Below are positions 1 to 64,000 of a stretch of 64,000 nt of DNA, piece after piece; position 1 is the first letter of the stretch; each line of letters opens with the position of its first letter. The DNA comes from Chitinophagales bacterium (lineage in GTDB: Bacteria > Bacteroidota > Bacteroidia > Chitinophagales > UBA10324). The DNA lies in assembly GCA_025056305.1 (NCBI GenBank), contig JANWWJ010000036.1:1-64000 (forward strand). The letters run 5' to 3'. A program made the translations under genes and the position numbers. The notes under the pieces were generated by a model. It had not been told where the DNA came from, ran no database searches, and saw only the letters and a program-made list of their open reading frames with translations.

Positions 1-322
1 CCGCCAGTGCGGCCGGCGCCGCCGCCCATACCGGCCATCCCTTTTCCCACAACAACACCGCCGCAATCCCTCCGGTAAAAGCTACCAGTGAACCCACGCT
101 CAGGTCAATGTTTCCTGAAACTATTACCGGCAAAAGACCGATGGCCAAAATGGCCACAATGGCACTCTGCCGCAGCAGGTTCACTACATTGCCGGCTGAT
201 AGAAAAACTCCGCCAGTAGTCAGATGAAAAAACAGACAAATCAAAACCAACACGCCCGCCAATATCAGCCAACGCCATGTTGGCTTTTGAGTGTAGCCAG
301 AGGAACTGTGCGGTAATGTCAT
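1..322 (-). CDS. xylH: D-xylose-type ABC transporter permease, 3' end outside window
   Basis: This is the N-terminal part (about 107 residues) of an inner-membrane sugar ABC permease of the XylH/RbsC/MglC family; the gene runs off the left edge of the window. The translation starts with MTLPHSSSGY, followed by a first hydrophobic helix and then the motif GNIDLSVGS, which is typical of ribose/xylose/galactose permeases. The ATG at 322 lies 21 bases downstream of the stop codon of the ATPase gene, so the two genes are probably co-transcribed and form one transporter with the XylF-like binding protein further upstream. The xylose assignment rests on XylF, because permeases of this family are hard to tell apart by substrate. 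Confidence 0.85.
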   Translation of the reverse strand, partial: MTLPHSSSGYTQKPTWRWLILAGVLVLICLFFHLTTGGVFLSAGNVVNLLRQSAIVAILAIGLLPVIVSGNIDLSVGSLVAFTGGIAAVLLWEKGWPVWAAAPAALA

Positions 323-343
323 GACTTTACCTTTACGAATTTT

Positions 344-1888
344 TTATGCTTTAACTCTACTCCCCGTTGCTGCCTGCATTACGCGCTCGGCTGTGGCTGC
401 AGACCGATCCATGACCGCAGCAACCTGACCTTGGTATAGCACTAAAATCCGATGGCTTAGCAGCAGCAGTTCTGCCAAATCGCTGGACACAAGCACTACC
501 GACAATCCCTGTCGTGCCTGTTGCTCAATGGCCTGATATAATTCGCTTCTGGCGCCGACATCAACACCCCGCGTAGGCTCATCAAGTAAGAGTACAGCAG
601 GCTGGCGCAAAAGCCATTTTCCCAATACCACTTTTTGCTGATTGCCTCCGCTTAGGGCAGCGACCGGCTGCTGCCAGCCTGTCATTCGGATGCGCAACTG
701 TTCGATCATCCTTTGGTTACGGCTTCGCTCAGCACGATGCTGTATTAATCCCAAACGCGCAATGGCAGGCAACGACGGCAAGCTCAGGTTCTCCCCAACC
801 CCGTGTTCCAATACCAGCCCATAACGCCTTCGGTCTTCGGTTACCAGCGCCAATCCCAGCTTCATGGCATGTTGGGGCTCACTGATGTGCACCTCCTTGC
901 CGAGAAAAAAAACTCGGCCACGTCGTTGATATGGCCAGCTTCCAAAAAGCGCATGCAACAGTTCGCTGCGGCCCGAACCCATCAAGCCGGCAATACCTAA
1001 AACTTCACCACGATACAAATCAAAAGTCACGTCCCGAAGCCATTGGCGTTGTTCATCCCACAGCGACAAACCATTTACACTCAGCACGGCATCGCGGTGG
1101 GTTATAGCCGGCATGGTTCTGCTACGCGAAACCTCACGGCCAACCATTAGTTCGGTGAGCTGAGCTTCATCAAGGGCACAGGCAGGCCGCGTAGCTACGC
1201 ATCGGCCGTCGCGCAGTACGGTAATCCGGTCGCACAGAGCCAGCATTTCCGGCAACCGATGGGTGACGTAAACAATACCGACGCCGTCATCGCGCAAGGT
1301 GCGCAACAGCTTATGTAGCCGATCCACCTCACTGTCGGTAAGCGCAGTGGTGGGTTCGTCGAGGATCAGCACCGACATGCGCTGATGCAGAGCTTTAGCG
1401 ATCTCCACCAGCTGCTGGGCTCCCACGCCTAAAGAAGCTACTGGGGCCCTTAGATCCAGCGAAGCGCCTAACCTGTTGAGCAATGCCTTGGCTGCTTCCA
1501 ACATGCGGGGCCAGTCCAGCAATCCCCAGCGGGTAAGTTCTTGACCCAGAAACAGGTTTTCGGCAACCGACAGCTCGGGCACCAAAGCCAACTCCTGATG
1601 AATGATGGCTATGCCAGCACGCCGGGCTTCATCGACGCCGCTGAACCGACACGCCTCTCCTCTTAACCAAACCTGTCCTTTGTAGGTAGGATATGGAATT
1701 ATGCCGGCAAGAATCTTTATCAGCGTGGACTTGCCGGCGCCATTTTCACCGCATAATCCATGAATTTCTCCGGCACGCAGTTCAAACGACACATCTTCAA
1801 GGGCAACCGTGCCGCCATACCGTTTGGTCAAGTGTTGCGCCAGCAAGAGCGTTGGCTCATCTTCTTTATAAAGTGCTTCTGATGTCAT
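344..1888 (-). CDS. xylG: D-xylose ABC transporter ATP-binding protein (XylG-like)
   Basis: This is a duplicated sugar ABC ATPase of about 514 residues, the usual length for XylG, RbsA and MglA. The first domain has Walker A GENGAGKST at about residues 47-55 and Walker B LILDEPT. Its signature motif is the atypical VGAQQ. The second domain has the degenerate Walker A GLMGSGRSE, the signature LSGGNQQK, and LLLDEPTRGVDVGA, a pattern typical of this family. It energises import together with the permease encoded just downstream. I chose the ATG at 1888 because GGAG lies about 7 bases upstream. The frame stays open to 1963, with another ATG at 1921. The binding-protein gene xylF lies upstream, separated by a broken outer-membrane-protein gene. 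Confidence 0.9.
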   Translation of the reverse strand: MTSEALYKEDEPTLLLAQHLTKRYGGTVALEDVSFELRAGEIHGLCGENGAGKSTLIKILAGIIPYPTYKGQVWLRGEACRFSGVDEARRAGIAIIHQELALVPELSVAENLFLGQELTRWGLLDWPRMLEAAKALLNRLGASLDLRAPVASLGVGAQQLVEIAKALHQRMSVLILDEPTTALTDSEVDRLHKLLRTLRDDGVGIVYVTHRLPEMLALCDRITVLRDGRCVATRPACALDEAQLTELMVGREVSRSRTMPAITHRDAVLSVNGLSLWDEQRQWLRDVTFDLYRGEVLGIAGLMGSGRSELLHALFGSWPYQRRGRVFFLGKEVHISEPQHAMKLGLALVTEDRRRYGLVLEHGVGENLSLPSLPAIARLGLIQHRAERSRNQRMIEQLRIRMTGWQQPVAALSGGNQQKVVLGKWLLRQPAVLLLDEPTRGVDVGARSELYQAIEQQARQGLSVVLVSSDLAELLLLSHRILVLYQGQVAAVMDRSAATAERVMQAATGSRVKA

Positions 1889-2224
1889 CTTATTCTCCAA
1901 TTCATTCAAAAAATCTTCCATAGACCTGCTTCGCGACAGTAAAAGGTTATCTCGCTGTCTCAACCGTGCAAAAACCAGTTTCTCTTTTGTTCACCGATAC
2001 CTTTTTGTACCAGCGCAACAGCACTGCTGAGGTTGAAGATAAAAGGTAGTTGCCAGCTCCCACGCAGCACGAACCATCAGCCCAAAGGGTCACCAGGTCA
2101 CTGCGATAGCATAATGGAAACCAATTGAAAAAAGAAACTTGCCTTTGAGGCCATGCGCCTTCGCGTAGGCCCGGCTGATGTGCCGCCTGCAGAAAATCTG
2201 CTTAGTGCATGACTTGTTAATGAA
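1889..2224. other. Intergenic region, nothing recognised
   Basis: About 335 bases separate the start of the ATPase gene from the end of the broken outer-membrane-protein gene. The minus-strand frame of xylG extends into it as far as 1963, but the sequence beyond the preferred start looks non-coding. I see no clear promoter box, no RNA gene and no strong hairpin. Parts of 1980-2200 read open on the minus strand but give no recognisable protein and contain stops. Confidence 0.5.
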
Positions 2225-3040
2225 TTACTTGGGAAACACCAGCGTCAGCGCACCTCGCACTCCGTAATCGGGCCTGCTGAAATCCGGACCGGTAAAATGA
2301 ACGCGCGGCCCCACAGCCAGCGAGATCACCTGTTTGCCCATCATGGTAATTCCCGAAACCATCAAAGCCAACACTCCCGAGGTATTTTCGGCCACCCAGT
2401 TCTGCGTAACTTCTGCGGTGGCGGTAATGCCGGCTCCGCTGGGAAAGTTGTACGCTACGAAAGGTTGGACAAAAGTACTGCTGACATCGGAGCGCAACGT
2501 ATCACCCGCCACCGACCAGATGTGATTCACCAGCATTCCCGATGTCCAGCCTTTGGCCTGCCGCAGCACCAGACCGGTGGGTCCCACCCCAAATTTTTCG
2601 GTGCCGAGAAATTCATCGGTGGCGGTGGGCACCAAAAACACAGGACCGAAACCCAAAATCATACCCTTGACCGGATTGACCGGCGAGAGAAAACCGCTGA
2701 CCACTGCATCGCTGAGGCCGAACTGACTGGTCCCTTCACCAGTAATATCGTATTGTGGAATGACGGGAAGAATAACACGCGTGATCAGATTCCAATTGTC
2801 CGTAAGACTGATTGGAATCACCGGCTGGATATTAACCGTGGTGCGCGATCCGTTAAAGCTGCCGATGCCGAAATCCATATTGCTCTAAAATGGGACACTG
2901 ATCAGGGAGGCAACCGGATTGGATAACTGATTGGCCAGATCGGCAGCGCTGGGCTGGCTGGTTTGCTGAGCAATGAGGTTGGCCGTTGTCAACAAAATCA
3001 AAAGCCAACTTCCTGATAGACGAATGAGTAAATTTTTCAT
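2225..3040 (-). pseudogene. Outer-membrane transporter-like protein (often labelled 'neuromedin U'), interrupted by an in-frame amber codon
   Basis: Read through, this is a protein of about 271 residues with an N-terminal signal peptide (MKNLLIRLSGSW..., cleavage near IAQQT). It continues into ADLANQLSNPVASLISVPF, then a stop, then SNMDFGIGSF, NIQPVIPISL and NWNLITR, and ends in LTLVFPK. This pattern belongs to a common family of beta-barrel proteins often labelled 'neuromedin U' or 'transporter'. The stop is TAG at 2885-2887 on the minus strand. Family members usually have Q there (SVPFQSN), so a single C-to-T change of CAG explains it, and the frame is otherwise intact. It may be a real nonsense mutation, a sequencing error or a suppressed codon. 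It sits between xylF and xylG. A start at the internal ATG (2878) would lack a signal peptide. Confidence 0.8.
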
Positions 3041-3326
3041 GATGGCTGATTGTGTTTAGATTTTTAAGAAGAAACCAAAATGTTTTTTCAGCGACAATTT
3101 TTGTTCTGAAAGTGAACTTTGGGCGTTGAAGATATACATGCCGGTAAATTTTCCAAAATGCCTTGGTACACCGGTCAGCTATGATGCGAAAAATTCAAGC
3201 GGGACGTAAGAATCTGCCTACCAAAGTCGATGAGCATGCAGTAATCCATTTCTTCCTCAGTCATCACATGCAAAACAATTGCATATGAGGCCTGATTTGC
3301 CTGACGGTTCTGCTGTATGCGGCGGT
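3041..3326. other. Intergenic region with a short inverted repeat
   Basis: No gene is recognised in these 286 bases between the xylF stop and the start of the interrupted outer-membrane-protein gene. The one visible structure is ATGCAA-AACAA-TTGCAT at 3268-3284, an inverted repeat with a 5-base loop about 40 bases downstream of the xylF stop codon. No T-tract follows it on either strand, so I do not call it a terminator. Confidence 0.4.
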
Positions 3327-4325
3327 TCAGTCAAAAATGGCTTGTTCCGAATGAAATCCGTCGGCGATTACGGTTTGATGAATGTTAGACTTATCCACTA
3401 CAATTGGCTCAATAAGGATGCTGGGCACGTCTATAAGGCCATTGTGCACAGCTTCGGTGGCACGCCGTACCACCTCATCATTTAAAATCTGCACTGCGGC
3501 CTCAGCAGCAGCTTCAGCCAACAGATGGATGGGCTTGTACACCGTCATGCTTTGGGTGCCGGCCACAATACGCCTGCAGGCTGCCAACTCTGCATCCTGA
3601 CCGGTCACCAATACCCGACCCGCCAATCCTTTTTGGGCCAAGGCCTGAATGGCGCCGCCCGCAGTCCCATCATTCGAAGCTATCACTGCCTGAATGTCGG
3701 TAGTTCGTATCAATGCATTTTCCATGTGTTTCATGGCTTCGGCCGGTTGCCAGTCGGCAGCCCATTGATCCATAATCACCCGATAATAACCCGAATCAAT
3801 CAAGGGTTGCAAGACGTTTAGCTGTCCTTTGCGGAACAGCAGGGCATTGTTGTCGGTCTTGGCGCCTCCAATCAGCACGATGTTGCCACGAGGCAATCGC
3901 TGCGCGACATAATGCGCTTGCAATTCACCAACTCGTACATTATCAAATGAAACATATAGGTCTAACTCACAGTTGCGAATAAGCCGGTCGTATGCAATGA
4001 CGCGCACCCCCTGTGCATGAGCCTTTCGCACAATAGTGGCGCAGATTTCTCCATTGTGGGGTACGACAACCAAAAGGTCCACTCCCTTTGCCAGCATGGC
4101 TTCAGCCTGTGCCAATTGTAACTGGTCATCGTGGTTGCAGGCTACTACGTGCACCTCAGCTCCGCGCTTGCGTGCTGCGGTTACAAACAAGTCGCGATCC
4201 CGTTGCCAGCGTTCTTCTTTAAGGGTTTCCAATAAAAAACCGATCTGATAATGGGGTTGCTCCACTTTTTCGGCGCACGACAAAAACAAAGTCGCAAAAA
4301 ACAAAACCCACACAGTCGTGCTCAT
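3327..4325 (-). CDS. xylF: D-xylose-binding lipoprotein (XylF-like)
   Basis: This is the substrate-binding component of the sugar ABC transporter, 332 residues. The N-terminus MSTTVWVLFFATLFLSCAEK is a lipoprotein signal (lipobox FLSC), so the protein is probably membrane-anchored rather than free in the periplasm. The mature part closely follows the XylF pattern: ERWQRDRDLF, GVDLLVVVPHNGE, VIAYDRLI, DLYVSFDNVRVGELQA, GGAKTDNNALLFRKGQ, DQWAADW, ASNDGTAGGAIQALAQKGL, GQDAEL and AGTQSMTVYKPI. These match the ligand-binding segments of known xylose-binding proteins better than those of ribose- or galactose-binding proteins. It is the first gene of the minus-strand xyl cluster. Xylose specificity is inferred from family resemblance. 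Confidence 0.92.
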   Translation of the reverse strand: MSTTVWVLFFATLFLSCAEKVEQPHYQIGFLLETLKEERWQRDRDLFVTAARKRGAEVHVVACNHDDQLQLAQAEAMLAKGVDLLVVVPHNGEICATIVRKAHAQGVRVIAYDRLIRNCELDLYVSFDNVRVGELQAHYVAQRLPRGNIVLIGGAKTDNNALLFRKGQLNVLQPLIDSGYYRVIMDQWAADWQPAEAMKHMENALIRTTDIQAVIASNDGTAGGAIQALAQKGLAGRVLVTGQDAELAACRRIVAGTQSMTVYKPIHLLAEAAAEAAVQILNDEVVRRATEAVHNGLIDVPSILIEPIVVDKSNIHQTVIADGFHSEQAIFD

Positions 4326-4419
4326 ACACTTTCAATGCAGCCTAAACTCGATTCTGAGCAATATTGCAAAAGTGCTTTAAAAACAAGGAAAGCATCAATA
4401 ACCCTGTGAAGTAGCGATG

Positions 4420-4491
4420 TAGCCTCGGAAGGAATCGAACCCTCATCCTCTGATCCGAAGTCAGATGTTCTATCCATTGAACTACGAGGCC
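4420..4491 (-). tRNA. tRNA-Arg (anticodon TCG)
   Basis: The minus strand folds into a standard 72-nt cloverleaf. The acceptor stem is GGCCTCG/CGAGGCT with a G-U first pair. The D-arm is GTTC...GAAC, and the anticodon stem is TCTGA/TCAGA around the loop CTTCGGA (anticodon TCG, reading CGA). The T-arm contains TTCGATT. CCA is not encoded. It lies 23 bases downstream of a second tRNA-Arg and probably shares its promoter. Confidence 0.95.
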
Positions 4492-4514
4492 ACTAATGCT
4501 TGTTAAGCACTTTG

Positions 4515-4586
4515 TAGTCCCGACAGGAATCGAACCTGTATCTGGAGTTTAGGAAACTCTCGTTCTATCCATTGAACTACGGGACC
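4515..4586 (-). tRNA. tRNA-Arg (anticodon CCT)
   Basis: The minus strand folds into a 72-nt cloverleaf. The acceptor stem is GGTCCCG/CGGGACT and the D-arm GTTCAATGGATAGAAC is identical to that of its neighbour. The anticodon loop TTCCTAA gives anticodon CCT (reading AGG), and the T-arm is ACAGGTTCGATTCCTGT. One pair in the anticodon stem looks mismatched. CCA is not encoded. It is the promoter-proximal member of a two-gene tRNA-Arg pair. Confidence 0.94.
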
Positions 4587-4611
4587 TTGGTAGCCGCCCA
4601 AGCGGCCGCTG

Positions 4612-4619
4612 CAAAATTA
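4612..4619 (-). promoter_or_regulatory. Bacteroidota-type -7 promoter element for the tRNA-Arg pair
   Basis: The minus strand reads TAATTTTG, a perfect match to the Bacteroidota -7 consensus TAnnTTTG, 25 bases upstream of the first tRNA-Arg. No convincing TTTG -33 element is visible at the usual spacing. Confidence 0.6.
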
Positions 4620-4633
4620 CTGAGCTGAAACAC

Positions 4634-5458
4634 CTAACGAAGGGTCTCGCTTTTACGGATAAAATTGAGGGTTTGCTCAAAACCTGCTTTGTTAATGGGC
4701 AAACTGCTGAAACCGTAATAGCGCTCACGGGCGACCATTTCTTGCTCCGGGCTCATGGTCGCCTCAACCATGTCCTTGAAATAGGCTTGCATAGACGTGA
4801 TAAGCTCCGTGCTCCCAGCCTTGCCATGGCCGGGTACCACCCAGCGCAATGGAAACTTCTGCAACAGCTCAGCCAACACGCGTTGATAGCCGGCAATGCT
4901 GGCACCGACCTGTTCATCCAGAAAAGGATGATATCCATTCAAAACGATGTCGCCGGCAAAAAGAATTTTTCGCTGACGTAAATACACCACCACATCCTCG
5001 TAGGTATGGGCCTGGCCTACGTTGTAGATTAAGATCTCTTCTCGTTTCCAGTGCCAGGTGAGGCTGTCGTCGAGCCAGCGGTTAGGCATATCCTCTCGTG
5101 CGGCCACAGCATTCCAAAATTTTTCACCGTAGTTGCCTGCCATAATCACGGCATCATCATAAAGATGGTTGCCCGCACTATGATCCCGATGGATGTGTGT
5201 ATTAATGATGTAAATGCGCTGATGCGGTGCTTTGCTTCTTACCCACCGCCGTAAACGCTCTGCCCCTTGCTTCATCTTGGTGTCCACAATAAGCACTGCA
5301 GTGTCCGAGAAAAAAACACCGCTGTTGCCCCCTTCCCCATAAACCACATAACAATCAGGGGCTAATTCCTGAAGGCGCAATCCGTAGTTGGTACAACCCA
5401 GCACTGCTACGGCTAATATTCCAATGCCGGCTGCACGAACAACAGCATCTTTTCGCAT
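4634..5458 (-). CDS. Metallo-beta-lactamase-fold hydrolase, lipoprotein
   Basis: This is a 274-residue metallo-beta-lactamase superfamily protein. The N-terminus is a lipoprotein signal ending in AVLGC, so it should be exported and lipid-anchored. Zinc ligands are visible: NTHIHRDHSAGN (HxHxDH), a following His in GQAHTYED, the Asp in FAGDIVLNG, and PGHG near the C-terminus. This ligand order resembles class B beta-lactamases and related secreted hydrolases, but the fold is used for many substrates and no antibiotic activity can be claimed from sequence. It lies downstream of a divergent promoter region shared with a small plus-strand ORF and upstream of the tRNA pair. Confidence 0.85.
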   Translation of the reverse strand: MRKDAVVRAAGIGILAVAVLGCTNYGLRLQELAPDCYVVYGEGGNSGVFFSDTAVLIVDTKMKQGAERLRRWVRSKAPHQRIYIINTHIHRDHSAGNHLYDDAVIMAGNYGEKFWNAVAAREDMPNRWLDDSLTWHWKREEILIYNVGQAHTYEDVVVYLRQRKILFAGDIVLNGYHPFLDEQVGASIAGYQRVLAELLQKFPLRWVVPGHGKAGSTELITSMQAYFKDMVEATMSPEQEMVARERYYGFSSLPINKAGFEQTLNFIRKSETLR

Positions 5459-5490
5459 CGCATTTCTCGAAATTCAGGAATTCTAACTTT

Positions 5491-5498
5491 TATTTTTG
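5491..5498 (+). promoter_or_regulatory. -7 promoter element upstream of the 30-residue ORF
   Basis: TATTTTTG is a perfect TAnnTTTG match. It ends 18 bases before the ATG of the small ORF at 5517, which would give a 5' leader of roughly 12 bases. No clear -33 TTTG is seen. Confidence 0.55.
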
Positions 5499-5516
5499 CG
5501 CCACAATTCTGCCGAG

Positions 5517-5609
5517 ATGAAAAAGTTGTATTGGGTGATGGCCGCCTTTTTCCTGTTTGTACTGGGCATTACCATCGCTTTCTGCGTGCTTAACTACAAC
5601 TACTCCTAA
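5517..5609 (+). CDS. Predicted 30-residue single-span membrane microprotein
   Basis: An ATG at 5517 opens a 30-codon frame ending in TAA at 5607-5609. The translation begins MKKLYWVMAAFFLFVLGITI, continues AFCVLN and ends in NYNYS. It has a short basic start, one hydrophobic helix of about 19 residues and a polar Tyr/Asn tail. A perfect -7 box lies at the right distance upstream, and there is no overlapping gene on either strand. The function is unknown and I do not recognise a family. The gene faces the DUF4468 gene tail-to-tail with only 7 bases between the stops. The evidence is the promoter and the peptide's membrane-protein character, so it could still be a chance ORF. Confidence 0.5.
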   Translation: MKKLYWVMAAFFLFVLGITIAFCVLNYNYS

Positions 5610-5616
5610 GCGCCCA

Positions 5617-6165
5617 TTACCAATCATCGCGCTTTACCTTAACACTGGGCTCTTTCATCGCGGCCTTAAGGTCAGCAATGAGGTTTGTAAAGTATTGATG
5701 GGCTTCTGAAAGGATGTGGTAATTGTCCTCTAAATCCGGATCGTCGGGGTTGAACAGACGTTCAATAGGAAAATAGCTTGCCGATTTCAGGTTGATGTCT
5801 TTGATCTCATAACGGTAACGGCCTTCACGGCATGCAACCGAAAGCGTGTATTTCACGATTCCGGCCTGGATCTGAACCCCTTTTTTCTCCCGAAACACCG
5901 TAAACTGAGGTTTAAGCACCAACTTGTGTTCTACAGAGTCGTAAAGCTCAAGCACACCGGTGGGGTTTTTGTAAAACTTGCGGTACCACAACACTGCCCT
6001 CCTGAACAGTTCAGCGGCGGGCGCTTCTTGCGCCACCACTTCCATGTAATAAACCTGATTGTTTTCCTCACTACGCGGCATCGGCGGTGGATTCAATGGT
6101 TGCTTTTGAGCCAGAACCACCAGGAAAGGGCACAACAATAATGCCGTCAAAAGCGTCGTTTTCAT
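5617..6165 (-). CDS. Secreted DUF4468-like protein
   Basis: This protein has about 182 residues when started at the ATG at 6165, which gives a clean signal peptide (MKTTLLTALLLCPFLVVLAQ). The frame is open to 6207, but the extra residues would spoil the signal. The mature part has a proline-rich linker (PLNPPPMPRSEE), then YYMEVVAQEAPAAELFRRA, a block around LKPQFTVFREK and YTLSVACREGRYRYEIKDI. This arrangement is typical of DUF4468 proteins of Bacteroidota, which have a predicted TBP-like fold and unknown function. It is divergent from gyrB. Confidence 0.75.
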   Translation of the reverse strand: MKTTLLTALLLCPFLVVLAQKQPLNPPPMPRSEENNQVYYMEVVAQEAPAAELFRRAVLWYRKFYKNPTGVLELYDSVEHKLVLKPQFTVFREKKGVQIQAGIVKYTLSVACREGRYRYEIKDINLKSASYFPIERLFNPDDPDLEDNYHILSEAHQYFTNLIADLKAAMKEPSVKVKRDDW

Positions 6166-6364
6166 AAAGGCAAATCTGCGCATGCAAATTGTCAAAAAAA
6201 TAGACACATTAAAAACAATTTTTTGGGCCGTCGTGTACGGTCAGCGCTGCAAATTCGATAAGAGTGTGAAAAAAAAACCGGCTCAAACCATTGATAATTC
6301 AATATCTTATGGAAGTTGCGTCGTAACTTTACCGCTTGATTCCTCTTTTGCTGACCCAAGACTT

Positions 6365-8323
6365 ATGCTTACCGAAGAACCCCAAACGATGAAGAAAAAA
6401 GCCAGCGAATACACCGCTAAAAACATACAAATTTTGGAAGGGCTGGAGGCCGTCCGTAGGCGCCCTGCCATGTTTATCGGCGACATCGGTGTGCGTGGCC
6501 TACATCACCTGGTATATGAAGTCATAGATAACAGCATCGATGAAGCCTTAGCCGGCTTTGCCCGCAACATCGACGTGACGATCAACGAAGACGGCTCAAT
6601 CACTGTAGTCGATGACGGTCGAGGTATTCCGGTGGACATCATGAAAAAAGAAGGCAAGTCGGCCCTGGAAGTAGTCATGACGGTATTGCATGCCGGCGGT
6701 AAGTTCGATAAAGAAACCTACAAGGTATCTGGTGGCTTGCACGGGGTGGGCGTTTCCTGCGTCAATGCCCTGTCCCAATGGCTGATAGCCACTGTTTACC
6801 GTGATGGAAAGATTTACCGTCAGGAGTATGAGCGCGGCGTGCCTAAATACGAAGTCAAAGAGCTGGGTCCTACCAATCGCCGCGGTACAGAGGTGACTTT
6901 CTTGCCCGACTCAACGATTTTCAAAACCACAGAGTTCAAATACGACACCATCGCTGCCCGTTTGCGAGAACTGGCTTTCCTAAACAAGGGCGTTCGCCTA
7001 ACCCTCACCGACAAGCGGGAGCGCGATGACCAAGGCAACTACATCAGTGAAGTTTTTTACTCGGAAGGCGGATTGAAGGAATTCGTTGCTTACCTGGATA
7101 TGAACCGCACCCCGCTGATCGACGAGCCCATATTCATGGAAGGCGAACGCGAACAAGTGCGCGTGGAAGTAGCCTTGCAATACAACAGCAGTTTCAACGA
7201 AAACGCGCATTCATACGTCAATAACATCAACACCGTCGAAGGCGGTACGCATGTATCGGGTTTTCGCCGGGCACTTACCCGAGTTTTCAAAAATTATGGT
7301 GAAAAAAATAACCTCTTTGCCAAACTGGATTTCGACATCACGGGCGACGATTTTCGCGAAGGACTAACTGCAGTCATTTCTGTAAAAGTCCCTGAGCCAC
7401 AGTTTGAAGGCCAAACCAAAGCCAAGCTGGGCAACTCGGAAGTCCTCGGTATCGTGGACCAGATTGTAGGGGAACAATTAGCCAACTACCTCGAAGAACA
7501 TCCCCGTGAGGCCAAAGCCATACTTCAAAAAGTAATTTTGACTGCCACTGCTCGGAATGCCGCCCGCAAGGCCCGCGAGCTGGTTCAACGGAAAAACGGC
7601 TTGGTCGGTAACGGCTTGCCCGGTAAGCTGGCCGACTGTTCCGATACCAATCCTGAAAACTGCGAGATCTTTTTGGTTGAGGGCGACTCCGCTGGCGGAA
7701 CTGCCAAACAAGGTCGCGATCGCCGATTCCAGGCCGTCCTGCCCCTTCGCGGCAAAATCCTCAACGTAGAAAAAGCCATGGAGAGCAAGATCTACGACAA
7801 TGAGGAAATCCGCAACATCTTCACCGCCCTGGGCGTCCACCTCAACGATGCCAAAGAGTTGGTTCTGGACAAGCTCCGTTACCATAAGATCATCATCATG
7901 ACCGATGCCGACGTGGACGGCAGCCACATCACCACGCTTATCTTAACCTTCTTTTTCAGGTACATGAAACAGCTTATTCTTAACGGTCATGTCTATATTG
8001 CAGCACCGCCTTTGTACTTAGTCAAAAAAAACAAGGAACAGATTTATTGTTGGGACGACGATGAGCGCAAGGCGGCCATTAAAAAACTGGGAGGCGGAAA
8101 AGATGATAGCGTTACCGTTCAGCGTTACAAAGGTTTGGGGGAAATGAATGCCGAACAGTTATGGGAAACCACGATGAACCCAGAAACCCGCACTCTCTAT
8201 CAAGTAACGATTGAAGATGCTGCGGAAGCCGATCGCATTTTCTCCATGCTCATGGGTGACGATGTGCCGCCGCGCCGTGAATTCATCGAAAAACACGCAC
8301 GCTACGCCCGCCTCGATGTTTAA
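6365..8323 (+). CDS. gyrB: DNA gyrase subunit B
   Basis: This is the ATPase subunit of DNA gyrase, 652 residues, the usual length in this phylum. The GHKL ATPase domain shows RRRPAMFIGD, EVIDNSIDEALAG and DDGRGIPVD, with the GGLHGVGVSCVNAL lid. The TOPRIM domain shows LVEGDSAGG and MTDADVDGSHI. The C-terminal motif is QRYKGLGEMN. Together with GyrA (not in this window) it introduces negative supercoils and relieves torsion during replication. The frame stays open to 6182, but the ATG at 6365 gives the N-terminus expected for GyrB; the ATG at 6389 is an alternative. TAACTTTA at 6324-6331 is a near match to the -7 promoter element. Confidence 0.98.
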   Translation: MLTEEPQTMKKKASEYTAKNIQILEGLEAVRRRPAMFIGDIGVRGLHHLVYEVIDNSIDEALAGFARNIDVTINEDGSITVVDDGRGIPVDIMKKEGKSALEVVMTVLHAGGKFDKETYKVSGGLHGVGVSCVNALSQWLIATVYRDGKIYRQEYERGVPKYEVKELGPTNRRGTEVTFLPDSTIFKTTEFKYDTIAARLRELAFLNKGVRLTLTDKRERDDQGNYISEVFYSEGGLKEFVAYLDMNRTPLIDEPIFMEGEREQVRVEVALQYNSSFNENAHSYVNNINTVEGGTHVSGFRRALTRVFKNYGEKNNLFAKLDFDITGDDFREGLTAVISVKVPEPQFEGQTKAKLGNSEVLGIVDQIVGEQLANYLEEHPREAKAILQKVILTATARNAARKARELVQRKNGLVGNGLPGKLADCSDTNPENCEIFLVEGDSAGGTAKQGRDRRFQAVLPLRGKILNVEKAMESKIYDNEEIRNIFTALGVHLNDAKELVLDKLRYHKIIIMTDADVDGSHITTLILTFFFRYMKQLILNGHVYIAAPPLYLVKKNKEQIYCWDDDERKAAIKKLGGGKDDSVTVQRYKGLGEMNAEQLWETTMNPETRTLYQVTIEDAAEADRIFSMLMGDDVPPRREFIEKHARYARLDV

Positions 8324-8362
8324 CCGCATTTCCCCATTTCCTGACGCCTTGGCTTTACCGGC

Positions 8363-8812
8363 ATGATTTCAATAAGGATGATTTTGCTGTGCGCGGCATT
8401 GGTGCCAGCGTTGCAGCTCAAAGCCCAGCAGACCATCAGCGAACAATACATACCAGAAATAGTAAAACAGAAATTCTATAATATGTATCCGGAAGCCAAA
8501 GGAGCCTATTGGAAACAACCCATGCCGGGTTTTTTAGATGTGTATTTCGTATATCACAAGAAAAAAGCCAACGCCACTTTTTTGGTGAGTGGCGATTGGG
8601 TGAGCACAGAGTTCGAAATCGATATCGTTGAACTCCCCGCAACGGTTCGCCAATACCTCGACAGTCAAGCCGATAAAATAACGCGCTGCTATCTGGTCAA
8701 AACGAAGGCCAGCGGTACCCAATATGCTGCCGATGCCCGTGCCGGTGGCGAATACTTGTCTTTTGTGTTTGACTCTACCGGCAACTTAATCATGAAAGGG
8801 CCACGAGATTGA
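8363..8812 (+). CDS. Secreted PepSY-like (BLIP-fold, DUF2874-like) protein
   Basis: This is a 149-residue exported protein. A signal peptide covers about residues 1-21 (MISIRMILLCAALVPALQLK, then AQ). The remainder has the rhythm of the PepSY-like or DUF2874 family: IVKQKFYNMYPEAKGAYWKQ, then YFVYHKKKANATFLVSGDW, and a repeat-like second half around ATVRQYLDS and YLSFVFDSTGNL. Such proteins are common in Bacteroidota envelopes and have no well-defined role. It follows gyrB by 39 bases on the same strand and may be co-transcribed, although a functional link is unlikely. Confidence 0.7.
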   Translation: MISIRMILLCAALVPALQLKAQQTISEQYIPEIVKQKFYNMYPEAKGAYWKQPMPGFLDVYFVYHKKKANATFLVSGDWVSTEFEIDIVELPATVRQYLDSQADKITRCYLVKTKASGTQYAADARAGGEYLSFVFDSTGNLIMKGPRD

Positions 8813-8858
8813 TTGCCGCAGTAAGGCCCTTCTGCCCTATTCAGGCAAGACCTGTTAT

Positions 8859-10319
8859 TCACCGCCCGCGACCCTGCAGAATCGTCCGTAACGTATAAAA
8901 CAGAATTTTCAAATCTAACAACAGAGACATGTTTTCGATATAGAGCAAATCGTATTTCATACGCGTGATCATTTGTTGTATGTTCTCTGCATATCCAAAT
9001 TTGACCATGCCTAACGATGTGATGCCGGGCTTGACGCGATGCAAATGACGATAATCAGTGGTGATGCTCAGAATTTGGTCGATGTAATATTTGCGTTCGG
9101 GTCGGGGGCCGACAATACTCATTTCACCCTTCAGGACATTGTAAAACTGCGGCAACTCATCCAACCGCCACTTGCGCATCACGCGACCCCAGGGAGTTAC
9201 CCGTGGATCATTGTGAGAGGAAAGCTGCGGCCCGTTGCTTTCGGCATTAACATACATGCTGCGGAACTTATATATGCGAAAAGGTTTCCCATGCAGGCCG
9301 ATGCGTTCCTGCGAATAAAAAATAGGTCCCGGAGAACTTAACTTGACCCGTATGGCGGTGAAAACATACAAAGGCGACAGCAGCACCAAAACCAACACCG
9401 ATACGGAAATATCAAAAATTCGCTTGGCAATATATTGCCAGCGGGCCATTAACTGCGGATAGATTTCAATAAAGTAGGCACCCTGAAGGTGATTCATACG
9501 CACCGCCCCCGACAGAATGTCGTACATGTCGGGAACGATTTTTATGATGACGTTTCGGTCGGCCAAACGGTTTAGAATGCCGCGCAACTGATGGTGTTCC
9601 GATGTTTCTATTGCCACCACCACCTGCCGTACGTGATTGCCGGCAATGACCCGTTCCAAATCTGCCAGCGTACCCAACCGCGGCAACCACTGCGAGAGGC
9701 CGTTGCCGTTTCCATTTCCATAATTGCCGTTGTTGTTTTCAAGGGCTGTATCTACATAACCTAAAAACCGATAGCCCTGGGCAGTGGCCTTCCCGTTGAG
9801 CTCCTGAAATACCTCTAGGGCCCGCTTGTTACCCCCAATAAACAAAGTAGGAAAGTAAACTTTACCGCGCCGCATCTGCCGCTTCGCCTGCGAGAGGACA
9901 ACCAAGCGCCCAATGCTGGTAAGTACAAAATGTGTGGTAAACAACATCATTACCGATACATAATAATCCTGATAACTGCTGATCACATCATCGATCAGGG
10001 CAATGAAAAACAAAAACACCACTCCTGCGAGAGTTACAAAAAATGTCTTACCAAGTTCTTTAATGCGTGATTTGAGATAAAGAATCGTATATGTTCCGGT
10101 CAGGTAATAAAGCAACAGCCAACCCAAAGGGACCACAAAAACGCCTGCTAAGAAACGGCTGTCCACCAGTACCGATGGAAATGCCGACCAAGGCAATTGC
10201 TCTACCACCCGCTTGCGTAAAACGAAAAAGATCGCCCATGCGAGTAGCGCCGTTAAATAATCGGCCAACACATAGGCGCCGATACCCGTGACATCTTTAG
10301 CAGCTGTTCTTGCTTTCAA
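8859..10319 (-). CDS. Polyprenyl-phosphate sugar-1-phosphate transferase (WcaJ/PglC superfamily)
   Basis: This is a 486-residue membrane protein that probably starts surface polysaccharide synthesis by transferring a sugar-1-phosphate to undecaprenyl phosphate. Four hydrophobic segments occupy about the first 140 residues. A CoA-binding-like Rossmann segment (FIGGNKRALEVFQELNG) follows. The C-terminal catalytic domain has KRIFDISVSV, SPGPIFYSQERIG, FRIYKFRSM, RKWRLDELPQ and SIVGPRPER. The only plausible start is TTG at 10319, which overlaps the TGA of the upstream lipoprotein gene and suggests translational coupling. The sugar cannot be told from sequence. It is the last gene of a three-gene cluster. 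Confidence 0.9.
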   Translation of the reverse strand: MKARTAAKDVTGIGAYVLADYLTALLAWAIFFVLRKRVVEQLPWSAFPSVLVDSRFLAGVFVVPLGWLLLYYLTGTYTILYLKSRIKELGKTFFVTLAGVVFLFFIALIDDVISSYQDYYVSVMMLFTTHFVLTSIGRLVVLSQAKRQMRRGKVYFPTLFIGGNKRALEVFQELNGKATAQGYRFLGYVDTALENNNGNYGNGNGNGLSQWLPRLGTLADLERVIAGNHVRQVVVAIETSEHHQLRGILNRLADRNVIIKIVPDMYDILSGAVRMNHLQGAYFIEIYPQLMARWQYIAKRIFDISVSVLVLVLLSPLYVFTAIRVKLSSPGPIFYSQERIGLHGKPFRIYKFRSMYVNAESNGPQLSSHNDPRVTPWGRVMRKWRLDELPQFYNVLKGEMSIVGPRPERKYYIDQILSITTDYRHLHRVKPGITSLGMVKFGYAENIQQMITRMKYDLLYIENMSLLLDLKILFYTLRTILQGRGR

Positions 10320-11224
10320 AAGCTCACCAGTTTTATGTTGTCTAAATAAATGGCTGCTCGACGATAGGCAGTGGTGTCCAACACTGCCCGCAGCAAAATG
10401 TGGTAACGGTCCCCCTGCAAGTCATTCACATCTCTACCCATATTTAAATATATCTTATTCCAATAGGCTTTTGGGTTAATATTCCATTTGTAATAATACG
10501 TGTTGATGCCTTGTTTGGTCGCCAACAATCCAACTTGAAAGGGATGATCGCACTTATAGTTCAACTCCAGATAAACGGGCTCCCCTTTGGGCAATTCATA
10601 GGCGGGGCTACGCCCTTCGTAGGCATGAGCCGCAGAATCCAGGTAAACCGCAGCCGAATAATTACCTTCAAAAACATGTTGGGATTGGCGGATCGCCGAT
10701 GTATCGCCGCCTGCGTGAGCAAAGAGATTACCCGCTTCAAAATCTTCGATGAAATGAAAGCGTGTGGCCGAGCGGTAGCCAAAGGTCGGCTGCACGGTAA
10801 CCACCTCTCCAGGCACCAGATCCACATTTAAAGTATCGGGGTGATAAAACGGATAAGGGACGCGAACTTCGGCTATGCCGTTGTCCCAAATGCCGGCGTG
10901 CAGGAAAAGCTGGGTTGCTCCTGAGCGCAAGATCGGAATGGTGCGCGGCAGTTCAAAGGCGCCGATAAAGTCCGTTGCATCGTAGAGCCAAACATCGGTA
11001 ATGCGCTGCGAAGCACTGCCCTGACCCGGGCCGCTGGAAAACGAAAATGTGTCAATTCGCACATAGGAGGGTATTTCCCCTTCAATTTGAAAAAACTCAC
11101 ACGCTGCCGACAAAAGGCAAGCAGGCAGCCAACAGAACCGAGCGACGCTTGGGAGTGGGGGCAAGTCGCGCTGTTTTCCGATTTGCCATCTAAAACGACG
11201 TAAATGCCTGCTTATTGCGTGCAT
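10316..11224 (-). CDS. Lipoprotein of unknown function in a polysaccharide cluster
   Basis: This is a protein of about 302 residues from the ATG at 11224. I chose this start because the upstream oxidoreductase gene ends at 11235 and the longer frame overlaps it. The N-terminus is basic and hydrophobic and contains LPACLLSAACEF, a probable lipobox, though the n-region is unusually long. The rest is predicted beta-rich, with phrases such as DVWLYDATDF, HAGIWDNGIAEVRVPYPFY, FHFIEDFEAGN and AAIYLDNIKLVSF. The last resembles the end of a carbohydrate-binding-like or jelly-roll domain. I do not recognise a named family. Its position between the oxidoreductase and sugar transferase genes suggests a role in surface glycans, by context only. 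Confidence 0.7.
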   Translation of the reverse strand: MHAISRHLRRFRWQIGKQRDLPPLPSVARFCWLPACLLSAACEFFQIEGEIPSYVRIDTFSFSSGPGQGSASQRITDVWLYDATDFIGAFELPRTIPILRSGATQLFLHAGIWDNGIAEVRVPYPFYHPDTLNVDLVPGEVVTVQPTFGYRSATRFHFIEDFEAGNLFAHAGGDTSAIRQSQHVFEGNYSAAVYLDSAAHAYEGRSPAYELPKGEPVYLELNYKCDHPFQVGLLATKQGINTYYYKWNINPKAYWNKIYLNMGRDVNDLQGDRYHILLRAVLDTTAYRRAAIYLDNIKLVSF

Positions 11225-11234
11225 CTTAAATCCC

Positions 11235-12215
11235 TTAGGCGCGGGCGGGCGACACCAGCTCAATCTGTCTCATGATCTCTGTGGCAATCTGTAACGCCTC
11301 CAGACCATCCATAAACGAAACGGGAGGATCGCTTTGATTGGCTATCGCCTGTGCAAATTGCTCCAACTCTAACTTGATGGCATTTAAGGGCAAAACCGTG
11401 GGTCGCTCAAAAGTCAACCATCGGCTGTGATTACCTACCGGCACCTCAAGTGCAAACGGATTGGCAGAATCGCGGTGATCACTCAAGCGGATGATTTCAG
11501 ATTTTTTGTCCAGAAAATCCACGCTGATATAGCCATCGGGTTGAAACAGACGCATTTTTCGCATTTGTTTTAACGAAATGCGACTGGCAGTAAGGTTGGC
11601 CACGCAGCCATTGTTGAACTCCAAGCGCACATTGGCAATGTCGGGCGAAGCGGATAATACGGCTACACCGCTGGCATGAATGCGTTTCAACGGCACGGCA
11701 ACTACATGCCGCACCAAATCAATATCGTGAATCATCAAATCCATGACCACAGGTACATCGGTGCCCCGCGGATTGAACTGAGCCAATCGATGGGCCTCGA
11801 TAAACATGGGGTTGCGCAGGTATCGTTTCACTGAAAGAAACGCCGGATTAAAGCGCTCTACATGACCGACCATGGCTGTGGTGCCGGCTTCTCTGGCTAA
11901 TTCTGTAAGTTCGGCGGCTTCCGCTGCCGTTGAGGCTAAAGGCTTTTCCACAAACACATGCTTGCCCTGGCGAAGAGCCATAAGAGCATATGGGTAATGC
12001 GTGCTTGTTGGGGAAACTATATCGACGGCATCCACAGCTTGCAGCAATGCTTCAGCCGACTCAAACGGCAGAGCCCCTAGTTCCTTTTGTATAAGTTCGG
12101 CCCGCTGAACATCAATGTCGTAAAATCCCACTAACTGCAGTTGGCTTATTTCACGGATTAGCTTGATATGAATTTTGCCCAGATGACCTGCGCCGATAAC
12201 TCCAATCTTGATCAT
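11235..12215 (-). CDS. Gfo/Idh/MocA-family NAD(P)-dependent oxidoreductase
   Basis: This is a 326-residue oxidoreductase of the glucose-fructose oxidoreductase / inositol dehydrogenase type. The Rossmann fingerprint IGVIGAGHLGKIH lies at the N-terminus. VDIVSPTSTHY, HVFVEKPLAS and the catalytic region MVGHVERFNPAF follow, with the His of MDLMIHDIDLV. The start at 12215 is preferred over 12233 because a perfect -7 promoter element occupies 12231-12238, leaving no transcript to carry the earlier start. The substrate is unknown, but a nucleotide-sugar or aminosugar is plausible because the following genes are for polysaccharide initiation. It is the first gene of that cluster. Confidence 0.88.
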   Translation of the reverse strand: MIKIGVIGAGHLGKIHIKLIREISQLQLVGFYDIDVQRAELIQKELGALPFESAEALLQAVDAVDIVSPTSTHYPYALMALRQGKHVFVEKPLASTAAEAAELTELAREAGTTAMVGHVERFNPAFLSVKRYLRNPMFIEAHRLAQFNPRGTDVPVVMDLMIHDIDLVRHVVAVPLKRIHASGVAVLSASPDIANVRLEFNNGCVANLTASRISLKQMRKMRLFQPDGYISVDFLDKKSEIIRLSDHRDSANPFALEVPVGNHSRWLTFERPTVLPLNAIKLELEQFAQAIANQSDPPVSFMDGLEALQIATEIMRQIELVSPARA

Positions 12216-12230
12216 TCTGTCAAAGGGCTG

Positions 12231-12238
12231 CAAAATTA
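12231..12238 (-). promoter_or_regulatory. -7 promoter element for the oxidoreductase-lipoprotein-sugar transferase cluster
   Basis: The minus strand reads TAATTTTG, a perfect TAnnTTTG match, 15 bases upstream of the ATG at 12215. It decides the start codon of the oxidoreductase. It sits back-to-back with a plus-strand element at 12264-12271. Confidence 0.6.
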
Positions 12239-12263
12239 GGATGATCGCTCGTAAATAAAACCT

Positions 12264-12271
12264 TAGTTTCG
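12264..12271 (+). promoter_or_regulatory. Probable -7 promoter element for the hypothetical-mtaB-lgt cluster
   Basis: TAGTTTCG differs from TAnnTTTG at one position and lies 19 bases before the ATG at 12291. Its spacing to the start is like that of other elements in this window. Confidence 0.45.
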
Positions 12272-12290
12272 CATCTTCAAAACAAGCCTC

Positions 12291-12740
12291 ATGTTCGATT
12301 TTTTGCTAAAGAATTATATGGAAATCATGTCCACTGCTTTGCAGCAGCATTTTGGCCTGCAGCCCGATCAAGCAAGACAGGCTGCCAATAGCTTTGCAGA
12401 AAAGCTGAAGGAATTTTTTCAATCAAAATTGAATAATGGACAGTTGAATGCTGCGCAACTGGCCGATCTGCTAAATTCCAACACGCCAAACCAGACCAAC
12501 GCACTGTTCGACGAAATCTGCAATTTATTGACTACAGCATTAAAACAAGCCGGACTGGATATTTCTGAAACGCCGCAGCTTAGCCGCGAAGGGCTGGAAC
12601 GTTTACTGCGCAGCCTGCAGCAGGGACCGGTAGGAAAAATTGATGAAAAAACTATTTCTTCCATGTTATCTATGATGACCGGCAAAAAGCCCGGCCTTGG
12701 CTCCCTGTTCAGTGGGTTAGGTGCTTTGTTCAAAAAATAA
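12291..12740 (+). CDS. Hypothetical protein
   Basis: This 149-residue protein has no signal peptide or membrane helix. It is predicted to be mostly helical, with Gln/Asn/Leu-rich stretches (HFGLQPDQARQAANSFAEK, then LNAAQLADLLNSNTPN) and a Gly/Phe-rich tail (GLGSLFSGLGALFKK). The tail and the short helical repeats faintly recall DUF937 proteins, but I cannot assign it. It is the first gene of a plus-strand cluster and ends 11 bases before mtaB, so it is probably translated. The -7-like element upstream supports expression. Confidence 0.7.
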   Translation: MFDFLLKNYMEIMSTALQQHFGLQPDQARQAANSFAEKLKEFFQSKLNNGQLNAAQLADLLNSNTPNQTNALFDEICNLLTTALKQAGLDISETPQLSREGLERLLRSLQQGPVGKIDEKTISSMLSMMTGKKPGLGSLFSGLGALFKK

Positions 12741-12751
12741 AGATTTCACCT

Positions 12752-14107
12752 ATGCATCAAGGCGCGCGGGTAGCCTTTCATACTTTGGGTTGCAAGCTGA
12801 ATTACTCTGAAACCGCCACCCTAGCCCGGCACTTACAACAAAAGGGTATGACGGTGGTTCCCTTTGAGGATGCTGCCGATATTTACGTCCTCAACACGTG
12901 TTCGGTAACCGACAATGCCGAAAAAGAGTGCCGGCAATGGGTGCGGCGCTTGCGTCGCCGCCAGCCGCAGGCACGCATTGTGGTCACCGGCTGCTATGCT
13001 CAGCTTCAACCTCAGCAAATTGCCGCCATGGGTGTGGATTTGGTGCTGGGCATGGCCGAAAAATTTCAGCTGGCCGATTATTTAAGCACGCTCTCTGAAG
13101 GCCCAACTTCTCCTGTTGTATCCTGTGGGAGATCAGACCGACTCACTGAATTTCACCACAGCTTCTCGTTAGGCGAGCGCACTCGCTCTTTTCTTAAAAT
13201 TCAGGACGGCTGTAATTACCACTGCTCGTTTTGTACCATTCCTTTAGCCAGAGGCGAAAGCCGCAGCCCTACCATAGCCGAAGTAGTGCAGCAGGCCCTC
13301 GCATTGCAACAGGCCGGCGCTCAGGAAGTAGTACTTACTGGAGTCAATGTGGGCGACTTCGGCATCATAAACGGTAAAAGGAAAGCGCATTTGCTCAACC
13401 TGCTTGAAGCTTTAGAACAGCAAACACAAATTCCGCGGTTCCGCATTTCTTCTGTTGAACCCAACCTGCTTACGGATGAGCTTATTGATTTTTTGGCCGG
13501 CTCATGCCGCTTTATGCCTCATTTGCATCTACCCCTACAGTCAGGAAGCGATCGTATTCTGGCATCGATGCGTCGCCGCTACAAGGCCGCTTTCTATGCT
13601 GACCGCGTTGAAAAGCTGAAAAGCAGCATTCCGCACTGCTGCATCGGAGCTGATGTCATCACCGGCTTTCCCGGTGAAACCGATGAGGATTTCGAGCAAA
13701 CCTACACGTTGTTGCGTGATCTGCCCGTGGATTATCTCCATGTCTTCACCTATTCGGAACGGCCCAACACGGAAGCTTTAAGGTATGGCGAAGTCATCCC
13801 CATACCTGTGCGCAAACAGCGAACGCACGTGTTGCGAAGCCTTTCGGACAGAAAGCGACGCCTGTTTTATGCCGCGCAACTCGGTAAAGTTCGACCTGTG
13901 CTTTTTGAGCACGGTTGTACCGAGAATGGCTTGCCGGCAGGGTACACCGATAATTATGTCTATGTCAGTGCTGCCGAAGGTAGAGCCGGTTCAGTTCTTC
14001 CGGTCTTGTTGGAGCGCTTGAATGATTCGGTAGTTCATGGAACAGTGCTGCACGATTTCACGGAATCAAGAATCAGTGCCATAGATCCTTTGTTGGCCAG
14101 TCATTAA
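12752..14107 (+). CDS. mtaB: tRNA (N6-threonylcarbamoyladenosine(37)-C2)-methylthiotransferase
   Basis: This is a 451-residue radical SAM methylthiotransferase that converts t6A37 to ms2t6A37 in tRNAs reading ANN codons. The N-terminal UPF0004 domain carries three Cys for one iron-sulfur cluster: the Cys of TLGCKLNYSE, the Cys of NTCSVTDNAE and the Cys of VVTGCYAQ. The radical SAM motif CNYHCSFC follows in KIQDGCNYHCSFCTIP. LTGVNVGDFG and HLPLQSGSDRIL are typical of the family. The C-terminal part corresponds to a TRAM-like region. The NTCSVT sequence and the overall pattern fit MtaB rather than MiaB or RimO. The gene sits between a hypothetical gene and lgt with short spacings. Confidence 0.93.
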   Translation: MHQGARVAFHTLGCKLNYSETATLARHLQQKGMTVVPFEDAADIYVLNTCSVTDNAEKECRQWVRRLRRRQPQARIVVTGCYAQLQPQQIAAMGVDLVLGMAEKFQLADYLSTLSEGPTSPVVSCGRSDRLTEFHHSFSLGERTRSFLKIQDGCNYHCSFCTIPLARGESRSPTIAEVVQQALALQQAGAQEVVLTGVNVGDFGIINGKRKAHLLNLLEALEQQTQIPRFRISSVEPNLLTDELIDFLAGSCRFMPHLHLPLQSGSDRILASMRRRYKAAFYADRVEKLKSSIPHCCIGADVITGFPGETDEDFEQTYTLLRDLPVDYLHVFTYSERPNTEALRYGEVIPIPVRKQRTHVLRSLSDRKRRLFYAAQLGKVRPVLFEHGCTENGLPAGYTDNYVYVSAAEGRAGSVLPVLLERLNDSVVHGTVLHDFTESRISAIDPLLASH

Positions 14108-14119
14108 TTCCTGCTTCTT

Positions 14120-15286
14120 ATGTATCCGACCCTTACGGAGATGATCCGCGATTTGACGGGTCTCTACATACCTCTGCCGATTCAGACTTTTGGCTTTTTC
14201 ATGGCGATAGCGTTCGGCTTTGCCGCCTTTACCCTTTACCTGGAACTTAAGCGAAAGCACAAGGCAGGAATCTTACCCCCAGTAGTTCGAACGGTCGAAA
14301 TAGGCAAACCTGCTACAGTAGGTGAGTTGGCTGTGACTGGCCTCATCTGGTTTGTGCTCGGATTTAAGCTTATTGAAATGATATTGCATTACGGGGAGTT
14401 GGTTGAAGATCCGCAAGGCTTTATCCTGTCGTTGCGAGGAAACCTGGCGGGTGGCTTAATCATGGCTGTCATCGCTGTGATGCGACACCATCAAGAGGCG
14501 AAAAAGAAAAAACTCCCTCAACCGCAGAAAAAAACTTTTAATGTACCGCCACAGAATTTGGTTGGAGATCTTACCGTTGCAGCAGCTATTGGCGGCCTGC
14601 TGGGCGCAAAACTGTTCGATGCCCTGGAGCGACCCCACGATTTGCTGCGCGACCCCGTGGGCACTATTTTCTCCTTTAGCGGCTTAACGTTTTACGGGGG
14701 CCTGATCGTTGGAACAGTAGCCGTCTTGGGGTACGCGCACCGCATCGGCTTAAACAAGATCCATCTGGTAGATGCAGCCGCACCGGGGTTGATGTTGGCG
14801 TACGGAATTGGCCGGATCGGCTGTCAGTTAGCCGGCGACGGGGATTGGGGGATTCCCAATGTGCAACCTAAACCCTCCTGGTTTTTCTTGCCAGATTGGG
14901 CGTGGGCTTACACGTATCCACACAATGTATTGCAAGAGGGTGTACCTATTCCCGGTTGCAGTGGCAAATATTGCTACGAGCTGGCTCAGCCCGTTTTTCC
15001 TACTCCTTTGTATGAAACCACGGCTGCATTGCTGCTCTTTGGAGTCTTGTGGGCCTTGCGTACACGCCTTACCAAACCAGGAATGCTTTTTTCACTCTAC
15101 CTGATTTTTGCTGGTATCGAACGCTTATTGATAGAACAGATTCGTGTGAATATTAAATACCACATCATCGGCCTGGAGGTCACGCAAGCCGAAATTATTT
15201 CTGTTTTAATCATACTTGCCGGAGTGGCAGGATTGTGGCTTGCGGCACGCAGGCGACCGCCCATGGCATTTCAGCCGCCGAACTAA
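14120..15286 (+). CDS. lgt: Prolipoprotein diacylglyceryl transferase
   Basis: This is a 388-residue multi-span inner-membrane enzyme that transfers diacylglycerol to the lipobox Cys of prolipoproteins. The hallmark region is YGIGRIGCQLAGDGDWGIPN, a variant of the Lgt signature that is common in Bacteroidota. It is preceded by SFSGLTFYGGLIVG, which matches the conserved region containing the catalytic His in other species, and followed by PLYETTAALLLFG and IFAGIERLLIEQIR. The protein is longer than the E. coli enzyme (about 290 residues) because of an extended N-terminal and cytoplasmic loop rich in Lys (AKKKKLPQPQKK). The many lipoproteins in the window are its likely substrates. The last 4 bases overlap the convergent thiF-like gene. 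Confidence 0.92.
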   Translation: MYPTLTEMIRDLTGLYIPLPIQTFGFFMAIAFGFAAFTLYLELKRKHKAGILPPVVRTVEIGKPATVGELAVTGLIWFVLGFKLIEMILHYGELVEDPQGFILSLRGNLAGGLIMAVIAVMRHHQEAKKKKLPQPQKKTFNVPPQNLVGDLTVAAAIGGLLGAKLFDALERPHDLLRDPVGTIFSFSGLTFYGGLIVGTVAVLGYAHRIGLNKIHLVDAAAPGLMLAYGIGRIGCQLAGDGDWGIPNVQPKPSWFFLPDWAWAYTYPHNVLQEGVPIPGCSGKYCYELAQPVFPTPLYETTAALLLFGVLWALRTRLTKPGMLFSLYLIFAGIERLLIEQIRVNIKYHIIGLEVTQAEIISVLIILAGVAGLWLAARRRPPMAFQPPN

Positions 15287-16437
15287 GAAGAATCAACAGC
15301 ATACAGGTCGCCGTGACTAGCGCGAAACGAGGTTAAGCCCCCGCGTAGGTGGTAAAGATTAGTAAATCCGAAACGATGTTGTAAAAGTTGTACAGCCACA
15401 TAGCTGCGAAAGCCTATACTGCAACACACCACCACTTTGTTTTGACGGGGAATTTCTGGCGCTCTCCGCATCAGCTCGGAAAACGGTATCCACCAAACCC
15501 CATCGCCAGGCTTTTCATCCTCGATTTCTTCACGAACATCCAATAAAACAACAGACTCCCTTTGCTGCAACTGGGCCAATTCAGCGGCACTCAATTCACG
15601 TACCGTCTGGTTGCTGTACTCGCGGGCACACCAGCGTTGGTAGGTGTCGGGGTGCTGAAGCGGCTGGCGTTTCAGACTTTTAACAGCCCACTCATCTTGC
15701 GGAACCACAAGTCGGTGGAAGGTGTAACTGGTCAGATCGGCTAAAAGCAGATAACTCTGGGGGAATGTCGGCTTATTTAAAATCAGATGCAAAAGCTCGT
15801 GCGCCATGATCATGCCGCCGATGCCGACCACTGTATTGAGAATGCCCACCTGCTGACAAGACGGAGCTTGCTCGGGTGGAGGCGGTTCAGGGTACAGGCA
15901 CCGGTAGGTGCCGCCGCCATTGCGGTTAAGTACCGCAACCTGAAGCTGGTAGGCCTGAACCGCGCCGCAGAGGAAAGGCTTGTCGCCTTTCACGCATACG
16001 TCGTTGATTTGATAGTGGCTGGCAAAATTATCGGTGCAATCGGCCACCCAGTCGCAATGAGCCACGATGTCCATACCGTTTGTTGTATAAAAAAAACTTT
16101 TAATATAATCTACCTGTATATGTGGATTCAGGCGCCGCAGTTGGCGAGCCGCCACCTCGGCCTTGTTGCTGCCGACGTCGTCGGTAGTGAACCACACCTG
16201 ACGATGCAGGTTGGAGCGCTCAACCACATCGCCATCCACGATGAGCAAACGCCCCACCCCTGCTGCCGCCAAATAAAACAGAAGCGGTAAGCCGAGCCCG
16301 CCAGCACCCACCACCGCTACCGAGCTCTGACTTAGAAGCCGCTGACCTTCGACCCCCACCAACGGTAGGATCAGCTGCCGGTGGTATCGTTCCAGTTCAC
16401 GGTCCGACAGCATAACACCGCTTTTTGTGGGCTGCAT
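15283..16437 (-). CDS. ThiF/MoeB-like adenylyltransferase with C-terminal rhodanese domain
   Basis: This 384-residue protein probably adenylates the C-terminus of ThiS so that sulfur can be added, and it may supply sulfur through its rhodanese domain. The E1-like domain has VAVVGAGGLGLPLLFYLAAA, the LSDRELERYHRQL start, DGDVVERSNLHRQV and DCTDNF. The rhodanese domain (about residues 280-384) has LLDVREEIE and the active-site loop CCSIGFRS. The usual zinc CxxC pairs of MoeB/ThiF are absent: TYRCLYP replaces CYRC, and no second CxxC is seen. It is the last gene of the thi operon and overlaps the end of lgt by 4 bases. MoeB function cannot be excluded, but context favours thiamine. Confidence 0.88.
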   Translation of the reverse strand: MQPTKSGVMLSDRELERYHRQLILPLVGVEGQRLLSQSSVAVVGAGGLGLPLLFYLAAAGVGRLLIVDGDVVERSNLHRQVWFTTDDVGSNKAEVAARQLRRLNPHIQVDYIKSFFYTTNGMDIVAHCDWVADCTDNFASHYQINDVCVKGDKPFLCGAVQAYQLQVAVLNRNGGGTYRCLYPEPPPPEQAPSCQQVGILNTVVGIGGMIMAHELLHLILNKPTFPQSYLLLADLTSYTFHRLVVPQDEWAVKSLKRQPLQHPDTYQRWCAREYSNQTVRELSAAELAQLQQRESVVLLDVREEIEDEKPGDGVWWIPFSELMRRAPEIPRQNKVVVCCSIGFRSYVAVQLLQHRFGFTNLYHLRGGLTSFRASHGDLYAVDSS

Positions 16438-16440
16438 CTT

Positions 16441-17628
16441 TTAATGAAACGATTTGTCCCAATCTTTCCACACCGGTTCCAGACCGGCATCTTTGAGCAT
16501 TTCAGCAACCTGTTGGGGTGAACGGTCGTCGTGGATTTCAAATTGTTCCAAAGCCTTAGGATGTGTGGCATAGCCACCGGGATTGGTGCGCGAACCTGCA
16601 CTGATGGCCGTAATGCCCAGCCGAACGGCATGATTGCGGAATTGCGGTGATTCCCGGGTGGACAAAGCCAATTCTACATGCTGGTCAAATAGCCGCCAGG
16701 CACAGATTAACTGAACGAGCTCACGATCCGTGACAGGATTGCCAAACTGCTGACACCCTGCTGCTGGCCGCAGCCGTGGGAAAGAAATGCTGTAGCGCGA
16801 TTGCCAGTAGTGCCGCTGAAGGTAGCGAAGATGCACCGCCATAAAGAAGCTATCGACCCTCCAATCTTCCAAACCAAGCAATACCCCGAGTCCTATGCGA
16901 TGCATACCGCTGCGCCCTATGCGGTCAGGAGTCTCCAGCCGGTACCGAAAGTCTTTCTTACGTCCTCGCGGATGATAGATGGGATAGTTCTGTTCGTGAT
17001 AGGTTTCCTGATACACCAACACCGTGCTCACCCCGCACATTTTCAAACGCCGATATTCTGCTTCTGACAGAGGCTGCACTTCGAGCATGAGTTCGGAAAA
17101 CAGAGGGCGCAGCAGCCGAATCATGCGTTCGAAATAGGAAGTATTTACCCGCCGATTTTCTTCCCCACTGACCAGCAAAACATGATTGTATCCCATCTGC
17201 CGGATTACCTCTGCTTCGCGCAACACTTCCTGTTCCGTTAGGGTAATGCGAGGCATAGGATTAGTATAGCTGAAGCCACAATAGGTGCAAATGTTGGAGC
17301 ATTCATTAGACAGGTAAAGGGGCAGGTACATTTGAATGATGTTGCCGAAGCGGCGACGGGTCAACTGACTGCTCAATTGACACATGGGTTCCAGGCAGGC
17401 TTCGGCTGCCGGTGATACCAAGGCCATGAAATCCTGCTCGGAACCACGACCGGCATGCTGCATAGCCCTGCGCACATCATGAATGGTGCAGTTATAAATT
17501 CGTTCCCGAATTTTTTCCCAGTCGTATTTGCTGAAATGCTGATAGAAAGAATTTGAGAGATATCTCGAGGAGTCGGATACCGCAATTTGGCCTTGGGCTT
17601 TGTTCCCGTTGGTAATTCCCACAGCCAT
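16441..17628 (-). CDS. thiH: 2-iminoacetate synthase (tyrosine lyase)
   Basis: This is a 395-residue radical SAM enzyme that cleaves tyrosine to dehydroglycine (2-iminoacetate), the C2-N unit of the thiazole ring. The CxxxCxxC cluster motif is in NECSNICTYCGFSY. It is followed by ITLTEQEVLREAEVIRQMGY, the VSGEENRR segment and EVQPLSEAEY, all typical of ThiH. The C-terminal GITAISAGSRTNPGGY and the following residues match the family. The start is the ATG at 17628, directly next to the thiG stop. Its presence, and the absence of a glycine oxidase (ThiO) gene, indicates the oxygen-independent route to the thiazole. Confidence 0.96.
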   Translation of the reverse strand: MAVGITNGNKAQGQIAVSDSSRYLSNSFYQHFSKYDWEKIRERIYNCTIHDVRRAMQHAGRGSEQDFMALVSPAAEACLEPMCQLSSQLTRRRFGNIIQMYLPLYLSNECSNICTYCGFSYTNPMPRITLTEQEVLREAEVIRQMGYNHVLLVSGEENRRVNTSYFERMIRLLRPLFSELMLEVQPLSEAEYRRLKMCGVSTVLVYQETYHEQNYPIYHPRGRKKDFRYRLETPDRIGRSGMHRIGLGVLLGLEDWRVDSFFMAVHLRYLQRHYWQSRYSISFPRLRPAAGCQQFGNPVTDRELVQLICAWRLFDQHVELALSTRESPQFRNHAVRLGITAISAGSRTNPGGYATHPKALEQFEIHDDRSPQQVAEMLKDAGLEPVWKDWDKSFH

Positions 17629-18399
17629 TTAATTTTCCAGGAAACTGGTTAAAGGACTTGTAGGCACAGCCAGAGCTGAGCGCTCGGGCAATCCTGCCTC
17701 AAAGGCTTTTCGCCCGGCACATACCGCTTCACGAAAAGCAGTAGCCATAGCTACAGGATCACCCGCCACTGCTATGGCAGTGTTGACCAGAACAGCATCT
17801 GCCCCCATCTCCATGGCTGCTGCTGCATGCGATGGAGCTCCAAGGCCCGCGTCGATAATTACCGGAACACGGCTTTCCTGAATGATGATTTCCAGCATAC
17901 TGCGGGTCTGCAAGCCCTGATTGCTTCCAATCGGAGCCCCGAGCGGCATTACAGCCGCCGTGCCTACGTCTTCCAATTTCTTACACAACACCGGGTCAGC
18001 ATGCACATAAGGCAAAACGATGAAGCCACGACGAACCAGTTGTTCTGCTGCCTGTAACGTTTCGACGGGGTCAGGCAGCAGGTATCGGGCATCGGGATGA
18101 ATTTCCAGTTTTACCCAATTGGTCTGTAAAGCTTCACGGCCGAGTTCTGCCACCAGGACCGCTTCCCGCGCATCTCGGGCGCCGCTGGTATTGGGCAGCA
18201 CCTGAACCCCAAGCGAAACAAGAATGTTGCCCAGGTCTTCCGCTCCCCGCTGCACATCTACCCGCTTCATAGCCACCGTAACCAACTCAGCACCACTGGC
18301 CTGAATGGCACGCACCATGATATCTGCCGAAGAGAATTTCCCCGTACCCAGCAGCAGTCGTGACTGAAAAGTTCTGCCAGCAATAACCAACGGTTCCAT
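17629..18399 (-). CDS. thiG: Thiazole synthase
   Basis: This is a 256-residue TIM-barrel enzyme that condenses DXP, 2-iminoacetate and ThiS-thiocarboxylate into the thiazole phosphate. Family motifs are [20 protein letters not shown], the [13 protein letters not shown] block, [58 protein letters not shown] and [12 protein letters not shown]. The length is normal. It lies between thiE and thiH with 3-base or smaller gaps and depends on ThiS, encoded at the start of the operon. Confidence 0.97.
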
Positions 18400-18402
18400 G
18401 GT

Positions 18403-19059
18403 TTAATCTTGTTGAGCCAACAAAAGCTTTTTGCTTAGATACATATCAAATTTTTTCATAGTCATTTCATCAGAACCATCAAAACGAAATGCTGATGAAA
18501 CGGCTATTCCTTTAAAGCCACAGTGCAAGAGGGCCGGCACATCGTCCGGACGAATGCCGCCGATAGCTATCAAGGGCAGCCGGGGTTCCTGCTTTTGAGC
18601 TAAGACGGCCAGTGCCTTTATACCATCCAAGCCCAGCACAGGGGCCAAATCTGCCTTGGTGTTTGTTTTTCGAAACGGGCCGATACTCAAATAGTCGGGG
18701 GCATAAGAAAGCATATGGGTGATCTCCTCGGCATTATGAGCACTCAGGCCAATGATTTTTTCATGACCCAGCAGCTGCTTGGCCTGTGCAGGGCTATCGT
18801 CAGTCATGCCCAGGTGTACCCCATCTGCACCGCATGCCAGTGCTACTTGAACCGAATCGTTGATGATGAGCGTGGCATGCCAACGGTGCGTGATGCGTCG
18901 GGCTTCTTGTGCAATTTTTACCCAGTCGTCGAAGGAAACATTTTTTATGCGTAGTTGAACCCAACGGACTCCTAATTTGCAGACCTGCTCTATTTGCTCC
19001 ATCAAAAAGCCATTCGGTAGCGGACGAGTGATGTAGTGTAACGATTCAATACGCTTCAT
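18403..19059 (-). CDS. thiE: Thiamine-phosphate synthase
   Basis: This 218-residue enzyme joins hydroxymethylpyrimidine diphosphate and thiazole phosphate to form thiamine phosphate. The TIM-barrel motifs are VRWVQLRIKN, ATLIINDSVQVALACGADG, VHLGMTDDSP, IGLSAHNAEE, YLSIGPFRKTNTK (phosphate loop) and LIAIGGIRPDDVPALLHCGF. The ATG at 19059 overlaps the thiD stop as ATGA, so translation is probably coupled; the longer frame to 19086 is less likely. A second, more divergent ThiE/TenI-like gene lies in the same operon. Confidence 0.94.
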   Translation of the reverse strand: MKRIESLHYITRPLPNGFLMEQIEQVCKLGVRWVQLRIKNVSFDDWVKIAQEARRITHRWHATLIINDSVQVALACGADGVHLGMTDDSPAQAKQLLGHEKIIGLSAHNAEEITHMLSYAPDYLSIGPFRKTNTKADLAPVLGLDGIKALAVLAQKQEPRLPLIAIGGIRPDDVPALLHCGFKGIAVSSAFRFDGSDEMTMKKFDMYLSKKLLLAQQD

Positions 19060-19792
19060 GACGATAGGTGTATTTCGGAAAAGCAACCCAACAAACTTTC
19101 GCTGCTTTGCAAATAGGCCCGCACAACGGCACGCCCGCGCTCACAGGCTTCCAAAAGCGGATACCCCTGTGCCAGCGCGGCAGCTATGGCCGAAGACAGC
19201 ACGCAGCCTGAGCCATGCTTAGCTCTTCCCATCAATTTCTCGCTTTCTAAGCGGTGTTGCTCCTGTCCCACGGCCAACAGGTCGAATAAATAGCCATCAA
19301 CCTCTAAGCTTTTCACCAAAACAGCAGTATAGGCACCAAGCTGGGCAGCGGCCTGATTGGCATCTGCAAGACCCGTCAGCGCACATGCCTCGTCAGCATT
19401 GGGCGTCACCAGGGTACATTGCCTCAAGAGCGCATGCAGAAGGTCTGGTTGCCAATGGCGATGAAAAACAAAACCCGACGAAGACTTTAAAACCGGATCC
19501 CAAACGATGGCTATGTCTGGCTTCCACTGTTTCAGATGAAAAACAAGTTCATTTAATACTTCCGCCGACTGTACCAGGCCAATTTTCGCTACCGACGGTC
19601 GGTATTTGCGAACCACCAGTTCCAGCTGCAGCAAGATCTGATGCTCAGGGACCCATGCTACGCCCACACATTGATCTTCGGTTTGAAACGTAATGGCCGA
19701 GCATACCGGCAGGCCCATTACACCGCAACACTCCAGCGTTTTTATGTCAGCCGAAAGACCTGCCCCTCCACTGGGATCATGCCCGGCCACCG

Positions 19793-19820
<28 letters not shown>
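19056..19820 (-). CDS. thiD: Hydroxymethylpyrimidine/phosphomethylpyrimidine kinase
   Basis: This is a 254-residue ribokinase-fold kinase that phosphorylates HMP to HMP-PP. Motifs are TVAGHDPSGGAGLSADIKTL, the SAITFQTEDQCVG block, KIGLVQSAEVL, VWDPVLKSSSG, LVTPNADEACAL, VLVKSLEVDGYLFD and HGSGCVLSSAIAA, where GSGC is the anion-hole motif. The gene overlaps the upstream TenI/ThiE-like gene by 28 bases and thiE by 4. The length is slightly below the usual 260-270 residues, but all functional motifs are present. Confidence 0.96.
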
Positions 19821-22325
<2,505 letters not shown>

Positions 22326-22328
22326 TTA

Positions 22329-22553
22329 TTAGCCTCCCTGAACGGCATGAACGATGAGCACCTGGTCATCATCGTTTAAGAAGTGGGATCCCCAATGAGC
22401 TGCCGGAATCACTCTACCGTTTACCGCTACAGCCATTCCCTTTGCTCCCGTCAGTTTGAGCAACTCAATTAATTGGGCTATGGAACATGGACGGCCACAC
22501 GTAGTTGGCGAACCGTTAACCGTTAAACGTAAAGCCTGATCTACGCTGTCCAC
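22329..22553 (-). CDS. thiS: Sulfur carrier protein ThiS
   Basis: This is a ubiquitin-like sulfur carrier of about 74 residues, ending in HAVQGG, whose C-terminal Gly-Gly is adenylated and then thiocarboxylated. RLTVNGSPTTC is the usual first strand, followed by MAVAVNGRVIPAAHW and LNDDDQVLIVHAVQGG. The reading frame is open to 22694, but the upstream part is the TPP riboswitch aptamer, so ATG codons there (for example 22649) cannot be the real start. The first suitable start after the aptamer is the GTG at 22553, directly preceded by AGAG. It is the first gene of the thi operon. Confidence 0.88.
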   Translation of the reverse strand: MDSVDQALRLTVNGSPTTCGRPCSIAQLIELLKLTGAKGMAVAVNGRVIPAAHWGSHFLNDDDQVLIVHAVQGG

Positions 22554-22601
22554 CTCTGTGAAATTTTTCGATGAAAAGCTGAGAGGCGGATGAGGTGTAC
22601 C

Positions 22602-22684
22602 GCTTTTCCCTTCGCAGGCATTATCCTGTTCAGGTTTTGAGGGTTTCATCTCAGCCCCGCCCGAAGGCGAAGCACCCCTAAAGC
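22602..22684 (-). promoter_or_regulatory. TPP riboswitch (THI element) controlling the thi operon
   Basis: The minus-strand transcript contains the conserved TPP aptamer elements in order: AGGGGTGC, GGGGCTGAGATGAAACCC, AACCTGAACAGGATAATGC and CTGCGAAGGGAA. P1 pairs GCTTT (22684-22680) with AAAGC (22606-22602). The 3' strand of P1 lies in GAAAAGC (22608-22602), which can alternatively pair with GCTTTTC at 22579-22573. That strand in turn can fold as TTTTCATCGAAAA. Such mutually exclusive pairings suggest ligand-dependent control before thiS, either at transcription or at access to the GTG start. Confidence 0.95.
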
Positions 22685-22694
22685 TTTTCGTCAA

Positions 22695-22702
22695 CGAAGT
22701 TA
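22695..22702 (-). promoter_or_regulatory. Probable -7 promoter element of the thi operon
   Basis: The minus strand reads TAACTTCG, one base off TAnnTTTG. A start about 7 bases downstream would begin the RNA at about 22688, just before the aptamer P1 strand at 22684, which is the expected arrangement. It lies in the 38-base gap after the histidine kinase stop codon at 22733. Confidence 0.5.
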
Positions 22703-22732
22703 GGTCAATTTTTGCTTTTGAGACTTGTTGCC

Positions 22733-25702
22733 TTAACTCTTATTCGAGCGCACCCTGCTTTGGCCAACTTTAACCGCCTGCACCGGAATTGAGAAATAGA
22801 AGCGACTGCCCTGACCCGGCTGGCTTTCTACGTGCAGCTCTCCCTGCATGAGCCGTACCAGATGCCGAGCTATGCTTAAACCCAGGCCCGTACCTCCATG
22901 CTCTCTGCTTAAGGGGTTGCCCAGCTGAAAGAATGGTTCAAAGATGAGTTCCTGCATTTCTTTGGGAATACCAATACCTGTGTCCTTCACTTCCACATAA
23001 AGCTGATGTTGCCCATTGAGCACGCTCTTGCAGTCGATTAGGATGCTTATTGTGCCGTGCGCTGAGTACTTAATCGCATTACTGACCAGGTTGTTTAGAA
23101 TTTGACGCATGCGCCCTTTGTCGGCTTTGATACACTTCGGCACCTGAGCATGCACTTTGGTTTTCAAGACAAGGCCCTGTTGCCGCGCTTTGGCCTGAAA
23201 AGTCTTTTTCACCTCGGCAACTAAAGACCTGAGGCAAAAATCGCTGTAAACCAGCTCTTGGCGGCCGGCCTCCAACTTGGCCAGATCCAGCAAATCGTTG
23301 AGCAACTCCAACAGCGATTCTCCGGATGTCTTCACCAGCTCCAAATATTCCCGCTGCAACTTGCTGAGCTTCATTTGCAGCAACAAGTCGGTAAAACCTA
23401 ATATGGCATTCATGGGTGTGCGGATCTCATGGCTAATGTTGGCAATGAACTGACTTTTTAGCCGGTTTGCCTCCTCAGCAGCCAATCGCGCCTGTTGCAA
23501 AGAGGCTTCAAACTCTTTTTGGGCCGTGATGTCGCGCCCCAATACCGAGACGCCGGTGAGCTCATCTCCTGCCTTGAGAGGCGTAGCAGTAAATTCCATG
23601 ATGACCCGCTTAGGGCCAATGTTCATTTCATCGACGAAAATCAGTGTTCCCTGTTGCATACACTGACGCAATCGCTGATGCCATTTATAGGTTTCCGCCT
23701 GATGCTCACCAGCAGTAAACTGCTGATTCAATCTAGGGTGACATTGAAAGGCCTGTTGGCACAATCGGACAAAGCTGGAGTTAAAAGAAAGCAGATTCAA
23801 GTCTGTATCTACGGCCCAGATAGGCTCTTGCCTTGTTTGTAATACAGCACTGAGCAAAGCCTCGCTCTTGCGCAGTGCTTCTTCCATTTTGTAACGCTCG
23901 GTGATGTCTTGGGCTGTTCCGATAATCTGAACCGGCACGCCTTGGGCATTGCGGACCAAACGACCCTTGATTTCTAGCACATAAGACTGACCGTTTATTT
24001 CACGTGTATGCAGCACTTCACTCAGCATGCTGGTTTCTCCGGCCAGGTGACGGCGAATGCCTATCATTAACTTTTGAAGCCCTCGACCAGCAATAATTTC
24101 AAACAGGCTGGCGAAATCCAATTCTGAACAGGAAGCAGGCAAACCTGCCAGATGACGCAATACTTCATTTATGGCCACCATGTTTGTGACCAGATTCCAC
24201 TCCCATATGCCCATGTGCGCCGCCTGTGTTGCTGCCTGCAACATTTCCTGACTGCGCAAAAGCTGTTGTTCGGCGTGCCGAATATCACTGACATCCAACA
24301 GCGACAGGACTTGCACCTGCCTTCCCTTGTAGGTGCGTCGTCGGGAGCGAACCTGCATTTCAAAGGTGCTTCCATCAGAGCGTACGCCTAAGACCTCTTC
24401 ATCGACTTGAGGCCACTGCAAAATTTTCTCCCTCAATTGAGGGGTTCGCTCCACATGCATCAGTTGCAGCACGTTGAGCCCCTGCAGCCCGGTTCGTTCA
24501 TAGCCAAAAAGCGAAACAGCAGCATCATTGAAATCCATGATCTGTCCGTTTTCATGGATGATGATGGCTTCACGGCTTTGCTCCATGAAATACTTGAGCC
24601 GTTCCTGGCTTTCCCGGGCATGTTGCCAAGCCAATACTTCTTCGGAAATGTCCAGACATATTGCAGAGAAGAAATCCAGTCTTCCAGTTTCACTGCGATG
24701 AGCCAACAGGGTTTGAGAAACAAATAGCTGAGTACCGTCTTTACGGCGTAAGATGGCTTGCCCCTCCCATTTACCACTGTGCATGGCTTCGGGCACCAGC
24801 TCTGAAAACAACTGGCCTCGAAAGTTTTTAGCGAACAAATGCTCGGGCGCTACCTGCAAGACCTCTTGTAACGAATCGTAACCCAAGGCCGCCATTCCCT
24901 GCCGATTCATGTATTGAATATGCTCTCGGTCGAACACAAACAAAATCAAAGGGCTTGCCTCCAGGATAGCCAACATGCGCTGCTCTTCGGCACGAATACG
25001 TTGTATTTCCGATACGTCGCGGATCGTCAACACGCGAATGGCTTTACCCTTGTGTACCACCCCACGTGAATTGACCTCCATGGGCCGGTAGTTACCTTGA
25101 CGATCTTTAATGTGACGGATTCCCAGAAAATCCAAATTGTGTTCCAGCACGTACCGAATCGCAGCATGCTCGTCTGGGTGGGCAAACATGAATATGGATT
25201 TTCCCAATACCTCCTCAGCCGTATACCCCAGCAGATTCAACAGCGCTTGATTGACATCGGTGATTATTCCGTTTTCATGAATTACGATGCCTTCGGTGGT
25301 GAGCTGCATCAGGAAGCGGAGCCGCTCGTCGCCTTCCGATTCAGGACCGGGATAACGCAACAGGCTGGAAGGCAGGGTACGTACCTGCACACAACGGTTA
25401 CCGCCATCCATGACCGCTTGTAACAGAGCCTGCAACGTCAATTGCCGACCTTGCGGGCCGGTCAACACCAAATCGGTAATCACCTGGTGGGTGTGTTCCA
25501 ACCGTGCGATGGATTCCTGAAAGCGCTGCAACGATGCCTCAGCAAGAAAATCTGTGACGCTTCGCCCCAGCAGGTGATGCACTCCTATTGATGCCATTAG
25601 CTCACCAAATTGCAGCGTACAGCCACGAATGGTCAGATCTGTATTCAGCAAAAACTGGGCTCCGTGACTAAATTCCCTTCGCTCCACTACCTCCTGCTCC
25701 AT
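22733..25702 (-). CDS. Soluble multi-PAS sensor histidine kinase
   Basis: This 989-residue kinase has no signal peptide and no membrane helix, so it should sense cytoplasmic signals. I count about six PAS-like units. Examples start near FLMQLTTEGIVIHENG, MLAILEASPLILFVFD, YFMEQSREAIIIHENG, LQAATQAAHMGIWEWN and VLQTRQEPIWAVDTD. PAC-type ends include ADEx-like ITERYKMEEALRKSE and ITAQKEFEASLQQAR. The phosphoacceptor His is in QFIANISHEIRTPMNAILG. The HATPase domain has NNLVSNAIKYSAHG, DTGIGIPKEMQ and GGTGLGLSIA. No receiver domain is attached, and no response regulator gene is adjacent, so its partner is unknown. It is divergent from the EF-G2-like gene. Confidence 0.92.
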   Translation of the reverse strand: MEQEVVERREFSHGAQFLLNTDLTIRGCTLQFGELMASIGVHHLLGRSVTDFLAEASLQRFQESIARLEHTHQVITDLVLTGPQGRQLTLQALLQAVMDGGNRCVQVRTLPSSLLRYPGPESEGDERLRFLMQLTTEGIVIHENGIITDVNQALLNLLGYTAEEVLGKSIFMFAHPDEHAAIRYVLEHNLDFLGIRHIKDRQGNYRPMEVNSRGVVHKGKAIRVLTIRDVSEIQRIRAEEQRMLAILEASPLILFVFDREHIQYMNRQGMAALGYDSLQEVLQVAPEHLFAKNFRGQLFSELVPEAMHSGKWEGQAILRRKDGTQLFVSQTLLAHRSETGRLDFFSAICLDISEEVLAWQHARESQERLKYFMEQSREAIIIHENGQIMDFNDAAVSLFGYERTGLQGLNVLQLMHVERTPQLREKILQWPQVDEEVLGVRSDGSTFEMQVRSRRRTYKGRQVQVLSLLDVSDIRHAEQQLLRSQEMLQAATQAAHMGIWEWNLVTNMVAINEVLRHLAGLPASCSELDFASLFEIIAGRGLQKLMIGIRRHLAGETSMLSEVLHTREINGQSYVLEIKGRLVRNAQGVPVQIIGTAQDITERYKMEEALRKSEALLSAVLQTRQEPIWAVDTDLNLLSFNSSFVRLCQQAFQCHPRLNQQFTAGEHQAETYKWHQRLRQCMQQGTLIFVDEMNIGPKRVIMEFTATPLKAGDELTGVSVLGRDITAQKEFEASLQQARLAAEEANRLKSQFIANISHEIRTPMNAILGFTDLLLQMKLSKLQREYLELVKTSGESLLELLNDLLDLAKLEAGRQELVYSDFCLRSLVAEVKKTFQAKARQQGLVLKTKVHAQVPKCIKADKGRMRQILNNLVSNAIKYSAHGTISILIDCKSVLNGQHQLYVEVKDTGIGIPKEMQELIFEPFFQLGNPLSREHGGTGLGLSIARHLVRLMQGELHVESQPGQGSRFYFSIPVQAVKVGQSRVRSNKS

Positions 25703-25780
25703 GGTTTATGGCAAATGCTAAGGAAAAGTAATGCTTGCCGCGCGGGTAAGCAAGCGTCTTTCGTTTGGCAAATTCTTTTC

Positions 25781-25788
25781 TATTTTCG
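25781..25788 (+). promoter_or_regulatory. Possible -7 promoter element for the EF-G-like gene
   Basis: TATTTTCG is one base off TAnnTTTG and lies 36 bases before the ATG at 25825. A TTTG occurs at 25764-25767, but the 13-base spacing is shorter than the usual 19-21, so support is weak. Confidence 0.3.
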
Positions 25789-25824
25789 TCAACCGCGAAT
25801 CAAAAACAAACCTGCAGCAGAACC

Positions 25825-27960
25825 ATGAAGATTTATGATGATAAACATATAAAAAATGTTGTTTTGTTGGGTGCATCAAAATCAGGTAAGACGACCTTAG
25901 TCGAAACCATGATGTTTGAGGCCGGTCTGTTAACACGACGCGGCACAGTGGAAGAAGGCAACACCGTCAGCGATTATCATGAATTAGAACGAGAGCGCGG
26001 TAATTCCGTATATGCTTCCTTGATGCATGTCGAATGGAAAGACTGTAAAATCAACCTGATCGATACACCGGGGCTGGATGATTTTATAGGTGAGGTGGTC
26101 AGCAGTCTGCGTGTGGCCGATACCGCTCTGATGGTGCTCAACGCCCAGCACGGCGTAGAAGTAGGCACCGAGCTTATTTGGAATTACTGCGATCAATTCC
26201 GAAAACCGGTCTTATTTGCCATCAATCAACTGGATCATGAAAAATCCAATTTTGAGCTCACGGTCGAACAGGCGCGCAAGCGATTCGGCAAGGCATTCAC
26301 CCTCATGCAGTATCCGATAGGCGAAGGGCCTCAGTTTACCGGCATCATTGACTTGTTAAAGATGACCTATTATCGCTTTCCGCCTCAAGGCGGCAAGCCG
26401 GAAAAACTCCCTGTTCCCGATCACGAGCGCAACCGCGCCGAAGAGCTGCACAACCAACTGGTGGAAGTGGCGGCCGAGAACGATGAAAAACTCATGGAAT
26501 TATATTTTGAAAAAGGTACCCTCGATGAAGACGAAATGCGGGAGGGCTTGCGCCTGGGCATGATCCGGCAACAGGTGTTTCCTGCCTTCTGCCTGTCTGC
26601 TAAGAGTAATATGGGCGCCGGTCGGTTGCTTGGTTTCATTGCTAATGTTTTACCCTCACCCTGTGAATTGATGCCTGAAGAAACCATCGATGGCCAGCCC
26701 CTGCCTTGCGACCCTCAGGGGCCTGCCGTAACTTTTATCTTCAAAACCCTCATAGAACCACATCTGGGTAGTCTTTCGCTGTTCAAGGTATTGCGGGGCG
26801 AAATAACGGCTGGCATGGAGCTGATCAATGCGCAAAACGAAACCGTAGAACGCATCAACCAGCTATTCATTTTAGCCGGAAAAAACCGTCAGCCCATAAA
26901 CCGACTGCTCACCGGCGACCTGGGTGCTACGCTAAAACTCAAAAACACCCTTACCAATCATACCTTACATGCCAAAGGGCATCCCATTACGGTCAAACCA
27001 ACGGTATTTCCCAGCCCACGCATCAGTGTCGCTGTAGTAGCAAAAAGCAAAAGCGATGAAGAAAAGCTCAGCACGGTCTTGGCAGATGTGCAAAAGGAAG
27101 ATCCAAGTCTCGTGGTTGAATACAACCGAGAAGTAAAACAGCTTCTGCTTCATGCCCAAGGTGAACTCCACCTCAATGCCATCAAATGGCGGCTCGAACA
27201 CGTGTTTAAGCTTCACGTGGATTTTGAACGAATGAAAATTCCCTATCGCGAAACCATTCGAAAATCGGCGCAGGCTACCTACCGCCATAAGAAACAAACC
27301 GGAGGAGCAGGCCAGTTTGCCGAGGTGGCTATGATGATTGAGCCATACCGCGAAGGCTATCAGGTGCCCGCCGAATTCACCTTGCGCGGAAAAGAAGAAA
27401 TTGACCTGGAATGGGGCGGTAAACTCATCTATCACAACTGCATCGTCGGCGGTGCCATCGATGCCCGATTCATGCCTTCTATCTTAAAAGGAATCATGGA
27501 AAAAATGCAGGAAGGTCCCACTACCGGATCCTATGTTCGTGATATCTGCGTTTACGTCTATGACGGCAAAATGCATCCGGTAGACTCCAATGATACCGCT
27601 TTCAAGATTGCCGGGGCCATGGCATTCCGCGAATGTTTTCGCCAGGCCGATCCCAAACTCCTCGAACCTGTCTATGACCTGGAAATTTTAGTGCCTGAAG
27701 AACAGTTGGGGGACGTTATGGGCGACCTCAACACCCGCCGCGCTACGATTTTGGGTATGGATGCCCAGAGCAATTACTCAGTGATCCGAGCCCGAGTCCC
27801 CTTAGCTGAATTGGACAAATATTCCAATACCTTACGTTCTCTAACCCAGGGTAAAGCCAGTTTCAAAATGAAGTTTGCGGAATATCAATTAGTGCCCCCC
27901 GAAATCCAGAAAAAACTGGCCGAAGAGTATCAGAAGTCACTAAAAGAAGAGGCTGCCTGA
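25825..27960 (+). CDS. Elongation factor G paralogue (EF-G2-like) with altered GTPase residues
   Basis: This 711-residue protein has the full EF-G domain order: GTPase (P-loop GASKSGKT at 16-23), domain II, domain III, domain IV (KKQTGGAGQFAEV) and domain V. Key GTPase positions differ from canonical EF-G. The switch I RGIT becomes RGNS at about 58-61. The catalytic His of DTPGHVDF is replaced by Leu84 (DTPGLDDF), and NKxD becomes NQLD. In Bacteroides an EF-G paralogue lacking GTPase activity (EF-G2) has been reported to support translation during starvation and gut colonisation, and this protein may belong to that group. The start is the ATG at 25825; the frame stays open to 25765. A short lipoprotein gene follows by 16 bases. 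Confidence 0.88.
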   Translation: MKIYDDKHIKNVVLLGASKSGKTTLVETMMFEAGLLTRRGTVEEGNTVSDYHELERERGNSVYASLMHVEWKDCKINLIDTPGLDDFIGEVVSSLRVADTALMVLNAQHGVEVGTELIWNYCDQFRKPVLFAINQLDHEKSNFELTVEQARKRFGKAFTLMQYPIGEGPQFTGIIDLLKMTYYRFPPQGGKPEKLPVPDHERNRAEELHNQLVEVAAENDEKLMELYFEKGTLDEDEMREGLRLGMIRQQVFPAFCLSAKSNMGAGRLLGFIANVLPSPCELMPEETIDGQPLPCDPQGPAVTFIFKTLIEPHLGSLSLFKVLRGEITAGMELINAQNETVERINQLFILAGKNRQPINRLLTGDLGATLKLKNTLTNHTLHAKGHPITVKPTVFPSPRISVAVVAKSKSDEEKLSTVLADVQKEDPSLVVEYNREVKQLLLHAQGELHLNAIKWRLEHVFKLHVDFERMKIPYRETIRKSAQATYRHKKQTGGAGQFAEVAMMIEPYREGYQVPAEFTLRGKEEIDLEWGGKLIYHNCIVGGAIDARFMPSILKGIMEKMQEGPTTGSYVRDICVYVYDGKMHPVDSNDTAFKIAGAMAFRECFRQADPKLLEPVYDLEILVPEEQLGDVMGDLNTRRATILGMDAQSNYSVIRARVPLAELDKYSNTLRSLTQGKASFKMKFAEYQLVPPEIQKKLAEEYQKSLKEEAA

Positions 27961-27976
27961 GGCGTATTTTACCTCC

Positions 27977-28540
27977 ATGTACGGCTCGCGCATCAATATC
28001 ACCCTTTTGCTTCTTGCCTTTATACAATTCGTGATGATCGCTACACAGGGCTGTGGCCGACATCAAGGGTACCAGGTCGTGGAATCCCCTTTAACGCACT
28101 TTGCCTACCGCCCCGACACTCAACCAGGAGCTGCCTCCCTCATCGATCTTGCCTGTCTGTTGTTTTTTGCTTTACAAGGTCAGATCGATTTTGACTCATT
28201 GCGTCATTTCATGGCCGACTCAGCCATTGTTGCCCGCATGTACCAAGTAGCAGGAATGCAGGCAGATGAAAAAGAAATCAAGCAGGTAGCCGACAGTGCG
28301 CAAGCAAAATTGTATCGTCAGTTTTTGGAAACGGCCAGCCAACCGGTAGTGTTCCGCACTTCATGGAATGAAGCACATTTGACAAAAGTCCATCTGTTGG
28401 AAGTTCCCGGACAGCGGCTGCCTACCCAACGCCTTCTGCTGCAGGCCGAAGCAGGCAAGCATACCCTTCGTGCCACAGCCCTCTGTTTTCAGCTGGACAA
28501 TCGATGGTTTATCGGTGAAGACCTACGCTACGGCAGATAG
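27977..28540 (+). CDS. Hypothetical lipoprotein
   Basis: This is a 187-residue predicted lipoprotein. A hydrophobic N-terminus (ITLLLLAFIQFVMIATQG) ends at Cys26 in ATQGCGRHQG, which fits a lipobox. The mature part is mixed, with LIDLACLLFFALQGQIDFDS and a helical stretch ADEKEIKQVADSAQAKLYRQ, followed by beta-rich segments ending in NRWFIGEDLRYG. I do not recognise a family; the ending resembles small NTF2-like proteins, but weakly. It follows the EF-G-like gene by 16 bases and may be co-transcribed with it. Confidence 0.65.
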   Translation: MYGSRINITLLLLAFIQFVMIATQGCGRHQGYQVVESPLTHFAYRPDTQPGAASLIDLACLLFFALQGQIDFDSLRHFMADSAIVARMYQVAGMQADEKEIKQVADSAQAKLYRQFLETASQPVVFRTSWNEAHLTKVHLLEVPGQRLPTQRLLLQAEAGKHTLRATALCFQLDNRWFIGEDLRYGR

Positions 28541-28568
28541 GGCCTCAGATCGCTGAGCTGCGGCCTGC

Positions 28569-28576
28569 TACCTTTG
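28569..28576 (+). promoter_or_regulatory. -7 promoter element for the EttA-like gene
   Basis: TACCTTTG is a perfect TAnnTTTG match, 18 bases upstream of the ATG at 28595. It rules out the TTG at 28574 as the start codon. Confidence 0.6.
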
Positions 28577-28594
28577 CGCCTTCCACATCCTTCT

Positions 28595-30274
28595 ATGAGC
28601 GAGCAAAAAATCATTTTTTCCCTTCAAGGGGTAGGCAAAATCATTCCTACTACCGGCAAGTATATACTGAAAGACATCTATCTGTCGTTTTTCTATGGAG
28701 CGAAAATTGGCATCATTGGCGCCAACGGCAGTGGCAAATCAACGCTGCTGAAAATCATTGCCGGCCGCGACACCGACTATGTCGGCCACGTCCAGATGGA
28801 ACCGGGCTACACTATAGGGCTCTTGGAGCAGGAACCCTTGCTCGATAACAGCAAAACGGTAAAGGAAGTCGTCAGCGAGGCCGTTGCACCTGTTCTGAGT
28901 TTGTTGCAGCAATTCGAGCAAATCAGTAATCGCTTTAGCGAACCGATGGATGAGCAGCAACTGGAAAAACTTACCGAACAGCTCGGCGCCGTTCAGGAAA
29001 AAATCGATGCCGTCAACGGTTGGGAAATAGAGTCGCGACTGCAGCGAGCCATGGATGCGCTCAATTGCCCGGACGGCGATACCCCCATCCATGTGCTTAG
29101 TGGAGGCGAGCGTCGCAGAGTCGCTTTATGTCGCTTGTTGCTCACTCAGCCCGATATTCTTCTGCTTGACGAACCGACCAACCATCTCGACGCCGAAAGT
29201 GTTCAGTGGCTGGAACAACACCTGCAACAGTACCGAGGTACGGTAATTGCCGTAACCCACGACCGCTATTTTCTGGACAATGTTGCCGGTTGGATTTTAG
29301 AGCTGGATCGCGGCGAAGGCATACCATGGAAAGGCAATTACAGTTCATGGCTGGAGCAAAAGCAGTTGCGTTTGCAACAGGAAGAAAAAGCCGCCAGCAA
29401 AAGACAAAAAGCACTGCAGCGGGAGCTGGAATGGATCCGGATGAGCCCGAAAGCCCGGCAAGCAAAAGGGAAAGCGCGCTTGGCCAATTACGAACGCATG
29501 CTGCAGCAGGAGGTAAAGCAGCAGGAAGAAAAACTGGAGCTGTACATTCCTCCGGGTCCGCGTCTCGGAAACAAGGTCATTGAAGCACATGGCGTATCCA
29601 AAGCATTTGGAGATACATTACTGTTTGAAAACCTCAATTTCAGCCTGCCGCAAAACGGTATTGTTGGTGTCATCGGCCCTAACGGTTGTGGCAAAACCAC
29701 CCTGTTTCGCATGATCGTTGGCGAAGAAAAGCCCGACAGTGGTCATTTTGTGTTAGGGGAAACGGTGCGCATAGCTTATGTCGATCAGCTGCATGCTCAG
29801 TTAGATCCTGAAAAAACCGTCTGGGAAACCATCAGCAACGGGCATGAATACATCGAAATCGGCCATTATAAAGTTAACTCCAGAGCTTATGTGGCCCGTT
29901 TCAACTTTTCAGGCCTCGATCAGCAGAAAAAAATTGCTGTGCTGAGTGGTGGCGAACGGAACCGCCTGCATCTGGCCTTGACGCTTCGTCACGAAGCAAA
30001 TGTGTTGTTGCTGGATGAACCCACCAACGACCTGGATGTGCACACGCTCAGGGCCCTGGAAGAAGCTTTAGACCAATACGCCGGCTGTGCGGTAATCATC
30101 TCGCACGATCGCTGGTTTCTAGATCGGGTGGCCACTCATATCCTGGCCTTCGAAGGCGAAGGCCGCGTGTACTGGTTTGAAGGCGGCTTTTCCGATTACG
30201 AGGAAAACAAAAGAAAACGTCTTGGCGATCAGGCATTCCAAAAATTTAAATATAAAAAGTTGGTTAAGGAATGA
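28595..30274 (+). CDS. ettA: ABC-F ATPase, energy-dependent translational throttle (EttA-like)
   Basis: This 559-residue ribosome-associated ABC-F protein has two nucleotide-binding domains and no membrane domain. NBD1 has GANGSGKST, LSGGERRRVALCR and LLLDEPTNHLD. The linker between the domains is long and rich in Gln and Glu (LEQKQLRLQQEEKAASKRQ). NBD2 has GPNGCGKTT, LSGGERNRLHLAL and LLLDEPTNDLD. The opening (FSLQGVGKIIPTTGKYILKD) and the length match EttA, which gates entry into the translation cycle according to energy state. ABC-F paralogues are similar, so the EttA name is likely rather than proven. The start is set by the promoter at 28569. Confidence 0.9.
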   Translation: MSEQKIIFSLQGVGKIIPTTGKYILKDIYLSFFYGAKIGIIGANGSGKSTLLKIIAGRDTDYVGHVQMEPGYTIGLLEQEPLLDNSKTVKEVVSEAVAPVLSLLQQFEQISNRFSEPMDEQQLEKLTEQLGAVQEKIDAVNGWEIESRLQRAMDALNCPDGDTPIHVLSGGERRRVALCRLLLTQPDILLLDEPTNHLDAESVQWLEQHLQQYRGTVIAVTHDRYFLDNVAGWILELDRGEGIPWKGNYSSWLEQKQLRLQQEEKAASKRQKALQRELEWIRMSPKARQAKGKARLANYERMLQQEVKQQEEKLELYIPPGPRLGNKVIEAHGVSKAFGDTLLFENLNFSLPQNGIVGVIGPNGCGKTTLFRMIVGEEKPDSGHFVLGETVRIAYVDQLHAQLDPEKTVWETISNGHEYIEIGHYKVNSRAYVARFNFSGLDQQKKIAVLSGGERNRLHLALTLRHEANVLLLDEPTNDLDVHTLRALEEALDQYAGCAVIISHDRWFLDRVATHILAFEGEGRVYWFEGGFSDYEENKRKRLGDQAFQKFKYKKLVKE

Positions 30275-30313
30275 AAACTCCAACCATAGTATTGCATCAT
30301 TGACCTGATGCCC

Positions 30314-30502
30314 TTATTTGTTCTCTTTATTTTGTTTGCGGATCGCCTGGATTTCATTGCGTATTTCGGACGCCATTTTTTTGATTTGCTGCATGGCCTT
30401 GCGTATGCGTGTGCCGGCAGCATTGTTGCCCTTGTCGTAGAACTTACGGAAGTCACTCTCGAGACTGTCCAGGTAAGCACGCAGTTCTTCAAGACGTTTC
30501 AT
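30314..30502 (-). CDS. Histone H1-like (Hc1-like) small basic protein
   Basis: This 62-residue basic protein has the pattern MKRLEELRAYLDSLESDFRK, FYDKGNNAAGTRIRKAMQQI and IRNEIQAIRKQNKENK. This closely follows the Bacteroidota proteins related to chlamydial Hc1, which bind DNA and are thought to compact or organise the nucleoid. It is predicted to be a pair of helices with Lys/Arg on one face. The gene stands alone on the minus strand between ettA and the M1 peptidase gene. A larger ORF in another frame covers it (30229-30492), but its protein sequence is unlikely. Confidence 0.85.
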   Translation of the reverse strand: MKRLEELRAYLDSLESDFRKFYDKGNNAAGTRIRKAMQQIKKMASEIRNEIQAIRKQNKENK

Positions 30503-30614
30503 GGCTTATTGCTTTTTTGTATCGCAACAATATAGCCAATTTTTCAATTGTTACCCGCTTTTGGAGCTCTGCCAGCTCTCCTGTTGCGGCTGAACAATTT
30601 CGTAATTTCCCCAC

Positions 30615-32564
30615 ATGCGGCCATGGCCATTTGTTTCCATGTTTTTACTGTATGCATCCGAAATGAATGCTCAGGTTGATTGGGCCCCTCTGTCTGAGAC
30701 ACTTATCGCTACTAAGGAAGCCGCAGCCCGCTGTCGCTTGGTGGAAAATAACTCCACAGCCACTGCCACCTATGATCAAATCCATCTTTTTGCAGACTGG
30801 ACCATCGATCCCCGCTTTGACACTATAGCCGGCACCCTCACCTATACCTTTCGGACCTTGCAGCCGATTCATTCGATCAGTTTTGATATGAGCGACTCGT
30901 TGCGCATACGCGAGCTGCGCTTTCAACTGCAAACATATGCCGGCAATCATCCTGCACTCACACATCAGAACAATCTGCTCACCTTCCTATTGCCTGCTGG
31001 TGGTTTGCCTGCCCACACCGTTGATTCCATAACCATCAGCTATTATGGAAAACCGCAGGCCACCGGCTTCGGCAGCTTCGTGCAGACAAGCCATGACACC
31101 GACAGTGTCCTGTACACCCTGAGTCAGCCCTATGGTGCGTCGGATTGGTTTCCCTGCAAAAACACCTTAACAGACAAGCTAGACAGCATTGACCTGCGCA
31201 TCCGCATGCCTGAGCAATACCGGGCGGCTGCCAACGGAAAGCTGATGGCCGAACAAAGCTCCAATGGTTATCGCATCATGCACTGGAAGCATCGCTACCC
31301 CATCGCTACATATCTGATTGGGGTGGCGGTCACCAACTATGATGTCATCAGCTATGATGTGCCGCTTCCCGACGGGCAGGTCATGCCCATGGTAGAATAC
31401 GTGTATCCTCAAGATTCTGCATACTACGTGCAAAATCCCGGTGTCACACCCGAACTTCTTTTTGTTTTTAGCGAGCTGTTGGGCACCTATCCTTTTGCCG
31501 ATGAAAAATACGGTCATGCGCAGTGGAACCGGCTGGGGGGGATGGAACATCAAACCATCAGCTTTGTGTATTTCCCCAACATCTTTGAACTCATTGCTCA
31601 CGAGCTGGCCCATCAATGGTTTGGCGATTTGATCACCTGCGGCTCATGGCAAGATATTTGGCTCAATGAGGGCTTTGCCACCTACGTTACCCTGTTGGCT
31701 TACGATGCCCTGGCTCCTCAATACAGCAGAGCCTACCTGCAAACGCGCCGCCACAGTGCGCTAAAAGACTCGATTAATTCCGTCTTTTGCGACGACACCA
31801 CCAGCGTTTCCCGCATTTTCAATCCCCACATCTCCTATTCCAAAGCTTCATACCTGCTGCATATGCTGCGCTGGATTATGGGTGACGAAGCTTTTTTCCA
31901 GGCTGTCCGCAACTACCTATCCGACCCACGCTTGCGTTACGGCTTTGCTCGGACTGATGATCTCAAAGCTCATTTGGAAAAAGCTTACGGTGCATCATTA
32001 GATGAGTTTTTTCGTGATTGGTTTTACGGAAAAGGTTATCCAAAATATCACCTCCAATGGAACCGTCAACCCGATGGCCGCATCGTTGTTGCTGTATTCC
32101 AGCAGTCCACTCATCCCTCGGTTCCCTTTTATGAACTTCCGTTGCCCCTGCGACTTTACGGCCAAGGTCGTGACACGACCGTTCGGCTGGAACATCGTTT
32201 CAACGGACAACTATTTAATATCGGTCCTTTGAATTTCTCAATAGATTCCATTCACTTCGATCCTGATTTATGGATTTTGGATGCCGGCAGGCAGATGCAA
32301 TACAACGATCGGCTGTTTGCCGGGTTTCATCTCTACCCTTCCCCAGCACGCAATTATGTCATCTTACAATATCTTGAAAATGCCCCCCTTTTGAACTGCC
32401 GCATTTTTGACTTAAGTGGCAAACTTTTGTTGCATTTAGAGCCTTCTACCTTATCAAGCCAATCAACCTTTTATTTATCGATTGACACATGGCCAAGTGG
32501 TATTTACATCGTTGAGTGCAATTCTGAACAGGCACGATATCTGGCCAGGTTTTTGAAGCAGTAG
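30615..32564 (+). CDS. Secreted M1-family metallopeptidase with T9SS C-terminal sorting domain
   Basis: This is a 649-residue aminopeptidase-type protein. The zinc site is IAHELAHQWFGDL with the third ligand in WLNEGFAT. The exopeptidase motif appears as GGMEHQ instead of GAMEN, a known variant of a secreted M1 subgroup. The last 80 or so residues (FHLYPSPARNYVILQY and SGIYIVECNSEQARY) form a type A T9SS sorting domain, so the protein is probably exported across the outer membrane. The N-terminus MRPWPFVSMFLLYASEMNAQ is only a weak signal peptide. TAATTTCC at 30603-30610 may be a promoter element, which would put the RNA start almost at the ATG. Confidence 0.88.
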   Translation: MRPWPFVSMFLLYASEMNAQVDWAPLSETLIATKEAAARCRLVENNSTATATYDQIHLFADWTIDPRFDTIAGTLTYTFRTLQPIHSISFDMSDSLRIRELRFQLQTYAGNHPALTHQNNLLTFLLPAGGLPAHTVDSITISYYGKPQATGFGSFVQTSHDTDSVLYTLSQPYGASDWFPCKNTLTDKLDSIDLRIRMPEQYRAAANGKLMAEQSSNGYRIMHWKHRYPIATYLIGVAVTNYDVISYDVPLPDGQVMPMVEYVYPQDSAYYVQNPGVTPELLFVFSELLGTYPFADEKYGHAQWNRLGGMEHQTISFVYFPNIFELIAHELAHQWFGDLITCGSWQDIWLNEGFATYVTLLAYDALAPQYSRAYLQTRRHSALKDSINSVFCDDTTSVSRIFNPHISYSKASYLLHMLRWIMGDEAFFQAVRNYLSDPRLRYGFARTDDLKAHLEKAYGASLDEFFRDWFYGKGYPKYHLQWNRQPDGRIVVAVFQQSTHPSVPFYELPLPLRLYGQGRDTTVRLEHRFNGQLFNIGPLNFSIDSIHFDPDLWILDAGRQMQYNDRLFAGFHLYPSPARNYVILQYLENAPLLNCRIFDLSGKLLLHLEPSTLSSQSTFYLSIDTWPSGIYIVECNSEQARYLARFLKQ

Positions 32565-32695
32565 CAGAACGAAAAGCCACACCACCGACAGCATTAATTT
32601 CGCCTCCTTCCATGAACGTGCTGCTTACGGGAATGTCCCACAGAATTTTACGCTTCGGAAACAAGAGAATCATCGGAAAACATCGTAAGCAGCGC

Positions 32696-33163
32696 ATGGT
32701 TATTAATTCCTTTCGATGGTTTTATTTTTTCTTACTACTTCCCATGTCTCTTGGCGCGCAGGAAGTTCGTCTGGTAACGGTCGATGAACTACACCAGTTG
32801 CTTTCAAACCCAAAGAAGCCTGTCTTGGTCAACTTCTGGGCTACCTGGTGCCGGCCGTGTATAGAAGAAATCCCCTATTTGCTGGAAGCACACCGGCGCC
32901 ATCCCGAAGCTTTTGATCTCTTGTTTGTTTCGGTTGACTTTCGTTCACAGCAACAAGCCGTTCGCAACACGGTTAAGCGATTGAACATGCAGGGAACGTT
33001 GTTGCACCTTATTGCCGAAGGCGATTGGATAAACCAAATAGACCCCAATTGGAGCGGCGCCATTCCGTTTACTTTGCTGCGGCATAATCAAAAGGTAGCC
33101 TATTTTTACGACGCCTTTGATTCTGTAAATGACGTTTTAAACTTCGTTCGGTCAAATCTTTAA
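32696..33163 (+). CDS. Secreted thioredoxin-family protein (TlpA/ResA-like)
   Basis: This protein has about 155 residues from the ATG at 32696, which gives a signal peptide with RWFYFFLLLPMSLGAQ. The frame opens at 32612, but that would add a long n-region. A possible -7 element TAATTTCG at 32595-32602 precedes both. The redox motif is WCRPC in VNFWATWCRPCIEEIP, followed by DLLFVSVDF and IPFTLLRH with the conserved cis-Pro. It probably acts as an oxidoreductase of periplasmic thiols. It is followed 11 bases later by another thioredoxin-fold gene, so the pair is probably an operon. Confidence 0.8.
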   Translation: MVINSFRWFYFFLLLPMSLGAQEVRLVTVDELHQLLSNPKKPVLVNFWATWCRPCIEEIPYLLEAHRRHPEAFDLLFVSVDFRSQQQAVRNTVKRLNMQGTLLHLIAEGDWINQIDPNWSGAIPFTLLRHNQKVAYFYDAFDSVNDVLNFVRSNL

Positions 33164-33174
33164 AATCCATAAAC

Positions 33175-33780
33175 ATGCGTACGTTTTGTTTTGTTGTTAC
33201 CTTAATCACTCCGGTCATCATGGAAGCACAAACCTCTTCAGGATACAAGATTGGCGATAAGGTGGCTGACTTTCGCCTAAAAAATGTAGATGGCTCAATG
33301 GTTAGCCTATATGAACAGAAGGAGGCCAAAGGGGCCATTGTCATTTTCACCTGCAACCATTGTCCTTATGCTAAAGCTTATGAACAACGCATCATAGAGT
33401 TAGACAAGACATATCGCCCAAAAGGCTTCCCGGTTTTAGCCATCAACCCCAACGACCCTAAGCGCGTTCCTGACGATTCATTTGAAAACATGGTAAAACG
33501 GGCCAAGGAAAAGAAATACACCTTCCCTTATCTTTTTGACGAGACACAGCAAGTAGCACGTACCTTTGGAGCCACGCGCACGCCTCAGGTATTCTTGCTG
33601 CGCAAGTCAGGCGAGGATTGGGTGGTCAGTTACATCGGTGCCATTGACGATAACACCGAAGATGCCGGAGCAGTTAAAAATCCCTATGTAATCAATGCGC
33701 TGGAAGCCTTGTTAAAAGGTCAGGAACCGCCGGTGCGGGAAACCAAGGCAGTGGGCTGTACCATCAAGTGGAAAGTTTAG
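33175..33780 (+). CDS. Secreted thioredoxin-fold (AhpC/TSA-like) protein
   Basis: This 201-residue protein has a short signal (MRTFCFVVTLITPVIMEAQ) and a thioredoxin-like domain. IGDKVADFRLKNVDGSMVSL is the usual redoxin start. The redox motif is unusual, CNHCPYA instead of CGPC. DETQQVARTFGATRTPQVFL contains the cis-Pro, and the last Cys lies in KAVGCTIKWK. Proteins with the CNHCP motif are widespread in Bacteroidota and resemble peroxiredoxin-like thioredoxins; the substrate is unknown. It is the second gene of the secreted thioredoxin pair. Confidence 0.85.
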   Translation: MRTFCFVVTLITPVIMEAQTSSGYKIGDKVADFRLKNVDGSMVSLYEQKEAKGAIVIFTCNHCPYAKAYEQRIIELDKTYRPKGFPVLAINPNDPKRVPDDSFENMVKRAKEKKYTFPYLFDETQQVARTFGATRTPQVFLLRKSGEDWVVSYIGAIDDNTEDAGAVKNPYVINALEALLKGQEPPVRETKAVGCTIKWKV

Positions 33781-33950
33781 CTGTGGGCCGCACGCACGCT
33801 AACGAGTTCATCGTCTCTAAGCAAGCCTTTTTGCAATTGCAGCAACAGTTCAGGTGAAGTTTCTATAGCCTAATACACTTCACGCTACCGTGGCTGTTAC
33901 TCGGGCGTGGCTGAACTGGCGTCAAAGCCATGGTCGTCTTTTATGCTTGT

Positions 33951-34853
33951 TTATTCCTGATCAGCAACAAGTGCTGCCCGCAAGCTGCTTAGGTCTTCCA
34001 CGCGATCCTCGTCATGCACCAATTGAGCGCCTAAAATCATTTGATCCATAAGGGCCACGACAATTTGGCCGGTAGTGGCGGGCATGAAATGCTTCGGCAG
34101 AGGCTTAACGTTCACCTTGCGCAAAATGGCTTCAAGAGCTTCTTTTTGAAACACCGTTCCGCGATATGCCGGATTGAGGTAAAAAAGTATGGAAGTCCTC
34201 AGCCGGACTGGCGGATCGGTAGGGCTGATCAAGCCTTTATGATAAGAAATCACCAGATGTTGCGGCAGCAGCACCCCGTGCAGCGGCAACTGAAGGGTTC
34301 GGGCCAAGATGAGGTAAATGATGCCCATCAAAACAGGTGTTGCGCGGCGGCTTTCGAGGGCCTCCTTTAGATACGTAAACCGCTCATGCTCTGCATCCAG
34401 CGGTACAGAGCGAAAACTAAAAATGTCATATAACACATGATTAAATATGCTTATTTGTTCTAAGGGCGGCATCTGATAGCTGAACTCCATGCCGATCTGG
34501 TCGGCTAATTCCAACAAAATGCTTCGTAATCTACGTTCATTCTGATTCATGAAGCGGTAGCGCGACAAGATCAGGGCTGCCTCGAGCAGGTCATCGCTAC
34601 CGGCCGCATACCAACGCTGCAGTTCTTGACCGATGCGATTCCGGTGCAAGATGTGAATCACCGATTCAATACGGCGCGCCGAATAATCGGCTGTGGCATT
34701 CTCCCATGCCTTTTCCAAGGCAGGAATGATGGCTGGCCCATAACTGATCAGGCGCTGCTCTACTTGCCGATACACCTCCTCATCGGGATCGTCCAACAAC
34801 TGCAGCAAAGCATTTAACTCTGTAGCGTTACGTTGGCTCATGCCTTTCTTCAA
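33951..34853 (-). CDS. SirB1-like transglutaminase-fold protein
   Basis: This 300-residue protein begins with a HEAT-like stretch (DDPDEEVYRQVEQRLISYG, GPAIIPALEKAW). It then has the SirB1/transglutaminase-like region: NHVLYDIFSF, SRRATPVLMGIIYLILARTL and LPLHGVLLPQHLVISYH. The usual Gly before His (PGHF) is Gln here. Such proteins are often found near ribosome or cell-wall genes and their activity is unknown; I see no clear catalytic Cys. It ends the topA operon, with 5 bases between its start and the topA stop. The ATG at 34841 is an alternative start. Confidence 0.75.
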   Translation of the reverse strand: MKKGMSQRNATELNALLQLLDDPDEEVYRQVEQRLISYGPAIIPALEKAWENATADYSARRIESVIHILHRNRIGQELQRWYAAGSDDLLEAALILSRYRFMNQNERRLRSILLELADQIGMEFSYQMPPLEQISIFNHVLYDIFSFRSVPLDAEHERFTYLKEALESRRATPVLMGIIYLILARTLQLPLHGVLLPQHLVISYHKGLISPTDPPVRLRTSILFYLNPAYRGTVFQKEALEAILRKVNVKPLPKHFMPATTGQIVVALMDQMILGAQLVHDEDRVEDLSSLRAALVADQE

Positions 34854-34858
34854 AGAGA

Positions 34859-37222
34859 TTACTCCTTAGAGGTTTGTTTCGACTTTTTGGAGGAGCGGCG
34901 GGGGCTTTCGCGTGCCCTTTGCAACAGGTGTATGCATTCTTCCAGCGTCAGCTCGTGCGGACTGCGCTCTTTGGGTACCCGCGCATTCACATTGCCCTGC
35001 CGGATGTAAGGGCCATATCTGCCATTGAGGACGACAATCCCCTGCTCGGAAAATTCCTTGATGATGTTGTTGTTTTTTTCTTCGATCAATGCTATTGCTT
35101 CCTCGAGCGTAAGGGTAAGAGGATCTTGCTCTTTGCGCAAAGCGTAGAAGCGCTGGTTGTGCAGCACATAAGGTCCGAAGCGCCCTTCGTTGATGATCAC
35201 TTCGTGATTTTGAAAAGTTCCTAACGTGCGAGGCAACTGAAACAAAGCCAATGCTTCCTCCAGCGTGATGGTTTCCAGAGCCTGGCCGGCACGCAATCGC
35301 GCATAGCGGGGCTTTTCCGGATCGTCGCTATGACCGATTTGCACCATGGGGCCGTAACGACCCATTCGCACCAACACTGGCCGGCCCGAAACGGGATCGA
35401 TTCCCAGCTGCCGCTCTCCGGTTTTACGCGCAGCGTGTTGCAACGTCTTTTCTACCTCGCGGTGAAAAGGCTTGTAAAACTCATCAACAAGTTTTACCCA
35501 TTTCTTTTCTCCCAAAGCAACTTCATCCAACTCTTTTTCGATCTGTGCGGTAAATCCATAATCCATTACTTCACGAAAATGTTCCATAAGAAAATCTACT
35601 GTTAAATAGCCGCTGTTGGTTGGCACCAGTCGGTTTCTTTCCGCCCCAATGAGCTCGGTTTTTGTCTCTTTTCGTACTACATCCTGGCTTAAGGTGTAGA
35701 CGCTGTAGCTTCGCGGTGTGCCTTCCCGGCTGCGCTTTTCTACATAGCCCCGCTTCAGAATGGTGCTGATGGTAGGCGCATACGTAGATGGGCGGCCAAT
35801 GCCCAATTCCTCCAGCTTTTTTACCAACGATGCTTCGGTGTAACGAGGTGCCGGCCGCGTAAACCGTTCGGTAGCCACCAACTCGTGCAAGCTGAGCTCT
35901 TGACCTACTTTAAGCGGCGGCAACATCACTTCTTCTTCTTCCCCGGCCTCCTCATCAGAAGATTCGCGATATACTTTGAGAAATCCATCAAACAGCAACA
36001 CTTCCCCCACAGCTACCAAGTGGTGTTCCGCAACCGTAGATATGGAGATGGTGGCCGTAGTACGCTCCAGTTGTGCTTCGCTCATCTGTGAAGCTATGGT
36101 ACGTTTCCAAATAAGCTGATACAGCTTTTGTTCGTCAGCATTGCCTTCGACGCTGCGGTGTTCAATGTAAGTAGGTCTGATGGCTTCATGCGCTTCCTGC
36201 GCATTGATGATTTTCGAGTGATACTGGCGGGGCTGGGCATAGGCTTCACCGAATTGTCGGATGATTTCTTCCTTAATGGCAGAGATGGCCAGTTCCGACA
36301 GTGAGGTAGAATCCGTACGCATGTACGTGATCTTTCCGCTTTCGTACAGCTGTTGCGCAACCATCATGGTCCGCGCCACTGAAAACCCCAACTTACGGCT
36401 GGCTTCCTGCTGTAAGGTCGATGTGGTAAACGGAGCCGATGGAGTCTTGCGCGCCGGCTTTACCTGAATATCTTCAACAATATAATGTGCACCCCGGCAC
36501 TGCTCCAAGAGCTCCAGAGCTTGCTGCTCGTCACGAAAAACGTCCGGCATCTCGGCACGGAATGTGATGGCCTTTCCGCTGGCTTCGGGAGCCGTGAACA
36601 CGGCATGAAGTCTAAAAAATGACTCCGGCACAAAGGCCATAATTTCTCGCTCCCGCTCGACGATCAAACGTACGGCTACCGACTGCACCCGGCCGGCCGA
36701 CAGACTTTTGTGCCCCGGTATTTTTCGCCACAAGATGGGAGACAGTTCGTAGCCGACCAGCCGATCGATGATGCGGCGTGCCTGCTGGGCATTGACAAGG
36801 TTCATGTCTATAGCCCTTGGATGTTTAATGGCCTCCAGCACGGCCGGTTTCGTGATTTCGTGAAACACGATACGACGCGTCTTTTTCGGCTCTAGTTGCA
36901 ACACATCGGACAAATGCCAGCTGATGGCTTCCCCTTCGCGATCTTCGTCGGTTGCCAGCCAAACGGTGGTAGCCTTACGGACTAACTTCTTTAATTCTTG
37001 AACGATTTTTTCCTTTCCTTCGGTGATGACGTATGTAGGCTGATAATTTTTTCGGACATCTACTCCAAAATCGTTTTCGGGCAAATCGCGGATATGGCCC
37101 ATCGACGATTTGACCGTAAAAGATTGATCCAGGAACTTTTCTAACGTGCGTGCCTTGGCCGGGCTTTCGACAATCATGAGATTTGTTTCCTCGGCAGGCG
37201 TCTTGGTTTTTTTAACAGCCAT
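34859..37222 (-). CDS. topA: DNA topoisomerase I
   Basis: This is a 787-residue type IA topoisomerase. The TOPRIM domain has MIVESPAKARTLEKFL and ATDEDREGEAISWH. The active-site Tyr is in KITYMRTDSTSL. The C-terminal region has no zinc-finger Cys. Instead it has three topo-C repeats (GRPVLVRMGRYGPMVQIG, NEGRFGPYVLHN, LNGRYGPYIRQGN) and a Lys/Arg-rich end (RRSSKKSKQTSK). It relaxes negative supercoils and so balances gyrase. A promoter with -33 and -7 elements lies directly upstream. Confidence 0.97.
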   Translation of the reverse strand: MAVKKTKTPAEETNLMIVESPAKARTLEKFLDQSFTVKSSMGHIRDLPENDFGVDVRKNYQPTYVITEGKEKIVQELKKLVRKATTVWLATDEDREGEAISWHLSDVLQLEPKKTRRIVFHEITKPAVLEAIKHPRAIDMNLVNAQQARRIIDRLVGYELSPILWRKIPGHKSLSAGRVQSVAVRLIVEREREIMAFVPESFFRLHAVFTAPEASGKAITFRAEMPDVFRDEQQALELLEQCRGAHYIVEDIQVKPARKTPSAPFTTSTLQQEASRKLGFSVARTMMVAQQLYESGKITYMRTDSTSLSELAISAIKEEIIRQFGEAYAQPRQYHSKIINAQEAHEAIRPTYIEHRSVEGNADEQKLYQLIWKRTIASQMSEAQLERTTATISISTVAEHHLVAVGEVLLFDGFLKVYRESSDEEAGEEEEVMLPPLKVGQELSLHELVATERFTRPAPRYTEASLVKKLEELGIGRPSTYAPTISTILKRGYVEKRSREGTPRSYSVYTLSQDVVRKETKTELIGAERNRLVPTNSGYLTVDFLMEHFREVMDYGFTAQIEKELDEVALGEKKWVKLVDEFYKPFHREVEKTLQHAARKTGERQLGIDPVSGRPVLVRMGRYGPMVQIGHSDDPEKPRYARLRAGQALETITLEEALALFQLPRTLGTFQNHEVIINEGRFGPYVLHNQRFYALRKEQDPLTLTLEEAIALIEEKNNNIIKEFSEQGIVVLNGRYGPYIRQGNVNARVPKERSPHELTLEECIHLLQRARESPRRSSKKSKQTSKE

Positions 37223-37251
37223 ATGTTGGTGCTCTTGTTCCTGAATGCCTG

Positions 37252-37283
37252 CAAAGAAACCTCATGCTCGATAATTTGTCAAA
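37252..37283 (-). promoter_or_regulatory. Promoter of topA, with -33 and -7 elements
   Basis: The minus strand has TTTG (37283-37280), a 20-base spacer and TTTCTTTG (37259-37252), one base off TAnnTTTG. The spacing equals the Bacteroidota consensus. The -7 element lies 29 bases before the topA ATG. Confidence 0.55.
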
Positions 37284-37389
37284 CCACAACAACCCGCTTG
37301 ATTAATTTGGGCTGTAGTTCTAACGAAAATTTCATTTCAACAAGTGCAGATGTGCATTTCCCTAACTTTCTATAAACAGCATTTCTTAC

Positions 37390-37884
37390 ATGAGGACAAT
37401 TGAAGAAGTATTTCGATACAAACAACACGATTCATATGAAACGCTGGAAGCCTGGCAGCGTGCTTTGCTGATCTATGCATGGGAGGCGCTCTCAACAGCT
37501 TATGCCCCCTACAGCCGTTTTCGCGTTGGCGCCGCCGTGCAGTTAGACCATGGCCAGATTGTTACGGGCAGCAATCAGGAAAACGCATCGTCGCCGGCAG
37601 GTCTATGTGCCGAACGAACGGCTTTAGCCGTGGCCGTCATGACTTATCCCAACCGAATCATCAAGGCAATTGCCATTCGAGCCAGCGCTGAAAACGAGCT
37701 GCTGGCACAACCCGTGGCACCCTGTGGCATCTGCCGCCAAGCCCTTTTAGAACAAGAGCAGCGACAAAACCATGCCATACAATTGTTGTTGCAAGGTGCC
37801 GCTGGCCCGATTGCAGAAATTTCCTCTGTTAAAGATATGCTGCCGCTGTATTTCTGGAGGAACACCGGTGGAAGGAAATATTAA
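37390..37884 (+). CDS. cdd: Cytidine deaminase
   Basis: This 164-residue zinc enzyme deaminates cytidine and deoxycytidine to the uridine forms (pyrimidine salvage). The motif CAERTALAVAV carries one zinc Cys and the catalytic Glu, and PCGICRQALLE carries the two other Cys. AYAPYSRFRVGAAV and SNQENASSPAGL are the substrate-binding blocks. The N-terminal extension (about 30 residues) is typical of the Bacteroidota form. TAACTTTC at 37363-37370 is a near match to the -7 element, 19 bases before the ATG. Confidence 0.95.
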   Translation: MRTIEEVFRYKQHDSYETLEAWQRALLIYAWEALSTAYAPYSRFRVGAAVQLDHGQIVTGSNQENASSPAGLCAERTALAVAVMTYPNRIIKAIAIRASAENELLAQPVAPCGICRQALLEQEQRQNHAIQLLLQGAAGPIAEISSVKDMLPLYFWRNTGGRKY

Positions 37885-37898
37885 ATAAGTTTTTATGA

Positions 37899-39833
37899 TT
37901 ACCGGAACAAAAGCTGGTTGTTGGCAAAATCAATCACGATGTTCATGCGGTTAAGCACATCTACCCCAACCAAAACCGGCTGCTTTTGATTTTCATTTAT
38001 AGACACCGGAACTTGACTCAAGCTTCGTTCCCCTACTTTGACCACGGTAACCTTCCCCTGACTTTCAGCCGGCGACCAACCCAACAAGGCACTTCCTTCT
38101 TGATTTACGCTCACTCCTAAAACCAACGCAGACAACGGATAGAGCTGCTTCACTCCATTGATGATCATTTCAGCCTGTAAGCCTTCTGTGTGAGCGGTTA
38201 ACGGCATCGATGCCGGGGGCACCGGCTTATACCGTTCTTTTATGGCACTCATGGTTTGCTTGATTGCCTCGTTGCCCGGATTAAGCGCCAGCGCCTGCTG
38301 GTAATAGTAGGTAGCTGTTCCGTAATGGTTACGAATGAGATTGATGTTGCCTAAATACTCATAGGCCTCTACCAATTCGCGACTGAAGCGGGTGGCATCG
38401 GAACTGGCTTTTTCCAAGACCATCAGGTAGTAGGGCACGGCCAATCCGCGCACCGAGTCGAGATGGGTATGATCCAGCCCTTGCTGGCTACGACCTCGCC
38501 ACAGGTAGCCCACTGCCCAGTTTGGATTCAGGCGAATCACCGTAGCAAATGCCGAATCAGCAGCAGCATAATTGGCCGCCTGGTAGTGCGAGCGACCCAG
38601 ATTGAAGTAATCGACGATTTGCGCTTTACGCGGTGCAACCGCGATTTTCATGGCATAAAAACGCGCTGCTTCAGGAAAATTTTTTCGGTCGTATTCCCAT
38701 TTGGCCAGATCGCCGTACAGATCAGCTTTGCTGCTGTCCATAGCGACGGCCGCAAAAGCTGCTTTTTTGGCTTCCTCAGCCCGCCCCAAGGCCAAGTTCA
38801 GGCGGGTCTGGTATTCGTAGTCGGCCGCTATGATTTTGTTTGGATCGATCCGGCGAAAGTATTCTTCCAAATGGCGAAGCCCTTCTTCATATTTTCCCGT
38901 TTCATAAGCAGTATAAGCCATCAGACGGAAATAAATCGGCTTGTCAATCTTGCCCCACAACGAAGCCAAAATATCTGCAACTTCATTATATTTTTTTGTT
39001 AGAAACAAGAATTGCGCATAGCGGAAACGGGTTTCGTCGCTCTCATCAGCGAGCTTGAGGTACTGATGATAATCCTGGACAGCCTTTTCGGTTTGTCCGA
39101 TCATATAAAACAATTCCGCCCGCTCTCGGTAGGCGGGTGGGTAATGGGGATCGGCGGCTATGGCCTTATCGAAGTTGGTCTTGGATAATTCGCCGCGTTG
39201 GGCATCGCGCCAGATGCGTCCCATGCGTGTATAGGCTTTGGCAAGAGAGGGATTAAGTTCGGTAGCGCGCTCATAAGCCGATACGGCGTCGCCCGTACGG
39301 CTGACACCCATGCCCTCATAGGCAAGGCCCAACAACCAGTATGCTTCAGCATTTCTGTTGTTGAGTTCGATGACGCGGTTGAGCAGGCTGACGGCACGGG
39401 CGTAATCAGGATGTTCGGCCCGAATGCAGGCTTCAGCTACAGCCAGGTAGTAGTTCTGATCCTTGGCACTGGTGAGGCTTCGGGCTTTTTCAAAATATTC
39501 GTTGGCTTTAGCAGGCTGATTCTTTTCCAAATACGCCCGGCCCAGGCCAATGTAGTTATAATAATTTTTTGCATCTAATGAAAGGCCGTGAGTGAAAACT
39601 GCGATAGCCGAATCTGGTTTACCCAGGTAACATAAGGTGAGGCCGAGGTAGTAAGAGGCCATGGGGTCGGATGGTTGTGCCTGCACTTGTTGCCTAAAAA
39701 GACGGTAAGCTGAATGGAAATTTTCGTATTCCAAGGCCTTGATCCCTTGTTGATATGGTTGAGCAAACAACCCTGGGGTGATCAGCATGATGGCGAGCAC
39801 CTGATGCCAATGGGCCAAGCGATTCTTGCGCAT
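37899..39833 (-). CDS. TPR-repeat protein with a retropepsin-like C-terminal domain lacking catalytic residues
   Basis: This 644-residue exported protein has a signal peptide ending near PGLFAQP. About a dozen TPR-type repeats follow (for example ASYYLGLTLCYLGKPDSAIA, YYNYIGLGRAYLEKNQPAKA, AYWLLGLAYEGMG). The last 95 residues are a retropepsin-like fold: EMIINGVKQLYPLSALVLG, then LVGVDVLNRMNIVIDFANNQ. The position of the catalytic DTGA is occupied by LSAL or VLGV, and no DTG or DSG is present, so protease activity is unlikely. It is the last gene of the exbB-tonB operon. The ATG at 39833 is the start; the frame opens earlier at a TTG (39845). It may be a periplasmic scaffold. Confidence 0.85.
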   Translation of the reverse strand: MRKNRLAHWHQVLAIMLITPGLFAQPYQQGIKALEYENFHSAYRLFRQQVQAQPSDPMASYYLGLTLCYLGKPDSAIAVFTHGLSLDAKNYYNYIGLGRAYLEKNQPAKANEYFEKARSLTSAKDQNYYLAVAEACIRAEHPDYARAVSLLNRVIELNNRNAEAYWLLGLAYEGMGVSRTGDAVSAYERATELNPSLAKAYTRMGRIWRDAQRGELSKTNFDKAIAADPHYPPAYRERAELFYMIGQTEKAVQDYHQYLKLADESDETRFRYAQFLFLTKKYNEVADILASLWGKIDKPIYFRLMAYTAYETGKYEEGLRHLEEYFRRIDPNKIIAADYEYQTRLNLALGRAEEAKKAAFAAVAMDSSKADLYGDLAKWEYDRKNFPEAARFYAMKIAVAPRKAQIVDYFNLGRSHYQAANYAAADSAFATVIRLNPNWAVGYLWRGRSQQGLDHTHLDSVRGLAVPYYLMVLEKASSDATRFSRELVEAYEYLGNINLIRNHYGTATYYYQQALALNPGNEAIKQTMSAIKERYKPVPPASMPLTAHTEGLQAEMIINGVKQLYPLSALVLGVSVNQEGSALLGWSPAESQGKVTVVKVGERSLSQVPVSINENQKQPVLVGVDVLNRMNIVIDFANNQLLFR

Positions 39834-39841
39834 AAAGCGAA

Positions 39842-40738
39842 TCAAAATTCTTTTTTAACCTCTATTACGCGAACCGGCTGCTTGACAGCCAGTAAGCCGA
39901 ATCGGTGAACGGCCAACTGCCCGTCCTGCGCCATAAGAAAAGTTCCAAAACCCATGCCGACGCTTACGCCTTTTTCCCGAATAATGAGATAGATTTCTCT
40001 CAGAAAAGGATAACAACGGCTCAATAAATGAGGCCGAGCCGGAAGACATATGCGCCCGCTGGTATCCTGAACAGCCAATACCCTCACTCGTTGCAAGATA
40101 GCCTCTGAAATGGTATCGCCCCGTTTGCTGATCCAGCTTGAACTGATGACCCCAACTGCCTCGACATTCTGTTCAATGTAGCTGACCACAGCTTCCTCGT
40201 CGGCAACAGCAAAAACTCGAGGGCTTAGCGTGCGTCCTTGGGGCAACAACTGTTGCAACGATCGATATAGGGCTGACCTCATGCCCGGAACAATGATAGG
40301 TCCGGTTTGTCCGCCGGGGGCTTTTCCTTCCAGCAACTGATACAGTTGTTCTACGGTATAAACAGTGTCGGTTCGCTTGCGGTTGACGATGAAGGCGATG
40401 CCATCGCCGGCAAATAAGAGTTGGCGCACCACTTCTCCTTTCTCGCGCACGGGCAGTGTTTCGGCATCGGTGAGTTGTCGGCTGAGCAAGGCCAGCTGCG
40501 CAGAATCTGCCAACAACAGGCGGGAAACCTGCTCTTCGTCGGCATAGATGGCGGTAATGTCGGCCTCAGGATATCGAGCTTCATAGATCTGTATGAGATC
40601 GTCCATCAAAGGACGCAAGGTGGCATCGCAGGCAACCGTAAGTTTGCCGGCTATCAGCGAGGGCTCTTGTTTTTTCTTTCCAGAAGTACAAGATGCCCAA
40701 ACGACGAGCACAAAAAGCCAAAGCGCGCCTGCTTGCAT
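39842..40738 (-). CDS. PstS-like periplasmic substrate-binding lipoprotein
   Basis: This is a 298-residue lipoprotein with lipobox VVWASC and a PBP-like fold. Recognisable segments are GKLTVACDATLRPLMDDLIQ, YPEADITAIYADEEQVSRLL, LLFAGDGIAFIVNR and VEAVGVISSSWISKRGD. The layout resembles phosphate-binding proteins of the PstS type. No permease or ATPase gene is near, and the true pst operon is elsewhere in the window. It lies between a small membrane-protein gene and a TPR gene downstream of tonB, so a role in the Ton or envelope system is more likely than transport. The function is unproven. Confidence 0.8.
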   Translation of the reverse strand: MQAGALWLFVLVVWASCTSGKKKQEPSLIAGKLTVACDATLRPLMDDLIQIYEARYPEADITAIYADEEQVSRLLLADSAQLALLSRQLTDAETLPVREKGEVVRQLLFAGDGIAFIVNRKRTDTVYTVEQLYQLLEGKAPGGQTGPIIVPGMRSALYRSLQQLLPQGRTLSPRVFAVADEEAVVSYIEQNVEAVGVISSSWISKRGDTISEAILQRVRVLAVQDTSGRICLPARPHLLSRCYPFLREIYLIIREKGVSVGMGFGTFLMAQDGQLAVHRFGLLAVKQPVRVIEVKKEF

Positions 40739-40741
40739 GAG

Positions 40742-40927
40742 TCAATGAGGTTTACGAAAAAGGGTAATGTAAGCCCGAAAAAGGGCATAGGCCCAAAAGG
40801 CAAGTCCCAATACGACACGCAAGGAACCGGAAAATTCTGGAAACCAATGAGTCAGCAACAATATAGTTCCTACGCTTACATAGGCCAACACCATGATAAA
40901 ATGAAATAACCTCTGGCTGGCCCTCAC
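40742..40927 (-). CDS. Small two-helix membrane protein in the Ton operon
   Basis: This 61-residue protein has two predicted membrane helices: FIMVLAYVSVGTILLLTHWF and LRVVLGLAFWAYALFRAYI, with a basic end (RKPH). The start is GTG at 40927, 9 bases after the tonB stop. ATG at residue 12 would shorten the first helix. Small proteins like this occur between TonB and the binding-protein gene in other Bacteroidota, which supports it as real. The function is unknown. Confidence 0.65.
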   Translation of the reverse strand: MRASQRLFHFIMVLAYVSVGTILLLTHWFPEFSGSLRVVLGLAFWAYALFRAYITLFRKPH

Positions 40928-40936
40928 GCACCCAGT

Positions 40937-41731
40937 TTATTCAGCACCCAGTTTAAATGTAATGGGCAACTTAAAATAAACCTTCACCGGCTGACCGTTC
41001 TGTCGCCCCGGCTTCCACGGAGGCATGGACTTGACGACACGAATAGCTTCCTCTGTCGTTCCCCCTCCGATTTCCCGCAAAGGCACGATATCGGAAATGT
41101 TGCCGTTTTCATCCACGACAAACTGAAGTACGACGCGCCCCTCAATGCCGTTCTCGCGTGCGGCCGGCGGGTATCTGATGTTTTTCTGCAAATACTTCAT
41201 CAACTCAGCCTGCCCACCGGGAAATTCAGGCATCTGCTCCACATAAGTAAAAATCTGAGGCTTCACCTCTTCTTCTACGACGGTGGCCTGCTGCACGGCA
41301 CTGAAATCATACTCGACGTTATCGCTGGCCGGGCCTGTCTCCACGGTTTTGAGTTCTTCAATTGGCGGAGGCACATCTTCTTCCCGCACTTCTTCATCGG
41401 GCTTGATGATGGGCGGAGTAAATTTCACCGTTTTGGGAGGAGGAGGCAGATCAGGCGGTGGCGGCGGTGGTGTGTTCTTATCAATGGGTGGTGGTTCAGA
41501 CAGCTCTGTGATTTTTATCTTTTTTTCCACAACTGGAGGGGCCGGCTTTTTGAAAAGCTTCAGGATGTAAGGCATGGAAAAGCCCAACATGAAGACAGCT
41601 GTTCCTACAATAAGTCCTATGGTAAGGTGACGCAGGTAACGCTTGCGCAAGTAATAAGCCCCATAGCTCTTATTGCGGCCTTCAAAAACCAGGTCATCAA
41701 GTTCTGCCTTCAGGATTTCTTCCGGTCGCAT
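40937..41731 (-). CDS. tonB: TonB energy transducer
   Basis: This 264-residue protein couples the proton-motive force to outer-membrane receptors. The cytoplasmic N-terminus (ELDDLVFEGRNKSYGAYYLR) is typical of Bacteroidota TonB. One helix (LTIGLIVGTAVFMLGFSMPY) is followed by a Pro-rich periplasmic linker (ENTPPPPPPDLPPPPKTVKF-type). The C-terminal domain has QMPEFPGGQAELMKYLQKNI, RYPPAARENGIEGRVVLQFV and KSMPPWKPGRQNGQPVKVYF. It follows the two exbD genes with normal spacing. Confidence 0.95.
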   Translation of the reverse strand: MRPEEILKAELDDLVFEGRNKSYGAYYLRKRYLRHLTIGLIVGTAVFMLGFSMPYILKLFKKPAPPVVEKKIKITELSEPPPIDKNTPPPPPPDLPPPPKTVKFTPPIIKPDEEVREEDVPPPIEELKTVETGPASDNVEYDFSAVQQATVVEEEVKPQIFTYVEQMPEFPGGQAELMKYLQKNIRYPPAARENGIEGRVVLQFVVDENGNISDIVPLREIGGGTTEEAIRVVKSMPPWKPGRQNGQPVKVYFKLPITFKLGAE

Positions 41732-41776
41732 GGCTTTACAAAATAATTAACGATTTAGGGATTGAGAAAATTACCC

Positions 41777-42319
41777 TCATTCGGGGAGCATGGCCAATTC
41801 TTCAGGGGTGGGATCTACTATGGCATACGACTTAATATCGTTGATTTTCATTTCATCCAACATATCAACTAGATTTTGATAGCGTGACTTATCGGTGGGC
41901 TTGATTCCTATGTAAACGCCATTGGGTTTCCAACCGTTAGCCTGCTGGAGAGCCAGTACCTCACGATTACGCTGCTGAATAACCTTGCGAATATTGGTAA
42001 AGTTGGTAACCTCCACTTTAGGGTTTTCAATACCGAAGTAGTAATAAACGCGATCGTTACCTCCCAACAGAATAGTCATTGATTCTGACTCACGGATCTT
42101 AGACATCTGGGCAGTATCCTTCACGTCTTTTTCGGGCATTACGACCTGCATAGCTTTCGGCTTACTCATAGTGGTGGTCAGGATAAAAAAGGTTACCAAA
42201 AGGAAGGCCAGGTCCACCATCGGCGTCATATCCACGCGGGTAGAGAGCTTCTTAGCTCGAACGCCACCTCGTTTTTTGCCGTGGTGCGCCCCTTCACTTC
42301 CGGTCAACATTTCAGCCAT
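41777..42319 (-). CDS. exbD: ExbD/TolR-family proton-channel accessory protein (second copy)
   Basis: This 180-residue protein has one membrane helix. The Asp required for proton flow is in STRVDMTPMVDLAFLLVTFF. The periplasmic domain carries GGNDRVYYYFGIENPKVEV and IGIKPTDKSRYQNLVDMLDE. It begins 10 bases after the first exbD. Two different ExbD copies are usual in this operon type, and the two probably form the heteromeric part of the channel. Confidence 0.95.
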   Translation of the reverse strand: MAEMLTGSEGAHHGKKRGGVRAKKLSTRVDMTPMVDLAFLLVTFFILTTTMSKPKAMQVVMPEKDVKDTAQMSKIRESESMTILLGGNDRVYYYFGIENPKVEVTNFTNIRKVIQQRNREVLALQQANGWKPNGVYIGIKPTDKSRYQNLVDMLDEMKINDIKSYAIVDPTPEELAMLPE

Positions 42320-42328
42320 GGCATCAAT

Positions 42329-42952
42329 CTATTTAAGGGCATCTGGCGGAGGAGGCATTTCATCCGCTGTAATCAAACCAAATTTATTGACTTTGCTGAG
42401 GGCAAGCGTTTCAAAAACATTGCGTACGGCCGGATAGGTGGCGTTCAAATCGCCTTTGATCAGGATTACAGGGTTGTTTCCTGCCCTCCGACCATTTTCC
42501 AACCAGTAATACAGTTCATTAGCCAAGCTCTTAGTGGTGTCGGCAGGAATGCCGGGCTGTTCGACTTTTCTACGGTCTTCTGGCGGCAAGGCAAGAAAAC
42601 TTTTCAGCTGGTTCATGGGCATGCCAATACTGCTGCCCACGACAAAAGCATTAATCTCATCCAAGGTGAAATTGATGCCATAGGTTTCCCCCATGCGCTG
42701 GATCAGTTCCCGGCGATAGTTCTGATTGTCCAAGTCAAAAAAGATGCGGCCGTCGGGAGCAATGGTGATGGTAAGGTTTCCTTTTTCCTGCGGTTGGGTC
42801 ATCGAGGTTGAAGAAGGCATTTGGACCTGAACGGGCTCGTCAGGTCGAAACTGTGTGGTAAGGATGAAGAAAGTCACCAGCAGGAAGGCCACATCCACCA
42901 TAGGGGTCATGTCTATGGCGGTGCTGGCCCGAGGCATTTTGAGTTTGGTCAT
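42329..42952 (-). CDS. exbD: ExbD/TolR-family proton-channel accessory protein (first copy)
   Basis: This 207-residue protein has the same plan as its neighbour: a basic start, one helix in STAIDMTPMVDVAFLLVTFF with the conserved Asp, then FRPDEPVQVQMPSST and a periplasmic domain with TITIAPDGRIFFDLDNQN and NPVILIKGDLNATYPAVRN. It is longer than ExbD of E. coli (141 residues) because of an extra segment in the middle. It sits 9 bases after exbB. Confidence 0.95.
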   Translation of the reverse strand: MTKLKMPRASTAIDMTPMVDVAFLLVTFFILTTQFRPDEPVQVQMPSSTSMTQPQEKGNLTITIAPDGRIFFDLDNQNYRRELIQRMGETYGINFTLDEINAFVVGSSIGMPMNQLKSFLALPPEDRRKVEQPGIPADTTKSLANELYYWLENGRRAGNNPVILIKGDLNATYPAVRNVFETLALSKVNKFGLITADEMPPPPDALK

Positions 42953-42961
42953 CGCTGCCTG

Positions 42962-43756
42962 CTAGTTGTGCTGCGCACTGAAGGTGTTGGTAATGCTGTA
43001 CCCTGCTTCGTCAATTAAGTAAGTAAGCGTATCGATGCGCGTACTGAAATAGCTATAGGCGATGATGGCCAATGCTGAAGTGGTAATGCCCGTAGCTGTG
43101 TTTACCAGGGCTTCGGAAATACCGATAGACAAGGCAACAGAATCAGCAGCACCCGACTGGCCCATGGCCGAGAATGCCCGTATCATGCCGAAAACCGTGC
43201 CAATAAGTCCGGTGAGGGTACCTAAAGGAGCAATGGTAGCTATGAACGGCAGGTTGCGTTGCAACATGGGCAATTCTAGGGCCGTGGCTTCTTCAATTTC
43301 TTTTTGAATAGCCAGAACCTTTTGTTCATGCGTTAGCTGCGTGTTGACCACCATCTCCCGGTATTTCTTCAAGCCGCTCTTGATGACGTTAGCAACAGAG
43401 CCGCGCTGTTTGTCGCATTCGCGTTCGGCAGCATCTAAATCATTGGATGCAAGGTGGTACTGCACACGCCGTACGAAGTTGGCGGCATTGCCTGTGCCGC
43501 GGGCGCGTGTGATGGTCAACAAACGCTCAATGGTAAACACAATCACCATAAGCAGTTGCGTCAGAATAATGGGCACCATAAATCCTCCTTTATACATGAC
43601 ACCGGCAATGTTGCCAACCTTAGGTTTCTCGCGATGTTCATCAACGAAATTGTCCGGATCGCCCAGATAAAATTCCCAGATGATGTATGACACCGCGTAG
43701 CAAACGACGATAACCAGTATCGGGAATATGTTTGCAAAAGTGCTTCGCTTACTCAT
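42962..43756 (-). CDS. exbB: ExbB/MotA-TolQ-family proton channel
   Basis: This 264-residue protein probably has four membrane helices in two regions. The N-terminal one starts FANIFPILVIVVCYAVSYII. MVPIILTQLLMVIVFTIERL has a conserved Glu. The core block is LPFIATIAPLGTLTGLIGTV, followed by AFSAMGQSGAADSVALSIGI and SEALVNTATGITTSALAIIA, which form the proton-conducting helices. It is the first gene of the operon and has the best promoter in this window. Confidence 0.95.
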   Translation of the reverse strand: MSKRSTFANIFPILVIVVCYAVSYIIWEFYLGDPDNFVDEHREKPKVGNIAGVMYKGGFMVPIILTQLLMVIVFTIERLLTITRARGTGNAANFVRRVQYHLASNDLDAAERECDKQRGSVANVIKSGLKKYREMVVNTQLTHEQKVLAIQKEIEEATALELPMLQRNLPFIATIAPLGTLTGLIGTVFGMIRAFSAMGQSGAADSVALSIGISEALVNTATGITTSALAIIAYSYFSTRIDTLTYLIDEAGYSITNTFSAQHN

Positions 43757-43786
43757 TTTAAAAAAGTTTGATGATTAACGGGCTGG

Positions 43787-43817
43787 CAAATTTAGGATTA
43801 ACTTTTACACATGCAAA
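43787..43817 (-). promoter_or_regulatory. Promoter of the exbB-exbD-exbD-tonB operon
   Basis: On the minus strand TTTG (43817-43814), a 19-base spacer and TAAATTTG (43794-43787) form a complete match to the Bacteroidota consensus TTTG-N19-21-TAnnTTTG. The -7 element ends 30 bases before the exbB ATG. Confidence 0.75.
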
Positions 43818-43869
43818 TGAACCATTAGGGCAGTACAAGACTGTTAACACTTTCTTTTCACAGCATTGA

Positions 43870-45366
43870 TCAAGCTGTTTCGTTGTTTTTCCGTGCCACA
43901 CTATGTTTGCGGCTATACACGAAGTAAATCAGCAGGCCTGCTGCCGTCCACAACAAGAACCCATTCCACGTACGCTGATCAAGCCCGAGCATCATGGCGC
44001 CACAGACCAGCACGCCCATCAAGGGAACAAAGGGTACCCATGGAGTTCGGAAGGCACGCGGTAAGTTCGGTTGGGTAATCCGCAAGACCCATACACCGGC
44101 ACTCACCATCACAAAAGCAGCTAAGGTGCCAATGCTGGTCAGATCCCCTGCCAGCGAACCCGGCATAAAGCCCGCAAACAGTGCAGTAAAAATGAAAAAG
44201 ATGATGTTTGACTTGTAAGGCGTACGATAGCGTGGGTGGATATGGGAAAAAATCGGAGGCACCAGCCCGTCGCGCGACATGGAGAAAAACACCCGCGACT
44301 GTCCTAATAGCATGACCAGAATGACGGAAGAAAAACCCGCCAAAATGGCTACCGAAATGAAATCGGCCAGCCAGCTAAATCCGGTCATGTACTTTTGGAT
44401 GGCATAAGCTACCGAAGCTTCTTTTCCTGTGGTGCGAAAATCTTCTAACGTAGCAATGCCGGTCAACACATATGAAAACAAAACATATAAAACCGTGCAG
44501 ATGGCCAAAGAAACCAGGATGCCTATGGGCATGTCGCGTCGAGGATTACGGGCTTCCTGTGCGGCGGTAGATACAGCATCAAAGCCGATGAAGGCAAAAA
44601 ACACCGTGCCGGCCCCGGCCAAAATACCCAAAAGGCCTCCAAAGGTATGCGTATATCCGTCCAGGTCAGTATAGGTGCCGGCAGGCGGTACAAAAGGCGT
44701 GTGGTTTTCGGGGCGCATAAACTTCCAGCCGAGCAAAATGAAGGCCACCACAATGCTCACCTTGATGATGACAATCAGACTGTTGACAAAAGCCGATTGG
44801 CGCGTGCCTCTGATCAGCAAAACAGTGAGTAATAACAAAATGCCGATTGCCGGCAGATTAACAATGCCGGTAGCTACGACATTGCCGGAGGCATCATACA
44901 ACCGCTCGAAGGGGGAATGACACCAGGCATAGGGGACCTGAACCCCGAAAAAACTTTGAAGCGTCTTGTTCAGATATTCGCTCCAAGCAATAGACACCGT
45001 TGCTGCACCCAGGCCATATTCCAACACCAACTCCCAGCCGATGATCCAGGCAATAAACTCACCCAGGGTTGCGTAGGAATAGGTATATGCGCTTCCGGCC
45101 ACCGGAATAGACGATGCAAATTCAGCATAGCATAATCCGGCAAAGGCGCATCCTATTCCGGCAAGGATATAGGAGTAAACCACAGCAGGGCCTGCATGTT
45201 CGGCGGCTGCGGCTGCCGTGCGCACAAACAAGCCGGCACCAATAATGGCACCAATGCCCAACATGACCAGGTCAACAGGTCCAAGAGAACGCTTAAATTG
45301 ATTTCCACCTTCGGTCTGCTCCAAAAGTTTGTCTATGGGCTTGCGGATGAACAATGACTTAAGCAT
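43870..45366 (-). CDS. Amino-acid permease of the APC superfamily (CAT-like)
   Basis: This 498-residue membrane protein has about 12 or more helices. The N-terminal motif LGPVDLVMLGIGAIIGAGLF is the substrate-binding helix of the APC family. AGIGCAFAGLCYAEFASSIP, AGSAYTYSYATLGEFIAWII and FFAFIGFDAVSTAAQEARNP are typical of cationic amino-acid transporters. The substrate cannot be told from sequence; basic amino acids or general uptake are possible. It is a single gene between the Ton operon and a T9SS cargo gene. Confidence 0.9.
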   Translation of the reverse strand: MLKSLFIRKPIDKLLEQTEGGNQFKRSLGPVDLVMLGIGAIIGAGLFVRTAAAAAEHAGPAVVYSYILAGIGCAFAGLCYAEFASSIPVAGSAYTYSYATLGEFIAWIIGWELVLEYGLGAATVSIAWSEYLNKTLQSFFGVQVPYAWCHSPFERLYDASGNVVATGIVNLPAIGILLLLTVLLIRGTRQSAFVNSLIVIIKVSIVVAFILLGWKFMRPENHTPFVPPAGTYTDLDGYTHTFGGLLGILAGAGTVFFAFIGFDAVSTAAQEARNPRRDMPIGILVSLAICTVLYVLFSYVLTGIATLEDFRTTGKEASVAYAIQKYMTGFSWLADFISVAILAGFSSVILVMLLGQSRVFFSMSRDGLVPPIFSHIHPRYRTPYKSNIIFFIFTALFAGFMPGSLAGDLTSIGTLAAFVMVSAGVWVLRITQPNLPRAFRTPWVPFVPLMGVLVCGAMMLGLDQRTWNGFLLWTAAGLLIYFVYSRKHSVARKNNETA

Positions 45367-45438
45367 AGAGATCCTTTTAGCACGCGCTCAAAATAGAAAT
45401 CTTGGCCGTTATGTAAATGAGAAATCCGTCGACAACAA

Positions 45439-47418
45439 TTAACGCACCAATATAGGCGCAGAGAACGAATGTCCGGGCCATAGCCCAGTGGCTCTTACAT
45501 AATAGACCCCAGGTGCGAAGCCGGTCAGGTCGTAACTCAATAAATGTTTGCCGGCATCTAAAAGAACTTCATGTTGGAACAACTGTTGACCTAAGCTGTT
45601 GCACAATTCCATTTGTACCAACGTTGGTTGCGCGCAGGGTATCTCCACGGAAAATGGGCCGAGAGTGGGGTTCGGGCTAACCTTCAATTGGCTTTTACTG
45701 TAACGCTCCAGGTGCACCACGTGGCTGTATTGTTGGCTGCCATCGGCATCTCGAATGTTCAAGCGATAATAAGCATGTCCGGCAGGTGGATCCGTGTCTG
45801 TGTAAGTGTACGACTTCATCGACGTGCTTGTACCTGCCGCAGCAACTAAATCGATAGCTTCAAACGAGTGGCCATCCGTAGAGCGTTCTACGACAAATTC
45901 AGCAACGTGGTATTCACTCAGGGTGACCCAATAAAGCTGATTAGCCCATGGCAAAACTTCGCCTCTGAAACTGATCAATTCCACCGGCAACACGCATGGA
46001 TTTATGGTTGCGCCGTTGCTGAGTTGAAATTGAAATACGTAATTCATGTTGCCCGACCATACATCGATAAGCAAGACGTAGTATTGACCGGCTTTTACAT
46101 TGACCGTATCTACAAAAGCATTACCCGTCGGGGGTTCTGATACATCGGTTTCTGCTGCTTGCAACCCTGTGGAGTAAGGCGGCTGCCCGTAACTGTTTGT
46201 AGCGTATTGGGTAGCGATGGAACAGCGAATGGGTGGCGACGACATCGGGCAATGCAATCCGCTGAGCGGCCCCCAAAGGGCGAAATCAATATCCTGAGGT
46301 GAGCCATTGGAACTATGAATGTTAAAGCCCAGTGTCCCGTTCGACCCCATTTGCCAAAACAGCCAGTTGGTGGAATGTTCTCCGAAAATCATACAACCGA
46401 ACGTAGCCGGAGAGTATTCCTGAATTCCAAAGTCGCCCGCCTTACAACTGCCGGTGTATGGTGTGGTGGTGCAAAGCTGGATAGCTCCCGCACAATCGGT
46501 AGGTGAACGGGCAATGACGCAAATGTTGAAGTTGTAGGTAGCGGTACCCCCACCGCCATTGAAATCAAAAACACGGATGTAATAAGTCTGCCCTACGGTG
46601 AGGCCCGTTGCCACCAACGTTTCCACTCCCCCACCACCGGTGTTGTTCACGCATTGCAACAGGTTCAGAGCTGAACAATTTCCACTGAACAGTTGCACCA
46701 CAGCATCCATAGGAAAAACCGACTGCACACGGATGGTATCAATCGTAGCAGCGGCAGTGAAACGGTACCACACATCATCATTGCCGTTGGGAATGCCGCT
46801 ACATGCCGGCACTGTTGCCGTTGGATTTGTTGGATGGTTGATAAAGCCAGGAGTATACTGACATGTTGCTCCGGAAACCAAAGGAGTGGCATTAAGACAA
46901 TCGTCGTTTAACGGAGCGGAAACACAGGGGGTGCACCGCAACAGCATCTGCCAACCCCGGGCATTGCTGCTCTGATCGGCCTTGAAGCGAAACGTCAGTG
47001 AAGGACCCAGGGTGGTAAAGTTCGTTGTGTTAGCGCCTGCACTCATTTTCCGGATTAAAGGCGCCGACGTGCTTGCTCCATCATAAATGTACAGGGTATC
47101 GCCGCTGCATATCGTCGTATTCAGAAATGGCAATATCAATGAATCTCTGATGCAACTTCCATTGCTGGTGTTAAAGGTTACGGTGACGTCGGTTACATCC
47201 TGATAGTTACGCGAGCTGACGGCCCCACAACCCAATCCCCCGGGCCCAGTAGTGTCCACCTGGTTGTCGTAGAAATAAACTACCGAGGGGCAGTTGATGG
47301 TGACTGTGGCCGGCTTAAGCCAAAAGGTGGATTGAGCCCAACTACAGCTCATTGTCGATACACACCACAAGCCCCTCCACATCCACAGAAACGGTACTTT
47401 GATGCCACAGCACCTCAT
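45439..47418 (-). CDS. Secreted CUB-domain protein with T9SS type A sorting domain
   Basis: This 659-residue protein carries an N-terminal signal (WRGLWCVSTMSCSWAQ). A CUB-like domain follows at about 40-165, with CSGDTLYIYDGASTSAPLIR and LTFRFKADQSSNARGWQMLL. Next is a repeat region with Asp, Asn and Gly (VWYRFTAAATIDTIRVQSVF, GQTYYIRVFDFNGG) like pre-peptidase C-terminal domains. A fibronectin-like block VELISFRGEVLPWANQLYWV precedes the last 80 residues, a T9SS sorting domain (LKVSPNPTLGPFSVEIP, then APGVYYVRATG). It is probably a cell-surface adhesin or glycan-binding protein; no enzyme motif is seen. The Cys-rich composition suggests disulfides. Confidence 0.85.
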   Translation of the reverse strand: MRCCGIKVPFLWMWRGLWCVSTMSCSWAQSTFWLKPATVTINCPSVVYFYDNQVDTTGPGGLGCGAVSSRNYQDVTDVTVTFNTSNGSCIRDSLILPFLNTTICSGDTLYIYDGASTSAPLIRKMSAGANTTNFTTLGPSLTFRFKADQSSNARGWQMLLRCTPCVSAPLNDDCLNATPLVSGATCQYTPGFINHPTNPTATVPACSGIPNGNDDVWYRFTAAATIDTIRVQSVFPMDAVVQLFSGNCSALNLLQCVNNTGGGGVETLVATGLTVGQTYYIRVFDFNGGGGTATYNFNICVIARSPTDCAGAIQLCTTTPYTGSCKAGDFGIQEYSPATFGCMIFGEHSTNWLFWQMGSNGTLGFNIHSSNGSPQDIDFALWGPLSGLHCPMSSPPIRCSIATQYATNSYGQPPYSTGLQAAETDVSEPPTGNAFVDTVNVKAGQYYVLLIDVWSGNMNYVFQFQLSNGATINPCVLPVELISFRGEVLPWANQLYWVTLSEYHVAEFVVERSTDGHSFEAIDLVAAAGTSTSMKSYTYTDTDPPAGHAYYRLNIRDADGSQQYSHVVHLERYSKSQLKVSPNPTLGPFSVEIPCAQPTLVQMELCNSLGQQLFQHEVLLDAGKHLLSYDLTGFAPGVYYVRATGLWPGHSFSAPILVR

Positions 47419-47506
47419 GAAAAAATCGGTATCCTAATTTAAGAAAAGAACAATCCTTAAAAAAGCGGATTTAAGTATGGTATGGCTGAAGTTTATCACA
47501 TGGCCA

Positions 47507-48877
47507 TCAGCGCAGCACATCCGTCAACAAACTTGGAACGACGCCCAAAAACACGGTCAGGAACATCAGTGCAACAACCATGACTTTTCTGGCCACAGAA
47601 ACCCGGGCCCCCGCCCAGGAACCCCCATCAGAAAAAACCGCCAGTACCGGCCTTAAATAGTAATAGACACTGGCAATCGAGCCAACTACGGACAAGACGA
47701 CCAACAACACCTGTCCTTCAGAAAGAGCAGTAGAAAAAATATAAAATTTTCCCATGAATCCGGCTGTCACCGGTATGCCGGCCAGCGACAACATAGCTAT
47801 AGTCCATGCCCCAGCCATGAGCGGATGATGTTTGGCCATGCCGTTGAAGTGCTCGACACGGTCACCGCCGGCGTGTTGTTCAACCAGGTCCAGAAGAACA
47901 AAAGCCATGAATGCCGCTAATAGGTAAGCAACAGAGTAAAACAATACAGCATCAGCCGTCATCTCATTTACAACAACCAGTGCCAAGAGTAAATAGCCGG
48001 CATGGGCAATGCTGGAAAAGGCTAACATGCGCTTTTGGCTTTTTTGCCATAAAGCCATGAGGTTGCCTGCAACTACCGTCAATGCAACTACCGGAGCCAG
48101 CATCCATTCCAGTTGTTCGCTCAACGGAAACAGGCCCTTCTCGATGAGCCGCAACAGCGCAGCAAAGGCAGCAATTTTGCCGGCCGTGGCCAAAAAACCC
48201 GTAACTATCGTGGGTGCCCCTTGGTAGACATCGGGCGTCCAAAACTGAAAAGGCATTACACTGACCTTGAAGAACATGCCGCTTAACATCAGCACCGTGC
48301 CGGTCAAAACCAAAGCTGACGGCTGCTGCATCGTAAGTTTTGGGGCTATGGCGGCAAGTTCGAATGAGCCGCTCGCCCCATAGAGAAAAGCCATGCCCAA
48401 TAACAGCACGGCTGTGGAGAATGCGCCCATTAAAAAATATTTGAGCGCGGCTTCATTACTCAACGTGTCTTTTTTGCGTAAGCCCGTAAGCACATAACTG
48501 GATAGGGCCATAATCTCGATGCCAAGAAAGAGCAAGAGCAGGTTGGTGTAAGAAGTCATAACCACCGCTCCGATGAGTGCAAAGAGAAGTACAGCTTGTA
48601 CCTCAGCCTTGAAAGGCTGCGCGGCCGTTAGTTCCTGTACTGCAAGGGCAGTTACAGAACAAGCAAGCAATACGACCAGGGAAAACGCCAGGGCTGCGTT
48701 ATCGAGTACGAGCATGCCGTTGAGCACATGTTCATTGCTGTTCCATCCATAAAGCAGCAGAACAGCCGTAGCAACAAAGCCCAGCCCTGACAGCAGAGGC
48801 ACGAGGGTGGCCCACCGAAAGCCACTACCTACCATGGCTAGGACTCCAAACAACGTCAAACACAACAACACACTCAT
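47507..48877 (-). CDS. nuoN: NADH-quinone oxidoreductase subunit N
   Basis: This 456-residue proton-pumping antiporter-like subunit has about 14 helices. The conserved block LLLLFLGIEIMALSSYVLTG carries the Glu of the proton half-channel. AALKYFLMGAFSTAVLLLGM and KVSVMPFQFWTPDVYQGAPT are family motifs, and the last has the conserved broken-helix Lys. The ATG at 48877 overlaps the nuoM stop as ATGA, so the frame opening at 48991 is not the start. It is the last gene of a three-gene nuoLMN operon. Confidence 0.95.
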   Translation of the reverse strand: MSVLLCLTLFGVLAMVGSGFRWATLVPLLSGLGFVATAVLLLYGWNSNEHVLNGMLVLDNAALAFSLVVLLACSVTALAVQELTAAQPFKAEVQAVLLFALIGAVVMTSYTNLLLLFLGIEIMALSSYVLTGLRKKDTLSNEAALKYFLMGAFSTAVLLLGMAFLYGASGSFELAAIAPKLTMQQPSALVLTGTVLMLSGMFFKVSVMPFQFWTPDVYQGAPTIVTGFLATAGKIAAFAALLRLIEKGLFPLSEQLEWMLAPVVALTVVAGNLMALWQKSQKRMLAFSSIAHAGYLLLALVVVNEMTADAVLFYSVAYLLAAFMAFVLLDLVEQHAGGDRVEHFNGMAKHHPLMAGAWTIAMLSLAGIPVTAGFMGKFYIFSTALSEGQVLLVVLSVVGSIASVYYYLRPVLAVFSDGGSWAGARVSVARKVMVVALMFLTVFLGVVPSLLTDVLR

Positions 48878-50331
48878 GGTTTCACCGCTGTAGGATGATG
48901 CATGATGCTTAACAATTGGGAAGTGACTTGCTCTGTCATTTGGAGCCACGGCAGAGGATATATGCCGATGACCAGGATCAATACCAAACACACTGACAAG
49001 GCGACGGCCTCAGCAGGCCGCACATCGGTTTTGGGCTCCTGATGGGCTGCGCCGAAAAACACCAAACGGTACCAGCGGAGCATGTAGGCCACACTGAGCA
49101 CAACTGCCAGGCCGGCAAACACTGCTGCAGTGGTATGGTATTGAAACAGGCCGTTGAGCAACAACACTTCGCCTACAAAACCGTTGGTCAGCGGTAATCC
49201 GACGCTCGCCAACAATACGAGAGCAAACATCCAGCTGAAGTGGCGCATGTGGGCCGCCACACCGCCAAGCTGATTCAGCTGACGCGTGCCGTAGCGCCGC
49301 TCCAAAAGATCTACGGAAAAAAACAAGGCAAAGACGATGATGCCATGGTTAAACATCTGAAGGGCCGCACCCTGCCAGCCAGAAGAATTTGCGGTAAGGA
49401 CACCTGCAGCAATCAAACCTACGTGAGCCAGAGAAGAATATGCAACCAGTCGCTTCAAGTCGGTTTGCCTCAGGGCCACCAGAGAGCCATACAACGTACC
49501 CGCAATGCACAAAACCATGGCCAGCCAACCCCAGTGTTCCAGCGCTGACGGAATTACGGGCACGGCCAAGCGCATCAAACCATATATGCCCATTTTTAAC
49601 ATGATTCCTGCCAGCAGAATACTACCGCCTAACGGTGCTGCTGTGTAGGTATCGGGCTGCCATGTGTGAAAGGGGAAAATCGGAATTTTTACTGCAAACG
49701 CGAAGAACAATGCAGCGAAAAGCAATGCCTGCTGTTCTGCCGTCAACGGAAGGGCATACAAGGTATCAAAAGCAAAACTGTGGGGCTGAGGCGTCTGCAA
49801 GTACAGGTAAAGGATGGCGACGAATAAAAACAAACTCCCTGCCAGCGTATAGATAAAAAATTTCATGGTGATGCGGCGGCTTGGATCAGTACCCCAGAAC
49901 GCCACCAAAAAAAAGATGGGAATAAGAGCCAATTCATAAAATATATAAAAAATTAATGCATCTCGGGCCAAAAACACACCGAACAAAGGGGCCTGGGTAA
50001 ACAACAACAGCGCATCATAGAGCCTGGGCTTTCTTACCGATGAAGCCGGCACCGCCCACAACGACAGAGGGTACAGCAAAGCCGTCAGCAGCACCAGCAA
50101 GTAACTGAGGCCATCGTTGTCCAGGCGAATGCGCACACCAAGCGCGTCCATCCACGCCAACTCAGCCCGCCAGGTCAGGCCCAACACTTCGGCAAGCCCG
50201 GGTGCGCCCGCAACGACCAATGCCAAAGCCATCCATGCCGACACCCAGCTTACGCGCCGGCAATACCCCTGCGGTACGACCAGTACCATCAGGGCAGCTA
50301 TCAGTGGAAGTAGGATGATAAATGACAACAT
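48874..50331 (-). CDS. nuoM: NADH-quinone oxidoreductase subunit M
   Basis: This 485-residue antiporter-like subunit has the family blocks LIFYIFYELALIPIFFLVAF, FFAFAVKIPIFPFHTWQPDT and KRLVAYSSLAHVGLIAAGVL. The Glu of TM5 and the Lys of TM7 are present. ATFWGTDPSRRITMKFFIY-type sequence follows the first block. The start is 14 bases after the nuoL stop, and the end overlaps nuoN by 4 bases. Confidence 0.96.
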   Translation of the reverse strand: MLSFIILLPLIAALMVLVVPQGYCRRVSWVSAWMALALVVAGAPGLAEVLGLTWRAELAWMDALGVRIRLDNDGLSYLLVLLTALLYPLSLWAVPASSVRKPRLYDALLLFTQAPLFGVFLARDALIFYIFYELALIPIFFLVAFWGTDPSRRITMKFFIYTLAGSLFLFVAILYLYLQTPQPHSFAFDTLYALPLTAEQQALLFAALFFAFAVKIPIFPFHTWQPDTYTAAPLGGSILLAGIMLKMGIYGLMRLAVPVIPSALEHWGWLAMVLCIAGTLYGSLVALRQTDLKRLVAYSSLAHVGLIAAGVLTANSSGWQGAALQMFNHGIIVFALFFSVDLLERRYGTRQLNQLGGVAAHMRHFSWMFALVLLASVGLPLTNGFVGEVLLLNGLFQYHTTAAVFAGLAVVLSVAYMLRWYRLVFFGAAHQEPKTDVRPAEAVALSVCLVLILVIGIYPLPWLQMTEQVTSQLLSIMHHPTAVKP

Positions 50332-50345
50332 GCCGCCCGCCCTAA

Positions 50346-52247
50346 TCAGGATTTAAACAAGGCATACCACAACAAGGCAATCAGACTGCCCATCATCCAC
50401 AACAGGTATGCAGCAACACTTCCTGTCTGCAACCCCGTCAACATTTGACCCAAGCGCTGAGCAAAGCGGCCTGTCCCTTCCACAACTGCATCCAGCGTTC
50501 GGGGTTCGAAGCGACGCTGGAAATAGTCGCCCAGCCATTCGGCCGGACGCACGATGAGACTGTTGTAAAGCTCATCTACATAAAATTTATAATACGACCA
50601 ACGGTACCACCGTGGCATTGCAGGTATGGCAACGGATCGTTCTACCGGACGCAAATGATATCGGCGATAGGTGAGGTAGGCTGCCAACACCACCAACGCT
50701 ACCGATAAACACATGATAAAAATCTCAAATGCATGAGCATGCTCGTGCGGCACCAATCGGGGGTTGACAACAAAAATCGGATGCAGATACCCCGACAAGG
50801 CATGCACGTTCCCGAACAAGGCAGGCAACCCTAAAAAACCACCTATGGCAGAAAGGGCAGCCAGCACCAATAAGGGCCATCGCATTATCGCCGAGGCTTC
50901 ATGAATTTTTTCGCGCTGGTGAGGCGCAGTGCGGCAGGAGCCATAAAAAACCAAAAACAATAGCCGAAACATGTACACCGACGTAAGCAGAGCCGTCACT
51001 GCCAGCAACAGAAACGCCACCACACTACGGTCGGAAACGGCAAGCAGAATTTCATCTTTAGAAAAAAAACCGGCCAACGGAGGCGCTCCACTGATGGCCA
51101 ATGTGCCCACGACCATGGTGCCAAAAGTCACAGGCAACAGCGCGCGCAATCCCCCCATATTTCTCATATTCTGCTCGTGATGCAAGGCATGGATTACGCT
51201 GCCGGCGCCCAGAAAGAGCAAAGCCTTGAAGAAAGCATGGGTGACGAGGTGAAACATGCTGGTCACAAAAGCAAGGCTGCCTGCAGCGGCGAACATATAT
51301 CCCAACTGGCTGACCGTACTGTAAGCCAAAACCTTTTTAATATCATCTTGCGTTAAGGCAATCAGGGCAGCCCACAGGGCCGTGGCCGTTCCTATCCATA
51401 AGATCACTGTCAACGTCGTGGGTGCCAATGCATAGAGCACGTGCGCGCGCACGACCAGATAAACCCCTGCAGTTACCATCGTCGCGGCATGAATCAACGC
51501 ACTGACTGGCGTAGGGCCCGCCATGGCATCAGGGAGCCAGGTATATAGCGGTATCTGCGCGCTCTTGCCTATGGCGCCGACGAACAGCAACATCGTTATG
51601 GCTACAAGCGTGGGATCGTCAGCAACGAAAGCACTGGCCTTCTGAAATACCACGTCATATTGCGTACTGCCAAACGTGCGAAACATCAAAAACAGAGCCA
51701 GCAAAAAGCCCAGGTCACCAATGCGATTCATGATAAAAGCCTTATTGGCTGCCGCCGTGTATTCATGGTTCTTCCACCAAAAACCAATCAGCAGATACGA
51801 ACATAAACCTACCCCTTCCCACCCGATGAACATCACCAAAAAGCTGTCGGCCAGCACCAACAAAAGCATGAAAAAGACAAAAAGGTTCAAAAAGGCAAAA
51901 AACTTCCCAAAACCGACATCATCCCACATGTAGCCAACGCTGTACACGTGAATCAGGAATCCCACCCCCGTAATGACCAATAACATAACGAGCGTCAGCC
52001 GGTCGGTTAACAAACCAAATGCTACGTGAAGAGTTCCGGCCTTAATCCAATCAAAGAGCTGAAGCCGCAAGGGCTCATCCGTAGTCAGCGAATGCGCAAA
52101 CAAGACTAAAGTCAATGCTAAGGCACCCCCCACAGTACTGCAGCCGATCCATGCCACGACCTTACGCCTGAGAAAACCATAACCCAAGCCATTGATCAGA
52201 AATCCCAACAACGGCAAAAACAACAAAAGCAAAGGGGCTTGCTGCAT
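50346..52247 (-). CDS. nuoL: NADH-quinone oxidoreductase subunit L
   Basis: This 633-residue subunit is the outermost proton-pump module of complex I, about 16 helices including the long lateral helix at the C-terminus. GWEGVGLCSYLLIGFWWKNH, KSAQIPLYTWLPDAMAGPTP, PVSALIHAATMVTAGVYLVV and KKVLAYSTVSQLGYMFAAAG are hallmark blocks. It begins an isolated nuoLMN operon; the other complex I genes are not in the window. A perfect -7 element lies 10 bases upstream, so the 5' leader is very short. Confidence 0.96.
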   Translation of the reverse strand: MQQAPLLLLFLPLLGFLINGLGYGFLRRKVVAWIGCSTVGGALALTLVLFAHSLTTDEPLRLQLFDWIKAGTLHVAFGLLTDRLTLVMLLVITGVGFLIHVYSVGYMWDDVGFGKFFAFLNLFVFFMLLLVLADSFLVMFIGWEGVGLCSYLLIGFWWKNHEYTAAANKAFIMNRIGDLGFLLALFLMFRTFGSTQYDVVFQKASAFVADDPTLVAITMLLFVGAIGKSAQIPLYTWLPDAMAGPTPVSALIHAATMVTAGVYLVVRAHVLYALAPTTLTVILWIGTATALWAALIALTQDDIKKVLAYSTVSQLGYMFAAAGSLAFVTSMFHLVTHAFFKALLFLGAGSVIHALHHEQNMRNMGGLRALLPVTFGTMVVGTLAISGAPPLAGFFSKDEILLAVSDRSVVAFLLLAVTALLTSVYMFRLLFLVFYGSCRTAPHQREKIHEASAIMRWPLLVLAALSAIGGFLGLPALFGNVHALSGYLHPIFVVNPRLVPHEHAHAFEIFIMCLSVALVVLAAYLTYRRYHLRPVERSVAIPAMPRWYRWSYYKFYVDELYNSLIVRPAEWLGDYFQRRFEPRTLDAVVEGTGRFAQRLGQMLTGLQTGSVAAYLLWMMGSLIALLWYALFKS

Positions 52248-52257
52248 ACGTGCGCCG

Positions 52258-52265
52258 CAAATATA
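52258..52265 (-). promoter_or_regulatory. -7 promoter element of nuoLMN
   Basis: The minus strand reads TATATTTG, a perfect TAnnTTTG match ending 10 bases before the nuoL ATG (52247). A start at the normal distance would leave only a few untranslated bases. No -33 element is obvious. Confidence 0.6.
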
Positions 52266-52432
52266 GCAGGCTAGTCCCGGAATAGCCTGCCTCCGTGCGA
52301 AGGTAGTTGGTGCAACAACCGGCGAAAGCTTGAATGCATCATTAAAAAATCAATTAACCGCTTTGTACAAAATACAGCTAATACCGGCACTTTACACTGA
52401 TTGAAAAATAAAGCATATGAGAAATAAGTAAA

Positions 52433-52906
52433 TTATTTTCCGAAGACATAGCGCGCGGAAAATCCCAGCGCAAATTCCAACCGTAATTCCGGCACCACGT
52501 TTAGCACCGGCTGCAAATCGAGCGCCAGCTGCAACGGCACGTCAAAACGATATTCCAGGCCGGCCATGCCCGAAGGCCCCAGATAAAGCGTGTTGGAATT
52601 ATTGGCGCCTTTGGGTTGTGAAACAAAGCCTAAAACAGCTCCGCCTCCGAAAAACCAACTCCATGGCTCTACAATGGGAAATACTCTTTGATAAATTCCG
52701 GAAAACAACAATCGATCGCGTTGAGCAGTGAACCCATAGCCGACGTCCAACTGAAAGCGGCTTTCAAGGTCCAATCCATGTTGATAAGAAATCAACGTGC
52801 CAGAGTAGCTGCCTGCCGTAAGGCGCAAACCCAGCGCATAAGGGTCAACCTGCGCATATGCCATGCCGGTTATAAACAGGAAGCACAAACAAACCAGACG
52901 CTTCAT
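52433..52906 (-). CDS. Small outer-membrane beta-barrel-like protein
   Basis: This 157-residue protein has a signal peptide (MKRLVCLCFLFITGMAYA, then QVDPYA) and an alternating hydrophobic pattern of short strands ending in Phe and aromatic residues: LGLRLTAGSYSGTLISYQHG, FQLDVGYGFTAQ, WSWFFGGGAVLGFV, LEYRFDVPLQLALDLQP and FALGFSARYVFGK. This suggests an eight-stranded barrel. I do not recognise a named family. It is a single gene between recJ and nuoL. Confidence 0.7.
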   Translation of the reverse strand: MKRLVCLCFLFITGMAYAQVDPYALGLRLTAGSYSGTLISYQHGLDLESRFQLDVGYGFTAQRDRLLFSGIYQRVFPIVEPWSWFFGGGAVLGFVSQPKGANNSNTLYLGPSGMAGLEYRFDVPLQLALDLQPVLNVVPELRLEFALGFSARYVFGK

Positions 52907-52964
52907 CTCACAAATTTTTTTTTGTTTAACGTTTCATGAACACCAATGCAGCCAGTCTGCTTTA

Positions 52965-54668
52965 TCACGAAAGATCTTTGATCTTTATTTCAACTCGTTT
53001 TTCCCCATTATGCTCGTTCTCCTGAACCACAAAACAAACATCGAAGGGCTTGCCATCCTGAATACGTGAGAGGTGATGGGCCATGTCGTACCCGATGCCT
53101 GAAACCGTAACCGCATCTTTGCGAAGCACTACTTTTAAGTGATTGTCCTTTACAATGCGGCTATAACCTGTGTCACTGACGCCGGTGGTGATGAAAACTG
53201 GCCTGAGATTGTCAGGACCATGAGGCGCAAAAAATTTGAGGCGCCGGGAAAAAGTTGACGTCAGATGAGCAAAGTGAATTTCTGCGCTGATGAGCAGTTC
53301 CGGGATCAACTGCTCTTCGGTGATGGTAGCGGCCACTACTTCCTCAAACCGACGTTTGAAAGCCTCTAACTTGTCCGGCATAAGTTTTAAGCCTGCAGCA
53401 AACGTGTGCCCTCCATATTCCACCAACAGGTCGCGGCAGGCATGAAGCGCTTCGTATAGGTCAAAGCCGGGCACCGAACGGGCCGATCCGCACAGCAGGC
53501 CATTGCTTTCAGTAATCACGATGGTGGGACGGAAGAAATGATCCTGAAGGCGCGATGCCACAATTCCGACCACACCTTTGTGCCAATGCGGATCGTACAC
53601 CACGGTAGTTTTTCGGGCATTTTCAGCAGGATCTTCCAACAGCATGCTTAAAGCCTGCTGGGTAATTTCCGTGTCGTGCTTGCGCCGCTCCTCATTAAAT
53701 ATGTTGAGCTGCACTGCCTGCTCTTCAAGGTTGGGAGCTTCTGCCAACAAAAGATTCACGGCATGGGTGGCATCGCTCATGCGACCGGCGGCATTGATGC
53801 GCGGACCCAGAATAAACACCAAATCGTTGAACGTGATTTCCTTGGTCAAGCCGCTGACCTGAATGAGCGCTGCCAGGCCTGGATTGGGCTGCCGGTTGAT
53901 CTTCCGCAGGCCAAAGTGCGCCAACACGCGGTTTTCCCCCGTAACCGGCACAATGTCAGCAGCAATGCTTACAGCTACCAGATCTAAAAATTCGTTGACG
54001 ACCTCATAAGGCCTACCCAGTTTTTTTGCCAGCGCACTGATCAACTTAAAACCAATACCACAGCCGCTCAATTCTTTATAAGGGTAAGGACAATCGCGCC
54101 GTTTTGGGTCCAGGATCGCGCATGCCGGAGGAAGTGTTGCGTCGGGCAAGTGGTGGTCGCACACGATAAAATCAATCCCTGCCTGCGCCGCTTCGGCAAT
54201 CAGCTTATGCGATTTTATGCCACAATCCAGCGTGATAATCAGCCGTACTTGGTTACGTTGAGCATATTCTATGGCTTTCCGACTGACGCCGTAGCCTTCT
54301 GTATAGCGATTGGGTATATAAAAGGTGCAGCGGAACCCTTGGTCTTTCAGAAAACGGTAAACCATGGCAACGGCGGTGGTGCCGTCCACATCATAGTCGC
54401 CCAAAACCATGAGGTTTTGTTGTTGGGCCTTGGCTTCCAGCAATCGCATAATGGCCTTATCCATATCGGCCATGCTGAAAGGGTCATGCAACTGATCTAG
54501 AGACGGGTAAAAGAAACGATGGGCATCTTCAGGACTTTGAATACCCCGCTGAACCAGCAGCCGCACGATGATTTCATCCACTTTCTTTTTATGCTGTCGC
54601 TGAAGCAGGTCAGTTAGGTGAGCAACTGCTTCGGGATTAGTGTCGATGATTTTCCAGCGGCGACGCAT
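52965..54668 (-). CDS. recJ: Single-stranded-DNA-specific exonuclease RecJ
   Basis: This 567-residue DHH-family exonuclease degrades ssDNA 5'-3' in recombination and repair. The motifs are MVLGDYDVDGTTAVAMVYRF, IITLDCGIKSHKLI, DFIVCDHHLPD and ILDPKRRDCPYPYKELSGCG. The DHHA1 part has VYDPHWHKGVVGIVASRLQD and YGGHTFAAGLKL, where the GGH motif is found. The start is the ATG at 54668, because a perfect -7 element occupies 54678-54685. The frame opens earlier at TTG 54680, inside the element. It is separate from the nucleotide-sugar genes upstream. Confidence 0.95.
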   Translation of the reverse strand: MRRRWKIIDTNPEAVAHLTDLLQRQHKKKVDEIIVRLLVQRGIQSPEDAHRFFYPSLDQLHDPFSMADMDKAIMRLLEAKAQQQNLMVLGDYDVDGTTAVAMVYRFLKDQGFRCTFYIPNRYTEGYGVSRKAIEYAQRNQVRLIITLDCGIKSHKLIAEAAQAGIDFIVCDHHLPDATLPPACAILDPKRRDCPYPYKELSGCGIGFKLISALAKKLGRPYEVVNEFLDLVAVSIAADIVPVTGENRVLAHFGLRKINRQPNPGLAALIQVSGLTKEITFNDLVFILGPRINAAGRMSDATHAVNLLLAEAPNLEEQAVQLNIFNEERRKHDTEITQQALSMLLEDPAENARKTTVVYDPHWHKGVVGIVASRLQDHFFRPTIVITESNGLLCGSARSVPGFDLYEALHACRDLLVEYGGHTFAAGLKLMPDKLEAFKRRFEEVVAATITEEQLIPELLISAEIHFAHLTSTFSRRLKFFAPHGPDNLRPVFITTGVSDTGYSRIVKDNHLKVVLRKDAVTVSGIGYDMAHHLSRIQDGKPFDVCFVVQENEHNGEKRVEIKIKDLS

Positions 54669-54677
54669 AGGCAGCCA

Positions 54678-54685
54678 CAAACATA
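54678..54685 (-). promoter_or_regulatory. -7 promoter element of recJ
   Basis: The minus strand reads TATGTTTG, a perfect TAnnTTTG match, 9 bases before the recJ ATG. This spacing implies a nearly leaderless RNA, as for nuoL. Confidence 0.55.
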
Positions 54686-54702
54686 AGCGATGACGCCGGC
54701 AG

Positions 54703-55743
54703 TCAGCCAGCCGACTTAGACACAGCCCTTTCCACTAGCAATTGCCTTCGGCGCCAGGCCGACAGCATGATTTCAGACAGCGGACGGCGGGGCTGCCAGC
54801 CCAACAGGCGGGTGGCTTTGCTGTGATCTGCATAGACGGCCACCGCATCGCCACTGCGGCGAGGTCCGATGCGGTAAGGCACTTTGAGGCCTGTGGTGTT
54901 TTCAAACGCTTCAATCATCTGCAACACCGAATAGCCGGTACCGCTACCTAGATTGACGACCTCTACTGAGGGCCCATCCCCCTGATTTAATACGTATTCC
55001 AACGCTTTCACATGTGCTTCAGCTATGTCCATCACATGTACGTAATCACGAATGCAGGTACCGTCGGGGGTGGGGTAATCCTTACCGAACACTACCAGCT
55101 CAGGAATGATTCCGGCTGCTGCGGCCGTAAGGGCAGGCACCAGGTTCTGGGGTGGACCTTGATCATATTCTCCCAAAAGTCCGCTTTCGTGCGCACCGGC
55201 AGGATTGAAATACCGAAGGATCACAGCCCTTAAAGAAGCTATCGGTACTGCATCTCTGACAATGTGTTCGCCAAAGTATTTAGTACGTCCGTAAACCGAT
55301 TGTTGCTCGAAGCATGGTGTCTCTTCCGTCACGGGCAACGAGTTTACATTACCATACACAGCACTGGAAGAAGAATAAATGAAGGCCTTGATGTTGTGTT
55401 CACGCGCGCACACCAGCACGTTAATTAAGGAGAGCAAGTTGTTTCCATAATACCGCAGCGGGCGCTGCATGCTCTCCGGAACCAGCTTGTGTGCGGCAAA
55501 ATGAATGATACCGGCTATATTTTTCCGCTCAGCGAAAAAGCGACGCAGTGCTCTTAGGTTGCACAAATTGATGCGAGTGTTTTGAAATGCTTTTCCACTA
55601 AGCGTGCAGATATCGGCTTCCACCTGCGTCTGATTGTGCTCCAACACGTCAATGCTCAGCACCTCATATCCTTTTTCAAGTAAAGCCAAAGCGGTATGGC
55701 TTCCGATATAGCCGCATCCACCGGTGACGACAATGGTATGCAT
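54703..55743 (-). CDS. galE: UDP-glucose 4-epimerase
   Basis: This 346-residue short-chain-dehydrogenase-type epimerase interconverts UDP-glucose and UDP-galactose. The Rossmann motif is VTGGCGYIGSHTALAL. AAHKLVPESMQRPLRYYGNN and the catalytic SSSSAVYGN with YGRTKYFGE follow (Ser and Tyr-x3-Lys). RYFNPAGAHESGLLGEYDQG, TPDGTCIRDYVHVMDIAEAH and VEVVNLGSGTGYSVLQMIEA are typical of GalE. The gene follows the epimerase gene by 15 bases, and the two are probably co-transcribed with rmlA. Confidence 0.94.
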   Translation of the reverse strand: MHTIVVTGGCGYIGSHTALALLEKGYEVLSIDVLEHNQTQVEADICTLSGKAFQNTRINLCNLRALRRFFAERKNIAGIIHFAAHKLVPESMQRPLRYYGNNLLSLINVLVCAREHNIKAFIYSSSSAVYGNVNSLPVTEETPCFEQQSVYGRTKYFGEHIVRDAVPIASLRAVILRYFNPAGAHESGLLGEYDQGPPQNLVPALTAAAAGIIPELVVFGKDYPTPDGTCIRDYVHVMDIAEAHVKALEYVLNQGDGPSVEVVNLGSGTGYSVLQMIEAFENTTGLKVPYRIGPRRSGDAVAVYADHSKATRLLGWQPRRPLSEIMLSAWRRRQLLVERAVSKSAG

Positions 55744-55758
55744 ACTTATTGGCAGACG

Positions 55759-56694
55759 TTAGGAAGCATCTCGAAAAGCCTGAACCATTTTGCGTAAGCC
55801 CTCCTCCAACGAGACCAACGGGCGTTGCAACAGGCTGCGCATCTTTCGGATATCGGGAAGGCGCCGCCGCATATCACCTTCCTTGAGCGGCGCATGATGC
55901 ACGATGCGGGAGGTGCTGCCCGTAACTTCTAACACTTTGTGTGCCAACTCCAGGATGGTTACCTCACGGTCATGACCGATATTGACAATATCGTTTACGT
56001 ATCGGTGCTGTTGAAAACAGGTAATTGTTGCATCAACATTATCGTCGATATAAAGAAAGGTACGGCTTTGCAGCCCGTCGCCATGGATGACCAGATCGCG
56101 CCCGTGTAACGCGTGGTGCAAAAATCGAGAGACCACGAAATCATCGCTTTGTTCCGGACCGTAGGTGTTGAAATAGCGAAAGATGGTGTACGATAAACCA
56201 TACTCCCGATGGTAGGATTTCAAAAAAGACTCTCCGACATTTTTCACAATGGCATAAGGCAAACGGGAATTTAAGGGTGTGGTCTCCTCATTCTGAGGTA
56301 ATTCGACCGGCTCGCCGTATACTTCACTGCTCGAAGCGTAAAACACACGACGGACACCGGTGTTTTTGGCGAGGTTTAAAATATTACGAATTCCCTGTAT
56401 ATCATTGAGCACCATAACGGGATGATGCAGTGTACGTTGTACGCCGACTACTGCTGCATAATGAAAAACATAATCAAACTGAAAGCTTGTCATGATTGCA
56501 GAGATATCGTCAAAGTTGTTTACGTCGGCTTTGATGAATTGCCAGTTGGCCTGTGCGCGGGCGGGCAGGCGCCGCAACGAACCCGTGAGCAGATTGTCCA
56601 CCACAACCACATAGTTATTGGAATCGCCGATGAGGCGTTTGGCCAACGCACTACCGATGAAGCCGGCACCGCCAGTGATCAGGATCCGATTCAT
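55759..56694 (-). CDS. NAD-dependent nucleotide-sugar epimerase/dehydratase
   Basis: This 311-residue extended SDR enzyme has the Rossmann motif [16 protein letters not shown] and the catalytic pair [10 protein letters not shown] and [10 protein letters not shown] (Tyr-x3-Lys). [20 protein letters not shown] is a typical middle block. It resembles UDP-glucuronate decarboxylase and GDP- or dTDP-sugar epimerases. The exact sugar is not clear. Its ATG overlaps the rmlA stop as ATGA, so it is translationally coupled. Confidence 0.9.
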
Positions 56695-57572
56695 GGACGC
56701 CCCCCCTCCTTGCGTTTCAGCAACTCCATTAAATACGTTCCATAGCCGCTGGGTTGCAGGGGTTGAGCTAGTCGTTCCAATTGCTCATCGCTGATGAAAC
56801 CCATACGCCAAGCCACTTCCTCGATGCTACCGATTTTTAAGCCCTGCCTGTTCTCCACTACCTGAACGAATAGAGCGGCTGCCATCATGGAATCAAACGT
56901 ACCGGTATCCAACCAGGCGGTGCCGCGATCCAGAACGGCAACATGCAGCCTGCCTTGTTCCAAATAGGTGCGGTTGACATCGGTGATTTCTAACTCACCG
57001 CGGGCACTGGGTCGTAGGCCTCGCGCAATATCCACAACCGTGGCATCGTAGAAATAAAGTCCAGGAACTGCATAGTTGGAGCGCGGCTGTTTGGGTTTTT
57101 CTTCTATGGAAATGGCACGACCCGTAGCATCGAATTCCACTACGCCATATCGTTGAGGATCGTTGACATGATATGCGAAAATGATGGCCCCTTCCGGTTG
57201 GGTGTAACGTTGCAGAAACGTGCCCAAGCCTGAGCCATAGAAGATGTTATCACCCAAAGCCAAGGCCACCGGATCCGAACCGATGAAGGCAGCGCCAATA
57301 AGGAATGCTTGTGCCAGCCCTTCGGGGCGTGGCTGCACAGCATAGCTGAAACTGCAGCCATAATGGGTGCCGTCGCCCAAAAGTTTGATGAACAAAGGCT
57401 GGTCTTGAGGCGTGGTGATGATTAAAATGTCGCGGATGCCGGTCATCATCAACACCGATAGCGGATAGTAAATCATCGGCTTGTCGTACACAGGCATGAG
57501 CTGCTTGCTCAGGGCATAGGTAATGGGGTACAATCGGGAGCCGGAGCCCCCCGCCAATACGATGCCTTTCAT
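56691..57572 (-). CDS. rmlA: Glucose-1-phosphate thymidylyltransferase
   Basis: This 293-residue enzyme makes dTDP-glucose for surface-sugar synthesis. The signature [20 protein letters not shown] is followed by [70 protein letters not shown] and [20 protein letters not shown]. The ATG at 57572 is the start; the frame opens earlier at GTG 57587. RmlB, C and D are not in the window. TATTTTCA at 57577-57584 is a weak promoter candidate. Confidence 0.95.
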
Positions 57573-57611
57573 GCGGTGAAAATACACGGCAGGTGCGACT
57601 TACCATGCTTA

Positions 57612-58664
57612 TCAGCGCTCGTCGGCTTTGGCCAGCGTAAAACCGAAGGTGGACCCGACACCCGGTTTGCTGCGTACATTGATGGTTTGTTGGTGCGCCT
57701 CGATGATGTGTTTGACGATGGCCAGCCCCAAGCCGGTTCCGCCTTGCTCACGGCTGCGGCTTTTATCGACGCGGTAAAATCGCTCAAACAAACGGGGAAT
57801 ATGTTCCTCTGCAATACCGATGCCGTCATCGGTAACTTCTATCAATACGTTATCCCCCATGTCATAATAGCTGACGATGGTATTACCGTTTTCCCTGCCG
57901 TACTTGATGGAATTATCTAATAAGTTGACCAATACCTGCCGGATGCGTTCTTTGTCGGCCACCACATAAAAGGGCCGATCGCATCCTTTCTTCACACTAA
58001 ACCGAATTTGCTTGGTGTTTGCTTTATATTCGATCTCTTCAAATACATCGCGGGTGAGCGAATAAATGTCAAATGTTTCCAGATCCAGCGTTTCTTCGCC
58101 GCTTTCCAGCCGAGCAATCTGTTCTAAATCATTCACCAGTGTCACAAGCCGCTCGATCCCCTGGGCTGTTTTTTCTAAAAAATGGTGGCTAACCTCTTTG
58201 TCGTCCATAGCCCCATCCAGCAGGGTGTGCACGTATCCCTGAATGCTGAACAACGGCGTCTTGAATTCATGCGACAAGTTGGATAAAAACTCTTTTCGGT
58301 ATTGCTCTGCCTTGCGTAGGCTTTCCAGCTCCCGCTGGTTTCGCTCGGCCCATTCACTGACCTCTTGTTGTACTTCATTGATTGGATCGTTGCCCACCGA
58401 TTGCCCAAGCACCTCCCGAGTGAAGCGATCCACTTTCAAATTATGAATGGTCTTATATATCAGTTTGATTTTTCGGTAAATGAATCGATTCAAGATGTAA
58501 GAAAACAAGAAATAGGCGCCCAAACCTACTATGCCCCCTAAAAGCACGGGCTGCCAAAGAGGGCTGCGCACCCATAGGGAAAGCACTTCTTGCACCACGA
58601 CGGCTAAAACGGCAACGGCCCCCCCCGCATACCAAGCCAGGGCTCTCGGAGAAGGATTTTTCAT
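57612..58664 (-). CDS. phoR: Sensor histidine kinase PhoR-like, phosphate regulon
   Basis: This 350-residue kinase has two membrane helices at the N-terminus (residues about 9-27 and 38-60) with a very short loop between them, so external sensing is limited. The helix region IYKTIHNLKVDRFTREVLG leads into the HisKA domain with the phosphoacceptor in NLSHEFKTPLFSIQGYVHTL. The HATPase has NLLDNSIKYGRENG, DDGIGIAEEHIP and GGTGLGLAIVKHI. No PAS domain is recognisable. It follows phoB by 9 bases. The Pho role is inferred from position in the pst operon. Confidence 0.9.
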   Translation of the reverse strand: MKNPSPRALAWYAGGAVAVLAVVVQEVLSLWVRSPLWQPVLLGGIVGLGAYFLFSYILNRFIYRKIKLIYKTIHNLKVDRFTREVLGQSVGNDPINEVQQEVSEWAERNQRELESLRKAEQYRKEFLSNLSHEFKTPLFSIQGYVHTLLDGAMDDKEVSHHFLEKTAQGIERLVTLVNDLEQIARLESGEETLDLETFDIYSLTRDVFEEIEYKANTKQIRFSVKKGCDRPFYVVADKERIRQVLVNLLDNSIKYGRENGNTIVSYYDMGDNVLIEVTDDGIGIAEEHIPRLFERFYRVDKSRSREQGGTGLGLAIVKHIIEAHQQTINVRSKPGVGSTFGFTLAKADER

Positions 58665-58673
58665 GCCTGCACT

Positions 58674-59366
58674 TCAGATTTCAAACTTATATCCGACACC
58701 TTTAACAGTTTTTATCAAAGACTCGCCTACTTTTTGTCGGATCTTGCGCACATGCACGTCGATGGTGCGGTCGCCCACAATGACTTCGTCGCCCCAGATG
58801 CGTTTAAGAATTTCGGCCCGCGGAAAGACCCTTCCGGGTTTGGACGCCAACATGGCCAACAGGTCGAATTCTTTGCGCGCCAGAAACACTTCCTGATCAT
58901 TGACGCGCACGATACGTCGCTCGCGGTCAATCGTCACGTGACCGATAGAAATTTGATCCATAACATCACCGGCCGTGCGGCGGCGCAACAAGGCCTTCAA
59001 TCGGCTTACCAACAGGCGCGGCTTAATGGGCTTGGTGATGTAGTCATCAGCACCGGCATGAAAGCCCGCCAACTCGCTTTGTTCATCATTGCGGGCCGTA
59101 AGAAAGACGATGAGCACCTGCCTGAGCTCACGTAAGCTACGCAAGTGCTCGGCGGTAGCCAGCCCATCCAAATTGGGCATCATCACATCCAAAAGCACCA
59201 GGTCCGGATGTACTTCTCGCGCCAGGCGAATAGCTTCCAGGCCATCGCGCGCGGCATACACCTCATAGCCTTCCTTGCGCAGACTATACTCGATAAACTC
59301 CAGTACATCAACTTCATCATCCACGATCAGGATTTTAGCAGCAGGGCTGTGGGTTGATGCTTGCAT
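58674..59366 (-). CDS. phoB: Response regulator PhoB-like, phosphate regulon
   Basis: This 230-residue OmpR/PhoB-type regulator has a receiver domain with the acidic pocket DDEVDVLEF, phosphoacceptor Asp in LVLLDVMMPNLDG, LTARND and DDYITKPIKPR. The winged-helix domain has ARKEFDLLAMLASKPGRVFP, RAEILKRIWGDEV and the DNA-binding helix VGDRTIDVHVRKIRQKVGE. The start at 59366 is next to the phoU stop (1-base gap); the frame opens much earlier at 59450. It probably controls the pst operon, but its binding sites in this phylum are not known to me. Confidence 0.92.
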   Translation of the reverse strand: MQASTHSPAAKILIVDDEVDVLEFIEYSLRKEGYEVYAARDGLEAIRLAREVHPDLVLLDVMMPNLDGLATAEHLRSLRELRQVLIVFLTARNDEQSELAGFHAGADDYITKPIKPRLLVSRLKALLRRRTAGDVMDQISIGHVTIDRERRIVRVNDQEVFLARKEFDLLAMLASKPGRVFPRAEILKRIWGDEVIVGDRTIDVHVRKIRQKVGESLIKTVKGVGYKFEI

Positions 59367-59367
59367 A

Positions 59368-60033
59368 TCAAATTTTTTCTTTTTCGTGTTTGAGCACGTG
59401 GGCCTCCACGTAAAAGATGATTTCTTCAGCAATGTTTTTATTGAGGTCACCGATGCGCTCCAGTTTGCGCACCGTGCTGTTTACGTTCAGCAGGTCTGCA
59501 ACCCGATCGGGATGTTGAGGGAAATAGTCGATCACGATCTGGATTGCTTTTCGGTTCCAGGCATCGAGCTGACCGTCGCTTTGAAAAATTTTTCGAGCCT
59601 TGGCACTGTCGCCATCACGAAAAGCCATGATGTTGCTTTCAATCATTTGTTCGAGCTGATCTACGGCTGCAAACAGCTCAAGTTTTTCCAACAGGTCTTC
59701 AGGCAAGGGTCGCTGCAGCTCCAGCGCATAAGAGGCAATGCCTTTGCTGTGATCGCCCATTCGTTCCAGATGGCTGTTGATTTTAAAAGCGGCAAATACC
59801 AACCGCAGATCGATAGCTACGGGATTGAACAATGCCATAATGTTCTCGCAATCCCGGTCGATTTTCAGCTCTGTGGCATTGATACGGCGTTCCTGAAAAA
59901 GCACTTCTCGGGCTAAATCTTTGCGCATATGCACCAGAGCCTGCACACTTTTGCGCAGCTGGTGCCGCACCAGATTGCCCATTTCTTCAATTTCACCTTT
60001 AAGGCGATTAAGCTCCGAATCTAAGTGTGTCAT
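59368..60033 (-). CDS. phoU: Phosphate transport regulator PhoU
   Basis: This 221-residue, all-helical protein has two PhoU repeats. The metal-binding type motif appears as RINATELKIDRDCENI and DPIAx-like VAIDLRLVFAAFKINSHLER, and the second repeat has LERIGDLNKNIAEEIIFYVE. It normally keeps the kinase PhoR inactive when phosphate is plentiful by contact with PstB. It lies between pstB and phoB on the same strand. Confidence 0.94.
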   Translation of the reverse strand: MTHLDSELNRLKGEIEEMGNLVRHQLRKSVQALVHMRKDLAREVLFQERRINATELKIDRDCENIMALFNPVAIDLRLVFAAFKINSHLERMGDHSKGIASYALELQRPLPEDLLEKLELFAAVDQLEQMIESNIMAFRDGDSAKARKIFQSDGQLDAWNRKAIQIVIDYFPQHPDRVADLLNVNSTVRKLERIGDLNKNIAEEIIFYVEAHVLKHEKEKI

Positions 60034-60069
60034 GGCTGCAAAATTCAGTGGTGGGTAAGGGGTTCATTG

Positions 60070-60828
60070 TTAGCCAAAGCGACCGGTGATGTAATTCTGT
60101 GTTTTTTCATTGCGGGGGTTGGTAAACAAATCTTTCGTTTCGGCATACTCGATGAGCTCCCCCAAATAGAAAAAGGCAGTCCAATCGCTCACACGAGCTG
60201 CCTGTTGCATGTTATGGGTCACGATGAGGATGGTGTATTTTTTCTTTAACTCCCAAATGAGCTCTTCGATCTTGGCGTTGCTGATAGGATCCAATGCCGA
60301 AGAGGGCTCATCCATCAGAATGACCGATGGCTCCACGGCCAATGCACGGGCTATACACAAGCGCTGTTGTTGTCCTCCCGACAAGGCCAGGGCTGATTTT
60401 TTTAAATTATCCTTTACCTCATCCCAAAGTGCGGCTTGCCGCAAGGCACGCTCCACCGTTTCTTCGATATAGCGCTTGTTGGTTACGCCGTTGATGCGTA
60501 ACCCATATGCCACATTTTCAAAAATGGATTTGGGAAAAGGATTAGGCTTTTGAAAAACCATGCCGACCCGCTTGCGCACATCCTCTACCCGCACGCCATC
60601 GGCATAGATGTTTTTTCCATTGAGCAAAACCTCGCCTTCCACCCTGACGCCGTCTATCATGTCGTTCATCCGATTAAACAACCGCAAATAAGTGGACTTA
60701 CCGCAACCCGATGGCCCGATTATGGCTACCACTTTGTTTTCCGGTACGCCCAGCGTGATGTTTTTGAGCGCCTGCGTGTTGCCGTAATACAAGCTGACGT
60801 TTCGGGTTTCTATCTTGAAATAACTCAT
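60070..60828 (-). CDS. pstB: Phosphate ABC transporter ATP-binding protein
   Basis: This 252-residue ATPase has Walker [21 protein letters not shown], signature [16 protein letters not shown] and Walker [29 protein letters not shown]-type sequence ([12 protein letters not shown]) marks the switch His. The ATG at 60828 overlaps the pstA stop as ATGA. The open frame to 61284 is not coding upstream of that. The normal length of PstB is 250-260. Confidence 0.97.
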
Positions 60829-61682
60829 CGCGAAAAGCGGTTTCTCAGGTAAATGGCCGTAGCATTCAACAGCAAGGTAATGCACAACAACACAATGATG
60901 CCTGCGGCTGCATTTTCGTGGAAGGCAGCTTGCGGGCGTGAAATCCAGTTGAAAATCTGTATGGGCAGAATGGTAAAGGGCGAGCGTAGATCGTCCGGCA
61001 AAAAGGTGACGAAGGTCAACGCTCCAATGGTGATCAAAGGGGCCGTTTCTCCTATGGCTCGCGACACCGCCAAGATGATGCCGGTCAGAATAGAGGGAAA
61101 AGAAATGGGCAGCAGGTGGTGCCAAATGGTTTGCCAGCGCGTAGCCCCCATGGCAAACGATGCTTCTCTGATCCCAGGTGGTACCGAACGCAATGCTTCC
61201 CGTGCCGATATGATTATTACCGGCATGATCAGTAACGAAAGGGTGAGGGCTCCGGCAATCAAGCTGCGATCTAACTGCATCCACCGTACAAACAAGCCCA
61301 AGCCCAGTAAGCCGTAAACAATCGATGGGACGCCCGCCAAATTGGCTATGTTTAATTCAATGAACCGGCTGAACCAATTTTTTCTTCCGTATTCTTCCAG
61401 ATAGATAGCTGCACCGATGCCCAAGGGAACGGCTATGACAATGGTAAGCAAAACTACGAGGACGCTGCCCACCATACCAGCCAAAATGCCAGCCTCTTCG
61501 GCCCGCCGCGAGGGAAAAGAGGTCAAAAACTGCTTGTTGAGCCTTCCGATACCGTCTTCAAAGACAGTATACAGCAACCACATCAGCACCATGACGGCAA
61601 ACAACAAGCCGGCAAGGGCCACCACTTGAAACAGGGTGTCGTACAACCGTTGCTTTAGGGCGTGCCGGCGATAGTGTTCCAT
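60825..61682 (-). CDS. pstA: Phosphate ABC transporter permease PstA
   Basis: This 285-residue inner-membrane permease has about six helices. [20 protein letters not shown] and [19 protein letters not shown] are typical of PstA, and [20 protein letters not shown], followed by [12 protein letters not shown], is the coupling-helix (EAA-type) region that contacts PstB. It follows pstC by 8 bases. Confidence 0.96.
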
Positions 61683-61690
61683 AGTACTGT

Positions 61691-62641
61691 TCAGTTGCCT
61701 CCTCCAATCGCCATAAATGTTTTCCGAATGCGAAAGCTGATCATGTTCAAAATGAAGGTGAGCACAAAAAGGGCGATGGCCACAGCGAAAATGGTGTTAT
61801 AAGCCAACGAACCGTATGGCGTATCCCCCTGGCTTACCTGAACGATATAAGCCGTCATCGTAGATACTGGCTCTAAGGGATTCCAAGTGAGTTGCGGCAG
61901 ATTACCGGCTGCGATGGCAACAATCATGGTTTCACCTACTGCCCGCGACAATGCCAAAATGATCGATGCCATGATACCCGACAAAGCCGAAGGAAAAACG
62001 ATGGTTAACGATACCTGCAGCTTGCTGGCTCCTAAAGCAAAGCCTCCTTCGCGCAAGCTGTCTGGAACAGCCCGCAAGGCATCTTCACTTAGGCTGGTTA
62101 CCAACGGCAAAATCATGATGCCCATCACGATGCCCGGCGACAAAGCATTAAATCCTCCTAAGCCCGGAATCAGCTTTTGCAACAAGGGTGTAATGGTCAA
62201 AAGAGCGAAGTAACCGTACACAATCGTGGGAATTCCCGCCAGTATTTCCAAAAACGGTTTAATGACTTTACGAATCGGCCTGCGGGCATATTCGCTTAAA
62301 TAAACCGCTACCGCCAGACCTAACGGCACACTGACTAACAAGGCAATCAGGGAGGTAAGCAAGGTGCCACACAATAAAGGAAGAATGCCAAAATGCTTTT
62401 CAGCAAATAAGGGAGTCCATTGCTTACTGGTCAAAAATTCAATGATAGATACCTCCCTAAAAAAATAATAAGACTGTACCACCAACACGGCCAGAATAGC
62501 CAGCGTCGTAAATACCGATACCAAAGAGCACAAAAACAGAATGGCACGCACCAGCGTGTCGGTCAGGTAGGGTAAGCGTCGCTTCTTTTGAATTTTGCTT
62601 TCACCGGCAATAGCCTGCCCCACTTCCTTGAACAGCTGCAT
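61691..62641 (-). CDS. pstC: Phosphate ABC transporter permease PstC
   Basis: This 316-residue permease has six helices. The family blocks are VPLGLAVAVYLSEYARRPIR, KPFLEILAGIPTIVYGYFAL and EDALRAVPDSLREGGFALGA with SKLQVSLTIVFPSALSG, the coupling region. The first 30 residues are cytoplasmic and basic (KIQKKRRLPYLTDTL). It pairs with PstA to form the phosphate channel and is preceded by pstS with an 8-base gap. Confidence 0.96.
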   Translation of the reverse strand: MQLFKEVGQAIAGESKIQKKRRLPYLTDTLVRAILFLCSLVSVFTTLAILAVLVVQSYYFFREVSIIEFLTSKQWTPLFAEKHFGILPLLCGTLLTSLIALLVSVPLGLAVAVYLSEYARRPIRKVIKPFLEILAGIPTIVYGYFALLTITPLLQKLIPGLGGFNALSPGIVMGIMILPLVTSLSEDALRAVPDSLREGGFALGASKLQVSLTIVFPSALSGIMASIILALSRAVGETMIVAIAAGNLPQLTWNPLEPVSTMTAYIVQVSQGDTPYGSLAYNTIFAVAIALFVLTFILNMISFRIRKTFMAIGGGN

Positions 62642-62649
62642 GCTCTCCG

Positions 62650-63660
62650 TTAAGTTCCGCCCTGCAATTTTTCTTTAAGGTTGGTGCCTACCTCTTTTCC
62701 ATCCGGGTACATCGTACCCGAAACTTTGTTTTGCCAACGCAGCTTTACCAATTCCATCAATTCTGCCTGGAGCGGAATGTACCCAACTTCGCGTGCCAAA
62801 GTGTTGACGTGCTCCAGATAGAAATCCACAAATCGGTTAACGATCTCCGGTATGGTATCCTCCTGCCGCACATACAAATAGAGCGCCCGCGCCAAAGGCC
62901 CATAGGTTCCGTCCTGTACGGTCTGCTCTGAGGGTGTCACAGCAGCTGTGCCGTTGGCTTCATTTTCATCGTCAATAGGCACCAACTTGAGTTTTTCATG
63001 GTTTTCCAAGTAATAAGCGATGCCGAAATATCCCAAAGCCCCAGGGTTTGCATTGACACCTTGCACCAGCACGTTATCATCTTCGCTGGCCGTGTAATCG
63101 CCTCGGCTGTTTCCCCGTTCACCCATTACTGCTTCGGTGAAATATTCAAAGGTGCCACTGTCCGTCCCCGGTCCGAACAACTGAAGTTTCATGTCCGGAA
63201 AACCGGGCCGAACTTGATTCCAATTGGTGATTTTGCCCTGGGCTGCGGACTCCCATATTCGCCGCAATTCACTCAGCGATAATTTATCTACCCACGTGTT
63301 GTCAGGATGCACCACGACGGCTAAGCCGTCATAGGCCACCGGCAACTCTATGAAGTGCAGGCCACGTCCCGAGCAGTTGCTTACTTCTCCGGGCGCTATG
63401 GGTCGGGAAGCATTGGTAATGTGCACTTCTCCGTTACAGAATTTTTTAAATCCCCCGCCGGTACCCGACACTCCGATAGTAATGCGCACATCGGGATGTT
63501 GCTTTTGAAATTCTTCGGCTACGGCTTCGGTGATGGGATAAACCGTGCTGCTGCCATCAATGCGCAAGGTCGTCACACTGCTTTGCCGTTCGGAGCTCCC
63601 ACATTGGACCATAACGAAGGCCACAGCACAGAGGCCTACCTTTCCCAGCTGATGTCGCAT
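62650..63660 (-). CDS. pstS: Phosphate-binding lipoprotein PstS
   Basis: This protein of about 336 residues is from the ATG at 63660, which gives a lipoprotein signal ending in FVMVQC. The ATG at 63714 adds 18 residues that would disturb the signal. The mature part has LRIDGSSTVYPITEAVAEEF, ITIGVSGTGGGFKKFCNGEV, SRPIAPGEVSNC, LFGPGTDSGTFEYFTEAVMG and ALGYFGIAYYLEN, all residues of the phosphate-binding loops. The region upstream on the minus strand has the T-rich TAATCTTTTGATAACTTTTG, which may include the promoter. It is the first gene of the pst-pho operon. Confidence 0.95.
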   Translation of the reverse strand: MRHQLGKVGLCAVAFVMVQCGSSERQSSVTTLRIDGSSTVYPITEAVAEEFQKQHPDVRITIGVSGTGGGFKKFCNGEVHITNASRPIAPGEVSNCSGRGLHFIELPVAYDGLAVVVHPDNTWVDKLSLSELRRIWESAAQGKITNWNQVRPGFPDMKLQLFGPGTDSGTFEYFTEAVMGERGNSRGDYTASEDDNVLVQGVNANPGALGYFGIAYYLENHEKLKLVPIDDENEANGTAAVTPSEQTVQDGTYGPLARALYLYVRQEDTIPEIVNRFVDFYLEHVNTLAREVGYIPLQAELMELVKLRWQNKVSGTMYPDGKEVGTNLKEKLQGGT

Positions 63661-63877
63661 CGTGGTAAAAGTTGCTGGCACAAAGCTAATGGCGCCCTTT
63701 CCTTGCTGCTCCATTCAAAAGTTATCAAAAGATTACTGGCTGATGCCAGCAGGTAACAATTTGGAAACACACAAGGGAGATTTTCTTTGTTGTGCACACC
63801 CCATTTCGGGATGAAAGCCTGAAAGGAAAACAGAATATGCCCCGCGGTTTACAAAAACTTAAGCCGCTTTTGTAAGG
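63661..63877. other. Upstream region of pstS, no gene recognised
   Basis: These 217 bases lie between the start of pstS and the end of the next gene on the minus strand. Close to pstS the minus strand has TAACTTTTG (around 63717-63725), one base longer than TAnnTTTG, which may be the operon promoter. If so, the ATG at 63714 would lie at the RNA start and the ATG at 63660 is the better start. I cannot identify a Pho box. Confidence 0.35.
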
Positions 63878-64000
63878 TTAACCTGGTTTGGTTTGGTCGG
63901 AAACATCTGTTTGCGAGGAACTCGGTTCCGGCATCTGAGGCCAATCATCTTCATCATGCATCCACTGAGGCAGTGGATCATCGCCTGGACCCATGTTGCG
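63878..64000 (-). CDS. C-terminal tail of a gene that begins outside the window
   Basis: On the minus strand the frame is open from the window edge to TAA at 63878-63880 and gives 40 residues: RNMGPGDDPLPQWMHDEDDW, then PQMPEPSSSQTDVSDQTKPG. The composition (Asp, Pro, Ser, Gln) suggests a flexible acidic tail. No family can be recognised. The evidence is the open frame and the same strand as the pst operon only. Confidence 0.35.
   Translation of the reverse strand, partial: RNMGPGDDPLPQWMHDEDDWPQMPEPSSSQTDVSDQTKPG

Follow-up and report, generated by a model that had tools for sequence, protein, structure and literature searches.

Comparison of a 64,000-nucleotide stretch of Chitinophagales DNA (the window) with related genomes indicates that, of the two alternative Ton motors in the Bacteroidota, a module of envelope genes accompanies one, and this tie is what is new here. 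The products of these genes, namely a PstS-fold lipoprotein (PBP), a TPR protein and, where present, a small membrane protein, are probably dedicated periplasm-side parts of the motor designated type A. In the window the motor and module genes lie on the minus strand between 43756 and 37899, in the order exbB-exbD-exbD-tonB-small-PBP-TPR, and all seven open reading frames listed in a preliminary description of this DNA were found on that strand where it had placed them. The seven genes are real and look like a single operon, with the following features:

43787..43817, minus strand: candidate promoter TTTG-N19-TAAATTTG, just 5' of exbB
42962..43756, minus strand: exbB, 264 aa, motor type A; MotA_ExbB 92.9 bits (cut-off 22.9)
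42329..42952, minus strand: exbD1, 207 aa; ExbD 77.1 bits (cut-off 25.4)
41777..42319, minus strand: exbD2, 180 aa; ExbD 65.6 bits (cut-off 25.4)
40937..41731, minus strand: tonB, 264 aa; TonB_C 66.5 bits (cut-off 24.6)
40742..40927, minus strand: small membrane protein gene, 61 aa, GTG start; two hydrophobic stretches
39842..40738, minus strand: PBP, PstS-fold lipoprotein, 298 aa, Cys17; PBP_like_2 72.2 bits (cut-off 27)
37899..39845, minus strand: TPR protein, 648 aa; TPR families above cut-off, signal-like N terminus
37902..38192, minus strand: retropepsin-like C-terminal domain of the TPR protein; PF13975 below cut-off, without catalytic motif

Profile searches returned the domains expected of a Ton system (MotA_ExbB, ExbD twice and TonB_C), and the first four products would form a motor driving TonB-dependent uptake; the Vibrio TonB2 system differs in having one ExbD. 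The spacers measure 9 bases (exbB-exbD1), 9 (exbD1-exbD2), 45 (exbD2-tonB), 9 (tonB-small) and 3 (small-PBP). The last junction, PBP-TPR, is an overlap of 4 when TTG serves as the start; starting instead at the in-frame ATG four codons downstream would leave a gap of 8. The motif upstream of exbB agrees with what we take to be the Bacteroidota-type promoter consensus, TTTG-N19-TAAATTTG. It has a single match in the window with 1.03 expected by chance, so that nothing beyond its position is suggestive. The 61-aa protein matched no Pfam or NCBIfam family above cut-off in the profile search, and could be aligned with small proteins at the equivalent place in 17 named loci, an alignment that shows two hydrophobic stretches. 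A comparable small ORF is present in 72 of 80 named loci and was not found in the other 8, including the four Bacteroides loci, so that the design can do without the small protein.

PBP was the only query used to collect the 80 named loci, and in 77 of them the TPR gene lies directly 3' of PBP. Same-strand Exb/Ton genes occur within about 3 kb of PBP in 71 loci, upstream in 64 and downstream, in permuted order, in 7; of the remaining nine, seven end at a contig edge and two have no adjacent Exb/Ton genes, one of which (L197) carries five Exb/Ton genes elsewhere in the locus. The added genes are not chance neighbours of the motor, and the arrangement proposed to recur in the phylum was borne out across it. 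A set of 40 regions includes six with PBP-TPR and no nearby Exb/Ton genes (L064, L065, L068, L069, L086 and L088), four with TonB only, and five weaker PBP matches without tonB or a downstream TPR gene (L093, L095, L096, L097 and L103), which we take to be ordinary PstS-like proteins. In a set of 20 regions, four Exb/Ton genes lie upstream in 12, TonB only in 2 and none in 4, and 2 are cut by the contig end. No PBP match was found in 24 of 60 relatives; 226 of 296 phylum hits include many ordinary PstS-like proteins, and no ortholog count was taken from them.

Linkage becomes looser at greater distance. The earlier description would be refuted if the three families usually lay away from tonB; near the query they are mostly with it, but in a wider sample PBP lies within 10 kb of the motor's exbD1 in only 11 of 29 PBP-positive genomes. 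Among the other 18, the two genes are more than 200 kb apart on one contig in three (G034, G322 and G408), 17-22 kb apart in six and on different contigs of drafts in nine. G408 consists of a single contig, on which PBP, TPR and ExbD1 are mutually distant. The TPR gene does not adjoin PBP in 3 of 20 PBP-positive genomes.

Co-inheritance persists where linkage is lost. A TPR ortholog (at least 170 bits) was found in 20/20 PBP-positive versus 0/24 PBP-negative genomes, and a type-A ExbD1 (at least 157 bits) in 29/29 versus 1/24, the exception being G388, which has a type-A ExbD1 without a PBP or TPR match. PBP-negative here means no match at 1e-30 (none at 1e-10 for G056, G086, G100 and G157), and G283, counted as negative, has a weak match in the phylum-wide PBP search. 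PBP and TPR thus accompany the type-A motor even when unlinked, which in part supports the earlier proposal of an accessory module of the Ton complex. A different motor cluster, exbB-X-exbD-exbD (type B), is present in 22 of the 24 PBP-negative genomes. Across 197 Bacteroidia genomes, 125 have PBP and 70 have X: PBP occurs alone in 123 and X alone in 68, while 2 genomes carry both and 4 neither, and both states occur inside seven families. X was identified in PBP-negative genomes, which makes its presence in those genomes a matter of construction; of the 68 X-only genomes, at least 49 were not among the 20 loci that served to identify it, a figure more likely too low than too high because G366 was excluded in error. 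The X-positive genomes among the PBP-positive are G360 and G291, with G465 marginal (E 8e-4). The exclusivity gives a Fisher p of 3e-45, a statistic that ignores relatedness, and a safer minimum is about one switch for each of the seven mixed families; the A/B split was found inside a single genus of the sample as well. This near-exclusivity argues that the added proteins belong with one of two alternative motors.

In the ExbB tree, types A and B form separate clades except for L223, counted as B and placed in A, and L215, which joins two outgroup rows; the tree carries a long-branch warning and its bootstrap is unsettled. The window's exbB clusters with the remaining type-A ExbB. As the two types fall in separate clades, we rejected the idea that type B is the same motor with other cargo.

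PBP combines a PBP_like_2 domain with a PstS fold. Its AF2 model (pLDDT 91.7) has 4gd5 as best PDB match (Z 26.5, rmsd 2.4 across 234 residues), and the PstS proteins 4gd5 and 4q8r have fold and domain in common with it; they differ by sharing only 18-19% identity and in that the PBP operon has no PstCAB partner. Against the PstS subfamily model TIGR02136, PBP scored 37.5 bits where the cut-off is 206.6. Arg87, Asp112 and Ser155 are common to PBP and the window's true PstS. The first two pocket loops differ, with acidic residues in place of Ser/Thr: Asp38 is found in 41/41 aligned PBPs, where the window's PstS and 4gd5 have Ser, and Glu68 in 40/41, where they have Thr and Ser, respectively. 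Position 151 is Asp in 40/41 aligned PBPs and Arg in 4gd5, an arginine that we take to correspond to the phosphate-holding Arg135 of E. coli. The window's true PstS has Pro at this site, so that D151 alone cannot exclude phosphate, and we withdrew loss of the phosphate arginine as a clear-cut argument. In the window's PBP itself, position 39 is Ala and position 151 is Pro, which weakens the idea of a ligand for the window's species. Judged from its residues, PBP has likely, rather than provably, ceased to bind phosphate. It had been described as a binding protein with no transporter; this applies to the PBP gene, which is not encoded with PstC, PstA and PstB, but not to the window, which has a complete pst operon at 57612-63714 with its own PstS at 62650-63714. 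That PstS rules out PBP as the binding protein of the pst transporter.

The TPR protein consists of a signal-like N terminus, a TPR solenoid (about residues 29-540) and a C-terminal beta-rich domain, with AF2 pLDDT above 90 over most of 30-540. Residues 272-533 match 3u4t (Z 22.3, rmsd 3.7, 257 aligned, 32% identity, 278 bits), the solved structure of TPR protein Q11TI6 of Cytophaga hutchinsonii, which is most likely an ortholog; its chain has 272 residues and the entry title gives no function. The C-terminal domain had been described as a dead retropepsin fold belonging to the recurrent module. An Asp-Thr/Ser-Gly catalytic motif was indeed seen in none of seven homologous domains, but the fold itself is weakly supported: PF13975 scored 22.0 bits (cut-off 28.2, E 2.5e-4) over the second half of the profile only, it was matched by six of the seven domains with 2.5e-4 as best E-value, the best PDB sequence match has E 0.16 and AF2 confidence is low. 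The domain is present in 6 of 10 relatives examined within the window's family and was not seen in those TPR proteins outside it that were inspected. It was consequently rejected as a core part, and is tentatively viewed as an addition peculiar to the window's family.

The cluster is not undescribed, as had been suggested. Kukutla et al. (2014, PMC4026382) reported synteny of genes for ExbB, ExbD, TonB, an 'ABC transporter' and a TPR protein across five taxa that represent four classes (Elizabethkingia anophelis, Flavobacterium johnsoniae, Dyadobacter fermentans, Arcticibacter svalbardensis and Bacteroides thetaiotaomicron) and inferred a functional relationship. Their cluster is most likely that of the window. 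Their passages on the cluster mark one hypothetical gene in D. fermentans and do not name the small protein, nor do they present a binding-protein analysis, a co-inheritance test, an alternative motor or a function. A functional study of PBP, TPR or the small protein was not recognised in open-licence PubMed Central full texts. ExbD1 is a transposon hit in Riemerella (PMC7881567) and TonB-ExbBD is highly expressed in Flavobacterium psychrophilum (PMC9723704), and neither finding decides what the added genes do. The Riemerella tonB2 data come from a relative. PMC10719396, which had seemed relevant, concerns Rhodanobacter. The Vibrio TonB2 system (TtpB2, TtpC2 and TtpD2) is, like the window's, a Ton operon with added proteins, and TtpD2, a TPR protein encoded by the last gene of the Vibrio vulnificus tonB2 operon, is required for TonB2-dependent siderophore use (PMC6957404). 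We count this precedent in favour of PBP and TPR as motor components; the comparison of TtpD2 (425 aa) with the window's TPR protein (648 aa) is one of operon position, and the passages describing that system mention no PstS-fold lipoprotein.

As parts of the motor, the lipoprotein and the TPR solenoid would gather in the periplasm, on TonB or on ExbD, with the TPR protein as adapter; PBP would close around a non-phosphate ligand, or around a partner's basic side chain, and its closure would switch or steady the motor. Co-inheritance alone does not imply contact with the motor, and we infer the role of ligand sensor and scaffold from the sequences. A stronger version is a motor with a ligand gate, in which the ex-phosphate-binding protein with its acidic pocket would signal a periplasmic ligand through the TPR adapter and turn TonB on or off, genomes with exbB-X-exbD-exbD lacking this control or having X in its place. 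We hold this version unlikely, having reduced its odds because the window's true PstS also lacks the arginine that we had counted as lost.

Alternatively, PBP might take cargo released by TonB-dependent transporters and pass it onward, with TPR linking PBP to the transporters. A binding-protein fold with a conserved pocket in a Ton operon would suit such a relay, but the seven genes include no ABC permease, and PBP is absent from 68 of the 70 X-positive genomes, which presumably also import TonB-dependent substrates; a relay should suit either motor, and we regard it as quite unlikely. It is distinctly improbable that the cluster is a Tol-Pal-like system for outer-membrane stability, with motor, TonB/TolA-like transducer, lipoprotein and a CpoB-like TPR protein at work during division. 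TolQ and TolR are the best matches of ExbB and ExbD1 among the listed NCBIfam models, far under cut-off; however, TonB has TonB_C above cut-off, and the lists for the seven proteins (for TPR, the best 25 of 31 matches) contain neither a TolB nor a Pal model. That these are unrelated envelope genes merely co-transcribed with tonB, PBP being a spare phosphate-binding protein, would fit the annotators' naming of the gene after phosphate transport (PMC4446302) and the match of all 41 aligned members to TIGR02136 to some degree, but is highly improbable given co-inheritance with the motor without linkage, the permuted gene orders, the altered pocket loops and the separate, complete pst operon.

Bacteroidota rely strongly on TonB-dependent import, as in the case of gut and soil glycans. 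If the type-A motor indeed comes with a lipoprotein and a TPR scaffold of its own, reconstitutions and structures built from only the four motor genes would fall short of the complete machine. The A/B split offers a natural comparison for what the added parts do, and 3u4t, the solved half of the likely TPR ortholog, together with the confident PstS-fold model, makes the proposal directly testable.

In the window, the genes of a type-A motor (ExbB, two ExbD and TonB) are followed by three more, encoding a membrane protein of 61 aa, a lipoprotein with the PstS fold (PBP) and a TPR protein. The intergenic gaps of this seven-gene set are, in order, 9, 9, 45, 9 and 3 bases, the last pair overlaps by 4, and a convergent ORF (37390-37884) lies 14 bases from the end of the last gene. 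The only Bacteroidota-type promoter match in the window lies just upstream of exbB; this count equals chance expectation, and it is the position alone that speaks, suggestively, for the match. TonB_C was found at three places in the 2.41-Mb genome, one of them under the cut-off; the named hits suggest Bacteroidia as the class of this genome. A complete pst operon in the window provides a built-in control for the PstS-like PBP.

43756-37899, minus strand: exbB, exbD1, exbD2, tonB, 61-aa membrane protein, PBP, TPR protein
43787-43817, just upstream of exbB: Bacteroidota-type promoter match
57612-63714, minus strand: complete pst operon with PstS, PstC, PstA and PstB and, by inspection, PhoU, a response regulator and a histidine kinase

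A cluster of this kind was reported earlier by Kukutla et al. 2014. In five Bacteroidetes taxa of four classes they described ExbB, ExbD and TonB genes in synteny with an 'ABC transporter' gene and a gene for a TPR protein, and they inferred a functional link; the recurrence of the cluster is thus already published (PMC4026382). Among 40 regions picked around strong PBP matches within the phylum, 25 show PBP flanked by the complete set of four Exb/Ton genes upstream and by the TPR gene downstream, four have TonB alone with the TPR gene, six have PBP-TPR without Exb/Ton, and five have no TPR gene downstream of PBP. In 20 regions from relatives, the four Exb/Ton genes are all upstream in 12 and the TPR gene follows PBP in 19. 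A third set, obtained by searching public genomes with an alignment of 12 PBP sequences (A2), comprises 80 named loci, with Pontibacter, Hymenobacter, Rufibacter, Solitalea, Bacteroides and Ignavibacteria among their sources; being the best 80 of at least 570 confirmed matches, they lean to the query and overstate class-wide linkage. Among these best 80 of 570, the TPR gene is the next one after PBP in 77, same-strand Exb/Ton genes lie within about 3 kb in 71, and a small ORF with the expected features turned up in 72; the eight in which it was not found include the four Bacteroides loci. Seven of the 71 (L159, L163, L167, L179, L183, L185 and L192) have the permuted order PBP-TPR-exbB-exbD, and seven of the remaining nine are cut off by the end of a contig on one or both sides. 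Two tandem tonB genes precede PBP-TPR in Pontibacter/Hymenobacter operons (L125-L127, L129-L131, L140, L141, L143, L174 and others), and in locus L071 (8784-12901) the operon runs directly into genes resembling those of complex I (by inspection, nuoA to nuoF).

The AF2 model of the PBP (pLDDT 91.7) is closest to PstS structures (4gd5: Z 26.5, rmsd 2.4, 234 aligned, 18% identity), and its lipobox cysteine is invariant in an alignment of 56 PBP sequences, from which five non-orthologous rows were left out. Arg87, Asp112 and Ser155 are common to PBP and PstS. Asp38 is present in all 41 aligned PBPs and Glu39 in 36 of them, with Ala instead in the window's PBP, and at these two positions the window's true PstS has Ser-Ser; Glu68 occurs in 40 of 41 and is Thr in the true PstS, and 4gd5 has Ser at both 38 and 68. 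Asp151 (40 of 41) is Arg in 4gd5, but since both PBP and true PstS of the window have Pro, this position alone says nothing on phosphate. It is therefore likely that the PBP binds a ligand different from that of PstS. The PBP would function like a binding protein, yet it does not qualify as PstS proper in the tests applied. In the more distant relatives L093, L095 and L096, PstS-like proteins stand in tandem pairs away from tonB, one having a longer open frame.

The TPR protein forms a confident TPR solenoid over most of residues 30-540. Residues 272-533 match the solved structure 3u4t from Cytophaga hutchinsonii (Z 22.3, rmsd 3.7, 257 aligned, 32% identity), which scores 278 bits against the family profile and is most likely an ortholog. 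The final 97 residues show a weak retropepsin likeness and lack the catalytic motif; ten relatives belonging to the window's family were examined for this domain and six have it, whereas none of the TPR proteins examined outside that family does.

Across 44 genomes, the TPR ortholog was present in 20 of 20 PBP-positive versus none of 24 PBP-negative genomes, adjoining PBP in 17 of the 20. With nine more genomes of family f20 added to the 20, type-A ExbD1 was present in 29 of 29 PBP-positive versus one (G388) of 24 PBP-negative genomes. Of the 29, just 11 have PBP and ExbD1 no more than 10 kb from each other; the distance is 17-22 kb in six and above 200 kb on one contig in three, and in nine, all drafts, the two lie on separate contigs. 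Genomes G408, G378 and G380 keep PBP, TPR and type-A ExbD1 each at its own place, mutually at least 240 kb apart in the single-contig G408 (C1), and in these the operon is fully broken up with its parts retained. These presence patterns and scattered positions indicate that PBP, TPR and ExbD1 stay together in the genome even after operon break-up.

Most PBP-negative genomes carry another cluster, exbB-X-exbD-exbD (type B), seen in 18 of 20 fetched regions, X being a membrane protein of 103-173 aa; TonB was recognised nearby in only one of the 20. Such loci are L206-L214, L216-L222, L224, L225, L230-L234 and L236. The X member examined matched no Pfam family above cut-off, and five of 16 X proteins weakly matched DUF7937 (best E 1.3e-5). 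X was found in 22 of 24 PBP-negative versus two of 20 PBP-positive genomes, one of the two marginal. In 197 Bacteroidia genomes (PBP called at E up to 1e-30, X at E up to 1e-8), PBP occurs in 125 and X in 70: PBP only in 123, X only in 68, both in two and neither in four (Fisher p 3e-45, relatedness ignored). Both states occur inside seven families, and genus g183 has four PBP and four X genomes, with no common neighbouring gene family seen beside the clusters between its fetched PBP and X regions. In the ExbB tree, types A and B form separate well-supported clades except for L223 and L215, with the bootstrap unsettled. Together, the presence and exclusivity counts and the tree indicate that the PBP-TPR pair goes with one motor.

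To the composition, order, co-inheritance, exclusivity, folds and acidic pocket-loop replacements demonstrated here, a mechanism may be added in which PBP and TPR would associate, on the periplasmic side, with TonB or ExbD, the TPR protein acting as an adapter and the PBP binding a non-phosphate ligand and modulating the motor. The nearest functional precedent is TtpD2, a TPR protein at the end of the Vibrio vulnificus tonB2 operon that is required for TonB2-dependent siderophore use (PMC6957404). In the open-licence papers searched, no study that we could recognise deals with the added proteins, the changed pocket or the alternative-motor pattern. We read the distribution as evidence that the PBP-TPR pair would serve the type-A motor and not TonB-dependent uptake generally, because genomes with the type-B motor presumably take up such substrates as well.
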